Source: a virus
Length of the DNA: 53,283 nucleotides
Strand: one strand, 5' to 3'
Virus record (IMG/VR): IMGVR_UViG_3300032053_000104
Coordinates: 1-53,283 of that record
The position numbers and the translations under genes were made by a program. Of the stretch, positions 1 to 53,283 are shown piece by piece. The notes under the pieces were generated by a model. It ran no database searches, was not told where the DNA came from, and was given only the letters and a program-made list of their open reading frames with translations. How positions within the stretch are numbered: the first letter of the stretch is position 1; every line of letters begins with the position of its first letter.

Positions 1-1
1 C

Positions 2-67
2 TTAGCATTGTCTATAGACCCAAATGCAGTCATCGAAGAAATCAAAGATGATTCGGAGATAAATTAA
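2..67 (+). CDS. 3' end of an unidentified upstream gene
   Basis: An open frame enters from the left edge and ends at TAA 65-67, giving about 21 C-terminal residues ending in DDSEIN. The stop lies one base before the TTG start of the gp55-like gene, and the last codons contain that gene's GGAG ribosome-binding site (55-58), so the two are probably in one operon. Too little remains to name a family. Confidence 0.5.
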   Translation, partial: LALSIDPNAVIEEIKDDSEIN

Positions 68-68
68 T

Positions 69-797
69 TTGGAAAAGAAAAAACGAATCATAAGACGGAA
101 GACGGGTGGAACACAGAATCTTTATTTTCATGAAGGTACCCAAAAAGCAATAGAAGAATTTCAAAAAACCGACAGCAGAGAAGTAAAGTCTCTGCTGTAT
201 AATACAGAAATTCTTCCAGCGTTTGACAAGCTTGTTGAAAATCTTATTTTTATGCATGGCTTTAATAAAAATGGTGAATCATTCGACACTATGAAGAATG
301 ATTGTATAACTTTTTTGTATGAAACACTTTATAAGTTTGATGCATCACGTGGAACGAAAGCGTTTTCATATTTTAATGTTGTTGCTAGAAACTCTTTAAT
401 TATTAAAAGTAAGCAGAAAGTCAAAAGAAACAAAAGAAATGTGAGCATTGATGATCATGATTCATTAACGTCATTCCAAAAACAGTTAATTGAAAATTAT
501 AGTATTCTTCCAGCACAAGATGATGTGATTATTGATTCGTTTAAAAGAGAAAGAATCATTGCGATGATGGGAGAAATAAAGAAAAAGACCCTGAATGAGA
601 ATGAAATTCTCTGCATCGATGCAATAACAAAGGTATTTCAGCATGTCGACGATCTTGAATTCTTAAATAAAAGAGCAATATTTGTCTACATACGTGATCT
701 GTCAAATTTAAATGCAAAACAACTATCTGTTGCAATGTCACAAATAAGAAAGCACTATCGAGAAATTTCTAAAAACGATTCAATCGAGCTTTTTTAA
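69..797 (+). CDS. 55: gp55-like late-transcription sigma factor
   Basis: The 242-residue protein resembles T4 gp55, the small sigma-family factor that directs host RNA polymerase to late promoters. The conserved core is a sigma region-2-like helical segment at about residues 47-118, with FDASRGTKAFSYFNVVARN at 90-108 matching the family's 'fD.....a.aYf...a.na' pattern, followed by a basic stretch (KSKQKVKRNKR). It is longer than T4 gp55 (185 aa), with extra sequence at both ends. The start is TTG at 69, supported by GGAG at 55-58 about 10 bases upstream; no nearer ATG fits. The family is recognised from sequence pattern; the role in late transcription is inferred from T4. I could not recognise a gp33 coactivator in the window. 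Confidence 0.75.
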   Translation: MEKKKRIIRRKTGGTQNLYFHEGTQKAIEEFQKTDSREVKSLLYNTEILPAFDKLVENLIFMHGFNKNGESFDTMKNDCITFLYETLYKFDASRGTKAFSYFNVVARNSLIIKSKQKVKRNKRNVSIDDHDSLTSFQKQLIENYSILPAQDDVIIDSFKRERIIAMMGEIKKKTLNENEILCIDAITKVFQHVDDLEFLNKRAIFVYIRDLSNLNAKQLSVAMSQIRKHYREISKNDSIELF

Positions 798-829
798 AGG
801 ACGATAGTTATCTCTATTAGGAGAATAAC

Positions 830-1198
830 ATGGAATTTGTATCAGCAGATGAAAGAGCATTAACAGCGAAGAAAAGCTTTCAAGATTTTTCAAAACTTCT
901 AGACGATATAACGACGTTAGAAGAAAAAAAGAAAGTTTTGTGGAAGCAAATATATGAAAATGCCGTAGAAGATCGCATGCATGCTTATATGATGATGGTA
1001 GATTTATATGTTGCAACGCAGGGAAAGCCGGAAATACATCAGCTAAATGGTCCCACGTTTGCAAAGTATATTGAAAGAATGAGTAGAGCAAATGACCAAC
1101 TTCTAAAGCTCGCTGAACTTGTTCAGAATGCGCAGGAACAAGATGCTGTTGTTATGTCAGATGATGAAATATTTGATAAAATAAAGCAAGGTAAATAG
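830..1198 (+). CDS. Small helical protein, possible terminase small subunit (gp16-like)
   Basis: A 122-residue, mostly helical protein preceded by a strong TAGGAGAATA ribosome-binding site (818-827). The middle (about 48-102) reads as two helices around a short turn, with MHAYMMMVDLYV, then FAKYIERMSRANDQLLKLAE. This resembles the antiparallel coiled-coil core of T4 gp16, which recognises DNA for packaging and stimulates gp17. The length is a little under T4 gp16 (164 aa). The assignment rests on a weak pattern match, and the gene is about 37 kb from the large terminase rather than next to it. It could instead be an unrelated helical protein transcribed with gp55. Confidence 0.4.
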   Translation: MEFVSADERALTAKKSFQDFSKLLDDITTLEEKKKVLWKQIYENAVEDRMHAYMMMVDLYVATQGKPEIHQLNGPTFAKYIERMSRANDQLLKLAELVQNAQEQDAVVMSDDEIFDKIKQGK

Positions 1199-1201
1199 TT
1201 T

Positions 1202-2644
1202 ATGTCGAATTTTAGGGGTATAAATTCAACAAGACAGATGTTGAATCCTTCAACAACTGGCGTCCAGCAAGAAATAAGAGAACTACAAAGGATGTCACCC
1301 GCGGCACCCTTTGTAAGAGCTGTTGTCGTGCATGTTCTGAATGATCCGACATCGTTAAGCGATGAAGATCGTGAATTGTTGTTTAATTCAGTTACAAATT
1401 CTTCATTTACGCAAAATTTTCCAAGAAATAGTCTTGTAGTGCGAATCATATCGGGTGGTGCAGATCGCAGAGGTATTTCTCAAATTATCACATATCCGTT
1501 TTTGCCATCTCATTTAAGCTTGCCAATTAAAGCTGGAGAGCAAGTTTGGATATTGTATGAAAATCCAGAGGCGGGAGGCAATATTGCGTACTGGATGTGG
1601 AAAACATCTGAACCAGATTCTGTAGAAGATTTAAATTATACGCATGCAGATAGAAAATTCCTCAGAGAAGCAGAATTATCAACTATTGATAAATTAAATG
1701 CGGATCAGCGCGATAATAAACCTTCTTTTCCCAATGGCGCCGGCACGCAAAATAGTTTTTCTCTAAAGGGCGAAAAAGATTACGAAACTATCGTAACTGA
1801 AGATCCTGCAATGCAAAATTATTCATATGAAGCCGTTCCAAGATACACAAAACGACCCGGCGATTATGTAATGCAAGGATCGCATAATACGCTTATTGTA
1901 CTTGGCGAAGATAGAAGTAGTTCTGTTGAGAAAGATGAAAATATTGGTCAAAGTGGCACTATTGATATAGTTGTTGGGCGAGGCTACGGAGATGAATCTC
2001 TTAATGTAATAGAAAACACGCGCGGTAATACAGAAATAAATAAAAATCCAAAACTGACAGGGGCGACAAAAAATCCCAACGAGGGCAATCCAGATTTTGT
2101 TTCTGATTTGGCAAGGCTATTTGTTTCAATGAATACAGATGGTGACAAGAATTTAAATCTTAAAAACTCTTTTCCAAAATCATTTACATCTGCTGCAATA
2201 GAAGAAGTTGATCAAGACGTATACGCGATTATTAAAGGAAATGAAGTAAGAATTGTAGGAAGAGGTAGCGTGCGAATTGTTCGTGTAAATGATGATGGCG
2301 AAGATGCATGTGGAATATTCTTAATGCCAGATGGTAGTATTCAACTAGACGCAGATAAAATATTTTTGGGCCGGGGCCGGGGAAATGGAACGGGACCAAA
2401 TAAGTCTGAGCCTTACATGAAAGTAAGTGTGTATAAAAAACAGATCGAAAATATTATAGATAATCTTGTTTCGCTTTTAAACAGCTTTGCTATTGCATTC
2501 GGTATTCCAATTGCTGCCCCGGGAACGCCTCATCCGGGATTAGCTTCGCAAGGTGTAACAGCAATCGGCACATCTATAGCAAAACTTAATACTTTGAAAG
2601 CATCTATCGATGATATTAAATCAAGCAAGTTGTTTGGTGAATAA
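1202..2644 (+). CDS. Baseplate spike/hub-like protein with OB-fold N-terminus
   Basis: A 480-residue protein. Residues about 35-140 look like the OB-fold of gp5/gpV-type spike proteins: alternating strands with NSLVVRIISG, LSLPIKAGEQVWILYE and a terminal YWMWK strand. Residues about 335-395 carry short repeating strands (GNEVRIVGRGSVRIVR, GIFLMPDGSIQLDADKIFLG) of the kind found in trimeric beta-helices below the membrane-piercing tip. The C-terminus is helical. No lysozyme domain, as in T4 gp5, is visible. The position upstream of gp25 and gp6 supports a baseplate hub or spike role. The call is by fold pattern and synteny rather than close similarity. Confidence 0.55.
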   Translation: MSNFRGINSTRQMLNPSTTGVQQEIRELQRMSPAAPFVRAVVVHVLNDPTSLSDEDRELLFNSVTNSSFTQNFPRNSLVVRIISGGADRRGISQIITYPFLPSHLSLPIKAGEQVWILYENPEAGGNIAYWMWKTSEPDSVEDLNYTHADRKFLREAELSTIDKLNADQRDNKPSFPNGAGTQNSFSLKGEKDYETIVTEDPAMQNYSYEAVPRYTKRPGDYVMQGSHNTLIVLGEDRSSSVEKDENIGQSGTIDIVVGRGYGDESLNVIENTRGNTEINKNPKLTGATKNPNEGNPDFVSDLARLFVSMNTDGDKNLNLKNSFPKSFTSAAIEEVDQDVYAIIKGNEVRIVGRGSVRIVRVNDDGEDACGIFLMPDGSIQLDADKIFLGRGRGNGTGPNKSEPYMKVSVYKKQIENIIDNLVSLLNSFAIAFGIPIAAPGTPHPGLASQGVTAIGTSIAKLNTLKASIDDIKSSKLFGE

Positions 2645-2646
2645 GC

Positions 2647-4608
2647 ATGGCAGATAATAAATTTAAAAATGAAATATCAGATGTTTTAAAAAAAGCTTTT
2701 CGCTTAAAAGATGTTCCCGCGGGCAAACCGCGAAATGATGCCGAAGAAGCATATTCAAATCTTGCTGAGGGGTTAGCATCGTCAGTTGAAAATTATACGA
2801 AAAGAACACTTGACGCGACGGAAGGTTCTGGCGCCAACGGCGTGCAAGGTTTGCAGGGAATACCCGGAAGCGCTTCGGGAATATCAGATGGTGATTATAC
2901 AGACGCAACTATTTCTGCTGATGGAACAGTTTTAACTATAAATGCAGGCGTTGTAACAAATGCAAAACAAGCTAACATGGCTGCGTCTACAATTAAGGGT
3001 AATAATGCGGTCGGCGAAGGAGCACCAATTGACTTATCAATTGCACAAGTAAAATCATTACTTACAATTGGTAATGTCGAAAATACAGCGCTGTCAACTT
3101 GGGCTGGAACAACAAGCGTCACGACACTTGGAACGGTTTCTACAGGTGTTTGGAGTGGTACAGCGATCGGTGCAACAAAAGGAGGTACCGCGCAGACGAC
3201 ATGGGCAGCTGGAGACATTTTGTATGCCAGTGCTACAGATACATTAGCAAAGCTCACTGGCGGTGAAAATACGAAGACGCCTGGCCTGTTTCTGAAGACA
3301 CGTTCAACGACAGCAGCACCTTACTGGAGTGGACCGCAGGGATTCGGTGATGTACCGACGACAACAGGTACTGCACAAGGGCCCAGCAGTGAGTCAGCAG
3401 ACGCTGACAAAGGTGTTACTGTCACTTTCACCGGTACATCACTAACGAATTCTAGTCGTTTGCAAAGTCTGGCAATTCCTTATTGTCATGCTTGTCAGTA
3501 CACTGAGGTTGCAGCAACAGGAAGTCCTGTCGGAGTAGGTGTCTTCTCGGGTGGTGGAAACGCCACCGAGCCTGCAACAATTTTGGCACGTGAACCTGGG
3601 GGACAGTGGCAGTTGTGGACGGATAACGGAGCTCCTGGTGTCCCGGCACGCGACGGCGGCCTGATAAACCTCCCAGACTACGCCTGTGTCATGGTGGTTG
3701 TTGAAGCTACAACAGGAGCAAAATGGTATGGTTCCAATAGTGGTGAGCCTGGTACATGGGTTCTTCTCGCAAGCAAGACATTGACCGTGCCTGCGTATTC
3801 GTTTCTTGCGGGTATAGGTGGTTCTACCATGACTGTGAATCGTCGTATGACAGGAACAGGTGCAACGGCGTATCATGCACAGTTGATTCCTTATACGACG
3901 ATTAATAATAGCGGTGCCGCAACAAATAACGTATTGATGTATTACACGGCTCCGTATACACTGGCTGCACAGATTGTTACAGCTGCTGGTCGAGCGTTAA
4001 TGGATGACGCTGACGCGACGGCACAAAAAACAACATTGGGACTTGCTTCAGTAGCTACATCTGCAAGTGCTGCCGATTTAAGCACAGGAACCTTACTCGC
4101 AGCCAGAATGCCAGCGCTAACAGGAGATGTAACATCAACAGTAGGAACTGTCGCAACAACAGTTGTTGCCGCGTCTGACACAGTTGCAGGTAAGATAGAA
4201 ATAGCCGTCCAGGCTGAGATGGAGGCAGGAACTGACAATACACGTTGCGTCTCACCAGCCGTGCAACAATATCATCCGAGCTCTGCAAAAGCCTGGCTGT
4301 ACTCGATTGTTAATGCTACAGTACCTGCTAATTCGCTTTCTTATAATTTGACATCAATTACTGACAGAGGTGTAGGATATCTCGGAATCACTATCGCCAC
4401 AGACTTTTCAACAGGAAGCTGGGCAGGCGTCGCAACAGTTCAACATGTCGCAACAACATATGCTGTAGCAAATGATAGAAAGGTTTCTGAATATTTTAAC
4501 ACCCGCACGGCCACCTATATTGAATATCAATGTTTAGATGGTACAGCAACAACACTTTTAACTAAAGATCCTACTTCATGGTCCTTTATAGCATTCGGAG
4601 ATCAGTAA
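2647..4608 (+). CDS. Tail fibre / receptor-binding protein
   Basis: A 653-residue fibrous protein. The N-terminus (1-60) is helical and probably attaches to the baseplate. It is followed by a short collagen-like stretch (GANGVQGLQGIPG, about 62-74) and then strand repeats typical of phage fibres (GNVENTALSTWAG, TVSTGVWSGTAIG). Residues about 490-550 contain the phage fibre motif around SDTVAGKIEIAVQAEMEAGTD and QQYHPSSAKAW. The last 100 residues (SYNLTSITDRGVGYLGITI and onward) match a common fibre C-terminal beta domain. The middle part (about 225-420) is unrecognised and may carry specificity. The gene is followed after one base by a likely assembly factor. Its base composition is richer in G+C than the flanking baseplate genes. 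Confidence 0.8.
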   Translation: MADNKFKNEISDVLKKAFRLKDVPAGKPRNDAEEAYSNLAEGLASSVENYTKRTLDATEGSGANGVQGLQGIPGSASGISDGDYTDATISADGTVLTINAGVVTNAKQANMAASTIKGNNAVGEGAPIDLSIAQVKSLLTIGNVENTALSTWAGTTSVTTLGTVSTGVWSGTAIGATKGGTAQTTWAAGDILYASATDTLAKLTGGENTKTPGLFLKTRSTTAAPYWSGPQGFGDVPTTTGTAQGPSSESADADKGVTVTFTGTSLTNSSRLQSLAIPYCHACQYTEVAATGSPVGVGVFSGGGNATEPATILAREPGGQWQLWTDNGAPGVPARDGGLINLPDYACVMVVVEATTGAKWYGSNSGEPGTWVLLASKTLTVPAYSFLAGIGGSTMTVNRRMTGTGATAYHAQLIPYTTINNSGAATNNVLMYYTAPYTLAAQIVTAAGRALMDDADATAQKTTLGLASVATSASAADLSTGTLLAARMPALTGDVTSTVGTVATTVVAASDTVAGKIEIAVQAEMEAGTDNTRCVSPAVQQYHPSSAKAWLYSIVNATVPANSLSYNLTSITDRGVGYLGITIATDFSTGSWAGVATVQHVATTYAVANDRKVSEYFNTRTATYIEYQCLDGTATTLLTKDPTSWSFIAFGDQ

Positions 4609-4609
4609 T

Positions 4610-5128
4610 ATGGAAAACGATGTGGTATATGTCGCGTTTACATGCGCAGATGGTCGTTTATGCATCATGCAGTTTATTACGAATATGCGCCGGTCACCAA
4701 ATGGTCCAAGTGTCTTGAGAGAGGCAACTGACACAAATATTTTGGAAGAGTTTAGGCGTTCAAACCAGCAGCCAGTGTCTTGGCGGCGCATTAGTCGTGC
4801 TGATCTTCCAATAAATCGACACTTCCGCGAGGCGTGGAAAGATCAAGGTGTAGGTAACATTGCACATGATATAGAAAAGGTGAAGAATATTGCTGTCGAA
4901 CGTTGTCGTCGTGATCGTGATAAGAAGCTTGACGCGTTAGATCGTGATTGGATGAAAGCATTCGGTCAAGGAAAAAAGCCTATTGCAGATTCTGTAGAAG
5001 AAGAGCGCCAGAAACTGCGAGATCTTCCAGCAGCTTTAACTGCTGATCTCACGTCTGCGCAGACAGTTGAAGATGTTCTCTCTATATGCGCCTTGAAGGG
5101 TGCTGATGTGATCACCGATCACGTGTGA
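4610..5128 (+). CDS. Probable tail fibre assembly chaperone
   Basis: A 172-residue protein starting one base after the fibre gene stop. The C-terminal part (about 125-165), with EERQKLRDLPAALTADL then SAQTVEDVLSI, resembles the 'r..LRdlp......l.~a.t.eel..i' ending shared by tail fibre assembly proteins and by fibre-linked phage proteins. A central basic helix (RCRRDRDKKLDALDRDW) precedes it. The pairing with an upstream fibre gene is the standard arrangement of fibre and chaperone. Arginine here is largely CGT/CGC/CGG while the neighbouring baseplate genes use AGA, suggesting that fibre and chaperone came in together. Confidence 0.55.
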   Translation: MENDVVYVAFTCADGRLCIMQFITNMRRSPNGPSVLREATDTNILEEFRRSNQQPVSWRRISRADLPINRHFREAWKDQGVGNIAHDIEKVKNIAVERCRRDRDKKLDALDRDWMKAFGQGKKPIADSVEEERQKLRDLPAALTADLTSAQTVEDVLSICALKGADVITDHV

Positions 5129-5203
5129 TTCAGGCGCTTATTATAACTTTGATTCACTCAAATTGATGCTATGACATATTTACAAGTATAACGGAGAATA
5201 AAA

Positions 5204-5671
5204 TTGTCAATAAGCTTTAAAAGCATCGGCGATCTTTCGACAGATCGAAAGTTTCAAATAAGCACTAACGAGTTACCCATTGGAATTAAAACTCCAATGC
5301 AGTTAGGGCAGGGAAACGATGGTATATTTGCAATGCATTACAAGTCTGCAGACCAAATTCAAGATAATTTTAAAAATCTTCTTTTGACGAATTGGGGCGA
5401 AAGATTATCATTTTATGATTTTGGCGCAAACTTAAAAGAATTGACGATGGAGCTTTCATCAGAAGATTTTGATAATCAAGCAATGACAAGAATAAAAAGT
5501 GCAACGTCTAAATGGATGCCATTTATTGATCTTTTATTTTTTGACAAAGACGTCTTGGGAAGAGTGCCAGGTCAAGATATTGTTCAAGTAAGAATGAAAA
5601 TTTTATATGCTGTTCCTAAAATGGGAATAACAAACAAGGGAATAGAGTTAACATTCTTTTTGGGCGCATAA
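5204..5671 (+). CDS. 25: Baseplate wedge protein gp25-like
   Basis: A 155-residue member of the GPW/gp25 family, which joins the sheath, wedge and hub and nucleates sheath assembly. Diagnostic elements are the DQIQDNFKNLLLTNWGER helix (about 50-67), which fits the family's 'i..~l..iL.T..GeR' pattern, then FYDFGANLKEL and the terminal beta segment ending ELTFFLGA. The size is close to T4 gp25 (132 aa). The start is TTG at 5204, supported by GGAGAATA at 5193-5200. It is followed after 12 bases by gp6, its partner in the wedge. Confidence 0.85.
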   Translation: MSISFKSIGDLSTDRKFQISTNELPIGIKTPMQLGQGNDGIFAMHYKSADQIQDNFKNLLLTNWGERLSFYDFGANLKELTMELSSEDFDNQAMTRIKSATSKWMPFIDLLFFDKDVLGRVPGQDIVQVRMKILYAVPKMGITNKGIELTFFLGA

Positions 5672-5683
5672 GGGGTTTAGAAT

Positions 5684-7528
5684 ATGGCGATTGATATTAA
5701 GAAAAAAGTTAGACCTGTTAGATCAAGATCTTATTTGAATAAAGATTTTGACGGCTTTAGGTCCGAATTGCTTAGATACGCAAGAACATTTTTTCCTGAT
5801 AGAATAAATGATTTTTCTGAAGCTTCTTTGGGTGGTTTGCTGCTTGATCTAGCATCGCACATTGGTGATGTGAATTCATTTTATCTAGATCATCAATTTA
5901 ATGAGCTTAGCGTCGAAACTGCTGTAGAATCAAAAAATATTGAAAGACATATACGCGCAGCTGGTGTAAAGATAGCTGGCGCATCACCTGCAGTTGTAGA
6001 TGTTATGTTCTATATTGAAGTACCTGCAGAATTATCAGGAAATACTTACATTCCAAAAACATCAGCATTACCAATTATTCAAGCGGGAACAAAAATTAAA
6101 TCTAATAGTGGAATTATTTTTGATCTAACAGAAGATATTAATTTCACAGACACAGATGCAAATGGCGATCTGCTTGCAAGTTATCAACTTTCTTCTAAAA
6201 ATTCTAATGGAACGCCAGCATCGTTTATTTTATTTTTGAGCGGCCTGTGTATATCGGGTGCGTCGACATCACAAACATTCAGCATACCCAACCAGTTCGT
6301 CCCTTTCAGAACAGTAACACTATCAAAAGAAAATGTTACAGAGATTTCAAGAGTAACAGATTCTGAAGGGAATGAGTTCTATGAAGTCGATTCACTTACA
6401 CAAGACGTTGTTTTTAAGGGTATATTGAATGTTGATGAAGACGGCACACTTGTAAAAGAGAATATGGAAATCGTGCCTGCGCCTTATCGCTATGTAAGTG
6501 AAATGAGCGTCCAGACAGGATTGACAACATTGCGTTTTGGTAGCGGGCAAGCTACTTCAATAGATGATGATATTATTCCAGATCCCAGTGAGCTTTCGTT
6601 ACCATTGTATGGAAAGCAAACTTTTTCAAGATTTTCAATTGACCCAGGGCAGTTATTACAAACACAGACGCTTGGTATTTCACCCGTAAATACTACGCTA
6701 ACTGTCGTGTTTAGACACGGCGGCGGTCTCAGTCATAATGTTGCTGCAAGCACAATTAAGTCTGTTCAAACATTATTAATAAGCTTTCCAGGTAATCCGA
6801 CAAATATTATAGCATCACAAGTTAGAGCATCTATAAATATACTAAATTCTCTAGCAGCGGCAGGGGGCGAAAATGCTCCTACTCTAGATGATTTAAAGTT
6901 AAAAGTACCTTCGGCAAGAAATGCGCAATCAAGAATTGTGACAAGAGAAGATTTGCTATCAAGAGTTTACACAATGCCTTCTAACTTTGGAAGGGTCTTT
7001 AGGGCAGGCGTCAGATCAAATCCAAACAATCCTCTCGCAACACAGCTATTTGTGATAAGTCGAGACGTCAATAGTAATTTGATATTATCACCTGATGCGC
7101 TAAAGAAGAATTTAAGAACATATCTTAATCAATTTAGATTAATATCTGACGCAATCGACATACTTGATACGCGCGTCATTAACATGAAAGTATCATTCAA
7201 TATTGTCGTAGATCCATCGGCAAATAAGAGCAGCGTAATTCAATCTGTTATATCAAGTCTAAAACAATACTTTGATATTAAGAATTTTCAAATTGATCAA
7301 CCTATAATGACGTCTGATGTAATGAATATCATTATTAACAATGTTGGCGTCGTATCAATAATTGATTTAAAGTTCACAAATCTTCGTGGAACAGTCCAAG
7401 AAAAAATATATTCTGATGCTAGCTTTAACGTTAGCGCAAATACAAAGAAGGGAATTATTATTGGGCCGCCAGGGTCAATTTTTGAGATAAAATATCCTGA
7501 TTTTGATATAGTCGGTGTCGCATCATGA
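5684..7528 (+). CDS. 6: Baseplate wedge protein gp6-like (baseplate J family)
   Basis: A 614-residue protein, close to T4 gp6 (660 aa), the dimeric wedge component forming the inner baseplate ring. The N-terminus has the typical sequence DFDGFRSELLRYARTFFPDR (about 22-41), then SEASLGGLLLDLASHIGDVN and YLDHQFNELSVETA, which correspond to the conserved gp6/J region. The C-terminal half holds AQSRIVTREDLLSRVYTMP and a region typical of baseplate J domains (DAIDILDTRVINMKV). It lies between gp25 and the gp7-like gene, as expected from T4 order. It is one of the most secure calls in the window. Confidence 0.9.
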   Translation: MAIDIKKKVRPVRSRSYLNKDFDGFRSELLRYARTFFPDRINDFSEASLGGLLLDLASHIGDVNSFYLDHQFNELSVETAVESKNIERHIRAAGVKIAGASPAVVDVMFYIEVPAELSGNTYIPKTSALPIIQAGTKIKSNSGIIFDLTEDINFTDTDANGDLLASYQLSSKNSNGTPASFILFLSGLCISGASTSQTFSIPNQFVPFRTVTLSKENVTEISRVTDSEGNEFYEVDSLTQDVVFKGILNVDEDGTLVKENMEIVPAPYRYVSEMSVQTGLTTLRFGSGQATSIDDDIIPDPSELSLPLYGKQTFSRFSIDPGQLLQTQTLGISPVNTTLTVVFRHGGGLSHNVAASTIKSVQTLLISFPGNPTNIIASQVRASINILNSLAAAGGENAPTLDDLKLKVPSARNAQSRIVTREDLLSRVYTMPSNFGRVFRAGVRSNPNNPLATQLFVISRDVNSNLILSPDALKKNLRTYLNQFRLISDAIDILDTRVINMKVSFNIVVDPSANKSSVIQSVISSLKQYFDIKNFQIDQPIMTSDVMNIIINNVGVVSIIDLKFTNLRGTVQEKIYSDASFNVSANTKKGIIIGPPGSIFEIKYPDFDIVGVAS

Positions 7529-7538
7529 GGAAAAAATA

Positions 7539-9056
7539 ATGTATAGAATTTTAACTGCAAGTAGCGACACATACATAACCAATAAAATTATTGGGAGTTC
7601 TTTTCGAGCAACAGATGCAAATGTCGGAAGGGCAGGCACGCTCGACCTTTTTAAGCTTTATAATGAGTCAAATATTTCCGGAAGTACAGCACCAATAGAG
7701 CTGTCGAGACTTCTTCTTAAGTTTGACTTAAATCCATTAAGAGAAATGACGGGTAGCTCACTAAATCTCAATAGCACATCATTTAAGTGTATATTACACT
7801 TATCAGACATATACGGAGGGCAGACAACACCTTCTAATTTTAAAGTAGTTGTAATGCCATTGTCGAAGTCTTTTGATGAAGGATTTGGACTAGATATTAG
7901 CCAATATCAAGATCTTGATGCAGCAAACTTTATTACTTCTTCTATTAGTAATGGCACTGTTTATTCATGGAATACACAAGGCGCAGATGCAATTGGTTTA
8001 CTGGGCTCATCAAATATTGATGTTATAGCTAGCGGCGTAATTAATTCGACAATGACGAGTTTTGCCGCGGAGCAAATATTTGTCAATGGCGACGAAGATT
8101 TATTTTTAGACATAACGAGAATTGTTTCTTCAACTTTGGCAAATATTATTCCGGATTACGGAATAAGAGTTTCATTCACGGGATCAAATGAAACTGATAC
8201 GCGCACTCTATTTGTTAAGCGTTTCGCATCAAGACATTCTTCTAATGGAAGAAAGCATCCAAGATTAAGAGTAACATATGACGATACAGTCTTCGACGAT
8301 CATAGAAATTTTTATTTTGATTTAACGGGATCATTATTTTTTAATAATACACATAGGGGCGATTACGCAAATATCCTTTCGGGCAGCTCATTGACTCCAC
8401 TCACGGGACAAAATTGCATATTGCTTACGCTAAAGTCTGGTTCATACACAGGGTACTTTACAGGCTCGCAGCATTATGTTGGCAGCAACGCATCTACGGG
8501 AATATACTCAGCAACATTTGCTATTCCATCAAATGAAACAGCACTGCGAACAGAAATACTAAATGCAGCATCTGCAACATTTACTGAAATTTGGTCTTCA
8601 ATTGATGGAAGCGTACCTTTTTTCACTGGGTCAGTTGTTATAAAAGGTGTCGATAGATCGGCTTTTGATTTAGACAACAGGCGCTGGAAAGTTAATATAA
8701 TTAATATGAGTGAATCATATATTTTGTCATCAAAGCCAAGATTTAGAGTTTTTATGCAAAGAACAGGTGTAGAGGATGATTTTAAGATTTCAAAGCTTCC
8801 AATAGAATTAAAGAGCGATATACACAGAAACGTTTTCTATAGCATTAGGGATTTTCATTCTAACGAAGTGATTATACCCTTTGATAGCACAACAAATGCT
8901 ACCCGCATATCAACGGATAAATCTGGAATGTATTTTGATTTATACATGGATTCATTTGAGCCTGGAAGAGTATATGAAATTGATATTAAAGTAATTGATA
9001 AGGGCGTAAGCGACATATACAAAAGTGTCGGTGGCAAATTCAAGGTTGAAAGATAA
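7539..9056 (+). CDS. Baseplate-associated structural protein with DNRLRE-like N-terminus
   Basis: A 505-residue, strand-rich protein. I place the start at ATG 7539, with GAGG 7527-7530 upstream, rather than at an earlier GTG (7515) inside gp6. The first 120 residues (SSDTYITNK, then ELSRLLLKFDLNPL) fit the pattern of DNRLRE-like beta-sandwich domains seen in secreted and surface proteins. The rest has repeated 'SGSxxxxFTGS' strands and a well-ordered C-terminus (VYEIDIKVIDKGVSDIYKSV). The location between gp6 and the gp7-like gene suggests a wedge or periphery component, perhaps in place of a T4 protein such as gp53 or gp8, but I see no direct similarity to those. The TAATG overlap with the next gene suggests translational coupling. 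Confidence 0.55.
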   Translation: MYRILTASSDTYITNKIIGSSFRATDANVGRAGTLDLFKLYNESNISGSTAPIELSRLLLKFDLNPLREMTGSSLNLNSTSFKCILHLSDIYGGQTTPSNFKVVVMPLSKSFDEGFGLDISQYQDLDAANFITSSISNGTVYSWNTQGADAIGLLGSSNIDVIASGVINSTMTSFAAEQIFVNGDEDLFLDITRIVSSTLANIIPDYGIRVSFTGSNETDTRTLFVKRFASRHSSNGRKHPRLRVTYDDTVFDDHRNFYFDLTGSLFFNNTHRGDYANILSGSSLTPLTGQNCILLTLKSGSYTGYFTGSQHYVGSNASTGIYSATFAIPSNETALRTEILNAASATFTEIWSSIDGSVPFFTGSVVIKGVDRSAFDLDNRRWKVNIINMSESYILSSKPRFRVFMQRTGVEDDFKISKLPIELKSDIHRNVFYSIRDFHSNEVIIPFDSTTNATRISTDKSGMYFDLYMDSFEPGRVYEIDIKVIDKGVSDIYKSVGGKFKVER

Positions 9057-12000
9057 TGTCATTTGACAAGACAGCAAAAAATAATATTTTATCGACTAAC
9101 AAACCTAAACTTTTTTCTTCTGCTTATACAAGAAGAATAATTGAAGGCGAGTCTAGCACAACAGCGAATTCAAGTGAAAATTTTGCCGAATATGCACTTG
9201 ATGCAACTTCTTCATTTAGATATGATCCACCTGGAATGGGTCTAAAGTCGACGCAGCAGATCAATATTGATTGGTCAAAATTCGAAAATCACACATTTTT
9301 CAACAGCGCAGAAGCTAAAGTCAATATTGCATTTGATAAAATTATCAATGAATTTCCATTTGATGGAACACGTCAAGAATATGAAGAATACATCGATTCA
9401 TTGACTGGTTTTGAAAAATGGGTTCTTGATGAATTTCCAAAAAGCAAAAGTTTCATAACATTCCCATCGGGAAATGAAGCATCAATATCAGTTACAGATT
9501 TCGCAGGAACAACGTTTTCATCACTTGCTAAAAACAAAACAGGTGATAAGATCATTGACCCGGACATAAAGTCGCTAACTCTAGAAATGCAGTTATATAT
9601 TGATCCGATAATAAATTATAGACAGGTTGTTTGTCAAAGTGTGTCAGGATCAGCGGGTAATTATTATGGATACACGGTTGGCGTCGATGCCTCAGCTTCT
9701 GCATCAACGGCTAATGTATTTTTTGTTGTAACATCAGGATCAAATGTTATTTCATCATCACTTGCTATTAGCAAGGGTGCATTTAATAATTTGGCTTTTA
9801 CGCTTGATCGGCGCGCAAGTGAACACAAAACAAAGATTTTTAAAAACAGCATATTGTTGTCAACATCATCAAATTCTATTGAGATGGGAACATTTAATTT
9901 TATAAATCAGCCACTGACAATAGGATCGGGAACAACACATCAATTTGCTGATGTCACTTGGGTACCTACGCAGTCATTTCATGGCGCAATTGATGAATTT
10001 AGATTATTTCATAACGTAAGATCAAGTGAAGATCTTAAAAGATATGCATTGAAGAATATTTTTCCTTCTAATGACCTGAAACTATATTTCAAATTCAATG
10101 AACCAACTGGTTCATTGGGAAATTTGACAAATGTTGTTATTGATAGCTCTGGAAATTCATTGCATAGTTTGATAACGAACTTTACGGGTTCAATGCGATC
10201 AACATCGTCAATTGGAACATCGCCAATGACACAAGAAAATGAAATATACAATCCCGTGTTATTCCCAGCACACGCGGAAGTAATTTCATTAAATGAAGAC
10301 CTTCTAACATCAGGCACTATATTTGATAGTAAAAATCCAAATTTAATAACCAAGCTGATTCCGTCACACTACCTCCAAGAAGGCCAAGCAGCTGAAGGGT
10401 TTGGGGAAGAAGATGGGACAATAGGCGATGCATACAGCGGAACGGGAATTCCCGGTTCGGGTGAAATGGGAACAACCCACCTCTTAATGTCTCTTCTGTT
10501 TGTATGGGCAAAATTCTTTGATGAATTGAAATTGATGATCGATCAATTCTCAGATGTTTTGAGTGTAGATTACGAAAATGATAGAGTTACACCAGATCAA
10601 TTTTTACCATTTATTTTTAAACAATATGGACTTGATTTACCGAACTTTTTTAGTAATTCTTCATTGAATCAATACACAAATGCTGAAGACGTGAATGGCG
10701 ATTACGGATATGCTTCATTAAGTCTAATGAGTGTTCAAAATCAAGTCTGGCGAAGAATACTTGCAAATATTAATGATATCATCAAATCAAAAGGAACAAT
10801 ACACTCTGTTAAAAGTTTTCTTCGTGCTGTCGGCATAAATCCAGACAGCACAGTTAGAATTAGGGAATATGGCGGACCAACAACAAGCAATCTAATTGAG
10901 TCAAGAGAAAATAAGACAGAAATATCGTCAATGATTGACATGTCGGGTACGCTTGCAAATGTATCAAATGCTGTTGATTCGCTTGGAATTCCTGTTGCAA
11001 AACCATTTTTACTATCATCATTTTTTTCAACACCACGCACAGAAGTCGGTATTCCTCTGCCATTAGGGACGTTTTCACAAAAGCAAACATATCCAATACA
11101 CGGCATTTCTAATGTTGATGCAGATGGCTACTGGACATCAGGATCTTTTACATATGAAGCAGTTTACAAGTTTGGACATCTGCCTTCTGGTTCACACTAC
11201 GCGACACAAAGCCTTGCAAGGTTTGCAGGTTCTGGCTCCATACACAACGTATGGGGAAATCTGCTTGCGATGTCAGGTGCTAATGAATCGAAAATTGTAT
11301 TTTATGCAAAGCCAAATAGAGATCCGACGTCAAATCTATTAAAGATGACACTTACGGGAACGAATATATTTGATGGAAATAAGTGGAATGTATCTATTGG
11401 CAGAACTAGAAATGACTTTATAGATAGTGAAATTTCTTCATCATGGTTTTTGAGAGTAGGAAATCAAACAAATGGAGAAATTACTAAAACATACATAACA
11501 AGTACGTTTTTTGATGAAATTTACCCGCTTTCGTCAAGAAATATTTTGCAGACTTATAATGGTGGAATAAGCTACAATAGCACTATTTTATCAATCGGAT
11601 CACAAAGTATTGATACACCTGGCTACATGTTAAATAATACATCTGTAGTAACTGACGAAGACGCAAGATACACTAATTTTTCTGGAAGAGTAGGACATAT
11701 TAGATTCTGGTCAAAAGCACTCGAATTAAATGAATGGGAAGCACATGTTTTAAATTTTAAGTCACTCGGTGTGCAAGATCCTAAAAAGAATTTTAATTTT
11801 AATACACAAACGTCTGGGTCGTTCGAGAGATTGAGGTTAGATGTTACTACTGATCAACAAGTGACAATGTCAAGTGCTTCTGGAAATATAACGTTATTTG
11901 ATTATACGCAGGGGCGTCATACGCCTTGGTCGTTCGTTGGACAAGATCTTAATAAGATTGAAGGCACGGGCTTTGAGATCAGTAAGCAAGTTATAAAACC

Positions 12001-12565
12001 AGAAATTTTTTACTATAGCATGATATCACCAAAATTTGATGAGGCATCAACCAGCAACAAGGTGCGCATTAGAGGTTTTCAGCATCAAGAAAATATTGAT
12101 CAATTTAATACAAATACATCACCTGTTTATGAAATTAATAAGTCAGAAATGCCTAGTGATGATACACGCTTTACTATAGATTTCTCGATAGTTGACGCAT
12201 TAAATGAAGATATGATAAGAATATTTTCAACTCTTGACGCTCTTGATAATATTTTGGGAGATCCGTCGCTTAATTTTTCTGATGATTATCCGCAACTTGA
12301 AGTCCTTAGAAATGTTTACTTTAATAGATTAACAGGCAAAATGAATTTGCAAGCATTTTTTGAACTCTTTAAGTGGTTTGATACATCAATTGGGACATTT
12401 ATCGAACAGCTAATTCCCAGAAAAACAAATTTTCTTGGAACAAACTTTGTAATTGAGTCACACATGCTTGAAAGACCAAAAGTAAGACATCATGGAGAGG
12501 ACATGTATTTAGAATATGATCTTAGAAGACGTTCAAATACTACAATCGTAGTTGATAATACATAG
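9056..12565 (+). CDS. 7: Baseplate wedge gp7 / P2 gpI-like protein with LamG domains
   Basis: A 1169-residue protein, similar in size to T4 gp7 (1032 aa). Residues about 470-605 are helical and resemble the P2 gpI/T4 gp7 core: a helix pair followed by FLPFIFKQYGLDL and then RRILANINDIIKSKGTIHSV, the last matching the gpI pattern 'i....~~h~~KGT...v...l'. This core is flanked by two concanavalin/LamG-like beta sandwiches, at about 178-335 (with GAIDEFRLFHNVRSSEDLKRY) and about 695-905 (with GRVGHIRFWSKALELNEWEAH). The C-terminal 200 residues are helical and may contact other wedge proteins. LamG domains suggest glycan binding or structural packing. The wedge assignment comes from the core pattern and from its place after gp6. 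Confidence 0.7.
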   Translation: MSFDKTAKNNILSTNKPKLFSSAYTRRIIEGESSTTANSSENFAEYALDATSSFRYDPPGMGLKSTQQINIDWSKFENHTFFNSAEAKVNIAFDKIINEFPFDGTRQEYEEYIDSLTGFEKWVLDEFPKSKSFITFPSGNEASISVTDFAGTTFSSLAKNKTGDKIIDPDIKSLTLEMQLYIDPIINYRQVVCQSVSGSAGNYYGYTVGVDASASASTANVFFVVTSGSNVISSSLAISKGAFNNLAFTLDRRASEHKTKIFKNSILLSTSSNSIEMGTFNFINQPLTIGSGTTHQFADVTWVPTQSFHGAIDEFRLFHNVRSSEDLKRYALKNIFPSNDLKLYFKFNEPTGSLGNLTNVVIDSSGNSLHSLITNFTGSMRSTSSIGTSPMTQENEIYNPVLFPAHAEVISLNEDLLTSGTIFDSKNPNLITKLIPSHYLQEGQAAEGFGEEDGTIGDAYSGTGIPGSGEMGTTHLLMSLLFVWAKFFDELKLMIDQFSDVLSVDYENDRVTPDQFLPFIFKQYGLDLPNFFSNSSLNQYTNAEDVNGDYGYASLSLMSVQNQVWRRILANINDIIKSKGTIHSVKSFLRAVGINPDSTVRIREYGGPTTSNLIESRENKTEISSMIDMSGTLANVSNAVDSLGIPVAKPFLLSSFFSTPRTEVGIPLPLGTFSQKQTYPIHGISNVDADGYWTSGSFTYEAVYKFGHLPSGSHYATQSLARFAGSGSIHNVWGNLLAMSGANESKIVFYAKPNRDPTSNLLKMTLTGTNIFDGNKWNVSIGRTRNDFIDSEISSSWFLRVGNQTNGEITKTYITSTFFDEIYPLSSRNILQTYNGGISYNSTILSIGSQSIDTPGYMLNNTSVVTDEDARYTNFSGRVGHIRFWSKALELNEWEAHVLNFKSLGVQDPKKNFNFNTQTSGSFERLRLDVTTDQQVTMSSASGNITLFDYTQGRHTPWSFVGQDLNKIEGTGFEISKQVIKPEIFYYSMISPKFDEASTSNKVRIRGFQHQENIDQFNTNTSPVYEINKSEMPSDDTRFTIDFSIVDALNEDMIRIFSTLDALDNILGDPSLNFSDDYPQLEVLRNVYFNRLTGKMNLQAFFELFKWFDTSIGTFIEQLIPRKTNFLGTNFVIESHMLERPKVRHHGEDMYLEYDLRRRSNTTIVVDNT

Positions 12566-12627
12566 TAGAATCACATTAGTGAAAAGTGATTGAGCGCCAT
12601 AGTTTAAGGCATAGAGGAAAATAAAAG
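12566..12627 (+). other. Structured intergenic spacer
   Basis: The 62-base gap holds an inverted repeat, AATCAC ... GTGATT with an 11-base loop, and a competing shorter hairpin TCAC-ATTA-GTGA. No T-tract follows, so it does not look like an intrinsic terminator. GAGG about 12 bases before the next ATG is the ribosome-binding site. No promoter motif is convincing here. Confidence 0.3.
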
Positions 12628-15069
12628 ATGTCAACTTCTGTCACAACGGGAACAGATACAAGCGATATTAATCATCTTAAACAGGGCATTTACGCGCACG
12701 GGCCGTTTGAAAGAAGAGCATTTCTTCCAATTATTGGCCCAGAAGTTGATGGTTTTTTTCTTTCACAAAGTGTTTTTGGACAATCAAAAACATTCTCAGA
12801 TGATACGAGATTTGTTGATTTAGAAGATTTTAATCCAGTTACGTATATTAACTCAAGCGGATCAAATCTCTACCCAAGCATAGTAAAGAATGTAGACATA
12901 CGCACACCAGCGCAGTCAGATGGTACTATTGAAGCGCTTACAATAAGAAAAAGCATTGCAAGAACATCGCAGTCTACTTTTTTGACAGAACATTCGGTCA
13001 AAGGTCATGTACAGGAAGGCAATGAAGACGTTAATGGTAGAACAGATGCAATCACGCAATTTTATGAGCCTGGCCTTGTAACTGAATACGAGGCAAGAGA
13101 TTCTATAGATTCTATTTATAGGAACTTAGTAAGATCCAATGACGCTTTGCATCATTGGCCACTAGATGATTTATCAACAACTGCAATTCCTATTGTCGGA
13201 TCTGTCAATTTAGTAGGCGGACCTTTGCATGAACCTACGACACAAGTTGCAGGTTTAACTGGGCAAGCATTTAGTTTCAATGGTACATCTGATTATATCA
13301 CTTCAGATGCTGATATCATATTGACAACTTACTCAAGAGTAGTTTTTGAAGCATTAATTTATGTTCAACAACACGATGGCGCACAAAGAACGTGCTGGGA
13401 ATTATCAGATCTGCCTAACATGTTTGCAGGCGTGGGTACATTGAGATTTGATCTTGACGGCTTCGACGGCGGCGGATCAGAAGCGGCACTTACAAATGGT
13501 GATGTAGGAGTAAACTCGGGTTATGGGGATCGAATAACTGAAGGGCAGTGGACACATGTCGCTGTCGTCTATGACTATAGTTTACCAGGCTCAGGCGAAA
13601 CAGAAATTTATCATGACGGAATTTTACAATCAAGAACTGCTTTTGATTCAAGTAACAATACGGGTTTATTTGGAAGTTATCCATTAACGCTCGGATCTAG
13701 AAAAAACATCGGTCAATATGCAAAATTTAAAATTCAACACTTGGCAATTTACGGCGGAAGCGGATTTACACCAGCGAAAATTTTGCAGCATGCAAATCTT
13801 GCACATTCAATGTTACCACCCAGAAAAATTAAAAGCTTTAATCCGTATTATGACGGCGGAACTTATATTACAGCTATAAGTGGCTATGCGGGAGGTACAG
13901 TTGCTTCAACTATAACAACAACAGTAGCGTATACGGGTACAACTGCTAGTTATGTAATACCAGAAAACACGGGTCAAATAGATTTTTATGTGTGGGGCGC
14001 CGGAGGCGGAACAGGACGCTGGCCGACTTATTGGGGCGGTGGCGCTGGAGGTTTTGTTAGTGGCACAATCACAAATCTTACTGCAGGACAAACTCTTTAT
14101 ATGATTGTCGGCGGCTCAGGAAGCAGCCTTACAGGCACATCGGGCGATTTTGGTGGCCTTGGAGGCTACGGCGGTGGTGGTTACGGTACAATGGGAGATT
14201 CGTCAGGCGGCGGTGGCGGCGGTTACAGCGGGATATTTTTTAACTCTATAACGCAATCTAATGCAATTGTTATTGCAGGCGGCGGCGGCGGCGGAACGGG
14301 CTGGGCAGCTGGTGGCGGCGGCGGCGGCGCAACTGGCGGCGCTGGATTTGGTAATGGCGAGTCTGGCGCCGGAGGCCTTGGCGGTACACAAATCGCAGGA
14401 GGCGCAGATTCAAGCGGTGCAGGAGGAGAGAGCGCAGGTCGTCCTTTGCAAGGAGGTCATCCAAGTGGATTTATAGATGTTTCTAGCTTTGAAGACGGCG
14501 GCGGCGGCGGCGGCGGATATTTTGGCGGTGGCGCCGGCGGCGTCGATGCAAAAGCGGGCGGCGGAGGTAGTGATTATGTTAATGCAACATATGTTACGAC
14601 GTATTCCATGTTTCAGGGACAGCATGGCGCTGCATCAGATTACGCGTACCCGTCAGGAAGTGCATTGATTTCATATTATGGTCTGACTGGTTCTACTGGG
14701 CTGGGCGCAATATGGGATGGATCAGATCCTAATGGTTACGGCGGCAATGGTGCTATTGTTATTGTTACGTCTATACTATCACCATTAACTCCAATATATG
14801 ATTATTCAAACGCACTGAGAATAGATTCGCAAGGAACGGCAACAAGTGACGTGCACATAACACAACCGTTTGATGATACGAGCGATGATTCATTTGACAT
14901 GCTAGATGTCACATTAACGGGCGATGACGTAAAAAATGCTTTAAACGAAATGAGCCCCGATGCAGACAATTTTATTCCACAAAATCATAGATCGACTGGC
15001 GCAGGATTTACTTATGACAATAACCCAATCGGAACAGACTCAATTGCATATGGAGGACTTAAGAGATGA
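12628..15069 (+). CDS. Virion surface protein with LamG and ALK/LTK-like glycine-rich domains
   Basis: An 813-residue modular protein. Residues about 1-165 are an unrecognised virion-type N-terminus. Residues about 170-395 are a LamG/concanavalin-like sandwich (DALHHWPLDDLS, QAFSFNGTSDYI, GQWTHVAVVYDY, FKIQHLAIYGG). Residues about 438-714 are extremely glycine-rich, interleaved with short hydrophobic strands (IDFYVWGAGGG, YSGIFFNS, NAIVIAGGGGGG), matching the pattern of the glycine-rich domain of ALK/LTK receptors, which also occurs in bacterial and phage surface proteins. The final 90 residues (ending IAYGGLKR) are acidic and probably anchor to the particle. The gene is coupled by ATGA overlap to the next. 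Adhesion or host-surface binding is an inference. Confidence 0.6.
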   Translation: MSTSVTTGTDTSDINHLKQGIYAHGPFERRAFLPIIGPEVDGFFLSQSVFGQSKTFSDDTRFVDLEDFNPVTYINSSGSNLYPSIVKNVDIRTPAQSDGTIEALTIRKSIARTSQSTFLTEHSVKGHVQEGNEDVNGRTDAITQFYEPGLVTEYEARDSIDSIYRNLVRSNDALHHWPLDDLSTTAIPIVGSVNLVGGPLHEPTTQVAGLTGQAFSFNGTSDYITSDADIILTTYSRVVFEALIYVQQHDGAQRTCWELSDLPNMFAGVGTLRFDLDGFDGGGSEAALTNGDVGVNSGYGDRITEGQWTHVAVVYDYSLPGSGETEIYHDGILQSRTAFDSSNNTGLFGSYPLTLGSRKNIGQYAKFKIQHLAIYGGSGFTPAKILQHANLAHSMLPPRKIKSFNPYYDGGTYITAISGYAGGTVASTITTTVAYTGTTASYVIPENTGQIDFYVWGAGGGTGRWPTYWGGGAGGFVSGTITNLTAGQTLYMIVGGSGSSLTGTSGDFGGLGGYGGGGYGTMGDSSGGGGGGYSGIFFNSITQSNAIVIAGGGGGGTGWAAGGGGGGATGGAGFGNGESGAGGLGGTQIAGGADSSGAGGESAGRPLQGGHPSGFIDVSSFEDGGGGGGGYFGGGAGGVDAKAGGGGSDYVNATYVTTYSMFQGQHGAASDYAYPSGSALISYYGLTGSTGLGAIWDGSDPNGYGGNGAIVIVTSILSPLTPIYDYSNALRIDSQGTATSDVHITQPFDDTSDDSFDMLDVTLTGDDVKNALNEMSPDADNFIPQNHRSTGAGFTYDNNPIGTDSIAYGGLKR

Positions 15070-18000
15070 GTTCGGGCTTTAGAAATATTCCTCCAAGATT
15101 GCAGCTTCGTGAAAAAGACAACCTGGAAGGCAAAAATCCAACAGTTGCACGTTCAGGAATGCGAACGGGTGTTTTCACGTCGTCTTTTAATGATACGTCG
15201 ACAATTATTTTTGATCAAATAACAAAGGGAACATTTCCTCAAATGTTGCCCGTTAATTCACAATATGTTTCTGCGTCATATATTACCGGCGCGATGGCAG
15301 TAAGAAAGTATGCAAGTGATAGCTTGATTAATTTTTATAATGCTACACCTGGATTTGGGCCATTTGTAGAACATGCGCACTTTGAACAATCACAGGATCC
15401 TTTCTTTTTGACAACATCAACCGATCCAAGATTTGATGAAAAATTAAGAGACAAAGTTGCAATAAGAATTGATATTTCTGCTGCAGAAGATCATATCTTT
15501 ACTAGGGCCGCACAAAAAATTTGCAATACACGCGATCCACAGGGCAGATTTTTAAATAGAGATATAACGGGATTTAGCTATTTTAATTTTGCAAGAAAAA
15601 AATGGGAAATGATTGGTTTAACAGATCCAGAAACTGGTGGCAACCTTCATTTTGATACACGAGTAGACGGTTATCAAACTTCTGTAACGAGCGGAACAAA
15701 TCACTGGCCGTCTCAATTCATTGGTTATGATGGTTCTTGGACAAAAGATTCTTTACCTGCAGATGCGCTTACAACTAGAAAATTGATAGGCTCACCAACA
15801 GTTACAAACTTCGCACCATTTGCAAACAAATATCATGCTACATCGAGTCAATTAATAAATATTAGTGATTATATTAATGAGCCGTTTTTTCTTGAAAAAG
15901 TTGTAGTTAATTTGCCAATAATGGCAGAACGAAAAAGTGACAGCAAAGCATTGTCTGGTAGCGCAAATTATTCATTAGCGCAAGATGATTACGTTTTCTT
16001 TATGTATCGCCAAGAACAAAGTTACTTTATAACTGCGTCTGACAATAGCTATTGGACGCAACCTGGAGGTTTGTCGCGCCACAAGCATAGATCAAAATCA
16101 GAATGGGCAACGGGAAGTATGCGATATATTATTTGCAGCGGCGTAATGACATTCTATAATAATCTACAGTCTGTTGCGTCAGGAACAAATGGTTCACAAG
16201 CACCGATAACATGGGCACCCGTTAATACGCCAGCTTTTAAATATGATTTTAATGTTGACCCAACAGATACAACGGCACAGAATGCAGCTGTTTATACAGG
16301 AAGTGTACAACTTAATATCACGCCCGCAGTTGCATCACCATATATGGCAAAAGAATGGTGTGTTGCTAACACATTTAACGCATCAACTGCAAAAATAGTC
16401 CAGTACTGGCCTGGCGGAACGACATGTTTACCGTTTGGCCCAGAGGGCGCATCTTTTATTACAAGTAAAGCAGGCGTGTCAGGTAAAGCATTTTTAACAT
16501 ATCCAGGAGATCTTTGGGAAGTAACAATTGGTGCAATATGGGCATCTACGTGGAAAATACTTAAAAGCACATTTGTTAATGAGGAATTTGGAGGTGCGAC
16601 ATATAGTTGGTTTGGTTCTGGTGCAGAGGGCGCAAATTTCAAAACAGCAAAAAGAAATCTAATAGAAAAACTTGACCAAAGAACACAAAAGCCATTAGGC
16701 GGAAATCAATCGGGAGATACGTCTGTATCTGGAACTTTATATGCACAGCAATCAGCCGAATCAGGTTATGTTGTATTGCCAGGTGATAAGTTTGTAATAG
16801 GAATAGAAGCAGCTCTCGGCTATCCATCTTTGAGAACTTTTAGCTCGCCCGCTTCATATGCTGAGAATTACGCATATTACACAAATACGATAACAGGATC
16901 TGTGCTTACTGTTGGTACGGGATCTGCTACAATTACGCTTTACGGTTCTTACATCAAAGAAGGAAAACCAACGCAAGCGCATAGCAATCAGTTTTTGACG
17001 TCTGACGCAGTATCAGAAACAATTTTTGAAACTATAAGTGATCAATTTATAATTTATCCTCGTGAACAGTGGGCAGGATCTTATACAGATAATATATTTT
17101 CTGGAACGTTTGATATAACAAAACCACAAATTTCAAGTAGAAATATTTTCTTTTCTGATACGTCATTAGCAAAGTTTATTAATATTTCTGGGCAAATTTC
17201 TAATTTTAATGTGATAACAGACAATTATCAATATCCAGGTTGGCCGGGTTTGAATTCATATTCAAGTCGAACAGTATCATTTCCGCGTCGTCAGGCTGGT
17301 AAACTTAATTTATTTTCATCAAGCGAAATTTTATATGATACTATGTTACCAGGAATAGAAGAATATATTGTTACACTCGGCGCTGTACAAACAAGTTCAT
17401 ATGTTTTATCATCATCTACGCCAGGCTATCACACACCAGAATCTGCTGGATTAAAAGGTAAGTTTTTTAAATTTCCTTCAACGGGATTTGGCGGATCAAC
17501 AGTAACAGCACAAGGAAATACATACACGCCTTCTATTGTTTCACCAATAGTTGAAGAACGTAACGTCGGTTACACGAATCCTTATCCATATAAGCAGAAT
17601 CCCGACAGGCCATTGGTTGATAAAGAAGTATATATTATTTTAACTGGCACATTAGCATCAAATCCACTCGGCTTATCAAATTCAGATTATTTCGAGTGGG
17701 TTGCAGTTAATCAAGATTTTGTAAAAGAAATACTCTTCACAAGGGGAAGCGTTTTTTCATCTAATGGTTTAGGGTGGCGTTCAAGCAACGATGCTGTTAG
17801 AAGACATAGTTATCTTTCTGGAAGTACGCAGACAAAATATGGAATTGCGTCTATCAAGAAACATTTTTCAAAGCAGATCTATAGACATGATAACTATGGA
17901 CAATTTAGAGATATGCTTGAGGGAAGAAAGTTTACTACTTTCTATGATGTAGGTGAAAGTTCAATTAATAAAAAAGCTAGTATCTCTGGCAAAGTAGATG

Positions 18001-18158
18001 GACCAGTTGTAATCAAATTCTGGAATAGAGAAAATGAAAGCTTCGCAATTTCTTCTGCCGCATCATATTTGTCAGGATCATCTAATAGAAGCGTATATGC
18101 AACTTCATCTATGCCATATATAGATGGTGAATATTATAATTGGAGTACAGTTTTATAA
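15066..18158 (+). CDS. Large virion structural protein, function unknown
   Basis: A 1030-residue protein without a family I recognise. The start is ATG 15066 in a 4-base ATGA overlap with the previous stop. The composition (Ser, Thr, Gly, Asn, Tyr and many short hydrophobic strands) is that of a beta-rich particle protein; Cys is rare. Repeated 'SGS/TGS' turns resemble the flanking proteins. The N-terminal portion (GMRTGVFTSSFNDTSTIIFD) and the C-terminal YINGE-like ending may be interaction surfaces. There is no signal peptide or transmembrane segment. Its place within the tail structural cluster suggests a baseplate or fibre-network protein. Confidence 0.5.
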   Translation: MSSGFRNIPPRLQLREKDNLEGKNPTVARSGMRTGVFTSSFNDTSTIIFDQITKGTFPQMLPVNSQYVSASYITGAMAVRKYASDSLINFYNATPGFGPFVEHAHFEQSQDPFFLTTSTDPRFDEKLRDKVAIRIDISAAEDHIFTRAAQKICNTRDPQGRFLNRDITGFSYFNFARKKWEMIGLTDPETGGNLHFDTRVDGYQTSVTSGTNHWPSQFIGYDGSWTKDSLPADALTTRKLIGSPTVTNFAPFANKYHATSSQLINISDYINEPFFLEKVVVNLPIMAERKSDSKALSGSANYSLAQDDYVFFMYRQEQSYFITASDNSYWTQPGGLSRHKHRSKSEWATGSMRYIICSGVMTFYNNLQSVASGTNGSQAPITWAPVNTPAFKYDFNVDPTDTTAQNAAVYTGSVQLNITPAVASPYMAKEWCVANTFNASTAKIVQYWPGGTTCLPFGPEGASFITSKAGVSGKAFLTYPGDLWEVTIGAIWASTWKILKSTFVNEEFGGATYSWFGSGAEGANFKTAKRNLIEKLDQRTQKPLGGNQSGDTSVSGTLYAQQSAESGYVVLPGDKFVIGIEAALGYPSLRTFSSPASYAENYAYYTNTITGSVLTVGTGSATITLYGSYIKEGKPTQAHSNQFLTSDAVSETIFETISDQFIIYPREQWAGSYTDNIFSGTFDITKPQISSRNIFFSDTSLAKFINISGQISNFNVITDNYQYPGWPGLNSYSSRTVSFPRRQAGKLNLFSSSEILYDTMLPGIEEYIVTLGAVQTSSYVLSSSTPGYHTPESAGLKGKFFKFPSTGFGGSTVTAQGNTYTPSIVSPIVEERNVGYTNPYPYKQNPDRPLVDKEVYIILTGTLASNPLGLSNSDYFEWVAVNQDFVKEILFTRGSVFSSNGLGWRSSNDAVRRHSYLSGSTQTKYGIASIKKHFSKQIYRHDNYGQFRDMLEGRKFTTFYDVGESSINKKASISGKVDGPVVIKFWNRENESFAISSAASYLSGSSNRSVYATSSMPYIDGEYYNWSTVL

Positions 18159-19075
18159 TGGCGGGAATTCTCGATAGTAAGACAAGAGTATTCGACACAG
18201 TCCTTACGACAGAAGGCCGCCGCCAGATAGCAAATCAAGATTTCGATATTTCATTTGCATCATTTACTGATTCAGGCGTTTTTTATGAGGCTGATGTTGT
18301 TAGCGGTTCTACTGATCCAACGACAAGAATTTATTTTGAGGCACCATCGTCGCTTCGTAAAGATCAAATTACTATCATAACAGACGATAATGGTTTAATG
18401 TTGCCATTTTTTGGTGCTGGCGATGATTTATTTTTATCAAATAATAATGTTTTTGCGAGCGGATCTTCATCAAGATTGCAACAAGATAATTTCACTGAGG
18501 CAGTTGGGAGGTTACTCGATGCGTCTATTGACAATTACATTGATTTAAGATTGATTGGCTCAAAGAATGAGATATTAGAAGAAGATGGATTTGCATTAAG
18601 CACAAATACTGTAAATTTTACTGTCACAGATCGTATGCCGTTTGATATAACAAGAGATTTGACAGAAATAGTTGTTGAAGAATCACCAAGCATGTTTCAT
18701 GATGCAAGACTTACACATATACGAAATTTTAAATATATGCCACCCGTGTGTAAGTCAGAAACAAAAGCAATAGGTGTTTTTCCTTGCCAAGGTCAAGAAC
18801 CTTATTCATATAAGCAACTCGTAAGTGATATCTCAAAAAGAGAAAAGCACACAGTGACTTTTCCAGACAGCTCAAGAGATAATAATATTTTTTCTCAAAT
18901 GTTTGAAGTGTCTGGAAAAAGCATGACAAAGCTTGATGTAATTGATTATGGTGAAGTAATTATTGACAATGACAGTGATAACATAGTTAAGAGAATATTT
19001 TTTGTAGGAAAGATTATAGTAGATGGAAATAATTCGCCAACATTTTTAAATCAATTTACATTGATTTATGATTGA
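18158..19075 (+). CDS. Conserved phage structural protein (paralogue of the gene at 27663)
   Basis: A 305-residue protein. I choose ATG 18158, which overlaps the preceding TAA as TAATG, over an in-frame ATG six codons earlier inside the upstream gene. The N-terminus (ILDSKTRVFDTVLTTEGRRQ, then DFDISFASFTDSGVFYE) matches that of the gene at 27663 (LDAVLTDIGREFM, SFSIVKFAFGDDEVDY) and a recurrent phage virion family with the pattern 'iLDavLTd.GR..~...~f.i..fa~.D'. The exact role is unknown. It is coupled to a run of tail proteins on both sides. Confidence 0.55.
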   Translation: MAGILDSKTRVFDTVLTTEGRRQIANQDFDISFASFTDSGVFYEADVVSGSTDPTTRIYFEAPSSLRKDQITIITDDNGLMLPFFGAGDDLFLSNNNVFASGSSSRLQQDNFTEAVGRLLDASIDNYIDLRLIGSKNEILEEDGFALSTNTVNFTVTDRMPFDITRDLTEIVVEESPSMFHDARLTHIRNFKYMPPVCKSETKAIGVFPCQGQEPYSYKQLVSDISKREKHTVTFPDSSRDNNIFSQMFEVSGKSMTKLDVIDYGEVIIDNDSDNIVKRIFFVGKIIVDGNNSPTFLNQFTLIYD

Positions 19076-19083
19076 GGATAAAA

Positions 19084-21846
19084 ATGAAAGCTAGAATATT
19101 GCCAAAAAAACAAGTAAAAGTGTCTGCTTCGACAAGCGGAACTGTTGAAAATTCATCAACGTCTGGTATGTCGACAAAGATACCGACGTCACCAGCATCA
19201 GACAATATCGACAATATTGCATCTTTGAAAGCTGCAGATGTGCAAGTTAAAGAAATTAAAGCAAATGGCTCCATCGTGCTTTCAGCTAAAGTAAGCATAG
19301 ACATAAACTCTGCAATTAGAAGCAATGTTAATAATGTTACATTGTCTATGGTTTCTCCTTCAAGTGATGCTAGCAGCGTTTCTACAATAACAAGTACACC
19401 ATCAAGTAAAATTGATGATATTTTGAATTCATCAGCAAATTTAAAAGTTAAAACTCAAAAGAGTGCAGAGAGTATTGCAAAATCAATTAATATTGATATA
19501 ACTGCAGAGGCAAATAATAAAAATGCATCGTCAATAGGCAGAACGAATGAAAATATTTTTTCACAGACAGAAGTATCATTAAAAACTATATCTGTTAGCA
19601 CGGCTGAATCTGCTAATGAATATCCAATTTTACAAACACCAACGTCAGATGGCAATAAAAGAATGCTTAAGAGTGAAACGTCATTAAAGCAACTTTTTAT
19701 GGACACAATACTAAAAGATTCTTTGTCAATTTCTCATGCGAGCAAAGAAAATATTCCATTTTCATCAACAGAAGAATCAGTAAATGGATTAGTAAAAAGA
19801 TCAACGCGACATGAAATAAAAGAATCAAAGAGTTTAAATTCTTCTACTTCGCCCGATGAAATTAGACAATCTGCAATTTCCGGTAGATTTCTTGGCGGAA
19901 AGACAAATGATGTTACGGGTGCAGATGATTTTGCTAAAAGCAAAAATAATAGATCGCATGTAACGTCAATTCCTGTTCTTGGGCGCGCTGATGTGAAAAG
20001 AAAAATAATTGAAAAAGAAATAATTGTTACAGCGACTGAGCTCCTAAAACTAGGAAGTAATCTTAATTTTATTGTCGAGTCTGTTGGTGAAAATGGTGTA
20101 AAAAGTAAACCTGCAGGTTGTAAGGTCGATATCTCAGAAAAAATATCAAAATTTAATTTTAATGAAAAAGTTGGTACGAGAGAAACACGCTCGGGAAATA
20201 GTTTTTCATTAAGTACGCCAAAATCAACAAAAAAAGCAGATGATGATAACAAAACTGCCAGAGGCACAACGAATTTACGCTCTCATTCCGCATCGCAAAA
20301 ATTAAAAGACGAGGAGGACAAAAAAGTAAATTTTGGTACTTCGACACCATCACATGTTGCAGGTGGCGGAAAATTACAAGATGTTGTAGCATATGAAAAG
20401 ATTATTAATCCATTTTTGTCACCTGCTGATGCTGAATGGAAAGAAATACGGGCGCACGCCGTAGATGATCGTAATGAAATTAAGAATACAACAATACCCG
20501 CGGGTGTACCAAAAATAGTAAGACACGTCAATCTTGGTTTTTCGCCAGCACCGCCTCGCTTCTCAGAAGCTATGATTCCATCTGTTACAAGACATTTGGC
20601 AACTACAAATTCATTGATGGGCAATGTAGTTGCCGAAGTTGACAATAGATTTGTATCAATAACAACATTTTTAATACCAGCTGGCATTCAAATAAGATTA
20701 TCAGAATTTCAATCTTCATATTCTATTGGAGTTTGGCGCAGAGATGCATCAATACATGAAAAGAATTTTTCATGCATCAAAATAAAAGAATCAATAGTAA
20801 AAGTGGATGAATCAACACCAGAAGCATTATTTGTTGATACGTTAGTAAAAGAAGATCATGTTTATGAGTATAGAGCAAAAATTTTTACTAGAGAGGGCAG
20901 AGAAATTTTTGGATCTAATATGTCTAGAATAATGTGTCGACGTATAAATGACAATGCAGCAACAATTAAAATTACAAAAACGAATACGCTAATTGACGAG
21001 TCAGGCAATTTAGACGTAACATTTGGAATAACAGCAGATTTAACAGATACTAATGTAAGCACGCTTGTCGACATACTTAAATCACAAGGTAATGACAAAT
21101 ATTTTACTGATGATTTAACTGCCAACAGAGAGCGTCTCAAAAATATGATTGCATATCAAATAGATAGACATGATTTAACGCTCGGAATTGTTGAAAGCTA
21201 TGCATTATTTAAGGGCGGCGCATTTTCAGACGTAGAGCAACAATCAAAGAATGCAGTGCAGCCACTACGAACAAATCACACATACAGATACGTTATAAGC
21301 TTGCTTTCAAGAGATGCAGACGCATTGATACCAAGTGTAACTCGACAAGCGTCAACAATAAAAAATACACCTTTTGCACAGCAAAGTTCACTATATAATA
21401 TTAGACCTTCAAAGTCATTGCACCCGATGACTCTTAAGAAGAGTATTTTAAGAAGTGAATCGACTATTGCAAAGTCAAATATTGAAGAAGAATTCATGGA
21501 CGGTTTTACTGGAATGCAAGTTTTTACTGAAGTATCTATAAAAGCAGAAAAACCAAAAATAGTGAACGGTTCATGCATTCGCACATCATCGGGTACATGT
21601 GAGATTCGATGGAATGTAACTGGGCAAATAAATAAGTTTGATCATTTTATTATAACTGCAGAACAGTTGGGAATGACATCAATTATCGGGAAGTCACATG
21701 CATTTTCTCACAACAATAGTTATATTTTTGAAGACAAGATACTGAGTAACACAGTTGGTGATGTAATATACTTTATTATACCTGTTTATAATGATTTTAC
21801 TATCGGTGAAAATTATAGATTGGGCATATCAACATCAATGAATTAG
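19084..21846 (+). CDS. Large Ser/Asn/Lys-rich structural protein with Fn3-like segments
   Basis: A 920-residue protein. ATG 19084 has GAGG at 19074-19077; an in-frame TTG at 19072 sits before that site and is less likely. The first 430 residues are low-complexity (Ser, Thr, Lys, Asn, Asp) with few aromatic residues and are probably extended. The second half is more ordered, with strands typical of fibronectin-III-like folds (VYEYRAKIFTREGREIFGS, TYRYVISLLSRDADALIPS, and CEIRWNVTGQINKFDHFIIT near the C-terminus). I do not recognise a named family. It is followed by two more large unknown proteins that form a block with it. Confidence 0.45.
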   Translation: MKARILPKKQVKVSASTSGTVENSSTSGMSTKIPTSPASDNIDNIASLKAADVQVKEIKANGSIVLSAKVSIDINSAIRSNVNNVTLSMVSPSSDASSVSTITSTPSSKIDDILNSSANLKVKTQKSAESIAKSINIDITAEANNKNASSIGRTNENIFSQTEVSLKTISVSTAESANEYPILQTPTSDGNKRMLKSETSLKQLFMDTILKDSLSISHASKENIPFSSTEESVNGLVKRSTRHEIKESKSLNSSTSPDEIRQSAISGRFLGGKTNDVTGADDFAKSKNNRSHVTSIPVLGRADVKRKIIEKEIIVTATELLKLGSNLNFIVESVGENGVKSKPAGCKVDISEKISKFNFNEKVGTRETRSGNSFSLSTPKSTKKADDDNKTARGTTNLRSHSASQKLKDEEDKKVNFGTSTPSHVAGGGKLQDVVAYEKIINPFLSPADAEWKEIRAHAVDDRNEIKNTTIPAGVPKIVRHVNLGFSPAPPRFSEAMIPSVTRHLATTNSLMGNVVAEVDNRFVSITTFLIPAGIQIRLSEFQSSYSIGVWRRDASIHEKNFSCIKIKESIVKVDESTPEALFVDTLVKEDHVYEYRAKIFTREGREIFGSNMSRIMCRRINDNAATIKITKTNTLIDESGNLDVTFGITADLTDTNVSTLVDILKSQGNDKYFTDDLTANRERLKNMIAYQIDRHDLTLGIVESYALFKGGAFSDVEQQSKNAVQPLRTNHTYRYVISLLSRDADALIPSVTRQASTIKNTPFAQQSSLYNIRPSKSLHPMTLKKSILRSESTIAKSNIEEEFMDGFTGMQVFTEVSIKAEKPKIVNGSCIRTSSGTCEIRWNVTGQINKFDHFIITAEQLGMTSIIGKSHAFSHNNSYIFEDKILSNTVGDVIYFIIPVYNDFTIGENYRLGISTSMN

Positions 21847-21857
21847 CGGACACAAAA

Positions 21858-24800
21858 ATGCCAATTAAAAATTTTGGAAATTTTTCAACACAGTCAACAA
21901 GAATAAACAAAGATAGTGAAAAACATTCGCCAGCGATTCCTGTTGATACGGGTTTGTCAAGCGATGCATCAGACAATAGAACTTCATCAAGCAAGAATAA
22001 TAAAAATCTTGATTTAACAGTGCATAGTCATGGGGAATTTTTTACAGGTATTGACATAAAAAATGAGTCAAATACACAAAAAAATATAAATGCACTAGAA
22101 AAAACAAACAAAAGTGCATCAGAAATATTAATAGAACGGGGCCTTGATAGCAATCAACCAGAAATTTTATCAATATCTGAGTTTTTGCCGCTTTATGATA
22201 ATTGGGGAAATAGAAGTGAAGCAGGAAGCTTGATTGATCAACAGCTGTCGATTAGAAGTCTTCTTCTAAGTGATGTTGAAGAAACAATTACGTCTATTAG
22301 AAAAAATTCTATTTTATCTGCTGATCTCGATAAGTTGATAAAAAATTACAAATTAGTTGTAAAAGACACAGAGTCAAAACTAAAAGTAAAGTCATTAATT
22401 CTTAATAATCTAGATTCTATGAAGAATGCACTTGATCTAAAAGAAAATGAAAATCAAATAAATAACGAAGTCGATAGAATCAGAGCATCAAGAGGCGTTA
22501 AAAAGTCAAGAAATGGTGAAACAAGTGTAACTTCTACAACGTTTCCTCTTGGAATGTATGCAACGCCCCGTCAAGTGATGATTTGTCACCTTAAATTTAC
22601 AAACGAAGGCTATGAAACATTTTCAAATTCAAAGATAATCGGACAAATTATTTCTGATTTAAAAAATACAATAGAAGAGCACTCTCCACAACTTCTCGAA
22701 ACATTTAGTGAAGAAAGAAAGAATGATAGAGACGCTATGCAAATAATGATTAACACAGTTAGAAGTGATAATTTTTCATTTAAGCGAGAAAACATTTCAT
22801 CAAAAAACGCCGCAGACAAGATTGTTTCACAAACAAGTCAAAGAAAAAGAAATAGTCTTGGAAATTTTGATGCAAGTTCGTTGACAAGTTTTTCAAAATT
22901 TATCGAAAGTTTGCCAAGTGATGACATCAGAAGAGCAAAATTCTTAATTGCGCTTCTATCTAAAGAGCTTAGGATGTCAGCTGGATTGACAAGATTATCA
23001 AATACAGAATTTGATGATCTTTATCGTCTCGAAGAAACAGATTTTGTATCAAGAATAATAGGCGAAATAGGAAGTTCAATTATTGGCGCAAATCCACAAA
23101 ATAAATCTTTGTCTAGAATTGAAAGAATTGAAAATGAAGATGGAATAATTGTTTTGCCACTTGAAAAAAGAGCCATAATTGATGCAAACACTGGTGAAAC
23201 GTTCATGCCAGGCTCTATTTATTTTGTTGATACAATTGTAAGAGAAGCGCCGCGTCCAAATACAAAAGCATTGCAAAATTATGTTGAAGAAATACGTTCA
23301 TGTACATCAAGCGCAGGAACAACACTTTATGCTTTGCTAAATTTTGATGATGAAAACGAAACATTGTATTTTGGCGATATTTTTAGAAGAATGATTTCAT
23401 CAATAAATGATTTAGCGAAAACTACAGATGCAGAACAAAAGGTAGCATTTCTTTCAATGGCAATGATATCCTTGTCTCAAGGCGATGTTTCACTAAAGAA
23501 TATGCTATTTAAGTACGTAAAAGAACTTAGTTCTGGCGTCATTATTTCAAGAAAGCACGACGATTCTAGCAGTGCAGATTCATCAAAGAAAAATGAACAT
23601 GAAAATTTGTCTGGAACAGGAACGGGCCGCAGCGCATCAGATATCACATTTGGAATCGACGATCCAGCCGCAGAACGGGTTGATAAAAAAGTAAAATCAA
23701 CTGATGCTACAGCAAGTGATGGTGTGTTTTCTGCAGACGATGGAATACAAGCAAAGCTGAAGTCAACTTCATTACCATACGAAATTGAAAAGAAACTATT
23801 GAGTCTTTTAGCTGCGAGTAACAACTTGCCATCAAAAACTCATATAAAGTTTTCAAAGGGTGAAATAGAAAAATTTCTTAATAACGGAATAAGCGATAAA
23901 AAGTCAGTATTCAATAAGATTGTCGAAATAACAGAACAACTTATGAGTGCTGCTGACGCAATTAGCACGAAGGGCCCTAGCACAAGAAGAAATTATAAAA
24001 CATTTAAGAATGAGAATAATTTAACAAAATATAGCAATTATAGTGACGATACATTGCTATTAATTGTATTTGAAATAGTTTCATGCATTGTAAAAGAATT
24101 TATGTCTCCTAGGTTTGAAGGTAAAACAAATGAAGTCGTTACGGTAACTTTTAACCAAGAGCATAATAAAACAATAATAGAAAGCATTGATTCACTTTTG
24201 ACATCACAAAAATCAACACAAAATCTTGCAGGCTACACGGCAATAACAACTCTGCTCGACAGCATGTATTTTACAATTGCGCAAGAAGATAATGTCATTA
24301 GAGATCTGCTTGATGTTACACGTGCATTTGTGAATATAATAAACGCAGCTGAAGATTCGACAGTTTCATTCTTTAATTCAAAACAAACGTCTAGCAGCGA
24401 TTCAAAGATCATGTTTGATCTTTTTAATGATTCGCAAAATAATGATATTTTTAAAAATCTCTCTAATACGCAGCTTGCTGCTAGCTGGCGTGCACATGAT
24501 ATGATCATGAAGGCAACCGATAACTCTTTGCTACCAAAGAATCAAGTAGTTACCTCAGATGAGAAAAATGCAATCGAGTCTTTACTCAAGACAGAAAGAT
24601 TTAATTTTTCATGTGCTAAAAATGCAAAGCTTGTGTCAGTTGGACTTCCAGCAGGCATGCTAGATATGTTACAAAATCCATCATTTGTGATCGGATCAGA
24701 TACAGATCTAGAATCATCGAATGAAGATATAATAAGCATCCAAGTTTATAGAAAAGATCCGCAGTTTTCTGATATTATTTTTAAACCCATAACATACTTG

Positions 24801-25742
24801 TTCGATATTTCGAGATTTGTAAGCAATGAGTTTAAGGCAAAAAAGAATGTTGATTTTGAAACATTTTTAGATTCAAGCGTCAAGCTTGTAAATATTATTG
24901 GATCGAAAGGTCAAATATCTTCTAATAGCTTTGCCGAGATGTCTAACAAAAAAGAATATTCTAATTTGTCTGCAATGCAGAAAAGAAATCTTTTCAAGAA
25001 TCACGTGCAAGATGAGCTATTAAAGATATATTTTCAACTAATGACGGGCATCGATATGTCAGAAAGTAGTTTCATTTCAAATGAAAATTTGATAAAAAAT
25101 CGACCAATTGATGACAATATAAAACTATTTTTTGAGAAGTCAAGTAAGACGAAGGAAGCAAGTCCGTTAAATTTGATGATGCTGTCTACAGATACGCACG
25201 ATATAACAGCAGGAATAAGTTTAAATAATTCTTTGTCAAGTATTGTTTCATTAGTAAACACACACGATGTATCAAAAGATAGTGAAAATAACACAACAGC
25301 TGCATCAAATAGAAAAGACAATAAGAAACAAATGAATGTTATGTCTGATACTTTGCAATCGCAAACAATGAAAATGGGTTTGACGAAACAAGTTAATCAA
25401 AATAATAAGAAAATTGAAGGAATGCGTGCACAGTACAAAGCATTTCTTAACAATTCATTAATTAGAATAACAGAACAAATGATAAGAACAGAACAACCGA
25501 AGTTGTTTGAAAGAATATTTATGATAGTTGTAGATCCAGATGATTTTATAATAGATGACAAAAAGACAAATCAAACAAAGTTTGGTAGAAATGAGCTAAG
25601 CAATGCAATTGCTAATGATCTTATCGTTGAAGAAAAAATTAATAATGAATTTGTAAAGAAGATAAAGACAAGAAATGCAGCGCAAGGTGATTTTACGTTT
25701 TCTGAGTTTTTTGTAACTGTAGGTTTGGGAGTTGAAAAGTGA
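21858..25742 (+). CDS. Very large unknown protein (1294 aa)
   Basis: A 1294-residue protein with no recognised family. The N-terminal 120 residues are low-complexity. Residues about 130-310 are helical with heptad-like spacing (LLLSDVEETITSIRKN, LIKNYKLVVKDTESKLKVKS), and further helical segments alternate with Ser/Asp-rich linkers (about 560-640 is disordered). The C-terminal 90 residues are ordered (ERIFMIVVDPDDFIIDDK, TFSEFFVTVGLGVE). No membrane span or enzymatic motif is visible. The stop overlaps the next start (GTGA, 25739-25742). It could be a tail-associated internal or whisker-like protein; a role in the virion is inferred from position only. Confidence 0.4.
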   Translation: MPIKNFGNFSTQSTRINKDSEKHSPAIPVDTGLSSDASDNRTSSSKNNKNLDLTVHSHGEFFTGIDIKNESNTQKNINALEKTNKSASEILIERGLDSNQPEILSISEFLPLYDNWGNRSEAGSLIDQQLSIRSLLLSDVEETITSIRKNSILSADLDKLIKNYKLVVKDTESKLKVKSLILNNLDSMKNALDLKENENQINNEVDRIRASRGVKKSRNGETSVTSTTFPLGMYATPRQVMICHLKFTNEGYETFSNSKIIGQIISDLKNTIEEHSPQLLETFSEERKNDRDAMQIMINTVRSDNFSFKRENISSKNAADKIVSQTSQRKRNSLGNFDASSLTSFSKFIESLPSDDIRRAKFLIALLSKELRMSAGLTRLSNTEFDDLYRLEETDFVSRIIGEIGSSIIGANPQNKSLSRIERIENEDGIIVLPLEKRAIIDANTGETFMPGSIYFVDTIVREAPRPNTKALQNYVEEIRSCTSSAGTTLYALLNFDDENETLYFGDIFRRMISSINDLAKTTDAEQKVAFLSMAMISLSQGDVSLKNMLFKYVKELSSGVIISRKHDDSSSADSSKKNEHENLSGTGTGRSASDITFGIDDPAAERVDKKVKSTDATASDGVFSADDGIQAKLKSTSLPYEIEKKLLSLLAASNNLPSKTHIKFSKGEIEKFLNNGISDKKSVFNKIVEITEQLMSAADAISTKGPSTRRNYKTFKNENNLTKYSNYSDDTLLLIVFEIVSCIVKEFMSPRFEGKTNEVVTVTFNQEHNKTIIESIDSLLTSQKSTQNLAGYTAITTLLDSMYFTIAQEDNVIRDLLDVTRAFVNIINAAEDSTVSFFNSKQTSSSDSKIMFDLFNDSQNNDIFKNLSNTQLAASWRAHDMIMKATDNSLLPKNQVVTSDEKNAIESLLKTERFNFSCAKNAKLVSVGLPAGMLDMLQNPSFVIGSDTDLESSNEDIISIQVYRKDPQFSDIIFKPITYLFDISRFVSNEFKAKKNVDFETFLDSSVKLVNIIGSKGQISSNSFAEMSNKKEYSNLSAMQKRNLFKNHVQDELLKIYFQLMTGIDMSESSFISNENLIKNRPIDDNIKLFFEKSSKTKEASPLNLMMLSTDTHDITAGISLNNSLSSIVSLVNTHDVSKDSENNTTAASNRKDNKKQMNVMSDTLQSQTMKMGLTKQVNQNNKKIEGMRAQYKAFLNNSLIRITEQMIRTEQPKLFERIFMIVVDPDDFIIDDKKTNQTKFGRNELSNAIANDLIVEEKINNEFVKKIKTRNAAQGDFTFSEFFVTVGLGVEK

Positions 25743-27628
25743 AATCAATGACATACCCGTCAAGAATAGCAACTATTCTTGACTTGCCCGAACCAACATC
25801 ATTCGACGTATCATATCAATACAATTTCTTTACGCCAGACGAAGAAATAAATGGTACGGCAAGTGGTTATCGTGCATCAACGGCTGAGAGTATTGAACTT
25901 CTAAATTTAAAAATATTTAATGCAAGTACGCCGCGCTATGCGCGTATTTCATGGACGCCCACGCCAATTGTTTCAATTAATCCAAGAAGTAAAAAAGAAT
26001 CTTTGGGAATTACGCCGGCTGGAGCAGAAAGAGTAAATAGTGAAAGAATTTTCAATGCTGCAAATGCAGGAAAGATTCAAAGTGAACAAAGTTTTTCTAA
26101 TTTTGAATTCGTTGCGATGAACTTTAATGATACGATGATTGATGAGAAGCTATTTGCAATAGTGTCTGGATCAACAGATTTGCGTAATATCAAAGATGGA
26201 CATTTGAGAGATGCTGCAAAGACACTAAATGAAAGAACGAATGAAAATATAAATGGTAATTTTCTATCAAAAGCATTATCTAGGCAGGGTGGACAGGGTA
26301 TAGTACACATTGCAAGCAATAAGAAAGCAATTCAAGTAAAAAAAATCAATAATCTTTCAATGAATGTACAGTTTAATAATAAAATCGTTGGCACGGCAAT
26401 AAGAAATGCTTCTGAAGATGGATTGAACTTATTTGCAGAAGAGATGTCAAAAAACATTGAGAAGTGTGATAACATACAAACAGATGCGATACAGAAAAAT
26501 AATCCAAGATCAACGTCATCAGAAAAGTGGGATACGGGCTTCTATCCTGTACTCACAGTTCCAATGAATCCCGTGGAAGTTTCATCAAATGTAACTGATA
26601 TCAAAGGCGCTGGGTATATCATTGAAAAATCAGAATTAGATCGTCGCGGAAAAACAATATCAACGCGACATATACTCGTCGAGGGACAAACAGGATCATC
26701 GTTGATTGATGCAGCAATAAAACATAATACTATATACAAATATAGAATCGCATCAGTTGCCATTATTACATTGCCAGGTGAAGATGAAAATGGCAATCTT
26801 TCAAAAATGATTGGTTTGATGAGGTCTAAATACACAAATCCGATTAGAGTTATTTGTAAAGAAACAACACCCCCTGCTTTTCCAGCAGATTTTAGATTAG
26901 TGTGGGATTATTCTACTAATAATCTAAAGCTTTTGTGGAGTTTTCCATTAGAACCGCAGCGCGATATCAAATATTTTCAAATATTTAGAAGAAAATCACT
27001 TGATAAACCATTCGAATTGATTAGAATGTTTGATTTTAATGACAGCATGACACCAAATTTTCCAAATGAACAGATAAGAAGTGATATAATAACAAAGTTA
27101 AGTGAACCAATAACATTTTTTACTGATACTGAGTTCACAAAAGAATCAAGTTATATTTATGCATTGTGTTGTATCGACGCGCATCAAATGACATCAAATT
27201 ACACAGCACAATTCAGTGCTGAGTTTGACAAGTTTAGAAATAAATTAAATGTAAAAATGTTATCAAGAGCAAACGCACCAAAAGCATATCCAAATTTATT
27301 TTTACCAGAAAGCGTCACGACTGATGTGATGAAAACGTCTGGTTTTAAGAGATTGACTATTTGTTTTGATCCAGAGTGCATTAGCGCTATTAAAAGTGTT
27401 GATGGTCATAAGGTTGATGTAAACTTCTTGCCCGTATTAAATAAAATACAAAACGATCAATCGTCAGAATACAAGCTTCAGCTTATTAATACAGATTTAC
27501 AAGATAGTGAAGTCATCACAATAAAAATAAACGACAAAAGAAGAAATACAGCTGCAGAAGCCTTGGGCGCAAGAGATTTAACAGAAACTGATGTTGTAGT
27601 AGCAACAGTTGATTTACTGACTTTGTAA
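25739..27628 (+). CDS. Structural protein with fibronectin-III-like domains
   Basis: A 629-residue protein. GTG 25739 is preferred (GGGAG 25727-25731, spacing about 7); ATG three codons later at 25748 is possible but too far from that site. Residues about 380-490 fit an Fn3-like fold (FRLVWDYSTNNLKLLWSFPL, YFQIFRRKSLDKPFELI, SSYIYALCCIDAHQM), and residues about 270-370 may be a second, poorer one (GYIIEKSELDRRGK, NTIYKYRIASVAIITLPG). It closes the block of three large unknowns. Fn3-like modules are common on phage tail surfaces; the precise role is unknown. Confidence 0.5.
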   Translation: MKSMTYPSRIATILDLPEPTSFDVSYQYNFFTPDEEINGTASGYRASTAESIELLNLKIFNASTPRYARISWTPTPIVSINPRSKKESLGITPAGAERVNSERIFNAANAGKIQSEQSFSNFEFVAMNFNDTMIDEKLFAIVSGSTDLRNIKDGHLRDAAKTLNERTNENINGNFLSKALSRQGGQGIVHIASNKKAIQVKKINNLSMNVQFNNKIVGTAIRNASEDGLNLFAEEMSKNIEKCDNIQTDAIQKNNPRSTSSEKWDTGFYPVLTVPMNPVEVSSNVTDIKGAGYIIEKSELDRRGKTISTRHILVEGQTGSSLIDAAIKHNTIYKYRIASVAIITLPGEDENGNLSKMIGLMRSKYTNPIRVICKETTPPAFPADFRLVWDYSTNNLKLLWSFPLEPQRDIKYFQIFRRKSLDKPFELIRMFDFNDSMTPNFPNEQIRSDIITKLSEPITFFTDTEFTKESSYIYALCCIDAHQMTSNYTAQFSAEFDKFRNKLNVKMLSRANAPKAYPNLFLPESVTTDVMKTSGFKRLTICFDPECISAIKSVDGHKVDVNFLPVLNKIQNDQSSEYKLQLINTDLQDSEVITIKINDKRRNTAAEALGARDLTETDVVVATVDLLTL

Positions 27629-27662
27629 CGATTGTATAGATATAGCTAGGAGATAGACTAAG

Positions 27663-28385
27663 ATGGGTTTTCTCGATCATTCGACTAATAATATTATTTT
27701 AGATGCAGTCTTGACAGACATTGGAAGAGAATTTATGTCAAGAAACGATGGTTCTTTTTCAATTGTCAAATTTGCCTTTGGCGACGACGAAGTTGATTAT
27801 GGAACAATTAAAAAGTACGGCCGCGCTGTTGGGCGTGAAAAAATTGAGAAAAATACACCAATTTTTGAAGCTATGACAAATCAAAATTTTGCATTAAAAT
27901 TCAAACTTGCAAGCATATCAAATCCAAATCTAGTTAGACTGCCAAGTTTGGGACTAACGGGCGAAGGAATTGATGTAACATCAAGCATTGTGTCTATGGG
28001 AAGATCTGGCTCTGGATCAACGCGCCGCTTGACATTTTCTCAAACAATTACAGATGAAGATTCAATTGATGTTGAATTAAGAGATCAATCATTTATTATT
28101 AAAGTTCCAAATGATCTCTTGGAAGTATCGGGTAGATCACCAGACTCAATTGATCATGACAACATCGCACTATATCTTGTGACACGTGACGCTTCTGTTA
28201 CTGCACTTGGTGGGTCACAATTGACTTTCAATTTGAAAGTAAAATCAATTACCGACTCAACATACGTTGTAAGAGGCAACGTGTCAGATAAAACAATTAT
28301 AACGACTTACATAAACATAACAGGATTGCAGTCGGGCACAGTAAAAAGTCTTGAAGTGCAGATCAGCAAGAATGCGATTTCATAA
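27663..28385 (+). CDS. Conserved phage structural protein (paralogue of the gene at 18158)
   Basis: A 240-residue protein with ribosome-binding site TAGGAGATA (27647-27655). The N-terminus (ILDAVLTDIGREFMSRNDG, then FSIVKFAFGDDEVDYG) is the better match to the recurrent phage virion family also present at 18158. The remainder is strand-rich (SIDVELRDQSFIIKVPNDLL, QLTFNLKVKSITDSTYVVRG). The two paralogues frame the 19-27.6 kb block of large unknown proteins, which suggests that the module forms one substructure. No enzymatic residues are apparent. Confidence 0.6.
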   Translation: MGFLDHSTNNIILDAVLTDIGREFMSRNDGSFSIVKFAFGDDEVDYGTIKKYGRAVGREKIEKNTPIFEAMTNQNFALKFKLASISNPNLVRLPSLGLTGEGIDVTSSIVSMGRSGSGSTRRLTFSQTITDEDSIDVELRDQSFIIKVPNDLLEVSGRSPDSIDHDNIALYLVTRDASVTALGGSQLTFNLKVKSITDSTYVVRGNVSDKTIITTYINITGLQSGTVKSLEVQISKNAIS

Positions 28386-28414
28386 GTCATATAATAACAT
28401 TTTAGGAGTAATTA

Positions 28415-29647
28415 ATGGCGATTTTTAAAGAAATTACGAGTCAAGATATCAAAACAAGCCGATCATATCTTCATCAGCTTGTTGATATTGTGCAAGAAGA
28501 CGTATCTGGATCAGAATCTAGACGATCATATCCTGTATTTGTTACTGGAGGCATTGGGCCCGGTGTAACAAGTTCACTGTTTCAAACAGTTTACGATCAA
28601 AATTACAATTTGCAGATTGCAAATCCAATTTTTGATTTCACTGTCGGTTTGTATTATTCTGGTTCAACTGTTCAGAATACAAAGACGGGCGAAGATTCAA
28701 ATGGAAAACTTTTGTTTCCATCAAATTCTTTGATGATGCGTGAAAAGATCGATATTTACAAGCAATTTGCACAAAATTTACTCGGTAATTCAGATTCATT
28801 TTTCTCTGCTCCGTACGCAGCAACTGGCTCGGGAGACATTATTAATGAAGCGCTTTTTGTATGCTTTAAACGACTTTTTTCACGTGACAGCATAAAGCGC
28901 GAAACATTTGCAATGAAATTTCATGAAATTGCAGCTGTTACTATCAAAGATAGTAGTTCATTTCCAAACTTCTCAAATCTTTATAGAGCAACAACGTCGG
29001 GATCGTCAATTTACACTGATATTGGATCAACTGTTAATAGACTAACATCGTTTGGCGGCAATGTCGGAAATATTGTAAACGCTGCAAATACATCACGCTA
29101 TGTAGGAAATATCTTTTACGATCAAGGTATCGCAGTTTTCGATTTAAGCAAAATCGTAGACCCAGTTCAGAGAATGACGGGCGTTATTGACGCAATGAAT
29201 GCAAATAATCCCTCGGCAGAAGGTACAGGAAAGATGATTTTGGCCGCCTCAAGCTCTGGCAATATACATGCAAAATTCATACCCGACTTCATGGTATCGG
29301 GATCAATTGATAATATTTTAAATCATATTGGGTCAGTTCGCGTTGGATCGTCATCAGCAACTTCTATAACTTTCCAAAATGCAACAAATATTAATAGTAC
29401 GTTGATCTTTTGTAGAGCAACATCAGATGAATTTAACTATTCATCGAATCCATCTTATAGAGATGCAGATGGAAGAATTGTTGTAATTGATGAAGGGCAA
29501 GAGGGCAAACAGCTTGCTTTCTCATTTATCACAACTGTAGGTCTATATGATGCAAATGACAATCTTCTTGCAGTCGCAAAGGTAAGTCGCCCAATTGAAA
29601 AGAATCCAGAAAAGGATTTGACGCTTCGATTACGTCTCGATTTTTGA
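28415..29647 (+). CDS. Virion structural protein, member of a paralogous pair
   Basis: A 410-residue protein preceded by TTAGGAG. Its second half is homologous to the C-terminal part of the gene at 29898. Shared elements are YVGNIFYDQGIAVFDLS (versus VGTVFYNEGIVVI there) and the ending FITTVGLYDANDNLLAVAK ... PIEKN ... LRLRLDF (versus YITGILLHDENMNVVART ... PIIKR ... FRIKLDW). This 'vGLYd..n.LLAvak.s.Pi.K' ending recurs in tail proteins of T4-like phages. I infer a baseplate or tail-periphery role. Confidence 0.6.
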   Translation: MAIFKEITSQDIKTSRSYLHQLVDIVQEDVSGSESRRSYPVFVTGGIGPGVTSSLFQTVYDQNYNLQIANPIFDFTVGLYYSGSTVQNTKTGEDSNGKLLFPSNSLMMREKIDIYKQFAQNLLGNSDSFFSAPYAATGSGDIINEALFVCFKRLFSRDSIKRETFAMKFHEIAAVTIKDSSSFPNFSNLYRATTSGSSIYTDIGSTVNRLTSFGGNVGNIVNAANTSRYVGNIFYDQGIAVFDLSKIVDPVQRMTGVIDAMNANNPSAEGTGKMILAASSSGNIHAKFIPDFMVSGSIDNILNHIGSVRVGSSSATSITFQNATNINSTLIFCRATSDEFNYSSNPSYRDADGRIVVIDEGQEGKQLAFSFITTVGLYDANDNLLAVAKVSRPIEKNPEKDLTLRLRLDF

Positions 29648-29660
29648 ACTTGCTAAGCAT

Positions 29661-29879
29661 ATGTATGAAAATAATAAACGCTGGTACGTTCCCGATTTTC
29701 TTGTAACAAAAGTAGACGGTTCAAGACAGATGATTGAAGTAAAACCGCGCGAGTTAGTTAATGGCGTTATGACAAAACTCAAAGCAGAAGCAGCACGCCT
29801 GTGGTGCATTGAAAATAATGCTGAATTTATTACACTTACAAAGCAAGTTTTGAAGGAATTAGGCATAATTGTCAAATAA
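29661..29879 (+). CDS. Mini PD-(D/E)XK nuclease domain protein (TnsA/gp4-like core)
   Basis: A 72-residue ORF containing only the catalytic core of a TnsA-like or phage head-completion-type nuclease: RWYVPDFLVTKVDGSRQMIE supplies PDF and the strand with E-V-K-P (about residues 26-28), and then comes a helix plus a final strand (NAEFITLT). The N-terminal helix carrying the extra metal-binding Glu in full-length members is missing. The frame stays open upstream to 29622 (SIFELAKH precedes the ATG) but has no standard start codon there. There is no clear ribosome-binding site, so translation may depend on reinitiation after the gene ending at 29647. It may be a functional mini-protein or a remnant of a homing-type nuclease. 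A similar ORF occurs at 34615. Confidence 0.55.
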   Translation: MYENNKRWYVPDFLVTKVDGSRQMIEVKPRELVNGVMTKLKAEAARLWCIENNAEFITLTKQVLKELGIIVK

Positions 29880-29897
29880 CAAAAAGAAGGGCACATT

Positions 29898-32240
29898 ATG
29901 TCATTAATCAAATTAACAGAAGATAAATTTGAAAGATTTACTCTTGTTACAAATCCTACAAGAACATATGCGTCATCGTCCGATGGCATAACTGGTTCTG
30001 TTTCTTTATTCTCCAGAGAAAATAGAATTCTCAAAGAAACAGAACCATATCTATCGGGTAATCATTTTGATGACACAGTAGGCGTTGAGCAGGAACTACA
30101 GTCGCTTCGAAGCTCATTTGCTAATGGCACAAATGTATTTGGCGCAGCTTCTCAATACATGAACGCTGTGTCATCAGAATCGCTTAGTGCAAGAAATAGT
30201 AAAACAATTGATGTAACACGCTTTACACCAGGTACGTCAATTAATGTCAATATGCTTAAAAAGCAAACAATACAAAATGTTTTATTGCCAAACTATCGCG
30301 GCACTTATCCTTCATCTGATTATGCTTACACAAATTATCATTCTATAAATTTTTTTACTGCATCATCTGTTTACTCGTCAACAGCTTTTATTTATCCCAT
30401 CTCTTATAGCGGAACAACACCAATGAGTTATGCACCGACGAGTGCATTTACTCTTGACTTCTATATTAATCCAAGATATAGAACACCTACTATTAGCGGA
30501 TTTAAAGCAGGCACAATTTTTCATATTTCTTCAACTCTAGCACTTTCATTAGTAACTGGGTCGGGAGTTGATCAAAACGGTATTGCATCAAGCTTTAGAC
30601 TAATGCTCCAGCTTAGCGCAAGCGCCGACATAGCACCTTCTTTAATTGCATTAACTGGTACGAATAATTCAAGACCCGTTCCGCAAGATCTTGTCTTTCT
30701 TTCAAATGACAATGTTCTAAAATATAATACTTGGCATCACGTAGCAATACGCTGGGGCACAAGCACAGTGAATAGAGGCACTGGGTCTTTTTATATTGAT
30801 CGCGTATTGCAAGGTGAATTCAAAGTACCATCGTCATCTATCTACGGTTGTATTGGAACTGGCAATGCAGGCGCATTAATACTTGGCAATTATTACAATG
30901 GAACAACTAATAGTACTACTAAGAGTATGCATAGATTTTTTAATGCAACTGCGGCGGCAGCTGAAGGCGTAAAGCAGTATTCAGCTGCTACTGTCGATCC
31001 TGCAGCAGTTGTGTTTGATCATCCTTTAAATGCTGAATTAGCTGATGTGAAGATGTTTGGCACTTTTAGAACATTTCCACAAATAGCAACGTCATCTTAT
31101 TACGGCCCTGGCAATCTTAACGACTTGATGTTTTATGTACCTGCTTTTTTCACAAAGCAGTCAAAAGCAAGAAAAGTGCTAAGAACGCCTTTTTATTCTT
31201 CGACTCAAGAAACAAATGATCCTTTTAATACACAGTTTTCTTTTGCAGTCGATGGCCATATTCTTAATTTAGAAAATTTTACAAGAGAGTTTGTTAAGGG
31301 CGAATATCCTCGACTTTATAATCTAACAGCATCTGTTTATACGGGATCACAGGTTGCAGGTAGACATGCAAACAATTATATGTACAGCGATTGGCAGATA
31401 AGAAAAAGAAATTTGACAATTTTGCCATGTGATAACGGCAAGTTTATACCAAATTTTGAGCTTCTAATGTCAGGAACGAGTGAAATATCACCTACTTCTG
31501 GGTCTATCATGGACAGATTTGTGACAGACACTGGCGGAAGAAATCTTCAATTAATAACACTTGGAAATCTTATATCAACTGGAGTGCTGCTTACAAGTGT
31601 ATCGGGTGGTTTAGAAGTAGAAATCTATGGTGCATCACCAGAAGATCCTACCATTATACCAAGTACAGTGCCATGTGTCTTTCAGAGAACAAGAGATTCA
31701 TCATCGAATGATATCGTCATATTTGATATTTCAAATATGTTTTATGGTAGAAGAATACTGCCAGGTTCTTTGACTATAACTGATGCTGCATTGACAGGAT
31801 CAAGCGGAAAAGTCGGAATGACTTTGCAAGACGACGGCCACGGAACACTATATCGTGCTGATGCCGTGGGAGATCATGCAAAATGGAATTCAGTCGGGAC
31901 AGTATTTTATAATGAAGGGATTGTTGTAATAAAGTCGCCAAACATACCTCTCTTTGGAAAGGATTCATTTGAACTAGAGTTCAAAGGTGAAAGACAGATT
32001 TATGTGCAAAGAGTTAATGTAACTGCGCCAGGCGGAATGATTAATTCTTCTTCCAATCCCAACTTTGTTGATTCGCCGCCGACAGGAAATGCAAATGATG
32101 CAGACGAAAGTTTCGTTTACATAACTGGCATCTTGCTGCATGATGAAAATATGAATGTTGTCGCGCGAACAAATTTAGCGCAGCCGATCATTAAGCGTAG
32201 CACGGATAAAATACAATTCAGAATTAAGTTGGACTGGTAA
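29898..32240 (+). CDS. LamG-containing virion protein, second member of the paralogous pair
   Basis: A 780-residue protein preceded by AAGAAGG. After a 150-residue N-terminus comes a LamG/concanavalin-like domain at about 175-360 (AFTLDFYINPRY, YNTWHHVAIRWG, GSFYIDRVLQGEF, ALILGNYYNG, DVKMFGTFRTFPQ). The C-terminal third (about 580-780) is homologous to the protein at 28415 and ends in RIKLDW. The two appear to be a duplication in which this copy gained a lectin-like domain, suggesting a surface-exposed version of the same attachment protein. Confidence 0.6.
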   Translation: MSLIKLTEDKFERFTLVTNPTRTYASSSDGITGSVSLFSRENRILKETEPYLSGNHFDDTVGVEQELQSLRSSFANGTNVFGAASQYMNAVSSESLSARNSKTIDVTRFTPGTSINVNMLKKQTIQNVLLPNYRGTYPSSDYAYTNYHSINFFTASSVYSSTAFIYPISYSGTTPMSYAPTSAFTLDFYINPRYRTPTISGFKAGTIFHISSTLALSLVTGSGVDQNGIASSFRLMLQLSASADIAPSLIALTGTNNSRPVPQDLVFLSNDNVLKYNTWHHVAIRWGTSTVNRGTGSFYIDRVLQGEFKVPSSSIYGCIGTGNAGALILGNYYNGTTNSTTKSMHRFFNATAAAAEGVKQYSAATVDPAAVVFDHPLNAELADVKMFGTFRTFPQIATSSYYGPGNLNDLMFYVPAFFTKQSKARKVLRTPFYSSTQETNDPFNTQFSFAVDGHILNLENFTREFVKGEYPRLYNLTASVYTGSQVAGRHANNYMYSDWQIRKRNLTILPCDNGKFIPNFELLMSGTSEISPTSGSIMDRFVTDTGGRNLQLITLGNLISTGVLLTSVSGGLEVEIYGASPEDPTIIPSTVPCVFQRTRDSSSNDIVIFDISNMFYGRRILPGSLTITDAALTGSSGKVGMTLQDDGHGTLYRADAVGDHAKWNSVGTVFYNEGIVVIKSPNIPLFGKDSFELEFKGERQIYVQRVNVTAPGGMINSSSNPNFVDSPPTGNANDADESFVYITGILLHDENMNVVARTNLAQPIIKRSTDKIQFRIKLDW

Positions 32241-32241
32241 A

Positions 32242-32817
32242 GTGGAACAAATAGTGTTAGGCCTAGATATCTCAACAAAGACTGTAGGGTGGTCTCTTAT
32301 ACACCCGGCAAGTTTTTTGCCAACGCTTGGGTATATCACATTAGGCGATTATAAAAATCTCTACCAGAAGGCATCTGAGTTCAAGCGCCAAATCGAAAAA
32401 ATCATTATTGAAAATAATGTTACGCACATAGCTATTGAAGAAGATTTAAAGAAATTTACTCGTGGAAAGTCTTCTGCCACGACAATACAGATATTATCAA
32501 AATTCAATGGAATGTCTTCTTATATAGTTTATGACATTATGGGTAAACCACCAATTCATATCAATGTAACAGATGCCAGAAAATTAGCAAAGTGTAAGAT
32601 TGTTAGACAAAAAACGAAGAAAGATAAAAAAGTAAAACAGCAAGTATTTGAACAAATAACTGAAAAGTTGAATGAGTATCCCTGGCCGAAGAAGAAAATG
32701 AAATCTGGACCCCGTAAGGGGGAAGAAGTCATGATCGATGAATGCTACGATATGGTTGATGCGTATGTAATATCCATTGCGGGAAAGATTCTTATAACCA
32801 AAATCGAAGAAAGTTAA
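32242..32817 (+). CDS. RuvC-like Holliday junction resolvase (RNase H fold)
   Basis: A 191-residue protein beginning at GTG one base after the preceding stop. The acidic residues of the RuvC/RNase-H fold are in place: D9 in GLDISTKTVGWS, E66-E67 in THIAIEE, and the C-terminal D170/D173 in YDMVDAYVI. The length is close to cellular RuvC (about 173 aa). It has a basic insert (about 117-160, rich in Lys). The role would be cutting branched recombination intermediates before packaging, which in T4 is done by the unrelated endonuclease VII (gp49). It directly precedes the primase and gp47/46 genes, which supports a DNA-metabolism role. Confidence 0.8.
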   Translation: MEQIVLGLDISTKTVGWSLIHPASFLPTLGYITLGDYKNLYQKASEFKRQIEKIIIENNVTHIAIEEDLKKFTRGKSSATTIQILSKFNGMSSYIVYDIMGKPPIHINVTDARKLAKCKIVRQKTKKDKKVKQQVFEQITEKLNEYPWPKKKMKSGPRKGEEVMIDECYDMVDAYVISIAGKILITKIEES

Positions 32818-32831
32818 AACTATTATTTTGA

Positions 32832-32840
32832 TGTTATAAT
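32832..32840 (+). promoter_or_regulatory. Candidate extended -10 promoter, possibly giving a leaderless primase mRNA
   Basis: TG-T-TATAAT is a perfect extended -10 element in the short gap before the primase. Initiation 6-7 bases downstream would fall at about 32846-32848, at or next to the GTG start at 32847. No ribosome-binding site is present and no good -35 (TTGACA) lies upstream. Host sigma-70-type recognition is inferred. Confidence 0.35.
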
Positions 32841-32846
32841 TGAATT

Positions 32847-33836
32847 GTGAATATTCCTGCAAAAATCGCATTTCTTAAGCATGCGTTTAATGGCGCAAAT
32901 ATTGCACATGATGGTGTGAATATTGCTGTTGCGTGTCCAAATCAAGAATGTCTTTCTTCAAAAGAAGGAAAGCGGAAATTTTCAATTCATGTCGGAACTG
33001 ATAAATCACATTGTTGGGTTTGCGGATTTAAAACTAAGAAGAATTTATTACCTGCTTTAAGAAAAGTGTGCTCTCGCGAAGAATTGCGAGAATATATGGA
33101 TAAATTTCTTCCCGATGCTGCATCTTTAAAGGATGCTTACGATCTGGAGGAAATAAAAGATAATGAAATTGTTAAAATTCCTGATGACTTTAAGTTATTA
33201 GCTTCAAATATGACTTCACGTGATCCAATTATAAAAGAATCAATAACATATTTGTTTAAACGCGGCCTCTATGAGCGTGACTTGTGGTATTATAAATTCG
33301 GCGTATCACAACACAGTCAATTTCATAGAAGGGTAATTATGCCATCTTTTGACGAAGACGGAAATTTAAATTACTTCACTGCGAGGGCAATTGATGACAA
33401 AACACGGCTAAAGTATTTTAATGCGACGGCAGATAAGATCGTGAATATCTTTAATGAGGTCAATATCGACTGGAGTCAACCTCTTACAATCGTAGAAGGC
33501 CCATTTGATCTCACAAAATGCGATGATAATGCAACGTGTTTGTTGGGATCAACTCTCTCTGAAGATTATTTACTTTTTTGGAAAATTGTTCAAAATAAAA
33601 CACCTGTTTTACTTGGTTTAGACGCTGACGTGCAGAAGAAAACAGCCAAGTTAGTGAAGCTACTTCAGTCATATGACGTTGATGTCAAAATTATTGATAC
33701 GGGAAATTTCGCCGATATCGGCGAAATGACGAAAGAAGATTTTTTGGTATCAAAGCAAAATGCATGTGCCTTAAGTGATTCTGATATTTTAAGAAACAAG
33801 ATATCATCGATGTCGATGAAAACGAAAAGAACATAA
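32847..33836 (+). CDS. 61: DNA primase (gp61-like)
   Basis: A 329-residue protein, close to T4 gp61 (342 aa), which makes RNA primers with the gp41 helicase. The N-terminal zinc-binding domain has C30-x4-C35 and C56-x2-C59. The TOPRIM catalytic region shows E217 in LTIVEGPFD and D259/D261 in LLGLDADVQKK. The start is GTG 32847; there is no Shine-Dalgarno sequence, and an extended -10 lies just upstream. No helicase gene is in the window. The gene is followed by gp47/46-like genes. The final 30 residues (about 300-329) are polar and poorly defined. Confidence 0.85.
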   Translation: MNIPAKIAFLKHAFNGANIAHDGVNIAVACPNQECLSSKEGKRKFSIHVGTDKSHCWVCGFKTKKNLLPALRKVCSREELREYMDKFLPDAASLKDAYDLEEIKDNEIVKIPDDFKLLASNMTSRDPIIKESITYLFKRGLYERDLWYYKFGVSQHSQFHRRVIMPSFDEDGNLNYFTARAIDDKTRLKYFNATADKIVNIFNEVNIDWSQPLTIVEGPFDLTKCDDNATCLLGSTLSEDYLLFWKIVQNKTPVLLGLDADVQKKTAKLVKLLQSYDVDVKIIDTGNFADIGEMTKEDFLVSKQNACALSDSDILRNKISSMSMKTKRT

Positions 33837-33855
33837 ATTTAGGAGAGTTGTACAA

Positions 33856-33966
33856 ATTCACAAGAAATGGATCACAGATCGAGAACAAGATATATGGTTT
33901 GCTGAAAACAGTTTGAAACTCATAAGAATTACAGACGCGGAATTTAAAAACGGGAGACGATTATGA
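33856..33966 (+). CDS. Candidate 36-aa ORF with non-standard start, Vsr/DUF559-like fragment
   Basis: Between the primase and gp47 a frame is open from 33820 to the TGA at 33964-33966, which overlaps the gp47 ATG as ATGA, the usual sign of coupled genes. It lacks ATG, GTG or TTG; AUU at 33856 has AGGAG (33841-33845) about 10 bases upstream. The product would begin HKKWITDREQDIWFAE and continue LKLIRITDAEFKN, which fits the C-terminal half of Vsr/DUF559-fold nucleases ('H......D..RD..L...g~~viR~t..ev'). The N-terminal half with its catalytic acidic residues is absent. It could be a remnant of a homing nuclease, a real small protein, or chance. Confidence 0.3.
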   Translation: MHKKWITDREQDIWFAENSLKLIRITDAEFKNGRRL

Positions 33967-34625
33967 AATGTGTTCATATGGCAGATATTCATTGGAGGGG
34001 AATGGCGCGCCACAAAGAATATCGAGAAGCATTCACTAAGTGTTTCGCACAGCTAAACGCAATAAATCCTGATATCATCTATATTGGCGGCGACATTGTT
34101 CATAGCAAGACACAAGGAATATCACCAGAGTTGATTGAAAATTTGGCGTGGTGGTTTACAGAATTAGCAAAAATTGCGCCTACACATGTTATTCTTGGAA
34201 ATCACGATGGCATTCTTACTAATGAAGATCGTCAAGACACAATTACACCCGTAATTGAAGCACTTAATAATCCAAGAATAACGCTTTATAAGCAGAGCGG
34301 CCTTTATCCAACTGGCATAAAGGGCTTTAATTGGGCAGTTTTTTCATGTTTTGATGAAAAATCATGGAAAGATGTCAAACCACGCTTGGGCGATGTCAAT
34401 ATTGCCTTATTTCATGGTGCTGTCTGGGGATCAATGACAGATGCTGATTGGAAGCTAGAGGGCGAAACAGACGTCAAATTTTTTGATGGTTATGATATGG
34501 TAATGCTTGGAGACATACACAAAATGCAAAGTGTCGGCAGCAAAGAAATTGAAATCATTATTGATGAAAAAGATTTGTACCTTTATCCCGACGCAGTTAT
34601 TTTAGAAAAAATAGATGATATTTGA
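33963..34625 (+). CDS. 47: gp47-like (SbcD/Mre11) nuclease, N-terminal catalytic part only
   Basis: A 220-residue calcineurin-type metallophosphoesterase with all five metal-binding motifs: ADIH (D8, H10), GGDIVHS (D44), LGNHD (N80, H81, D82), LFHG (H151) and LGDIHK (D184, H186). T4 gp47 has 339 residues. Here homology stops just after the last motif, and the last 28 or so residues (from GSKEIEI to EKIDDI) do not look like gp47. The missing piece, starting around PHAYYSGSVIQQNHGE, is found at the N-terminus of the next-but-one gene, fused to gp46, in the same reading frame about 310 bases downstream. The two parts probably reassociate to form the recombination nuclease, but this is inferred. 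Confidence 0.8.
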   Translation: MKCVHMADIHWRGMARHKEYREAFTKCFAQLNAINPDIIYIGGDIVHSKTQGISPELIENLAWWFTELAKIAPTHVILGNHDGILTNEDRQDTITPVIEALNNPRITLYKQSGLYPTGIKGFNWAVFSCFDEKSWKDVKPRLGDVNIALFHGAVWGSMTDADWKLEGETDVKFFDGYDMVMLGDIHKMQSVGSKEIEIIIDEKDLYLYPDAVILEKIDDI

Positions 34626-34839
34626 TTTATTCATAATAGAATATGAATTTCAAGGAAAGAAAAAGAAATATTTTCCTGACTTTGCAATAACATACAATGA
34701 CAAGATATGCATAGAAGAAGTCAAGGGATGGGTTCAAAAAAACGATCAAGAAAAGTTTAATATAAAGTGCAAAGCTGCTTTTGATTTTTGTTTTAAAAAC
34801 AGCTTAGTATATGTTATTAGCTTCATGAAAAGGAAATAA
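34615..34839 (+). CDS. Mini PD-(D/E)XK nuclease ORF inserted within gp47
   Basis: A 74-residue ORF in another frame, overlapping the end of the gp47 N-terminal fragment by 11 bases. Its core KKKYFPDFAITYNDK, then CIEEVKGW, carries the PD...ExK catalytic pattern (PDF at about 21-23, E-V-K at about 36-38), followed by a Lys/Phe-rich helix and a terminal strand (LVYVISF). It corresponds to the ORF at 29661 and to phage DUF1064/TnsA-like nucleases reduced to the central sheet. It occupies the break in gp47, as a homing endonuclease gene would. The ribosome-binding site is weak. Whether so small a protein is active alone is doubtful; dimerisation or a remnant state are both possible. Confidence 0.55.
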   Translation: MIFDLFIIEYEFQGKKKKYFPDFAITYNDKICIEEVKGWVQKNDQEKFNIKCKAAFDFCFKNSLVYVISFMKRK

Positions 34840-34841
34840 AT

Positions 34842-37433
34842 TTGGCAAAGTTAAAAATTAGATTTAAAAAGCCGCATGCATATTATAGTGGTAGCGTTAT
34901 ACAACAAAATCATGGTGAATCAATTGACAAGGGCTTTCTTGTTTGGAATATAAGAAGCCGTGATGACTTTGATGTTGATTTTCACGTTGTAGAACCTGTT
35001 CACCCTTACGTAACGATAGACTGGAAGGGTAATGTTTCTTCAACTGCGGCTCAGGCAAATAATTTCCCATTGGGATCAAGAATTAGAGTTAGATCAAATG
35101 AGGCAATTCACAATGTTGAATGGAAGCAACTAAAAAGCGAACTCGAAAAAACATTTAATGCAGAAGAAGTTGTATCTAAGAATGAACTTGATGCAGACGT
35201 TAAAAAGATTAAAGCGGGTGATGTCGCACTCATGAAGGATGACTTGCGCGACCCTGATACTATGATTGGCATTTTAAATCGTTACTTTGAATCAGAAAAA
35301 GCAACTCCAGAAGAGATGAAGTCGCTTGAATCTGTCGTAAGAGAAACGGTTAAAGCAGCAGCAAAAGATGATGATGTTACGCACGGATCAAAGTGGTCAA
35401 TTAAAAAATTGGAATTTGATAACACATTCATTTATGGTGCAAATAATGTTATCGATTTTCATTCACTTCCGGGTATAACGGGTATCTTTGGTAAAAATGC
35501 TAAAGGAAAATCATCAATCGTCGGAACGCTGATGTATACGCTTTTTAACACAACAGATAGAGGCGCAGTAAAGAATCTTTTTGTTATTAATGCAAGAAAG
35601 AATTACTGTCTTTCAAAGGCAACTGTTGAAGTTAATGGTGAAACATACAGATTTGAAAGACAAACTGTAAAGCATGAAGAACGAGATGGATCTGATGGCG
35701 CTTTGACAAATTTGAACATATTAAGAGTTGACAATGAGGGAAACGTTGTTGAAGATCAAAGCGCAGAACAGAGAAAAGTTTCTGAAACAGTTATAAGAAA
35801 TAAAATCGGTTTAGCAGAAGATTTTCTTTTAACAAGCCTTGCATCGCAAGGAGAAATGAATGCGTTTATTTCTAAAAAGAACACTGCAAGAAAGGCAATT
35901 CTCACAAGATTCTTGGGACTTGATATTTTTGATCGAATGTCAGAGCACCTGCGCGACGAAAGCAAAATCCTTCAGACGCAAATGAAGAAGTTTCCTGATC
36001 GCGATTGGGACGCAATGATAAAAGACAAGCAGGATGAAATTACGAATGCAAATGAAAGAATTGAGCAAATTCAGCAGTTGCTTTTAACGTATCGAGAAAA
36101 AGAAAAGAATGAACAAATAAAACTTCATACAAACTTCCCAGATACAGATAAAATTGTTACGCAGACAGAAGTAGATGATCAAGAAGACGCTGTTATAAGA
36201 ATGCAAAATAAGTTCTCTGCAACAGAGAACAATATTAAGAATGTTAATACAGAAATAGAGAAGATTCGTTTTGATCAATCAGAATTGTCTTCTTTAAAGT
36301 CAAAAATTGACATTGACGCACTCCGCTCGTCTGCAAATTCGCTTAGAGAAATTGAGAAAACACTTGTCAATTTAAAGCACGCACACGAAAAAGAGCTAAC
36401 AACGCTAAAGGGACAAGAGCGATCAGTTGAAAAGTTAAATGAAGTACCTTGCGAAGATTTGTTCCCAACGTGTAAATTCATTAAAGAATCTCATGAAAAT
36501 AAGCTTAAGATTAATGAGCAAAGACAGAAAGCAACTGATACACTTACACAAGTGAATGAAATTCATAAAAGCATTGAAGAACTTAAATTGCTTGATATCG
36601 ATAATCAAATTGACATGTATAACACATACACGTCAAAGGCAAATGTTTATTCTTTGTTATTAGCAAAAAAAGAATCAGAAGCAGTACAGCTTGCAGCGAA
36701 CAATATCGTTCTGCAGACAAAAATTGATGCTGCAAAAAATGAACTTGATGCGCTTAAGAAACAAATAATTAGCGAAGTTGTTAATGAAGAAATTACTAAG
36801 ATGAAGCAGAGCCTTAAGAATCTTCGCAATAAAATTACTGAAATTGATGCAGAGCAGCTTATGATTGCAAGTAGAACGGGCGCATCTATGAATACGATTG
36901 TTGCGCTTGAAGCAGAAAAGTTAACATTTATTGAAACAAAATCAAAATGGAAAATTTATGAATTGTTGATGGGTGCTGTATCTAAGCGCGGCGTACCTTT
37001 GCAAATCATCATGTCACAATTGCCCGCGATTAATGCAGAAATTGCTAAAATTCTACAAAATGTAGTAACATTTACTGTTGAGCTCGAAGCAGACATTAAT
37101 TCAAATGAAATGGATGTATTTATTAACTACGGTGATTCTAGAAGAATTATTGAAGTTGCGTCTGGCATGGAAAAAATGATTGCATCTCTTGCAATACGTG
37201 TAGCGCTTATCAATGTTTCTTCATTGCCAAAAACAGATATGTTGATTATTGATGAAGGCTTTGGCACACTTGATGATACAAATGTTGAAGCATGTAATAG
37301 ATTACTCTTATCACTTAAGAAGTGGTTTAGAAGCATACTGATTATTACACATATTGATGGCGTCAAAGATGTTGTTGACAACGTTATAGACATAACAAGT
37401 GAAGGTTTAGATGCAAGAGTCGTTTATGAATAA
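34842..37433 (+). CDS. 46: gp47 C-terminal domain fused to gp46 (SbcC/Rad50-like ATPase)
   Basis: An 863-residue protein; T4 gp46 has 560. Residues about 9-180 are the C-terminal capping part of gp47 (YYSGSVIQQNHGE, KGFLVWNI). The gp46 part starts at about 184 with KWSIKKLEFDNTFIYG. Walker A is GIFGKNAKGKSS (about 214-225), the ABC signature is near ASGMEKMIASLAIRVAL, and Walker B/D-loop is MLIIDEGFGTLDD. Long coiled coils flank a hook in which the cysteines are spaced C537-x6-C544 (CEDLFPTC) rather than C-x2-C. The start is TTG 34842 with AGGAAA upstream. It works with the gp47 fragment in double-strand break end processing. Confidence 0.85.
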   Translation: MAKLKIRFKKPHAYYSGSVIQQNHGESIDKGFLVWNIRSRDDFDVDFHVVEPVHPYVTIDWKGNVSSTAAQANNFPLGSRIRVRSNEAIHNVEWKQLKSELEKTFNAEEVVSKNELDADVKKIKAGDVALMKDDLRDPDTMIGILNRYFESEKATPEEMKSLESVVRETVKAAAKDDDVTHGSKWSIKKLEFDNTFIYGANNVIDFHSLPGITGIFGKNAKGKSSIVGTLMYTLFNTTDRGAVKNLFVINARKNYCLSKATVEVNGETYRFERQTVKHEERDGSDGALTNLNILRVDNEGNVVEDQSAEQRKVSETVIRNKIGLAEDFLLTSLASQGEMNAFISKKNTARKAILTRFLGLDIFDRMSEHLRDESKILQTQMKKFPDRDWDAMIKDKQDEITNANERIEQIQQLLLTYREKEKNEQIKLHTNFPDTDKIVTQTEVDDQEDAVIRMQNKFSATENNIKNVNTEIEKIRFDQSELSSLKSKIDIDALRSSANSLREIEKTLVNLKHAHEKELTTLKGQERSVEKLNEVPCEDLFPTCKFIKESHENKLKINEQRQKATDTLTQVNEIHKSIEELKLLDIDNQIDMYNTYTSKANVYSLLLAKKESEAVQLAANNIVLQTKIDAAKNELDALKKQIISEVVNEEITKMKQSLKNLRNKITEIDAEQLMIASRTGASMNTIVALEAEKLTFIETKSKWKIYELLMGAVSKRGVPLQIIMSQLPAINAEIAKILQNVVTFTVELEADINSNEMDVFINYGDSRRIIEVASGMEKMIASLAIRVALINVSSLPKTDMLIIDEGFGTLDDTNVEACNRLLLSLKKWFRSILIITHIDGVKDVVDNVIDITSEGLDARVVYE

Positions 37434-37749
37434 ATGGTATCCGAGGTTAGGTGACTATCTTTGGCGGGATTGTGTAAATGGTAAGACGACTGATGTCAAC
37501 GATATTAGAATAATCGTTCCTTTAGAAGGTTATGATCCCGTGCCAATGTTTTGTGGAATTTGCGATTTTCCGATGAGAACATCAGATGACTTGCTTTCAT
37601 TTAGAAAATTTGAGTGTTGCGAAGGTTGTATGCTTGAATGGGCAGAGGCACGCCAAATAGAATGGAAAAATGGATGGCGCCCACAAGAAGAAGCTGTCGA
37701 GCAGTATCGCAAGGAAAGAATTCAAAAAGAACAATTGCGTAGAATTTGA
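37426..37749 (+). CDS. Small zinc-ribbon protein, function unknown
   Basis: A 107-residue protein. I prefer ATG 37426, which overlaps the gp46 stop, over an in-frame ATG at 37411. Cysteines C43-x2-C46 (FCGIC) and C64, C65, C68 (CCEGC) form a four-cysteine zinc site around a short loop. The C-terminal half is a charged helix (QIEWKNGWRPQEEAVEQYRK). It might bind DNA, RNA polymerase or a packaging partner. It lies between recombination and packaging genes, so a role in late transcription or packaging is conceivable, but nothing shows it directly. Confidence 0.55.
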   Translation: MNKWYPRLGDYLWRDCVNGKTTDVNDIRIIVPLEGYDPVPMFCGICDFPMRTSDDLLSFRKFECCEGCMLEWAEARQIEWKNGWRPQEEAVEQYRKERIQKEQLRRI

Positions 37750-37812
37750 TCTAAGTTTATTAGCAAAGCCATATGTATGAATGGAACTTTGTTAAGAACA
37801 CGAGGATCAATA

Positions 37813-38199
37813 ATGTTATCAGCAAAAGAAATAGACATTCTGGGACAAATAGTTGATACTACGTGGGGTAGATCATCGACTGCAGGTGGTGTTTCAACCA
37901 TGTCTGTAAAAACCAAGATAGCTGCAAATAAAATGACAGTCACGTACACGACAGTCGTAACTGTTGCAACAAATGTAGCATTGCAGCAGCAAATACCGGG
38001 CATGAATGATCAAGGCAAACAAGCAATTGACAAATATATAAAAGTTGTCAAAGATGAATTTAAAGAAAAGGCAAAGCGTACGCTTACAACAAAATTGCTT
38101 GATGCAAAGCCAAATTTAGAAGTTATGTCATTGCAGTCACATGTATCGCCAAGACGTACAGTTATTTTTAGATACATTGCAATTTTTGACATAAAGTAA
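37813..38199 (+). CDS. Conserved-looking hypothetical protein upstream of terminase
   Basis: A 128-residue protein starting at ATG 37813, with GAGG about 8 bases upstream; an earlier in-frame ATG (37777) lacks such a site. Residues 35-60 form regular strands (MSVKTKIAANKMTVTYTTVV), then a helix (GKQAIDKYIKVVKDEFKEKA) and two terminal strands (RTVIFRYIAIFDI). It appears to be a compact alpha/beta fold. Its stop directly abuts the large terminase ATG (TAAATG), so the two are translationally coupled. I do not recognise the family. Confidence 0.5.
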   Translation: MLSAKEIDILGQIVDTTWGRSSTAGGVSTMSVKTKIAANKMTVTYTTVVTVATNVALQQQIPGMNDQGKQAIDKYIKVVKDEFKEKAKRTLTTKLLDAKPNLEVMSLQSHVSPRRTVIFRYIAIFDIK

Positions 38200-39813
38200 A
38201 TGCTTACAAAGCAAAAACAAATTGAAGAAATTATCAAGTGTGGTAAGGAACCATCATACTTTCTTAAAACGTATGTCAAAATACAACATCCAAAACGTGG
38301 ATTAATTCCGTTCAAGACATATCCGTTTCAGGACGACTGTGTAACAGATTTTAACGATCACAGGTTCAATGTTGTTTTAAAGTCACGTCAGATGGGTCTT
38401 TCGACGCTCGTTGCAGGTTATGCAACTTGGATGGCAATCTTTCACAAAGATCAGTCAATATTGATCATTGCAACAAAGCAAAAGGTCGCACAAAACATAA
38501 TCAGAAAGATGCGTACTATTGTTAATAATTTACCTAGCTGGCTTTTTATAACAAAAGTAACAGGAAATAATAAACAAGAAATTGAATTTTCAAATGGATC
38601 GGTAATTAAAGCAGTTCCAACGTCTGAAGACGCAGGCCGTTCAGAAGCACTTTCATTATTAATCATTGACGAAGCTGCACATATTAGAAACTTTGATGAT
38701 TTGTGGACGAGCTTATATTCGACGCTATCGACAGGTGGACGCGCAATTGTTCTTTCGACACCCAAGGGCGTTGGTGGAAAGTATCACGAGTTGTACACGC
38801 AAGCTGAAGCGGGCTTGAATGAATTTCATCCGATTAAGCTAATGTGGAACTTGCATCCAGAACATGATCAAGCATGGTTTGATAATGAGTGTAGAAACCT
38901 TACGCCAAAAGAAGTATCACAGGAAATTTTATGTGACTTCCTAGCGTCAGGTGATACATTTTTAAATCATGATGACATTAATTGGCTCAATGAGTTTATT
39001 ACGCCGCCGATTGAAAGATTATCAGATGATAAAAATCTATGGTTGTGGAAGTACTCATTAGCCGATCATAAATATATCATATCGGCAGACGTATCGCGCG
39101 GCGATGCCTCAGACTTTTCTACATTTCATGTGATAGACGCAACATCATGTGAAGTAGTTGCCGAGTATAAAGGTAAAATGCGCCCAGACACTTTTGCTGA
39201 TTTGTTAATTGCGACAGGGCGAAAATATAATAATGCTTTAATCTGCCCTGAAGTTAATAACTTTGGTTACGCAGTTTGCATGAAAATACGAGAAAATGAG
39301 TATCCTGCACTCTATTACCAGAATTCAAAAAATAACTTTTATCTTGGCACATACAATGCGCCACAAGATCAAGGCAAAATGGGCTTTGATACGCAGGGTC
39401 ACAATAGACCGAAAATTTTATCAAAACTTGAAGAGGTTATTCGTAATAAGAAACTTATTTCATATTCTTCTAGATTTTTAGATGAATTAAAAACGTTCGT
39501 ATGGTTGGGCGAAAAAGCGCAAGCGATGAAAGGCAAGCATGATGATCTTGTGATGGCATTGGCAATTGGGGCTTGGCTACTAGACACATCAGATAGTTTT
39601 AGTAATAACTCAGCTGCGCTTAATAAAGCGATGCTTTTTTCAATGGCGATAACAAGAAAAGAGTATAATCCTCCAGAGTTTGCTGCGGGACGTGATATGA
39701 TGGGTAATCCACTTAAGCCAAGAACACCAACAGCAGATGAAGTTATCGGTACAAATACATCAACTAGGCGCGACATGAAGGCATTAAGAAATCTTAAGTG
39801 GTTATTGAGTTAA
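38200..39813 (+). CDS. 17: Terminase large subunit (gp17-like)
   Basis: A 537-residue packaging motor: an N-terminal ATPase and a C-terminal RNase-H-fold nuclease. Walker A is SRQMGLST (62-69), Walker B LLIIDEAAH with D157/E158, and the coupling motif VLSTPKG (184-190). Nuclease acidic residues are D297 in IISADVSRGDASD, E351 in ICPEVNNFG, and D448/D449 in GKHDDLVMAL. T4 gp17 has 610 residues. The start directly follows the preceding stop. The next gene is the portal, so the tail sheath and tube genes that lie between gp17 and gp20 in T4 are absent here. Confidence 0.92.
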   Translation: MLTKQKQIEEIIKCGKEPSYFLKTYVKIQHPKRGLIPFKTYPFQDDCVTDFNDHRFNVVLKSRQMGLSTLVAGYATWMAIFHKDQSILIIATKQKVAQNIIRKMRTIVNNLPSWLFITKVTGNNKQEIEFSNGSVIKAVPTSEDAGRSEALSLLIIDEAAHIRNFDDLWTSLYSTLSTGGRAIVLSTPKGVGGKYHELYTQAEAGLNEFHPIKLMWNLHPEHDQAWFDNECRNLTPKEVSQEILCDFLASGDTFLNHDDINWLNEFITPPIERLSDDKNLWLWKYSLADHKYIISADVSRGDASDFSTFHVIDATSCEVVAEYKGKMRPDTFADLLIATGRKYNNALICPEVNNFGYAVCMKIRENEYPALYYQNSKNNFYLGTYNAPQDQGKMGFDTQGHNRPKILSKLEEVIRNKKLISYSSRFLDELKTFVWLGEKAQAMKGKHDDLVMALAIGAWLLDTSDSFSNNSAALNKAMLFSMAITRKEYNPPEFAAGRDMMGNPLKPRTPTADEVIGTNTSTRRDMKALRNLKWLLS

Positions 39814-39816
39814 GTT

Positions 39817-39844
39817 TATAAAACGACAAGACAGATTATAAAAT
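39817..39844 (+). promoter_or_regulatory. Two TATAAAA boxes before the portal gene (possible late promoter)
   Basis: The 51-base gap between terminase and portal contains TATAAAAC (39817-39824) and TATAAAAT (39837-39844), 20 bases apart. They resemble, but do not match, the T4 late promoter TATAAATA used by gp55. The AT-rich background makes chance likely. Confidence 0.2.
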
Positions 39845-39864
39845 GTCAAGAGCGAGAGGAATAA

Positions 39865-42800
39865 ATGGCGAAGAAAGACGGCGGCAGCGACAATCTATTT
39901 CAAAGATTAACAGCACTTTTTAGAAGTGGTCCAATTGTTAAGCGCAAGGTACGTGCGTATAAAGACAAGGGAACGCCGTCATCTGCGCATGATGTCTTCA
40001 AGAAGAACCTGAGTTCTGTCTATAGTACAGCAATGAGCAGTTATGGGCAATACGATAGAATGTCGAGGTACAGCGATTTCTGCTTCGACGCAGAAACACT
40101 TGTTTATACTACGAGAGGCGTCTTTACATTTAAAGAACTTGCAGATGACAAAGTTCTAGGTGAGCGTTTTCATGTTTATTCATACGATTATGATAAAAAA
40201 CAAGTTGTTATATCAACAGCACATTCTCCAAGAATTGCAAAAGATGGTGAAAATGTCGATGTTGTAAGAATTCATCTTGATGATGGAGGATATCTTGATG
40301 TTACACCAGATCATAAGTGCATTCTAAGAGACGGTACTATAGAAGAAGCACAGAATCTTATGCCTGATACGTCACTTATGCCTTTTTATGTAAAGGATAT
40401 AACAGGTGATGGGTATATGTGGGTATATAACATGGAGCGCGAAACGCCTTTTAGAAAAACAAAAGGTGGATGGACGGGTGAACATAGACTTGTTGCTGAG
40501 CATAGTGCTGGAAGAGAATTACTTGAAAATGAAGTAGTACATCATAAAGATTTCAGCAGATCTAATAATCTTACCGAGAATCTTCAGATTATGGATCGCG
40601 TAGAACACAACAAATATCATGCACAATTAAATAATAAAAATAAGTTGGGCAAGCCAAATATAAAACATTCTGCTGGAATGAAAGAATACAATCATGTAAG
40701 AAATAATTCACTTACATATGATAAAATTCTCGATACGGCAATCGAAGTAGATTTTAACTGTAGAGAAGTTAGCAGATTGTTATCTGTTGACATTAATATG
40801 ATTAAATTGTGTCTTAGAGAAAGAGGATTTGAAAACTGGGAAGATTTTAATAAAAGAAGAGAAGAAGCAATAAATCAAAAAACACATGAAGTAATTGTGA
40901 ATGAAACAATTAGCCCTGAATACGATGTCATCAAAAATAGTGTTAAAGAAAATGACACGTTGTATTCAATCGCAACACGTTTAAATTGTACAACTCAATC
41001 TGTTCAGCGTAGATTGATGTCACATGGACATGTAAATTGGTCAGCATTTAAAGAATCTCTTAATATAGGTAGAGCTTATGCAGGAAAAAAGAAAGGTCCA
41101 AGCACTGATTCAACATTTACATACCAACAAGTGTGCAATGCATACAAGAAAGGAATGACGCTTTTAGAACTTGGAAAGGCAGTCGGAACAACTCATAATA
41201 AAGTGCTTACAAAGATAAGAAATGAAGGTGGAACTAGAAATTATACAGATTGGACGAAAGCACAAGAAAATCATAAAGTTGTTAGAGTTGAAAGATTAGC
41301 TGATAAGCGACCAGTTTATAATATCACAGTTGAAAAATATCACAATCTTGCAACTGGTTCACGTATTGCAGGAAATGATACGCGTAAATATTCAATGGTA
41401 TTCTCTCTGCAGAGTGAAATGGAATACACGCCTGAAATAGCAACAGCGCTTGACATACTTTCTGAAGAAGTTTCTGCACAGGACGACAAGGGCCGTGTTC
41501 TTCATATTTTTAGTGAAAATAGCCAAATTCAGCGCCTGCTTGAAGAACTTTTTTATGACACCCTGAACGTTGAGTTTAATCTCACACCCTGGGTACGAGA
41601 CATGTGTAAGTATGGCGATCTTTTTGCCTTCTTGGACGTTTCACCTGAACACGGAATTTTGAATATACTCCCGATACCAATTAATGAAATCGCACGTGAA
41701 GAGGGATATGATCCGTCAGATCCTCTTGCTGTAAGATTTAGATGGGTTACACAAGGAAATAAAGTACTTGAGAATTGGCAAATTGCACATTTTCGCTTGC
41801 TTGGCAATGATGCATTCTTGCCGTATGGATCGTCGATTCTTGAACCTGCGCGCAGAATATGGCGCCAGCTTATTCTGATTGAAGATGCAATGCTTGTTTA
41901 TCGTGTCGTTCGTTCACCTGAAAGACGTGTCTTTTATATCGACGTCGGCGCAGTTCCTGCAGAAGATATTCCAAACTATATGGAACAGGCAAGGTCAATT
42001 CTAAAGGGCAACAAGGTTATAGACTCGCATACGGGTCGCGTAGATCTCAGATATAATCCTCTATCTGTCGACGAAGACTATTTTATTCCAACACGCGGAA
42101 GCGAAGGTGGAACAAAAATTGATACGCTTGCAGGTGGCGTAAATGTCACTGCGACTGAGGATGTTGAGTATATACAGAGAAAACTATTCTCGGCGCTTAA
42201 AATACCAAAAGCATATTTGGGATTTGATGAAAGCTTGTCATCCAAGGCAGGCTTGGCACAAGAAGATATTCGTTTTTCTCGAACTGTTAATAGAATTCAA
42301 CGCGTAGTCCTTTCAGAATTAAATAAAATTGCTGTTATACACTTGTATTCGAATGGTTTTGAAGGAGATGATCTTTTAGACTTCACACTTCAGCTTTCTA
42401 ATCCTTCAACAATTGCTCAGCAGCAAAAACTTGAAATATATCGCACACGCCTTGAAATCGCGAGCTCAGCAGACGTAGCGTTGGTTGATAGACATTGGGT
42501 AAGAAAAAATATTCTTAATCTATCTGATGATGAAATTGAAAGAATCGAGCTCGGCAGAATCGATGATAAGGTTGCTGATCTTAAGATTGAAGGAATTACT
42601 GGTGAACCAGTAGAAGCTGGCGGCGGCGGCGGCGGCGGTGGCGGAGGTGGAGGAGGACTCGGCGGCGGCGGTGATGAAGGCTTACCTCCAGAAGAACCAC
42701 CAGCAGGTGAAGAACCACCGGGCGGCGGAGCGCCCGAGGGTGAAGAAGAGGCAGGCGGCGAAGATGAACCACTTCCAAGCACAGAAGATTTATTCTCTGG

Positions 42801-43311
42801 ACAGGAAAAAAAGGGCAACCTGATTGATGAAGATGATGATGTTGATTTAAGCATGTTGTCTGTTGAAGATGACAGCGCGCCGATTCGTGCTGAAGCACAA
42901 ATAAGTAAACAGCTTAAGCGCGTCAAGAAAAATAGAGAACAATTACGTCATCACGGGCCGGGATCGACACATATGCCCGATTTTGCCAAAATGGTTAATG
43001 GAAAACGCCCAGGCGATACACTGACAGATCCTTATGATTCGCATAAGGTCTTTCAAACGAATCCATTTAAAGAAGGCCAAGAGAAAGATAACTCAGTTAC
43101 AAATTTTCTTAGCAACGGGCAAAGAAAACATGCAAAAATGACTGCACAGCTATCTTCTGCGCTTAAATCACTTGATCGTAGTATAGGTAGAAATAAGAAT
43201 AGTGATGGCATTCTTACAGAGTCACGGTCGCTACTAGATATTTATGAAGAAGATGACGTCGACAATATCACGTCTGGGGAGGAATCAGGTGATGTCGGAA
43301 GTAAAGCATAA
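39865..43311 (+). CDS. 20: Portal protein gp20-like, interrupted by an intein
   Basis: 1148 residues. The portal N-extein is residues 1-72, ending MSRYSDF. An intein-like insert follows from C73, and portal sequence resumes at SEMEYTPEIATALDILSEEV (from residue 517). Further portal features are NVEFNLTPWVRDMCKYGD, FRWVTQG, RRVFYIDVG and RKLFSALKIPKAYLGFDE. Without the insert the protein is about 700 residues, larger than T4 gp20 (524) because of a C-terminal extension. That extension has an unusual poly-glycine run (about 918-935), then Pro/Glu-rich sequence and a charged tail. The portal forms the dodecameric vertex for packaging and tail joining, and an unspliced insert would almost certainly block that. 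The ribosome-binding site is GAGAGGAA just upstream. Confidence 0.9.
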   Translation: MAKKDGGSDNLFQRLTALFRSGPIVKRKVRAYKDKGTPSSAHDVFKKNLSSVYSTAMSSYGQYDRMSRYSDFCFDAETLVYTTRGVFTFKELADDKVLGERFHVYSYDYDKKQVVISTAHSPRIAKDGENVDVVRIHLDDGGYLDVTPDHKCILRDGTIEEAQNLMPDTSLMPFYVKDITGDGYMWVYNMERETPFRKTKGGWTGEHRLVAEHSAGRELLENEVVHHKDFSRSNNLTENLQIMDRVEHNKYHAQLNNKNKLGKPNIKHSAGMKEYNHVRNNSLTYDKILDTAIEVDFNCREVSRLLSVDINMIKLCLRERGFENWEDFNKRREEAINQKTHEVIVNETISPEYDVIKNSVKENDTLYSIATRLNCTTQSVQRRLMSHGHVNWSAFKESLNIGRAYAGKKKGPSTDSTFTYQQVCNAYKKGMTLLELGKAVGTTHNKVLTKIRNEGGTRNYTDWTKAQENHKVVRVERLADKRPVYNITVEKYHNLATGSRIAGNDTRKYSMVFSLQSEMEYTPEIATALDILSEEVSAQDDKGRVLHIFSENSQIQRLLEELFYDTLNVEFNLTPWVRDMCKYGDLFAFLDVSPEHGILNILPIPINEIAREEGYDPSDPLAVRFRWVTQGNKVLENWQIAHFRLLGNDAFLPYGSSILEPARRIWRQLILIEDAMLVYRVVRSPERRVFYIDVGAVPAEDIPNYMEQARSILKGNKVIDSHTGRVDLRYNPLSVDEDYFIPTRGSEGGTKIDTLAGGVNVTATEDVEYIQRKLFSALKIPKAYLGFDESLSSKAGLAQEDIRFSRTVNRIQRVVLSELNKIAVIHLYSNGFEGDDLLDFTLQLSNPSTIAQQQKLEIYRTRLEIASSADVALVDRHWVRKNILNLSDDEIERIELGRIDDKVADLKIEGITGEPVEAGGGGGGGGGGGGGLGGGGDEGLPPEEPPAGEEPPGGGAPEGEEEAGGEDEPLPSTEDLFSGQEKKGNLIDEDDDVDLSMLSVEDDSAPIRAEAQISKQLKRVKKNREQLRHHGPGSTHMPDFAKMVNGKRPGDTLTDPYDSHKVFQTNPFKEGQEKDNSVTNFLSNGQRKHAKMTAQLSSALKSLDRSIGRNKNSDGILTESRSLLDIYEEDDVDNITSGEESGDVGSKA
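40081..41412 (+). mobile_element. Intein with HNH homing endonuclease in the portal gene
   Basis: The N-terminal splicing block is C73 in CFDAETLVYTTRGVFTFKEL, block B is VTPDHKCIL, and block F is RPVYNITVEKYHNLATG, together a clear Hint fold. Between them lies an HNH nuclease at about 202-251 (GWTGEHRLVAEH, VVHHKDF, NNLTENL, MDRVEHNKYH) and three helix-turn-helix-like modules (about 282-467). The C-terminal junction is odd. By alignment to block G the intein would end at N504 (RIAGN) with Asp next. By portal homology it should end at Q516 with Ser next (SLQ|SEMEY). Neither has the normal His-Asn before a Cys/Ser/Thr. End coordinate given here assumes Q516. Confidence 0.85.
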
Positions 43312-44149
43312 TAAAAAGAGAAATGTTGGAATAATTTATGAACTACTCCTTCGAGAAATATCAAGTGATATTGTAGATGAGGGTGGTTCGTCTGCAAAGG
43401 CAGGCGTACTTCTTCGAAAGCATTTTAAAAAAGGTACTGAGCTTCATAAAGAATTTCGTCTTTTTAATGCACTTGTAAGAACGCAGGCGTCGTCACCTGC
43501 TGTTGCAATGACAATATTGTCTGAAGCTAAAAAGCTTGCAAGGGATATGAATCCTAAGCAGCTTGATATTGAAAAGACTGAGCTTATTCATAATATCAAT
43601 AGAACGCTTGATAAAGAAAGATTTTACGGCCGCTGGTTGCCAGAGTATCGTGAGTTTGCAACAATACAGATATTATTAAATGACTGGCGCGGTGAGGGAT
43701 TAAAAAACATCTCGAGACAGGCAGAATTTGAAGAACAAGTAAAGACGTGGTTGATAAAAGAAAGAAGAGATCCGCGCGCTGATATTGTTATTGATCCAAA
43801 TGTCGATAATCTTGTGCTTACGTTAATGGAAAAGAAATTCGATAAAAAGTTCGGTAATGCGCTTACCGAACAACAGAAAAATATCATGAGAGCATATGTT
43901 CTATCAGAAACAACAAATGACAAAACGACATTTAGTAAGTTTCTTGAAGCATTAAAAGAAGAAACAATTGCTTCACTTGATGCATACTTGATTAAAGAAA
44001 ACAATACAGTTCTTAATGAAAAGGCAACATCGATTAGATCAGATGTAGTTTCATTACCAACAGATTCATTTGATGATAAAGTGATAGTTAGATATTTGAC
44101 AGTCTCTCAGCTTAAATCAACCCTTGAGGAGGGACATTCAAATGAGTAA
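43292..44149 (+). CDS. Conserved head-region hypothetical protein
   Basis: A 285-residue helical protein. I choose ATG 43292, with GGGGAGGA upstream, within the last codons of the portal gene, over an in-frame ATG at 43244. The pattern KKRNVGIIYELLLREISS ... LLRKHFKKGTELHKEFRLFNAL recurs, as far as I can recall, in proteins next to gp20/gp21 in environmental T4-like phages; no function is established. Helices continue through TIQILLNDWRG, with a charged C-terminus. The overlap with portal and with gp21 suggests a role in prohead assembly, for example as a core component, but this is inference. Confidence 0.6.
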   Translation: MSEVKHNKKRNVGIIYELLLREISSDIVDEGGSSAKAGVLLRKHFKKGTELHKEFRLFNALVRTQASSPAVAMTILSEAKKLARDMNPKQLDIEKTELIHNINRTLDKERFYGRWLPEYREFATIQILLNDWRGEGLKNISRQAEFEEQVKTWLIKERRDPRADIVIDPNVDNLVLTLMEKKFDKKFGNALTEQQKNIMRAYVLSETTNDKTTFSKFLEALKEETIASLDAYLIKENNTVLNEKATSIRSDVVSLPTDSFDDKVIVRYLTVSQLKSTLEEGHSNE

Positions 44150-44759
44150 TGATGAAACAAAAAAACTCCTTCTTTCGTGGGAGCCATTTGCTTATACAAA
44201 AGAAACTATTAAAGAAGCTCGTGACAAGGCGTCGGGACGAATAGTTCTAAAGGGTGTCATACAGCGCGCTGATGCACTCAACCAAAATGGAAGAATTTAT
44301 CCAAAAGCAATTCTTGAAAGAGAAGTTAGAAACTATCAAAAGTTCATAAGAGAGCGTCGTGCACTTGGTGAGTGTGATCACCCTGCTACGTCTGTTGTTG
44401 AACTTAAGAATGTTTCACATCTTATCACGTCAGCAACGATTGAAGGTAATGATGTTATGGGCACAATTGAGCTTCTTGATACACCTGCGGGCAAGATACT
44501 TCAGAGTCTGGTTGAAGCAGGTGTCACTCTTGGAATTTCTTCTAGAGGCGTTGGCAGTACTAAACGCGACGGCGACAGACAGATTGTTCAAGAGGATTTC
44601 CAAATTGTTTGTTGGGATATCGTTAGCGAGCCAAGCACGACAAATGCTTTCTTGCATGAAGGTATTGACATAACAAAAAGAGAAATTAATAAGCAATTTA
44701 AAAAGTCAGATCGCGTTGATCGTGTCTTTAATGAAATATTAAACTGGAAGAAGGAATGA
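44142..44759 (+). CDS. 21: Prohead maturation protease (gp21-like)
   Basis: A 205-residue protein (T4 gp21 has 212). ATG 44142 follows GAGGAGGG and overlaps the preceding stop; the in-frame ATG at 44124 is less likely. It is a herpesvirus-assemblin-type serine protease with catalytic H80 in LGECDHP and S133/S134 in GISSRGVGS; strands such as VMGTIELLDTPAG lie between. It cleaves scaffold and capsid proteins after (Leu/Ile)-x-Glu. The order portal, (conserved protein), protease matches T4-like head clusters. Confidence 0.9.
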   Translation: MSNDETKKLLLSWEPFAYTKETIKEARDKASGRIVLKGVIQRADALNQNGRIYPKAILEREVRNYQKFIRERRALGECDHPATSVVELKNVSHLITSATIEGNDVMGTIELLDTPAGKILQSLVEAGVTLGISSRGVGSTKRDGDRQIVQEDFQIVCWDIVSEPSTTNAFLHEGIDITKREINKQFKKSDRVDRVFNEILNWKKE

Positions 44760-44764
44760 TTTAA

Positions 44765-45145
44765 ATGGGTAATACACACGGTTCATCAGGTCCCAATAAC
44801 GTCCCAATGTATCAAATGTCAGGTATACCTTTCATTTCTTCAGGTACAGTGACATCAGGTTCAGCAACGAAAATAACATTTCCTTATGTAACGAAAGATA
44901 TCTACATAAGATGCAGAAGCACAAATGTTTTAAGTATTGGTTTTTCATTGTCGGGATCACTAGGAACATTTAGAACTACGCTAGAAGATAATGAATATGT
45001 AACATTTAATGTAAGAACAAAAGCGCTGTTTCTCTCGGGAATAAGCGGTTCAGTTTTTTATGAAGTAGTTGCAGGTTTAACAATGATTTCAGCAAATGAA
45101 TTTCCAGAATTATCAGCATCAGCAAATTTCCTTGGGATTGGATAA
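44765..45145 (+). CDS. Small beta-rich structural protein
   Basis: A 126-residue protein made of short strands (GIPFISSGTVTSGSATKITF, YVTKDIYIRCRSTNVLSIGF, YVTFNVRTKALFLSG), like a single-domain beta-sandwich. No signal peptide is seen. The arrangement suggests a capsid decoration protein or small virion protein, though not one I can name. Its last codon overlaps the next ATG (TAATG). Confidence 0.5.
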   Translation: MGNTHGSSGPNNVPMYQMSGIPFISSGTVTSGSATKITFPYVTKDIYIRCRSTNVLSIGFSLSGSLGTFRTTLEDNEYVTFNVRTKALFLSGISGSVFYEVVAGLTMISANEFPELSASANFLGIG

Positions 45146-45603
45146 TGGCTAAAGTAAGCAAAGACAAACTTAAGGCACTTATTAAAGAGTGTCTTGTAGA
45201 AATTTTAAACGAAGGTCTTACAAAGACAATTTCTGAGTCTAGGTCATCGAGTTTATCTTCTGATGATCTTGACGATCCTGCAATTTGGACAAGTCCAAAA
45301 AAGTTGGCAGCGCCACAGCAACAAAAAAGAATAATTGCCGATGATAGACGACTGCAAGAATCAAGAAATACTGCTGCTCGCGCAACAAGTGTGCCTATTC
45401 TGCAAGAGATGCTTAATGATCCGGCAACGCTCGCAGCAGCAAGAAATATGAGAGGCGCAACAGAATCTGGCGGCGGCGCAGGATCCATCATAGATACATC
45501 AGATCAGCAGGGTATTCCTGCAGAAAAAATTGAAGCACTAGGCGATTCAGGTAATTGGGCAGCAATTGCTTTTGCTCAAACAAGACGCCCAGGAATGCCA
45601 TAA
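45145..45603 (+). CDS. Hypothetical head-region protein with helical N-terminus
   Basis: A 152-residue protein. The N-terminal helix (VSKDKLKALIKECLVEILNE) is amphipathic and resembles the short helices at the start of several phage prohead-core proteins. The rest is polar and probably disordered (Ser/Gln/Ala-rich), with a 'GGGAGSIIDTSDQQGIPAEK' segment. It may be an internal or core head protein cleaved by gp21; one candidate (Leu/Ile)-x-Glu site is the N-terminal LVE. No function is assigned. Confidence 0.45.
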   Translation: MAKVSKDKLKALIKECLVEILNEGLTKTISESRSSSLSSDDLDDPAIWTSPKKLAAPQQQKRIIADDRRLQESRNTAARATSVPILQEMLNDPATLAAARNMRGATESGGGAGSIIDTSDQQGIPAEKIEALGDSGNWAAIAFAQTRRPGMP

Positions 45604-45630
45604 AAACCATTATCGTGAAATATATATTGA

Positions 45631-45647
45631 AGTAAGTTCGTCTTACT
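45631..45647 (+). other. Hairpin directly upstream of a ribosome-binding site
   Basis: AGTAAG-TTCGT-CTTACT is a perfect 6-bp stem with a 5-base loop, ending where TAGGAGAATA (45647-45656) begins. There is no T-tract, so it is not an intrinsic terminator. It could stabilise or mark the 5' end of the mRNA for the following gene or affect its translation. Confidence 0.45.
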
Positions 45648-45661
45648 AGGAGAATAAACAT

Positions 45662-45955
45662 ATGAAAAAGATTCACAAGCTAACGCCACAGATGCTTTAC
45701 AGACTAGTCCTCGAAGAAAAGGCTAAGTATGAAAAAGATCTTGAGAAGGTCGCGGCTGCAACAAAAGAAGTTGATGCTGATGAGTATGCAAATACTCTAG
45801 AAAAAGAAGTTGATTTTCTCGCCGTCCTTAAGATTAAGGAAGTTCAGGCAAAAAGTGATCTAAAGAAGATTGAAGAAGCAAAGAAGCGTTCAATGCTTCG
45901 TCTTCGTGAAGCAAGAAGTGCAAAGCTTCCAGTCAAGAAGAGTGAAAAGAAATAA
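45662..45955 (+). CDS. Small Lys/Glu-rich coiled-coil protein, possible prohead core component
   Basis: A 97-residue, highly charged, helical protein (LVLEEKAKYEKDLEKVAAA, KSDLKKIEEAKKRS), with a strong TAGGAGAATA ribosome-binding site. Size, charge and place before the scaffold are like T4 gp67/gp68, minor prohead-core proteins, but no specific residues confirm it. Codons are richer in G+C than in neighbouring genes, consistent with high expression. Confidence 0.45.
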   Translation: MKKIHKLTPQMLYRLVLEEKAKYEKDLEKVAAATKEVDADEYANTLEKEVDFLAVLKIKEVQAKSDLKKIEEAKKRSMLRLREARSAKLPVKKSEKK

Positions 45956-45976
45956 TTTAAAAGAGGAGGATGACTT

Positions 45977-46468
45977 ATGTCGACCTTTAAGCAAAGAACA
46001 GTAGACTCATTAATTACGAGTCGCGATAAGGGATCAGCATCCTCTGCTACGCTCCAGGAAATGTTCCCAGCTTCTCCGATTCATACGGGTGAATTAACTC
46101 GTACAAGCGTTGAAGCTTTGGGAAATGATCTTATCCTTGGTGGCGAAGGCGCTGATGGTGTTGTTGATGATCGCGGCTATTGGGGTTTCACGGAACCATA
46201 CAATAAGAACTATGTAAATGCACCTGATATGTCGACAGTTGCGACTGGCGGTGGCGGCCTTCCGGGATCTCCTTGGGCACCCGCTCCAGGTAGTCCGGGT
46301 CCAGGTAGTATGTCTGCAACAGATATTCCAGCTCCTCCCGCTGATTGGCCAGGTCCGTCAGGAACTGAGTATGGATCGGGAGAGGGTGGTCTTGTATCAC
46401 CTTCTGTAACGTCAGAAAGATTATCAAAGAAGACTCTCGGGTCATACGGACTCGGCACGTCAACATAA
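45977..46468 (+). CDS. Gly/Pro/Ser-rich hypothetical protein
   Basis: A 163-residue protein with AGAGGAGGA upstream. The first 75 residues are mixed; the middle (about 90-135) is a Gly/Pro-rich linker (GGGGLPGSPWAPAPGSPGPG). It ends SKKTLGSYGLGTST. No family is recognised, and the linker makes a stable single domain unlikely. The TAATG overlap couples it to the next gene. It may be a minor head protein. Confidence 0.4.
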   Translation: MSTFKQRTVDSLITSRDKGSASSATLQEMFPASPIHTGELTRTSVEALGNDLILGGEGADGVVDDRGYWGFTEPYNKNYVNAPDMSTVATGGGGLPGSPWAPAPGSPGPGSMSATDIPAPPADWPGPSGTEYGSGEGGLVSPSVTSERLSKKTLGSYGLGTST

Positions 46469-47076
46469 TGCTAAGCCTCGTATCAATTCTAAAAGAATTT
46501 GAGACACGATCATCACCGAAAGATGGTCGTGACGGGCATGGTTATGGAAGAATTGGTGAGCCTAAGGGCGCAGGCACAACGTGGGTTATGGGTGCAGATT
46601 ATCCGTATGTAAAAGTTGGAAATGATGCAACAGAAGAAGAAATGATTGAGATGGACGATGATGAAGATTATGATATGAATAAAATGATGTCGAAACTGAC
46701 ATCGACATTTTATACACCGCACGATCCAATGGGTCAAAGAACGGGAAGAGTTGATAGAGCAACTTTTGCATCTGGCGGGCGCGGTCTTGGTGAAGCATTG
46801 GGAAATGTTGCAATACCAGGCATGTACAAACATAGAGATTCTGGCCTCGGCGGCGGAATTAAATATACAACTAATAGACCACAAAGAACAGGCATGAAAT
46901 ATGGGTGGTCCATGCGTCCCCCGGTGTATGATGATGCACCTGGCGAGGATCTTGAACCTGTTTATCATATTGAAGATCTCCCGTCAGACGATGAGAGGGC
47001 GTTAATGAAAGCAAAAAGAGAGCACGAAGTTATGGTTAGTGAATTTAAAATTTATCTTGGGGGAATACGTGGGTAA
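46468..47076 (+). CDS. Hypothetical head-region protein
   Basis: A 202-residue protein translated from an ATG overlapping the previous TAA. It has an acidic segment (DATEEEMIEMDDDEDYDMNK, about 52-71), a Gly/Arg-rich central part and a helical charged C-terminus (DDERALMKAKREHEVMVSEF). There are no cysteines and no membrane segment. I do not recognise a family. The position between portal/protease and scaffold suggests a minor capsid or core role. Its 3' end overlaps the GTG of the bS21-like gene. Confidence 0.4.
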   Translation: MLSLVSILKEFETRSSPKDGRDGHGYGRIGEPKGAGTTWVMGADYPYVKVGNDATEEEMIEMDDDEDYDMNKMMSKLTSTFYTPHDPMGQRTGRVDRATFASGGRGLGEALGNVAIPGMYKHRDSGLGGGIKYTTNRPQRTGMKYGWSMRPPVYDDAPGEDLEPVYHIEDLPSDDERALMKAKREHEVMVSEFKIYLGGIRG

Positions 47077-47332
47077 AAGAGCTGTTAATGTGCAGGTGAC
47101 TTTAGATAGACGACATGGCGATGATCGCCGTGCCGTTGACAAAATGATAAGAAAATTTATCAAAATCTGCAAAAAAGAAAGAATTAGAGAAGAATATAGA
47201 GATCGTGGCGCGTTTAAGTCCGTTCCGCAAAAGCATAAAGAAAAATCAATTCGAGCTGCTAAGCGAAGAGCGCGTGATGCAAAAAAAGCAGCACAACAAT
47301 CTTCAAGACAGAGACAACATTTTGAAAAATGA
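47069..47332 (+). CDS. rpsU: Ribosomal protein bS21-like
   Basis: An 87-residue basic protein. The GTG at 47069 has GGGGGA just upstream and overlaps the previous stop; an earlier in-frame GTG (47039) lies inside that gene. The bS21 pattern 'v...~~rFkk~ckk~~i~~E~r~r~~f~k...~~~~k~~aa~rr' fits KMIRKFIKICKKERIREE, then YRDRGAFKSVPQKHKEKS and IRAAKRRARDAKKA. Cellular bS21 is about 70 residues and helps start-site selection on the 30S subunit. Phage copies are known from marine and huge phages and are thought to bias host ribosomes to phage mRNAs. Its place inside the head cluster is unusual for a translation factor. Confidence 0.7.
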   Translation: MGKRAVNVQVTLDRRHGDDRRAVDKMIRKFIKICKKERIREEYRDRGAFKSVPQKHKEKSIRAAKRRARDAKKAAQQSSRQRQHFEK

Positions 47333-47382
47333 TACTCTTAACGCATATGTACATAAGTTATGCCTAGTGAGGTATGCTAATA

Positions 47383-48852
47383 ATGTCTGATACGACGATT
47401 TACAATGAAGCAATTCTTGAAGCAAAAAAGCTTCGTGCAGTCGCAGAAGCGAATGCTACAAAAGTTATTATAGAGTCAGTGACGCCGCGCGTTCGTGAGA
47501 TGATCGAAAGACAGCTCTTGGGCGAAGCGATAGAAGATGACGATTCTGATATTTTGGATAATGTCATTAATGATGTTGCTGCTTGCGATACTAAAAAAGT
47601 ATCATCGCTTGCAGAAGCTGAAGACACTGATGAAGATGATAAATCTGATGAAGATCTTCTTTTAAGTACAGAATCTGCAAAAATATTTGCAAGATTTGAG
47701 ACACTTCAAAAACGTGTTTCATATATAAGAGAATTGTCAGAATCATCAAAGGGTACTAGGCTAAAAAAGACATTTTTTAGAATGGTTGATAAAATGATTA
47801 CTGAAGCAAAAACTTTAGAAAGTGATATGATACGTATAACGGGTAAGGAACTGAACGAAGGTTCCCAAAATTTTTCGAACGATATTAAAAGCATACTCGA
47901 GGAGATTACAGCGATGGCTTCCAAAAAGAGAATCAATGAAGAAGAAGAGATGGTTGACGTCGATCTTGGTGACGACTCTTCTGAAGATATGGGTGAAGAT
48001 ATGGACATGGACGTCGATCTTGGTGATGACGGTGGCGAAGAACCGCAAGAAGATGTGACATTGTCAGCTGATCTTGCACAAGAACTTCTAACTGCACTTG
48101 AATCTGAGCTTGGCGAAGAAGAAAGTGAAGAAGGCGCAGAAGCGCTCGGCGATTTTGATGTATCAGACAATGAAGGCGCCGAAGAAGGCGAAGAGATGAT
48201 TGAAATTGATGAATCAATGCTACGTCGTGAAATTGCTCGTATGAGAGGAAATTCACTTGATGAAGCGGGAAAGAAAATGGCAGCTAAGACGCCCAAAGCT
48301 CCTGTCGCAGGAAAGAAGGGCGGCGCAGCAGATACCAAGGCTACCAGCAGTTTCGGTGGTGGCAAAGTTTTGAGAGAGCCTTTTGTTGATAGCAATGATA
48401 GCGATATCAATGTTTTTGCAGAAGTTCGCATGCTCAAGACAGCACTTCAAAAAGAGGGCCGCAAGAATCGTGCTCTTCGTGAAAGACTTGAAGAATACAG
48501 AAAGGCAACTTCTAATCTTCAAGAGCAACTCGAACAGTTGAACCTGTTCAATGCTAAACTGCTCTACGTGAATAAGCTTGTGTCGAATGAGGGTGTTACG
48601 GCTCGTCAGAAGAAGACGATCATCGAAGCACTCGACAAGGCCAAGACTTTGAGAGAAGTGAAGCTCTTGTACAAGACACTTACGGAATCACTTTCAAAAG
48701 TGAAGTCACGTGGGTCAGTTAACGAGTCAGTTCATCGCTCAGCATCTAGCTCACGCCCAACGGCATCTGCTAGCTCTTCAGCGACAAGTTCAGAGTCTTA
48801 CCAGACAGATCGTTGGGCTACGCTCGCCGGTTTTGGTAAGGACACGAAGTAA
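47383..48852 (+). CDS. 22: Prohead scaffold/core protein (gp22-like)
   Basis: A 489-residue protein; ATG 47383 has GAGG (47369-47372) at a better spacing than an in-frame ATG at 47374. It is strongly acidic (about 190-275, Asp/Glu-rich) with coiled coils on both sides. The C-terminal LNLFNAKLLYVNKLV ... ARQKKTIIEALDKAKTLREV (about 385-430) resembles the ending of gp22-type scaffolds in environmental T4-like phages. T4 gp22 is shorter (269). Scaffold guides capsid assembly and is degraded by gp21. It lies immediately before the major capsid gene, as in T4. Confidence 0.75.
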   Translation: MSDTTIYNEAILEAKKLRAVAEANATKVIIESVTPRVREMIERQLLGEAIEDDDSDILDNVINDVAACDTKKVSSLAEAEDTDEDDKSDEDLLLSTESAKIFARFETLQKRVSYIRELSESSKGTRLKKTFFRMVDKMITEAKTLESDMIRITGKELNEGSQNFSNDIKSILEEITAMASKKRINEEEEMVDVDLGDDSSEDMGEDMDMDVDLGDDGGEEPQEDVTLSADLAQELLTALESELGEEESEEGAEALGDFDVSDNEGAEEGEEMIEIDESMLRREIARMRGNSLDEAGKKMAAKTPKAPVAGKKGGAADTKATSSFGGGKVLREPFVDSNDSDINVFAEVRMLKTALQKEGRKNRALRERLEEYRKATSNLQEQLEQLNLFNAKLLYVNKLVSNEGVTARQKKTIIEALDKAKTLREVKLLYKTLTESLSKVKSRGSVNESVHRSASSSRPTASASSSATSSESYQTDRWATLAGFGKDTK

Positions 48853-48890
48853 TATCAAAATAAATTAAACGATTCTTAGGAGAATTTCAA

Positions 48891-50816
48891 ATGAGTAACA
48901 AGTTTACACTTGAGCAGTTAACAGAAGGAATACGTTCGCGCAATCTAAGCTCGGACGGTAAGGTCCTTGTCGAAAAGTGGAGCCGCACAGGCTTGCTCCG
49001 CGGTCTTACAGACCAGAAGCGTGAGATTATGTCACGCCTTCTTGAAAACCAGGCAGCACAGCTTCTTCGTGAAACGAGCACGCTGTCAACAGGCGCAGGT
49101 GGTCTTTCAGACTCCGGCGACATGCGTGGTTTCTCAAACGTTGCATTCCCAATTGTTCGTCGTGTATTCGGCGGATTGGTTGCGAATGAACTCGTATCAA
49201 TTCAGCCAATGAGCCTTCCTTCAGGTCTGCTCTTCTATCTGGATTACACGTACGGTTCAAACGTCGGTGGTGACTCAGTCCTCGGAACAGGCGCGGCTGG
49301 CGCAGTTGCAGCTTCACCTTATACAGCCGGACAATCAATTTACAACTCACCAACTGGCAAGGGCATTCGCTCTGGTTCATTGGGCGTTGGTGGTAACTAC
49401 GATCTCGTCGGTTCATCATACTCAAAGGTGCACAAGGCTACAACATCAGCTGAGCTCTGCTTGCATGCGTCAGGCGCATGGGGCGTTAGTTCAACACTAA
49501 CAGGCGGCGCATTTGCTCATGCAACTGGTACAGACGGTCGTATGATGATGTTCGATCCTACAGTTGGTACGCTAATTGAAGAAGATATTCTTAACAACGC
49601 GTACGACGGTACAGGCAGATGGCAGTTCCTTATATTTAATGCAAATCAGCTCCCAACAGCATTTGACCTCACGAACGTGAAGGCATTCTCGTTGTTCTCA
49701 GCTAATACAACAACTGCAGGTTTGGGAGTAATTCCTCAAACAATTCAGGGTGGTTCTAACCTCCTCAACGTGAGACGTCTAAATCAGCTTGGTGTTTACT
49801 CACAAGGCGTATTTACACCTAACTCACTTGTTGATCCTGCATCAACTGGCGCGGCGCTTCTTGTCGTCGTATCAGGTGCTTATGCTCCGCCTAAGCCTGG
49901 TATCACATCAGCGGCAACTGGTCTAACTGGTTCATACGCGATTGCAGCATCACTCGATACAGATGCTGATGGTTCAACCTTGACGATTCCTAGCTTTGAG
50001 TCTGACTTCGGTACGACTCCTTCACCGGGCATCCCAGAGATTGATATCAAGATTGAGAGCATTGCAGTTACTGCAACGACTCGCAAGTTGCGCGCCAAGT
50101 GGTCACCAGAACTCGCGCAAGATTTGAATGCATTCCACAGCATGGACGCTGAAGTAGAACTTACTCAGATCCTTTCTGAGCAGATTGCACTTGAAATCGA
50201 CCGTGAAATCCTCGGCGATCTTCTTACAGAAGCACGTGGCGCAAACTTCTACTGGTCACGCGCACCTGGTAAGTTCGTTAACAAGGAAACGGGCACGGTT
50301 CAGAACCTTGCGTCAACCTTGGCAACGGGTCCTCACTTCACGGGTACAGTTCGTGAATGGTACGAAACGCTTACCGAAACGATCATCGATGTTGCAAACT
50401 CGATTCACCGCAAGACCCTCCGCGGCTCAGCAAACTTCATCGTAACTTCTCCAGAAGTTTGCACGATGTTTGAGAACTCAGTCCTCTACAAGGGCAACCT
50501 TACAATCGATGGCAACGGACAGGTCAGCACACCGTTCAGCATTGGTGCAGAAGCAGTTGGTACACTTACCAATCGTTTCACGGTTTACAAGGATCCTTAC
50601 TTCCCAAGAAATAAGATCCTCGTTGGTTACAAGGGCGGAAGCTACCTCGAGACAGGTTACGTCTATGCTCCTTACGTACCACTTATCGTTACACCGACCT
50701 TGTTCGATCCAGAGGCATTCACACCTCGTAAGGGCGTTATGACACGCTACGGCAAGAAGATGGTCCGCGCTGACTTCTTCGGTTCCGTCACGGTCATGGA
50801 TATGAACATTATCTAA
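48891..50816 (+). CDS. 23: Major capsid protein (gp23-like)
   Basis: A 641-residue HK97-fold capsid protein (T4 gp23 has 521). The N-terminal leader is helical and followed by the conserved RGFSNVAFPIVRRVFGGLVA and PSGLLFYLDYTYG. The P- and A-domain region includes RAKWSPELAQDLNAFHSMDA, then EQIALEIDREILGDLL, and the C-terminus has YKDPYFPRNKILVGYKGG. The LRE at 59-61 fits the gp21 (Leu/Ile)-x-Glu cleavage rule, in line with removal of the leader. An insert (about 130-380) makes it larger than T4's. AGGAGA (48878-48883) is the ribosome-binding site. Codon use is markedly more CGT/CGC and GC-rich than elsewhere. Confidence 0.93.
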   Translation: MSNKFTLEQLTEGIRSRNLSSDGKVLVEKWSRTGLLRGLTDQKREIMSRLLENQAAQLLRETSTLSTGAGGLSDSGDMRGFSNVAFPIVRRVFGGLVANELVSIQPMSLPSGLLFYLDYTYGSNVGGDSVLGTGAAGAVAASPYTAGQSIYNSPTGKGIRSGSLGVGGNYDLVGSSYSKVHKATTSAELCLHASGAWGVSSTLTGGAFAHATGTDGRMMMFDPTVGTLIEEDILNNAYDGTGRWQFLIFNANQLPTAFDLTNVKAFSLFSANTTTAGLGVIPQTIQGGSNLLNVRRLNQLGVYSQGVFTPNSLVDPASTGAALLVVVSGAYAPPKPGITSAATGLTGSYAIAASLDTDADGSTLTIPSFESDFGTTPSPGIPEIDIKIESIAVTATTRKLRAKWSPELAQDLNAFHSMDAEVELTQILSEQIALEIDREILGDLLTEARGANFYWSRAPGKFVNKETGTVQNLASTLATGPHFTGTVREWYETLTETIIDVANSIHRKTLRGSANFIVTSPEVCTMFENSVLYKGNLTIDGNGQVSTPFSIGAEAVGTLTNRFTVYKDPYFPRNKILVGYKGGSYLETGYVYAPYVPLIVTPTLFDPEAFTPRKGVMTRYGKKMVRADFFGSVTVMDMNII

Positions 50817-50843
50817 TCAACGGGAATTAGATAATGACTTAAG

Positions 50844-50868
50844 AGGCGACCTTCGGGTCGCCTTTTTT
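50844..50868 (+). terminator. Rho-independent terminator after the capsid gene
   Basis: AGGCGACC-TTCG-GGTCGCCT forms an 8-bp stem (50844-50851 with 50856-50863) closed by a stable TTCG tetraloop, and a T-tract starts at 50863. It lies 28 bases after the capsid stop and would end the long head-cluster transcript. It is the clearest terminator in the window. Confidence 0.93.
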
Positions 50869-50880
50869 GTTCCTCAAAAT

Positions 50881-50908
50881 TTTACTTAGTTTTTGATAAG
50901 ATTATAAT
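50881..50908 (+). promoter_or_regulatory. Candidate promoter for the downstream virion protein gene
   Basis: TTTACT (50881-50886), 16 bases, then TATAAT (50903-50908), about 57 bases before the ATG at 50965. It sits just after the terminator, where a new transcript would need to start. The same gap has TATAACTTT (50914-50922), also found in the 5129-5203 gap. AT-rich sequence makes chance matches likely. Confidence 0.35.
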
Positions 50909-50964
50909 TAATCTATAACTTTATTGTCAATGATTGATATAAGTAACAGCATGGTTGACTTTTA

Positions 50965-53265
50965 ATGGCATTAACAGTAACGACAGATCTCACAGTACTC
51001 ACACAGGCAGAATCATTCGCGGCACCGCTCGTTTCCTGGGGCGCGGGTGGCGCAGGCGCTGCTGCAACTGAGACTGACTATTTCGCACAAAACACAGCTT
51101 GCATCTCGCGTGGTGTCACAGGCACAACAATCAAGGGTGTGACATACGACAACACGACTGGTCTCAATTTTACGACTACACACAACGGTAAGCTGGTTTA
51201 CATGTGGTTGCGAAATTCAACACCTGGTCTTTGTGACACAAGAGCAAACGGCGGCGTTCGTGTCGTTCTTGCTTCGGGGGCAACAACACCAGGTGACGCT
51301 GCTGGTGTATGGAGTGCGTGGTACGTAGATGGCTCAGACACGATTGCTTCAACAGACGGCTGGAAATGTTATGTTGTTGATCCCAACTCGACACCGTCAA
51401 CAACTCTTGGCGGCGGCGTTGACAAGACAGCGATAAGGTGGTTCTCGGGTGTCATGAAACCTGTAGCAACAGCCAAAGGTCAAAATTTCGGTTTTGATCA
51501 AGTTGCGTATGGTTTTGGAACAATCAATGTAAGAGGCTCTCCGACAGTCACCGGAGCAGGATTCAAAGAGATCGCCGCAGCAGATTTCGGTACCATAGCA
51601 AATCGTTATGGAATTGTAACAGTTAAAGAGGGTATTATATACGTTCAAGGTAGAATTGCTCTCGGTGATGGTGTTTCTACAAACTCAACAGATTTTACTT
51701 CATCTGACGAGATTGTTGTCTGGAATCATCCAACTTACTATGATGGTACGAGAGAAACACCCTGCATAAAAGATGCAAGACCAGACGGTACGCCTTATTT
51801 TGGTATCGTTAGGACTGGTAATGCTACGGCAAACTCAAATGTTACTTTTGGAACGAAAGTAGGAACGGGAGATACAGCATCGGGCCGTTCAGGTGGCACA
51901 TTTGTCGGTTCAAGAATAAGAACGGGATTCATCGGTGTCTCAGGATCTGTCAAGTCTACATCACTTCTAAAAGTGTATGGCACACAATTTTCTAACTTTA
52001 ACGCAGGATTTGATCTAACACCTGGAATCGTTGGCGATGAGTGGATGGGTGGATCAATAGCACGATGTGGAACGATGCGTCCAGGTGTGACGAAGATCAG
52101 AAACACGAGTTTCATCGATAATCTCGGTGGCGCGTACAAGTTTTTCGAAGATTTCAAAAACGACGCTGTGGGTAACGAAGCATTAGCGACTGCTGATCCA
52201 AGAATTGACTGGGCAAATGCTGTTGGCGGAACGCAGGTAGTTGTGCCAGGAGGATCATCTTTTGCAAGACTTGATTCTGCAGCAGCAACGCGAAATGTCG
52301 TAAAAATAAACAGCGACTCCGTTGGTAGTGATGATCACTATGCAGAAGCTGTTATCAATTTTCCATCTGGTTCGAATCAGGGAATTATGGGTGTGTTTTG
52401 CAGAGCATCGACAACGCTAGCAACTGAAAATTACTGGTTCTTACAACTCGATAGACCAAATAACCAAATGAGCCTGGTGCGATGTGATGCAGGTGTCGAC
52501 ACAACAGTACACGGCCCACTTACACTTACTATGTCTGCTGACACAGACTATTTAGTTCATATTAGAGGTTCGGGTACAATATTAGAAGCGCATGCTGGCG
52601 GGGTAAAGGCTTTTGCAACTTCGTCAACATATCAGACAAATAGATGGGTTGGTGTGAGAGGAACGACAAATGCTTCTCAGACGGCATCTGCTGAACCAAA
52701 GTTTCTAAGATTTGGTTGCGGTCCGATTACAGATAACTATGGCGCTGTTAAGATGACACACTTGACAGCATCAGATATTGTCAACTGTTCGTTCATCAAT
52801 AATAACAGAGCAATAGACATAACTTCTGCATCACTTTCATACAATTTTGATGGTTACAAGTTTTCTGGTAACTCGATAGGGTTGAGAAACTCATCGGGCG
52901 GCGCCGTTGTAATCGGTGCTACGCTCGATTCTCCAGAGACTGCAAGGGAAATAATTAATGCAGGCTCTATAACAGTTAATAATAGCGTCAACTTAACTGT
53001 TACTTGTAGAAATTCTGCTGGCACGGCGCTAGAAGGGATAAGAGTGAGAATACAAAAAACATCTGACAATTCATTAATTGCCGAAGGAACAACGAGCGTT
53101 GCTGGCACGCTCACTTCTGCATACAATTACACAGGAGATCTTGGTGTCAAAGTTATTGCTAGACTCAAGGGATTCAAAAACAATGCAGCAACAGATACTA
53201 TCGTGAACACTGGCCTAAGTGTTCCTTTCACGATGCTAAGAGACGATGCAGTAAGCATGCCATAG
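50965..53265 (+). CDS. Large virion surface protein with beta-helix and LamG-like domains
   Basis: A 766-residue protein of short strands. The first 190 residues are a beta-rich head (VTTDLTVLTQAESFAAPLVS). Residues about 190-390 resemble a right-handed beta-helix, with repeating short turns (TKIRNTSFIDN, and later VNCSFINNNRAIDI). About 392-590 fit a LamG/concanavalin sandwich (YKFFEDFKN, HYAEAVINFPSG, YWFLQLDRPNNQMSLVR). The last 90 residues (SVNLTVTCRNSAG, IRVRIQKTSDNSLIAEG) resemble a carboxypeptidase-regulatory or bacterial Ig-like fold. The position after the capsid gene suggests a head-fibre or decoration protein, but a tail fibre is possible. A candidate promoter and the preceding terminator suggest its own transcript. 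Confidence 0.55.
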   Translation: MALTVTTDLTVLTQAESFAAPLVSWGAGGAGAAATETDYFAQNTACISRGVTGTTIKGVTYDNTTGLNFTTTHNGKLVYMWLRNSTPGLCDTRANGGVRVVLASGATTPGDAAGVWSAWYVDGSDTIASTDGWKCYVVDPNSTPSTTLGGGVDKTAIRWFSGVMKPVATAKGQNFGFDQVAYGFGTINVRGSPTVTGAGFKEIAAADFGTIANRYGIVTVKEGIIYVQGRIALGDGVSTNSTDFTSSDEIVVWNHPTYYDGTRETPCIKDARPDGTPYFGIVRTGNATANSNVTFGTKVGTGDTASGRSGGTFVGSRIRTGFIGVSGSVKSTSLLKVYGTQFSNFNAGFDLTPGIVGDEWMGGSIARCGTMRPGVTKIRNTSFIDNLGGAYKFFEDFKNDAVGNEALATADPRIDWANAVGGTQVVVPGGSSFARLDSAAATRNVVKINSDSVGSDDHYAEAVINFPSGSNQGIMGVFCRASTTLATENYWFLQLDRPNNQMSLVRCDAGVDTTVHGPLTLTMSADTDYLVHIRGSGTILEAHAGGVKAFATSSTYQTNRWVGVRGTTNASQTASAEPKFLRFGCGPITDNYGAVKMTHLTASDIVNCSFINNNRAIDITSASLSYNFDGYKFSGNSIGLRNSSGGAVVIGATLDSPETAREIINAGSITVNNSVNLTVTCRNSAGTALEGIRVRIQKTSDNSLIAEGTTSVAGTLTSAYNYTGDLGVKVIARLKGFKNNAATDTIVNTGLSVPFTMLRDDAVSMP

Positions 53266-53283
53266 ATACATCAAAATGTAATT

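Follow-up and report, generated by a model that had tools for sequence, protein, structure and literature searches.

Why is gp47, the DNA-repair nuclease of this virus (the Mre11/SbcD of phages), encoded by two separate ORFs with a nuclease-like ORF placed between them, and by what means could the two parts still act as one enzyme? In the window (here meaning the whole 53,283-nucleotide stretch that was analysed), a RuvC-like resolvase and a primase are followed by three consecutive ORFs of 220 aa (33963-34625), 74 aa (34615-34839, in another frame) and 863 aa (34842-37433, TTG start), and a T4-type terminase is found further on in the 53-kb record. The locus contains the following features:

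33963-34529, plus strand: N-terminal half of gp47 (N-half), Mre11/SbcD phosphoesterase domain, residues 1-189 through LGDIHKMQ (PF00149, phrog_100)
34530-34622, plus strand: acidic C-terminal tail of the N-half, SVGSKEIEIIIDEKDLYLYPDAVILEKIDDI, with the stop codon at 34623-34625; without counterpart in intact relatives, kept in about 41 split ones, and seen in AlphaFold2 predictions
34615-34839, plus strand: putative homing endonuclease remnant, comprising only the C-terminal PD-(D/E)XK (TnsA-like) part, assigned from similarity to the LR756508 nuclease
34830-34834, plus strand: possible Shine-Dalgarno-like AAGGA for the C-terminal half (C-half), within the last codons of the nuclease remnant, read from the sequence
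34842-34874, plus strand: basic N-terminal head of the C-half, (M)AKLKIRFKKP, with TTG start; of the head type found in all split relatives, and predicted as a strand by AlphaFold2
34875-35393, plus strand: gp47 capping domain and probable gp46-binding helices, from alignment with the gp47 C-terminal portion of uninterrupted fusions; the fused model of a relative resembles SbcD/Mre11 structures
35394-37433, plus strand: gp46 (Rad50/SbcC ATPase) in in-frame fusion to the C-half of gp47, boundary approximate (Pfam AAA_23 and SbcC_Walker_B; phrog_77, E 3e-49)

The 220-aa ORF matched Pfam Metallophos (PF00149, E 3e-14) and the SbcD-like phrog_100, contained metal motifs of calcineurin-like phosphoesterases (DIH, GD, GNHD, FHG and GDIH) and shared 62-65% identity with the corresponding region of uninterrupted gp47-gp46 proteins. 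The 863-aa ORF aligned with the C-terminal part of gp47 and matched AAA_23 (PF13476) above and SbcC_Walker_B (PF13558) below the Pfam cut-off, as well as the SbcC-like phrog_77. The former is the phosphoesterase domain of gp47/SbcD/Mre11, and the latter is the gp47 capping domain fused to gp46/SbcC/Rad50. Coordinates, Pfam and PHROGs thus agree with a preliminary description of this DNA, which placed gp47 in two ORFs around a PD-(D/E)XK ORF in another frame and the remainder of gp47 in frame with gp46. Its statement that the phosphoesterase part ends at LGDIHK has to be corrected, as LGDIHKMQ is followed by 31 further residues which constitute a conserved tail. A read-through gp47 fusion in the window was excluded, several stops being present after the N-half in its frame.

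The N-half is an ORF of its own with metal-binding motifs through GDIH, and could on these grounds be taken for an independent phosphoesterase, the gp47 function being lost or supplied elsewhere. We consider this extremely improbable, because in every split locus where the sequence covers both sides the capping-gp46 half directly follows the N-half and starts at one and the same point, both halves are conserved, and the joined halves of one relative (L213) fold as SbcD.

An uninterrupted gp47-gp46 protein was found in Microcystis phage Mel-JY01 (1066 aa) and in a 735-kb uncultured phage, and the arrangement of the window recurred in a 484-kb uncultured phage (LR756508, locus L002) with a 305-aa nuclease in the gap. 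Scans of viral_contigs with alignment queries yielded 160 loci (the window C-half as a single-sequence query gave no match there, whereas an alignment query did), and of all loci collected by then 150 IMG/VR loci were intact gp47-gp46 genes and a handful were split at one shared place. A search with a DNA pattern of the tail gave 54 loci with about 48 split gp47 genes, some of them found before. The non-redundant set comprised 39 split and 135 intact loci, or about 41 split ones when L221 and L426 are included; these numbers depend on the search design and do not represent frequencies. In all of the approximately 41 split loci the break lies in the loop directly after GDIHxxQ, an agreement far beyond chance, and DNA alignment of split with intact close relatives showed the insert to lie after YLGYRE and before KKPW of the uninterrupted protein. 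An ancestral gp47-gp46 fusion, entered by a cassette at one point, had been proposed in the preliminary description along with a search for uninterrupted relatives; Mel-JY01 and some 150 IMG/VR loci (about 135 non-redundant) bear out the fusion, and the alignment (between YRE and KPW, just past GDIHxxQ) the single point of entry.

The gap between the halves holds a full nuclease, a remnant, another small ORF, or nothing at all, in which case stop and start overlap by 4 nt (L117, L120 and others). A nuclease is missing from the majority of split loci. In L166/L188/L205 and in L194, the gp47 halves are separated by small unrelated ORFs that do not appear to be nucleases, as if the gap had become a settling place for other genes.

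Removal of the interruption after transcription or translation, by a group I/II intron or a split intein rejoining gp47, would be consistent with the shared frame of the window halves and with the frequent association of phage introns and inteins with endonucleases (PMC3653736). Nevertheless, Rfam gave no match to an intron core, either in the window region (E up to 5) or in six split relatives (E up to 0.1), and no Hint/intein domain was detected by Pfam in either window half. An intron would also have no space in many relatives, where the stop codon of the N-half and the start codon of the C-half overlap. Moreover, the frames of the two halves differ in many split relatives; the preliminary description was right that the window halves share a frame, but this is a coincidence. 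Post-transcriptional or post-translational rejoining is therefore very unlikely, and the prediction of separate catalytic and capping/ATPase polypeptides stands. Neither of the two outcomes named beforehand as speaking against a split gp47, an independent 220-aa enzyme or an intron, appeared: the C-half follows wherever the sequence covers both sides, and Rfam returned no intron for the window or the six split relatives.

As for the ORF in the gap, its 74 aa matched Pfam Tn7_TnsA-like_N at E 1e-5, slightly short of the curated cut-off, and, over 65 aa, showed 40% identity (E 4e-16) to the C-terminal end of the nuclease that LR756508 has at this site. This 305-aa protein consists of zinc ribbons (recognised by eye) and a TnsA-like domain. 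In both genomes the nuclease ORF shares its first 11 nt with the end of the N-half, and the window ORF keeps D22 and E35-x-K37. From this match and the identical overlap, the most plausible reading of the window ORF is a homing endonuclease of the TnsA-like PD-(D/E)XK type that has undergone an internal deletion but retains its catalytic residues, and a similar internal deletion was observed in L187 relative to L009. What had been called a mini-nuclease is thus indeed nuclease-derived, but appears to be a decayed relative of a homing endonuclease of about 305 aa and not a special small enzyme. Full nucleases occupy the split in L002, L009, L186, L221 and L426, and remnants in the window and L187. 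The full nucleases are of different types: VSR-like in L009, L186 (by eye) and L221, TnsA-like in L002, and HNH-like in L426 (motif by eye). The L009 nuclease matched homing endonuclease PHROGs, and when its relatives were scanned, the tail and head were seen at gp47 only. Since it has been lost in most split relatives, the nuclease is dispensable.

The constant part of the split loci is instead a pair of short peptides. At the end of every split N-half lies an acidic tail of about 26-36 aa, of the form EIEIDEdDLxKYPGAEVI or of a GW form, some positions of which were set by the search pattern, although the first eight split relatives are independent of it. Every split C-half begins with a basic head of about 11 aa of the MxKxIKIRxKRPW type, which was not part of the pattern that yielded most split loci, so that all heads are independent of it. 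Mean charge (39 loci) was -6.6 for the tail and +4.9 for the head, compared with +0.4 for the short, nearly neutral loop which intact gp47 has at the split point in place of a tail. In a mostly nuclease-free clade, pN/pS was 0.36 for the tail, 0.50 for the head and 0.24 for the catalytic domain, indicative of purifying selection on both peptides. Exact DNA patterns of tail and head were confined to the gp47 split site in viral_contigs, an HMM of all tails gave no convincing match outside gp47, and no tail-like locus was present among the matches listed when bacterial and archaeal genomes were scanned with the tail pattern.

Structure predictions point to what the peptides may do. AlphaFold2 was run on single chains joined through stop codons, and pairing was read from secondary structure and confidence. 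In L213, a relative whose halves share a frame and were modelled across the intervening stop, a strand (189-201), a helix (202-207) and a second strand (212-217) are followed by a head strand (223-235), with pLDDT of 91-95 over residues 191-230, and the joined halves matched SbcD/Mre11 structures (E 3e-13). When the window halves were connected through about 75 out-of-frame residues, themselves predicted with low confidence, the same strand-helix-strand was predicted for the tail (pLDDT about 85-92) and a strand for the head at 296-304 (tail and head strands about 76-92), and the model matched viral Mre11-like proteins in BFVD. According to these models, the oppositely charged tail and head probably clip the gp47 halves together; as single chains favour proximity, the pairing itself is no more than suggested by them. 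The best BFVD fold matches of the window model came from giant viruses (Klosneuvirus, Tupanvirus) and were Mre11-like proteins. A Megavirus 'hydrolase' of 233 aa matched it over only 155 columns, with 34% identity, and might possibly be split as well.

How the split was acquired can be approached from its distribution. The split might be ancient and vertically inherited, with homing endonucleases invading an existing gene boundary later and the tails and heads arising without them; the absence of nucleases from most split loci, the presence of different nuclease types at one boundary and a clade of 20 rows which is entirely split are in line with this. However, split and intact genes alternate within a group of close relatives, a single split clade was rejected by the maximum-likelihood tree (AU p = 0.0004), and the wider tree required nine changes between the split and intact states, a count in which gains and re-fusions are indistinguishable. 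The window itself groups with L186, its nearest relative, whose nuclease is VSR-like and not TnsA-like, and with the nuclease-free L192, and this clade is surrounded by mostly intact fusions. Furthermore, among L191, L009, L187 and L185, phages which include ones retaining a nuclease or its scars, identical residues shared the same codon in 84-100% of cases in tail and head compared with 43-52% in the gp47/gp46 flanks (p down to 3e-11). A-rich heads could inflate this synonymous identity, but pairs with L189 and L199 showed little or no excess, so the excess elsewhere does not reflect a general codon constraint. We therefore regard an ancient vertical split as unlikely. The excess synonymous identity, together with the scattering of split genes over the tree, suggests that tail, nuclease and head moved together; on this sequence evidence, tail and head recur in many lineages and appear to be transferred between phages. 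The nuclease cassette envisaged in the preliminary description did enter gp47, but the mobile unit apparently also includes the coding tail of the N-half and the head of the C-half.

Taken together, we find it quite probable that the window carries a decayed homing cassette in a once single gp47-gp46 gene, which supplies non-covalent docking tags that outlast the nuclease; gp47 would thus be made as two proteins because a homing-nuclease element was once inserted in its gene. The homing endonuclease gene would have entered the loop directly after GDIH, the last metal-binding motif of gp47, and provided the interrupted gene at once with a stop and a new start. An acidic tail (strand-helix-strand) would thereby be added to the N-half and a basic head (a strand) to the C-half. 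Neither RNA nor protein splicing would be involved in bringing the two polypeptides together; tail and head would pair as additional beta strands that clip the phosphoesterase domain onto the ATPase-fused capping domain. Tail, nuclease and head could be copied as one into an empty site. The split being stable once in place, the nuclease would then be free to decay (as in the window and L187) or to disappear (as in most relatives), while tail and head would remain. The sequence comparisons show the common split point, the tail and head with their excess synonymous identity, the intact relatives, the remnants and the non-monophyly of split genes; for physical docking, nuclease activity and active homing, we infer their occurrence from these comparisons.

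Whether the locus represents a wider class of selfish elements seems to us an evenly balanced matter. Such elements would invade essential genes without intron or intein and carry their own pair of oppositely charged docking peptides, derived at least partly from a homing-endonuclease module, transferable and common to unrelated nuclease families, which would keep the split enzyme working long after nuclease loss. If so, a well-studied single case (Aeh1 nrdA) would become a recurrent splicing-free way for mobile genes to reside in essential genes. All stages are found side by side, i.e. empty site, full nuclease, decaying nuclease and nuclease gone, which suggests a route from selfish insertion to a fixed two-subunit enzyme. 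Tail and head may together constitute a compact, naturally occurring tag for protein assembly, and with the Mre11 nuclease separated from cap and ATPase, their coupling could be studied in trans.

Several known systems resemble this arrangement. A fractured gene with a split intein, reportedly described in a 2009 study cited in PMC3653736, is said to consist of two parts of an essential phage gene that are separated by a VSR-like endonuclease gene. A VSR-like nuclease likewise lies between the gp47 halves in L009, L186 and L221, but gp47 is split without an intein, its short tail and head containing no Hint domain. In Aeh1 nrdA, the parallel drawn in the preliminary description, tails from the mobile element reportedly mediate assembly, as found by Crona et al. 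in 2011. This parallel is of the right kind as far as its defining features could be tested: uninterrupted homologues exist, a homing-endonuclease gene is present at the break (in the window a remnant only), and there is no self-splicing intron or intein at the gp47 split; the parts may also assemble into an active enzyme, to which conservation, charge and single-chain models point indirectly. The differences are that i) the target is gp47-gp46 and not nrdA, ii) the nucleases are zinc-ribbon VSR-like, TnsA-like or HNH-like and not MobE, and iii) the gp47 tail and head recur in many lineages, appear mobile between phages and outlive the nuclease. In the Aeh1 locus, nrdA-a/mobE/nrdA-b, an essential enzyme gene is interrupted by the gene of a free-standing homing endonuclease and yields, without splicing, two jointly active polypeptides (PMC2988022, PMC3653736). 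T4 gene 60/mobA and phage 25 gene 43A/43B are likewise replication genes of essential function in which the break coincides with a homing endonuclease or a short insert, and the phage 25 products 43A and 43B co-purify and are active; these concern other genes and sites, with no common tail/head system described (PMC2988022). In the literature searched, no report of a split phage gp47/SbcD was found. New here are the gp47-gp46 target, the recurrence at one point, the tail and head common across nuclease types and their persistence after nuclease loss.

Finally, we considered the origin of the tail. The GW-type motif [DE]ExE[LI]ExY[LI]xxGW occurred in viral_contigs at 15 loci, four of them split gp47 genes and 11 GIY-YIG homing endonucleases. 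The latter belong to two families, one member being a fragment, and in one family the module is present as four tandem copies. GIY-YIG homing endonucleases were also matched by an HMM built from GW-type tails, among loci preselected by the motif. These similarities suggest that the tail could derive from a homing-endonuclease module, a source reportedly proposed for Aeh1 too; as the GIY-YIG loci were selected by the motif itself, the relationship is suggestive only. The tandem arrangement is seen in L421 (6474-7235) and near-identical loci, whose GIY-YIG homing endonuclease contains four tandem 'v..eL..YL..GW' modules of about 40 aa, and this module matched no Pfam family at E 0.01. Two further observations were made on the collected genomes. 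A phage protein of L002 (6327-7625) has a C-terminus resembling a Hint/intein-type domain (CFPPHSEVLV ... FVEGILFHNKH). In L226, L238 and L240-L243, another gene, which by its motif we take to be tRNA nucleotidyltransferase-like, appears to be interrupted by a homing endonuclease of the VSR-like type (RFEEDPLRILRFFRF before and SSERIRDE after the nuclease), but has no acidic and basic tags of the gp47 type.
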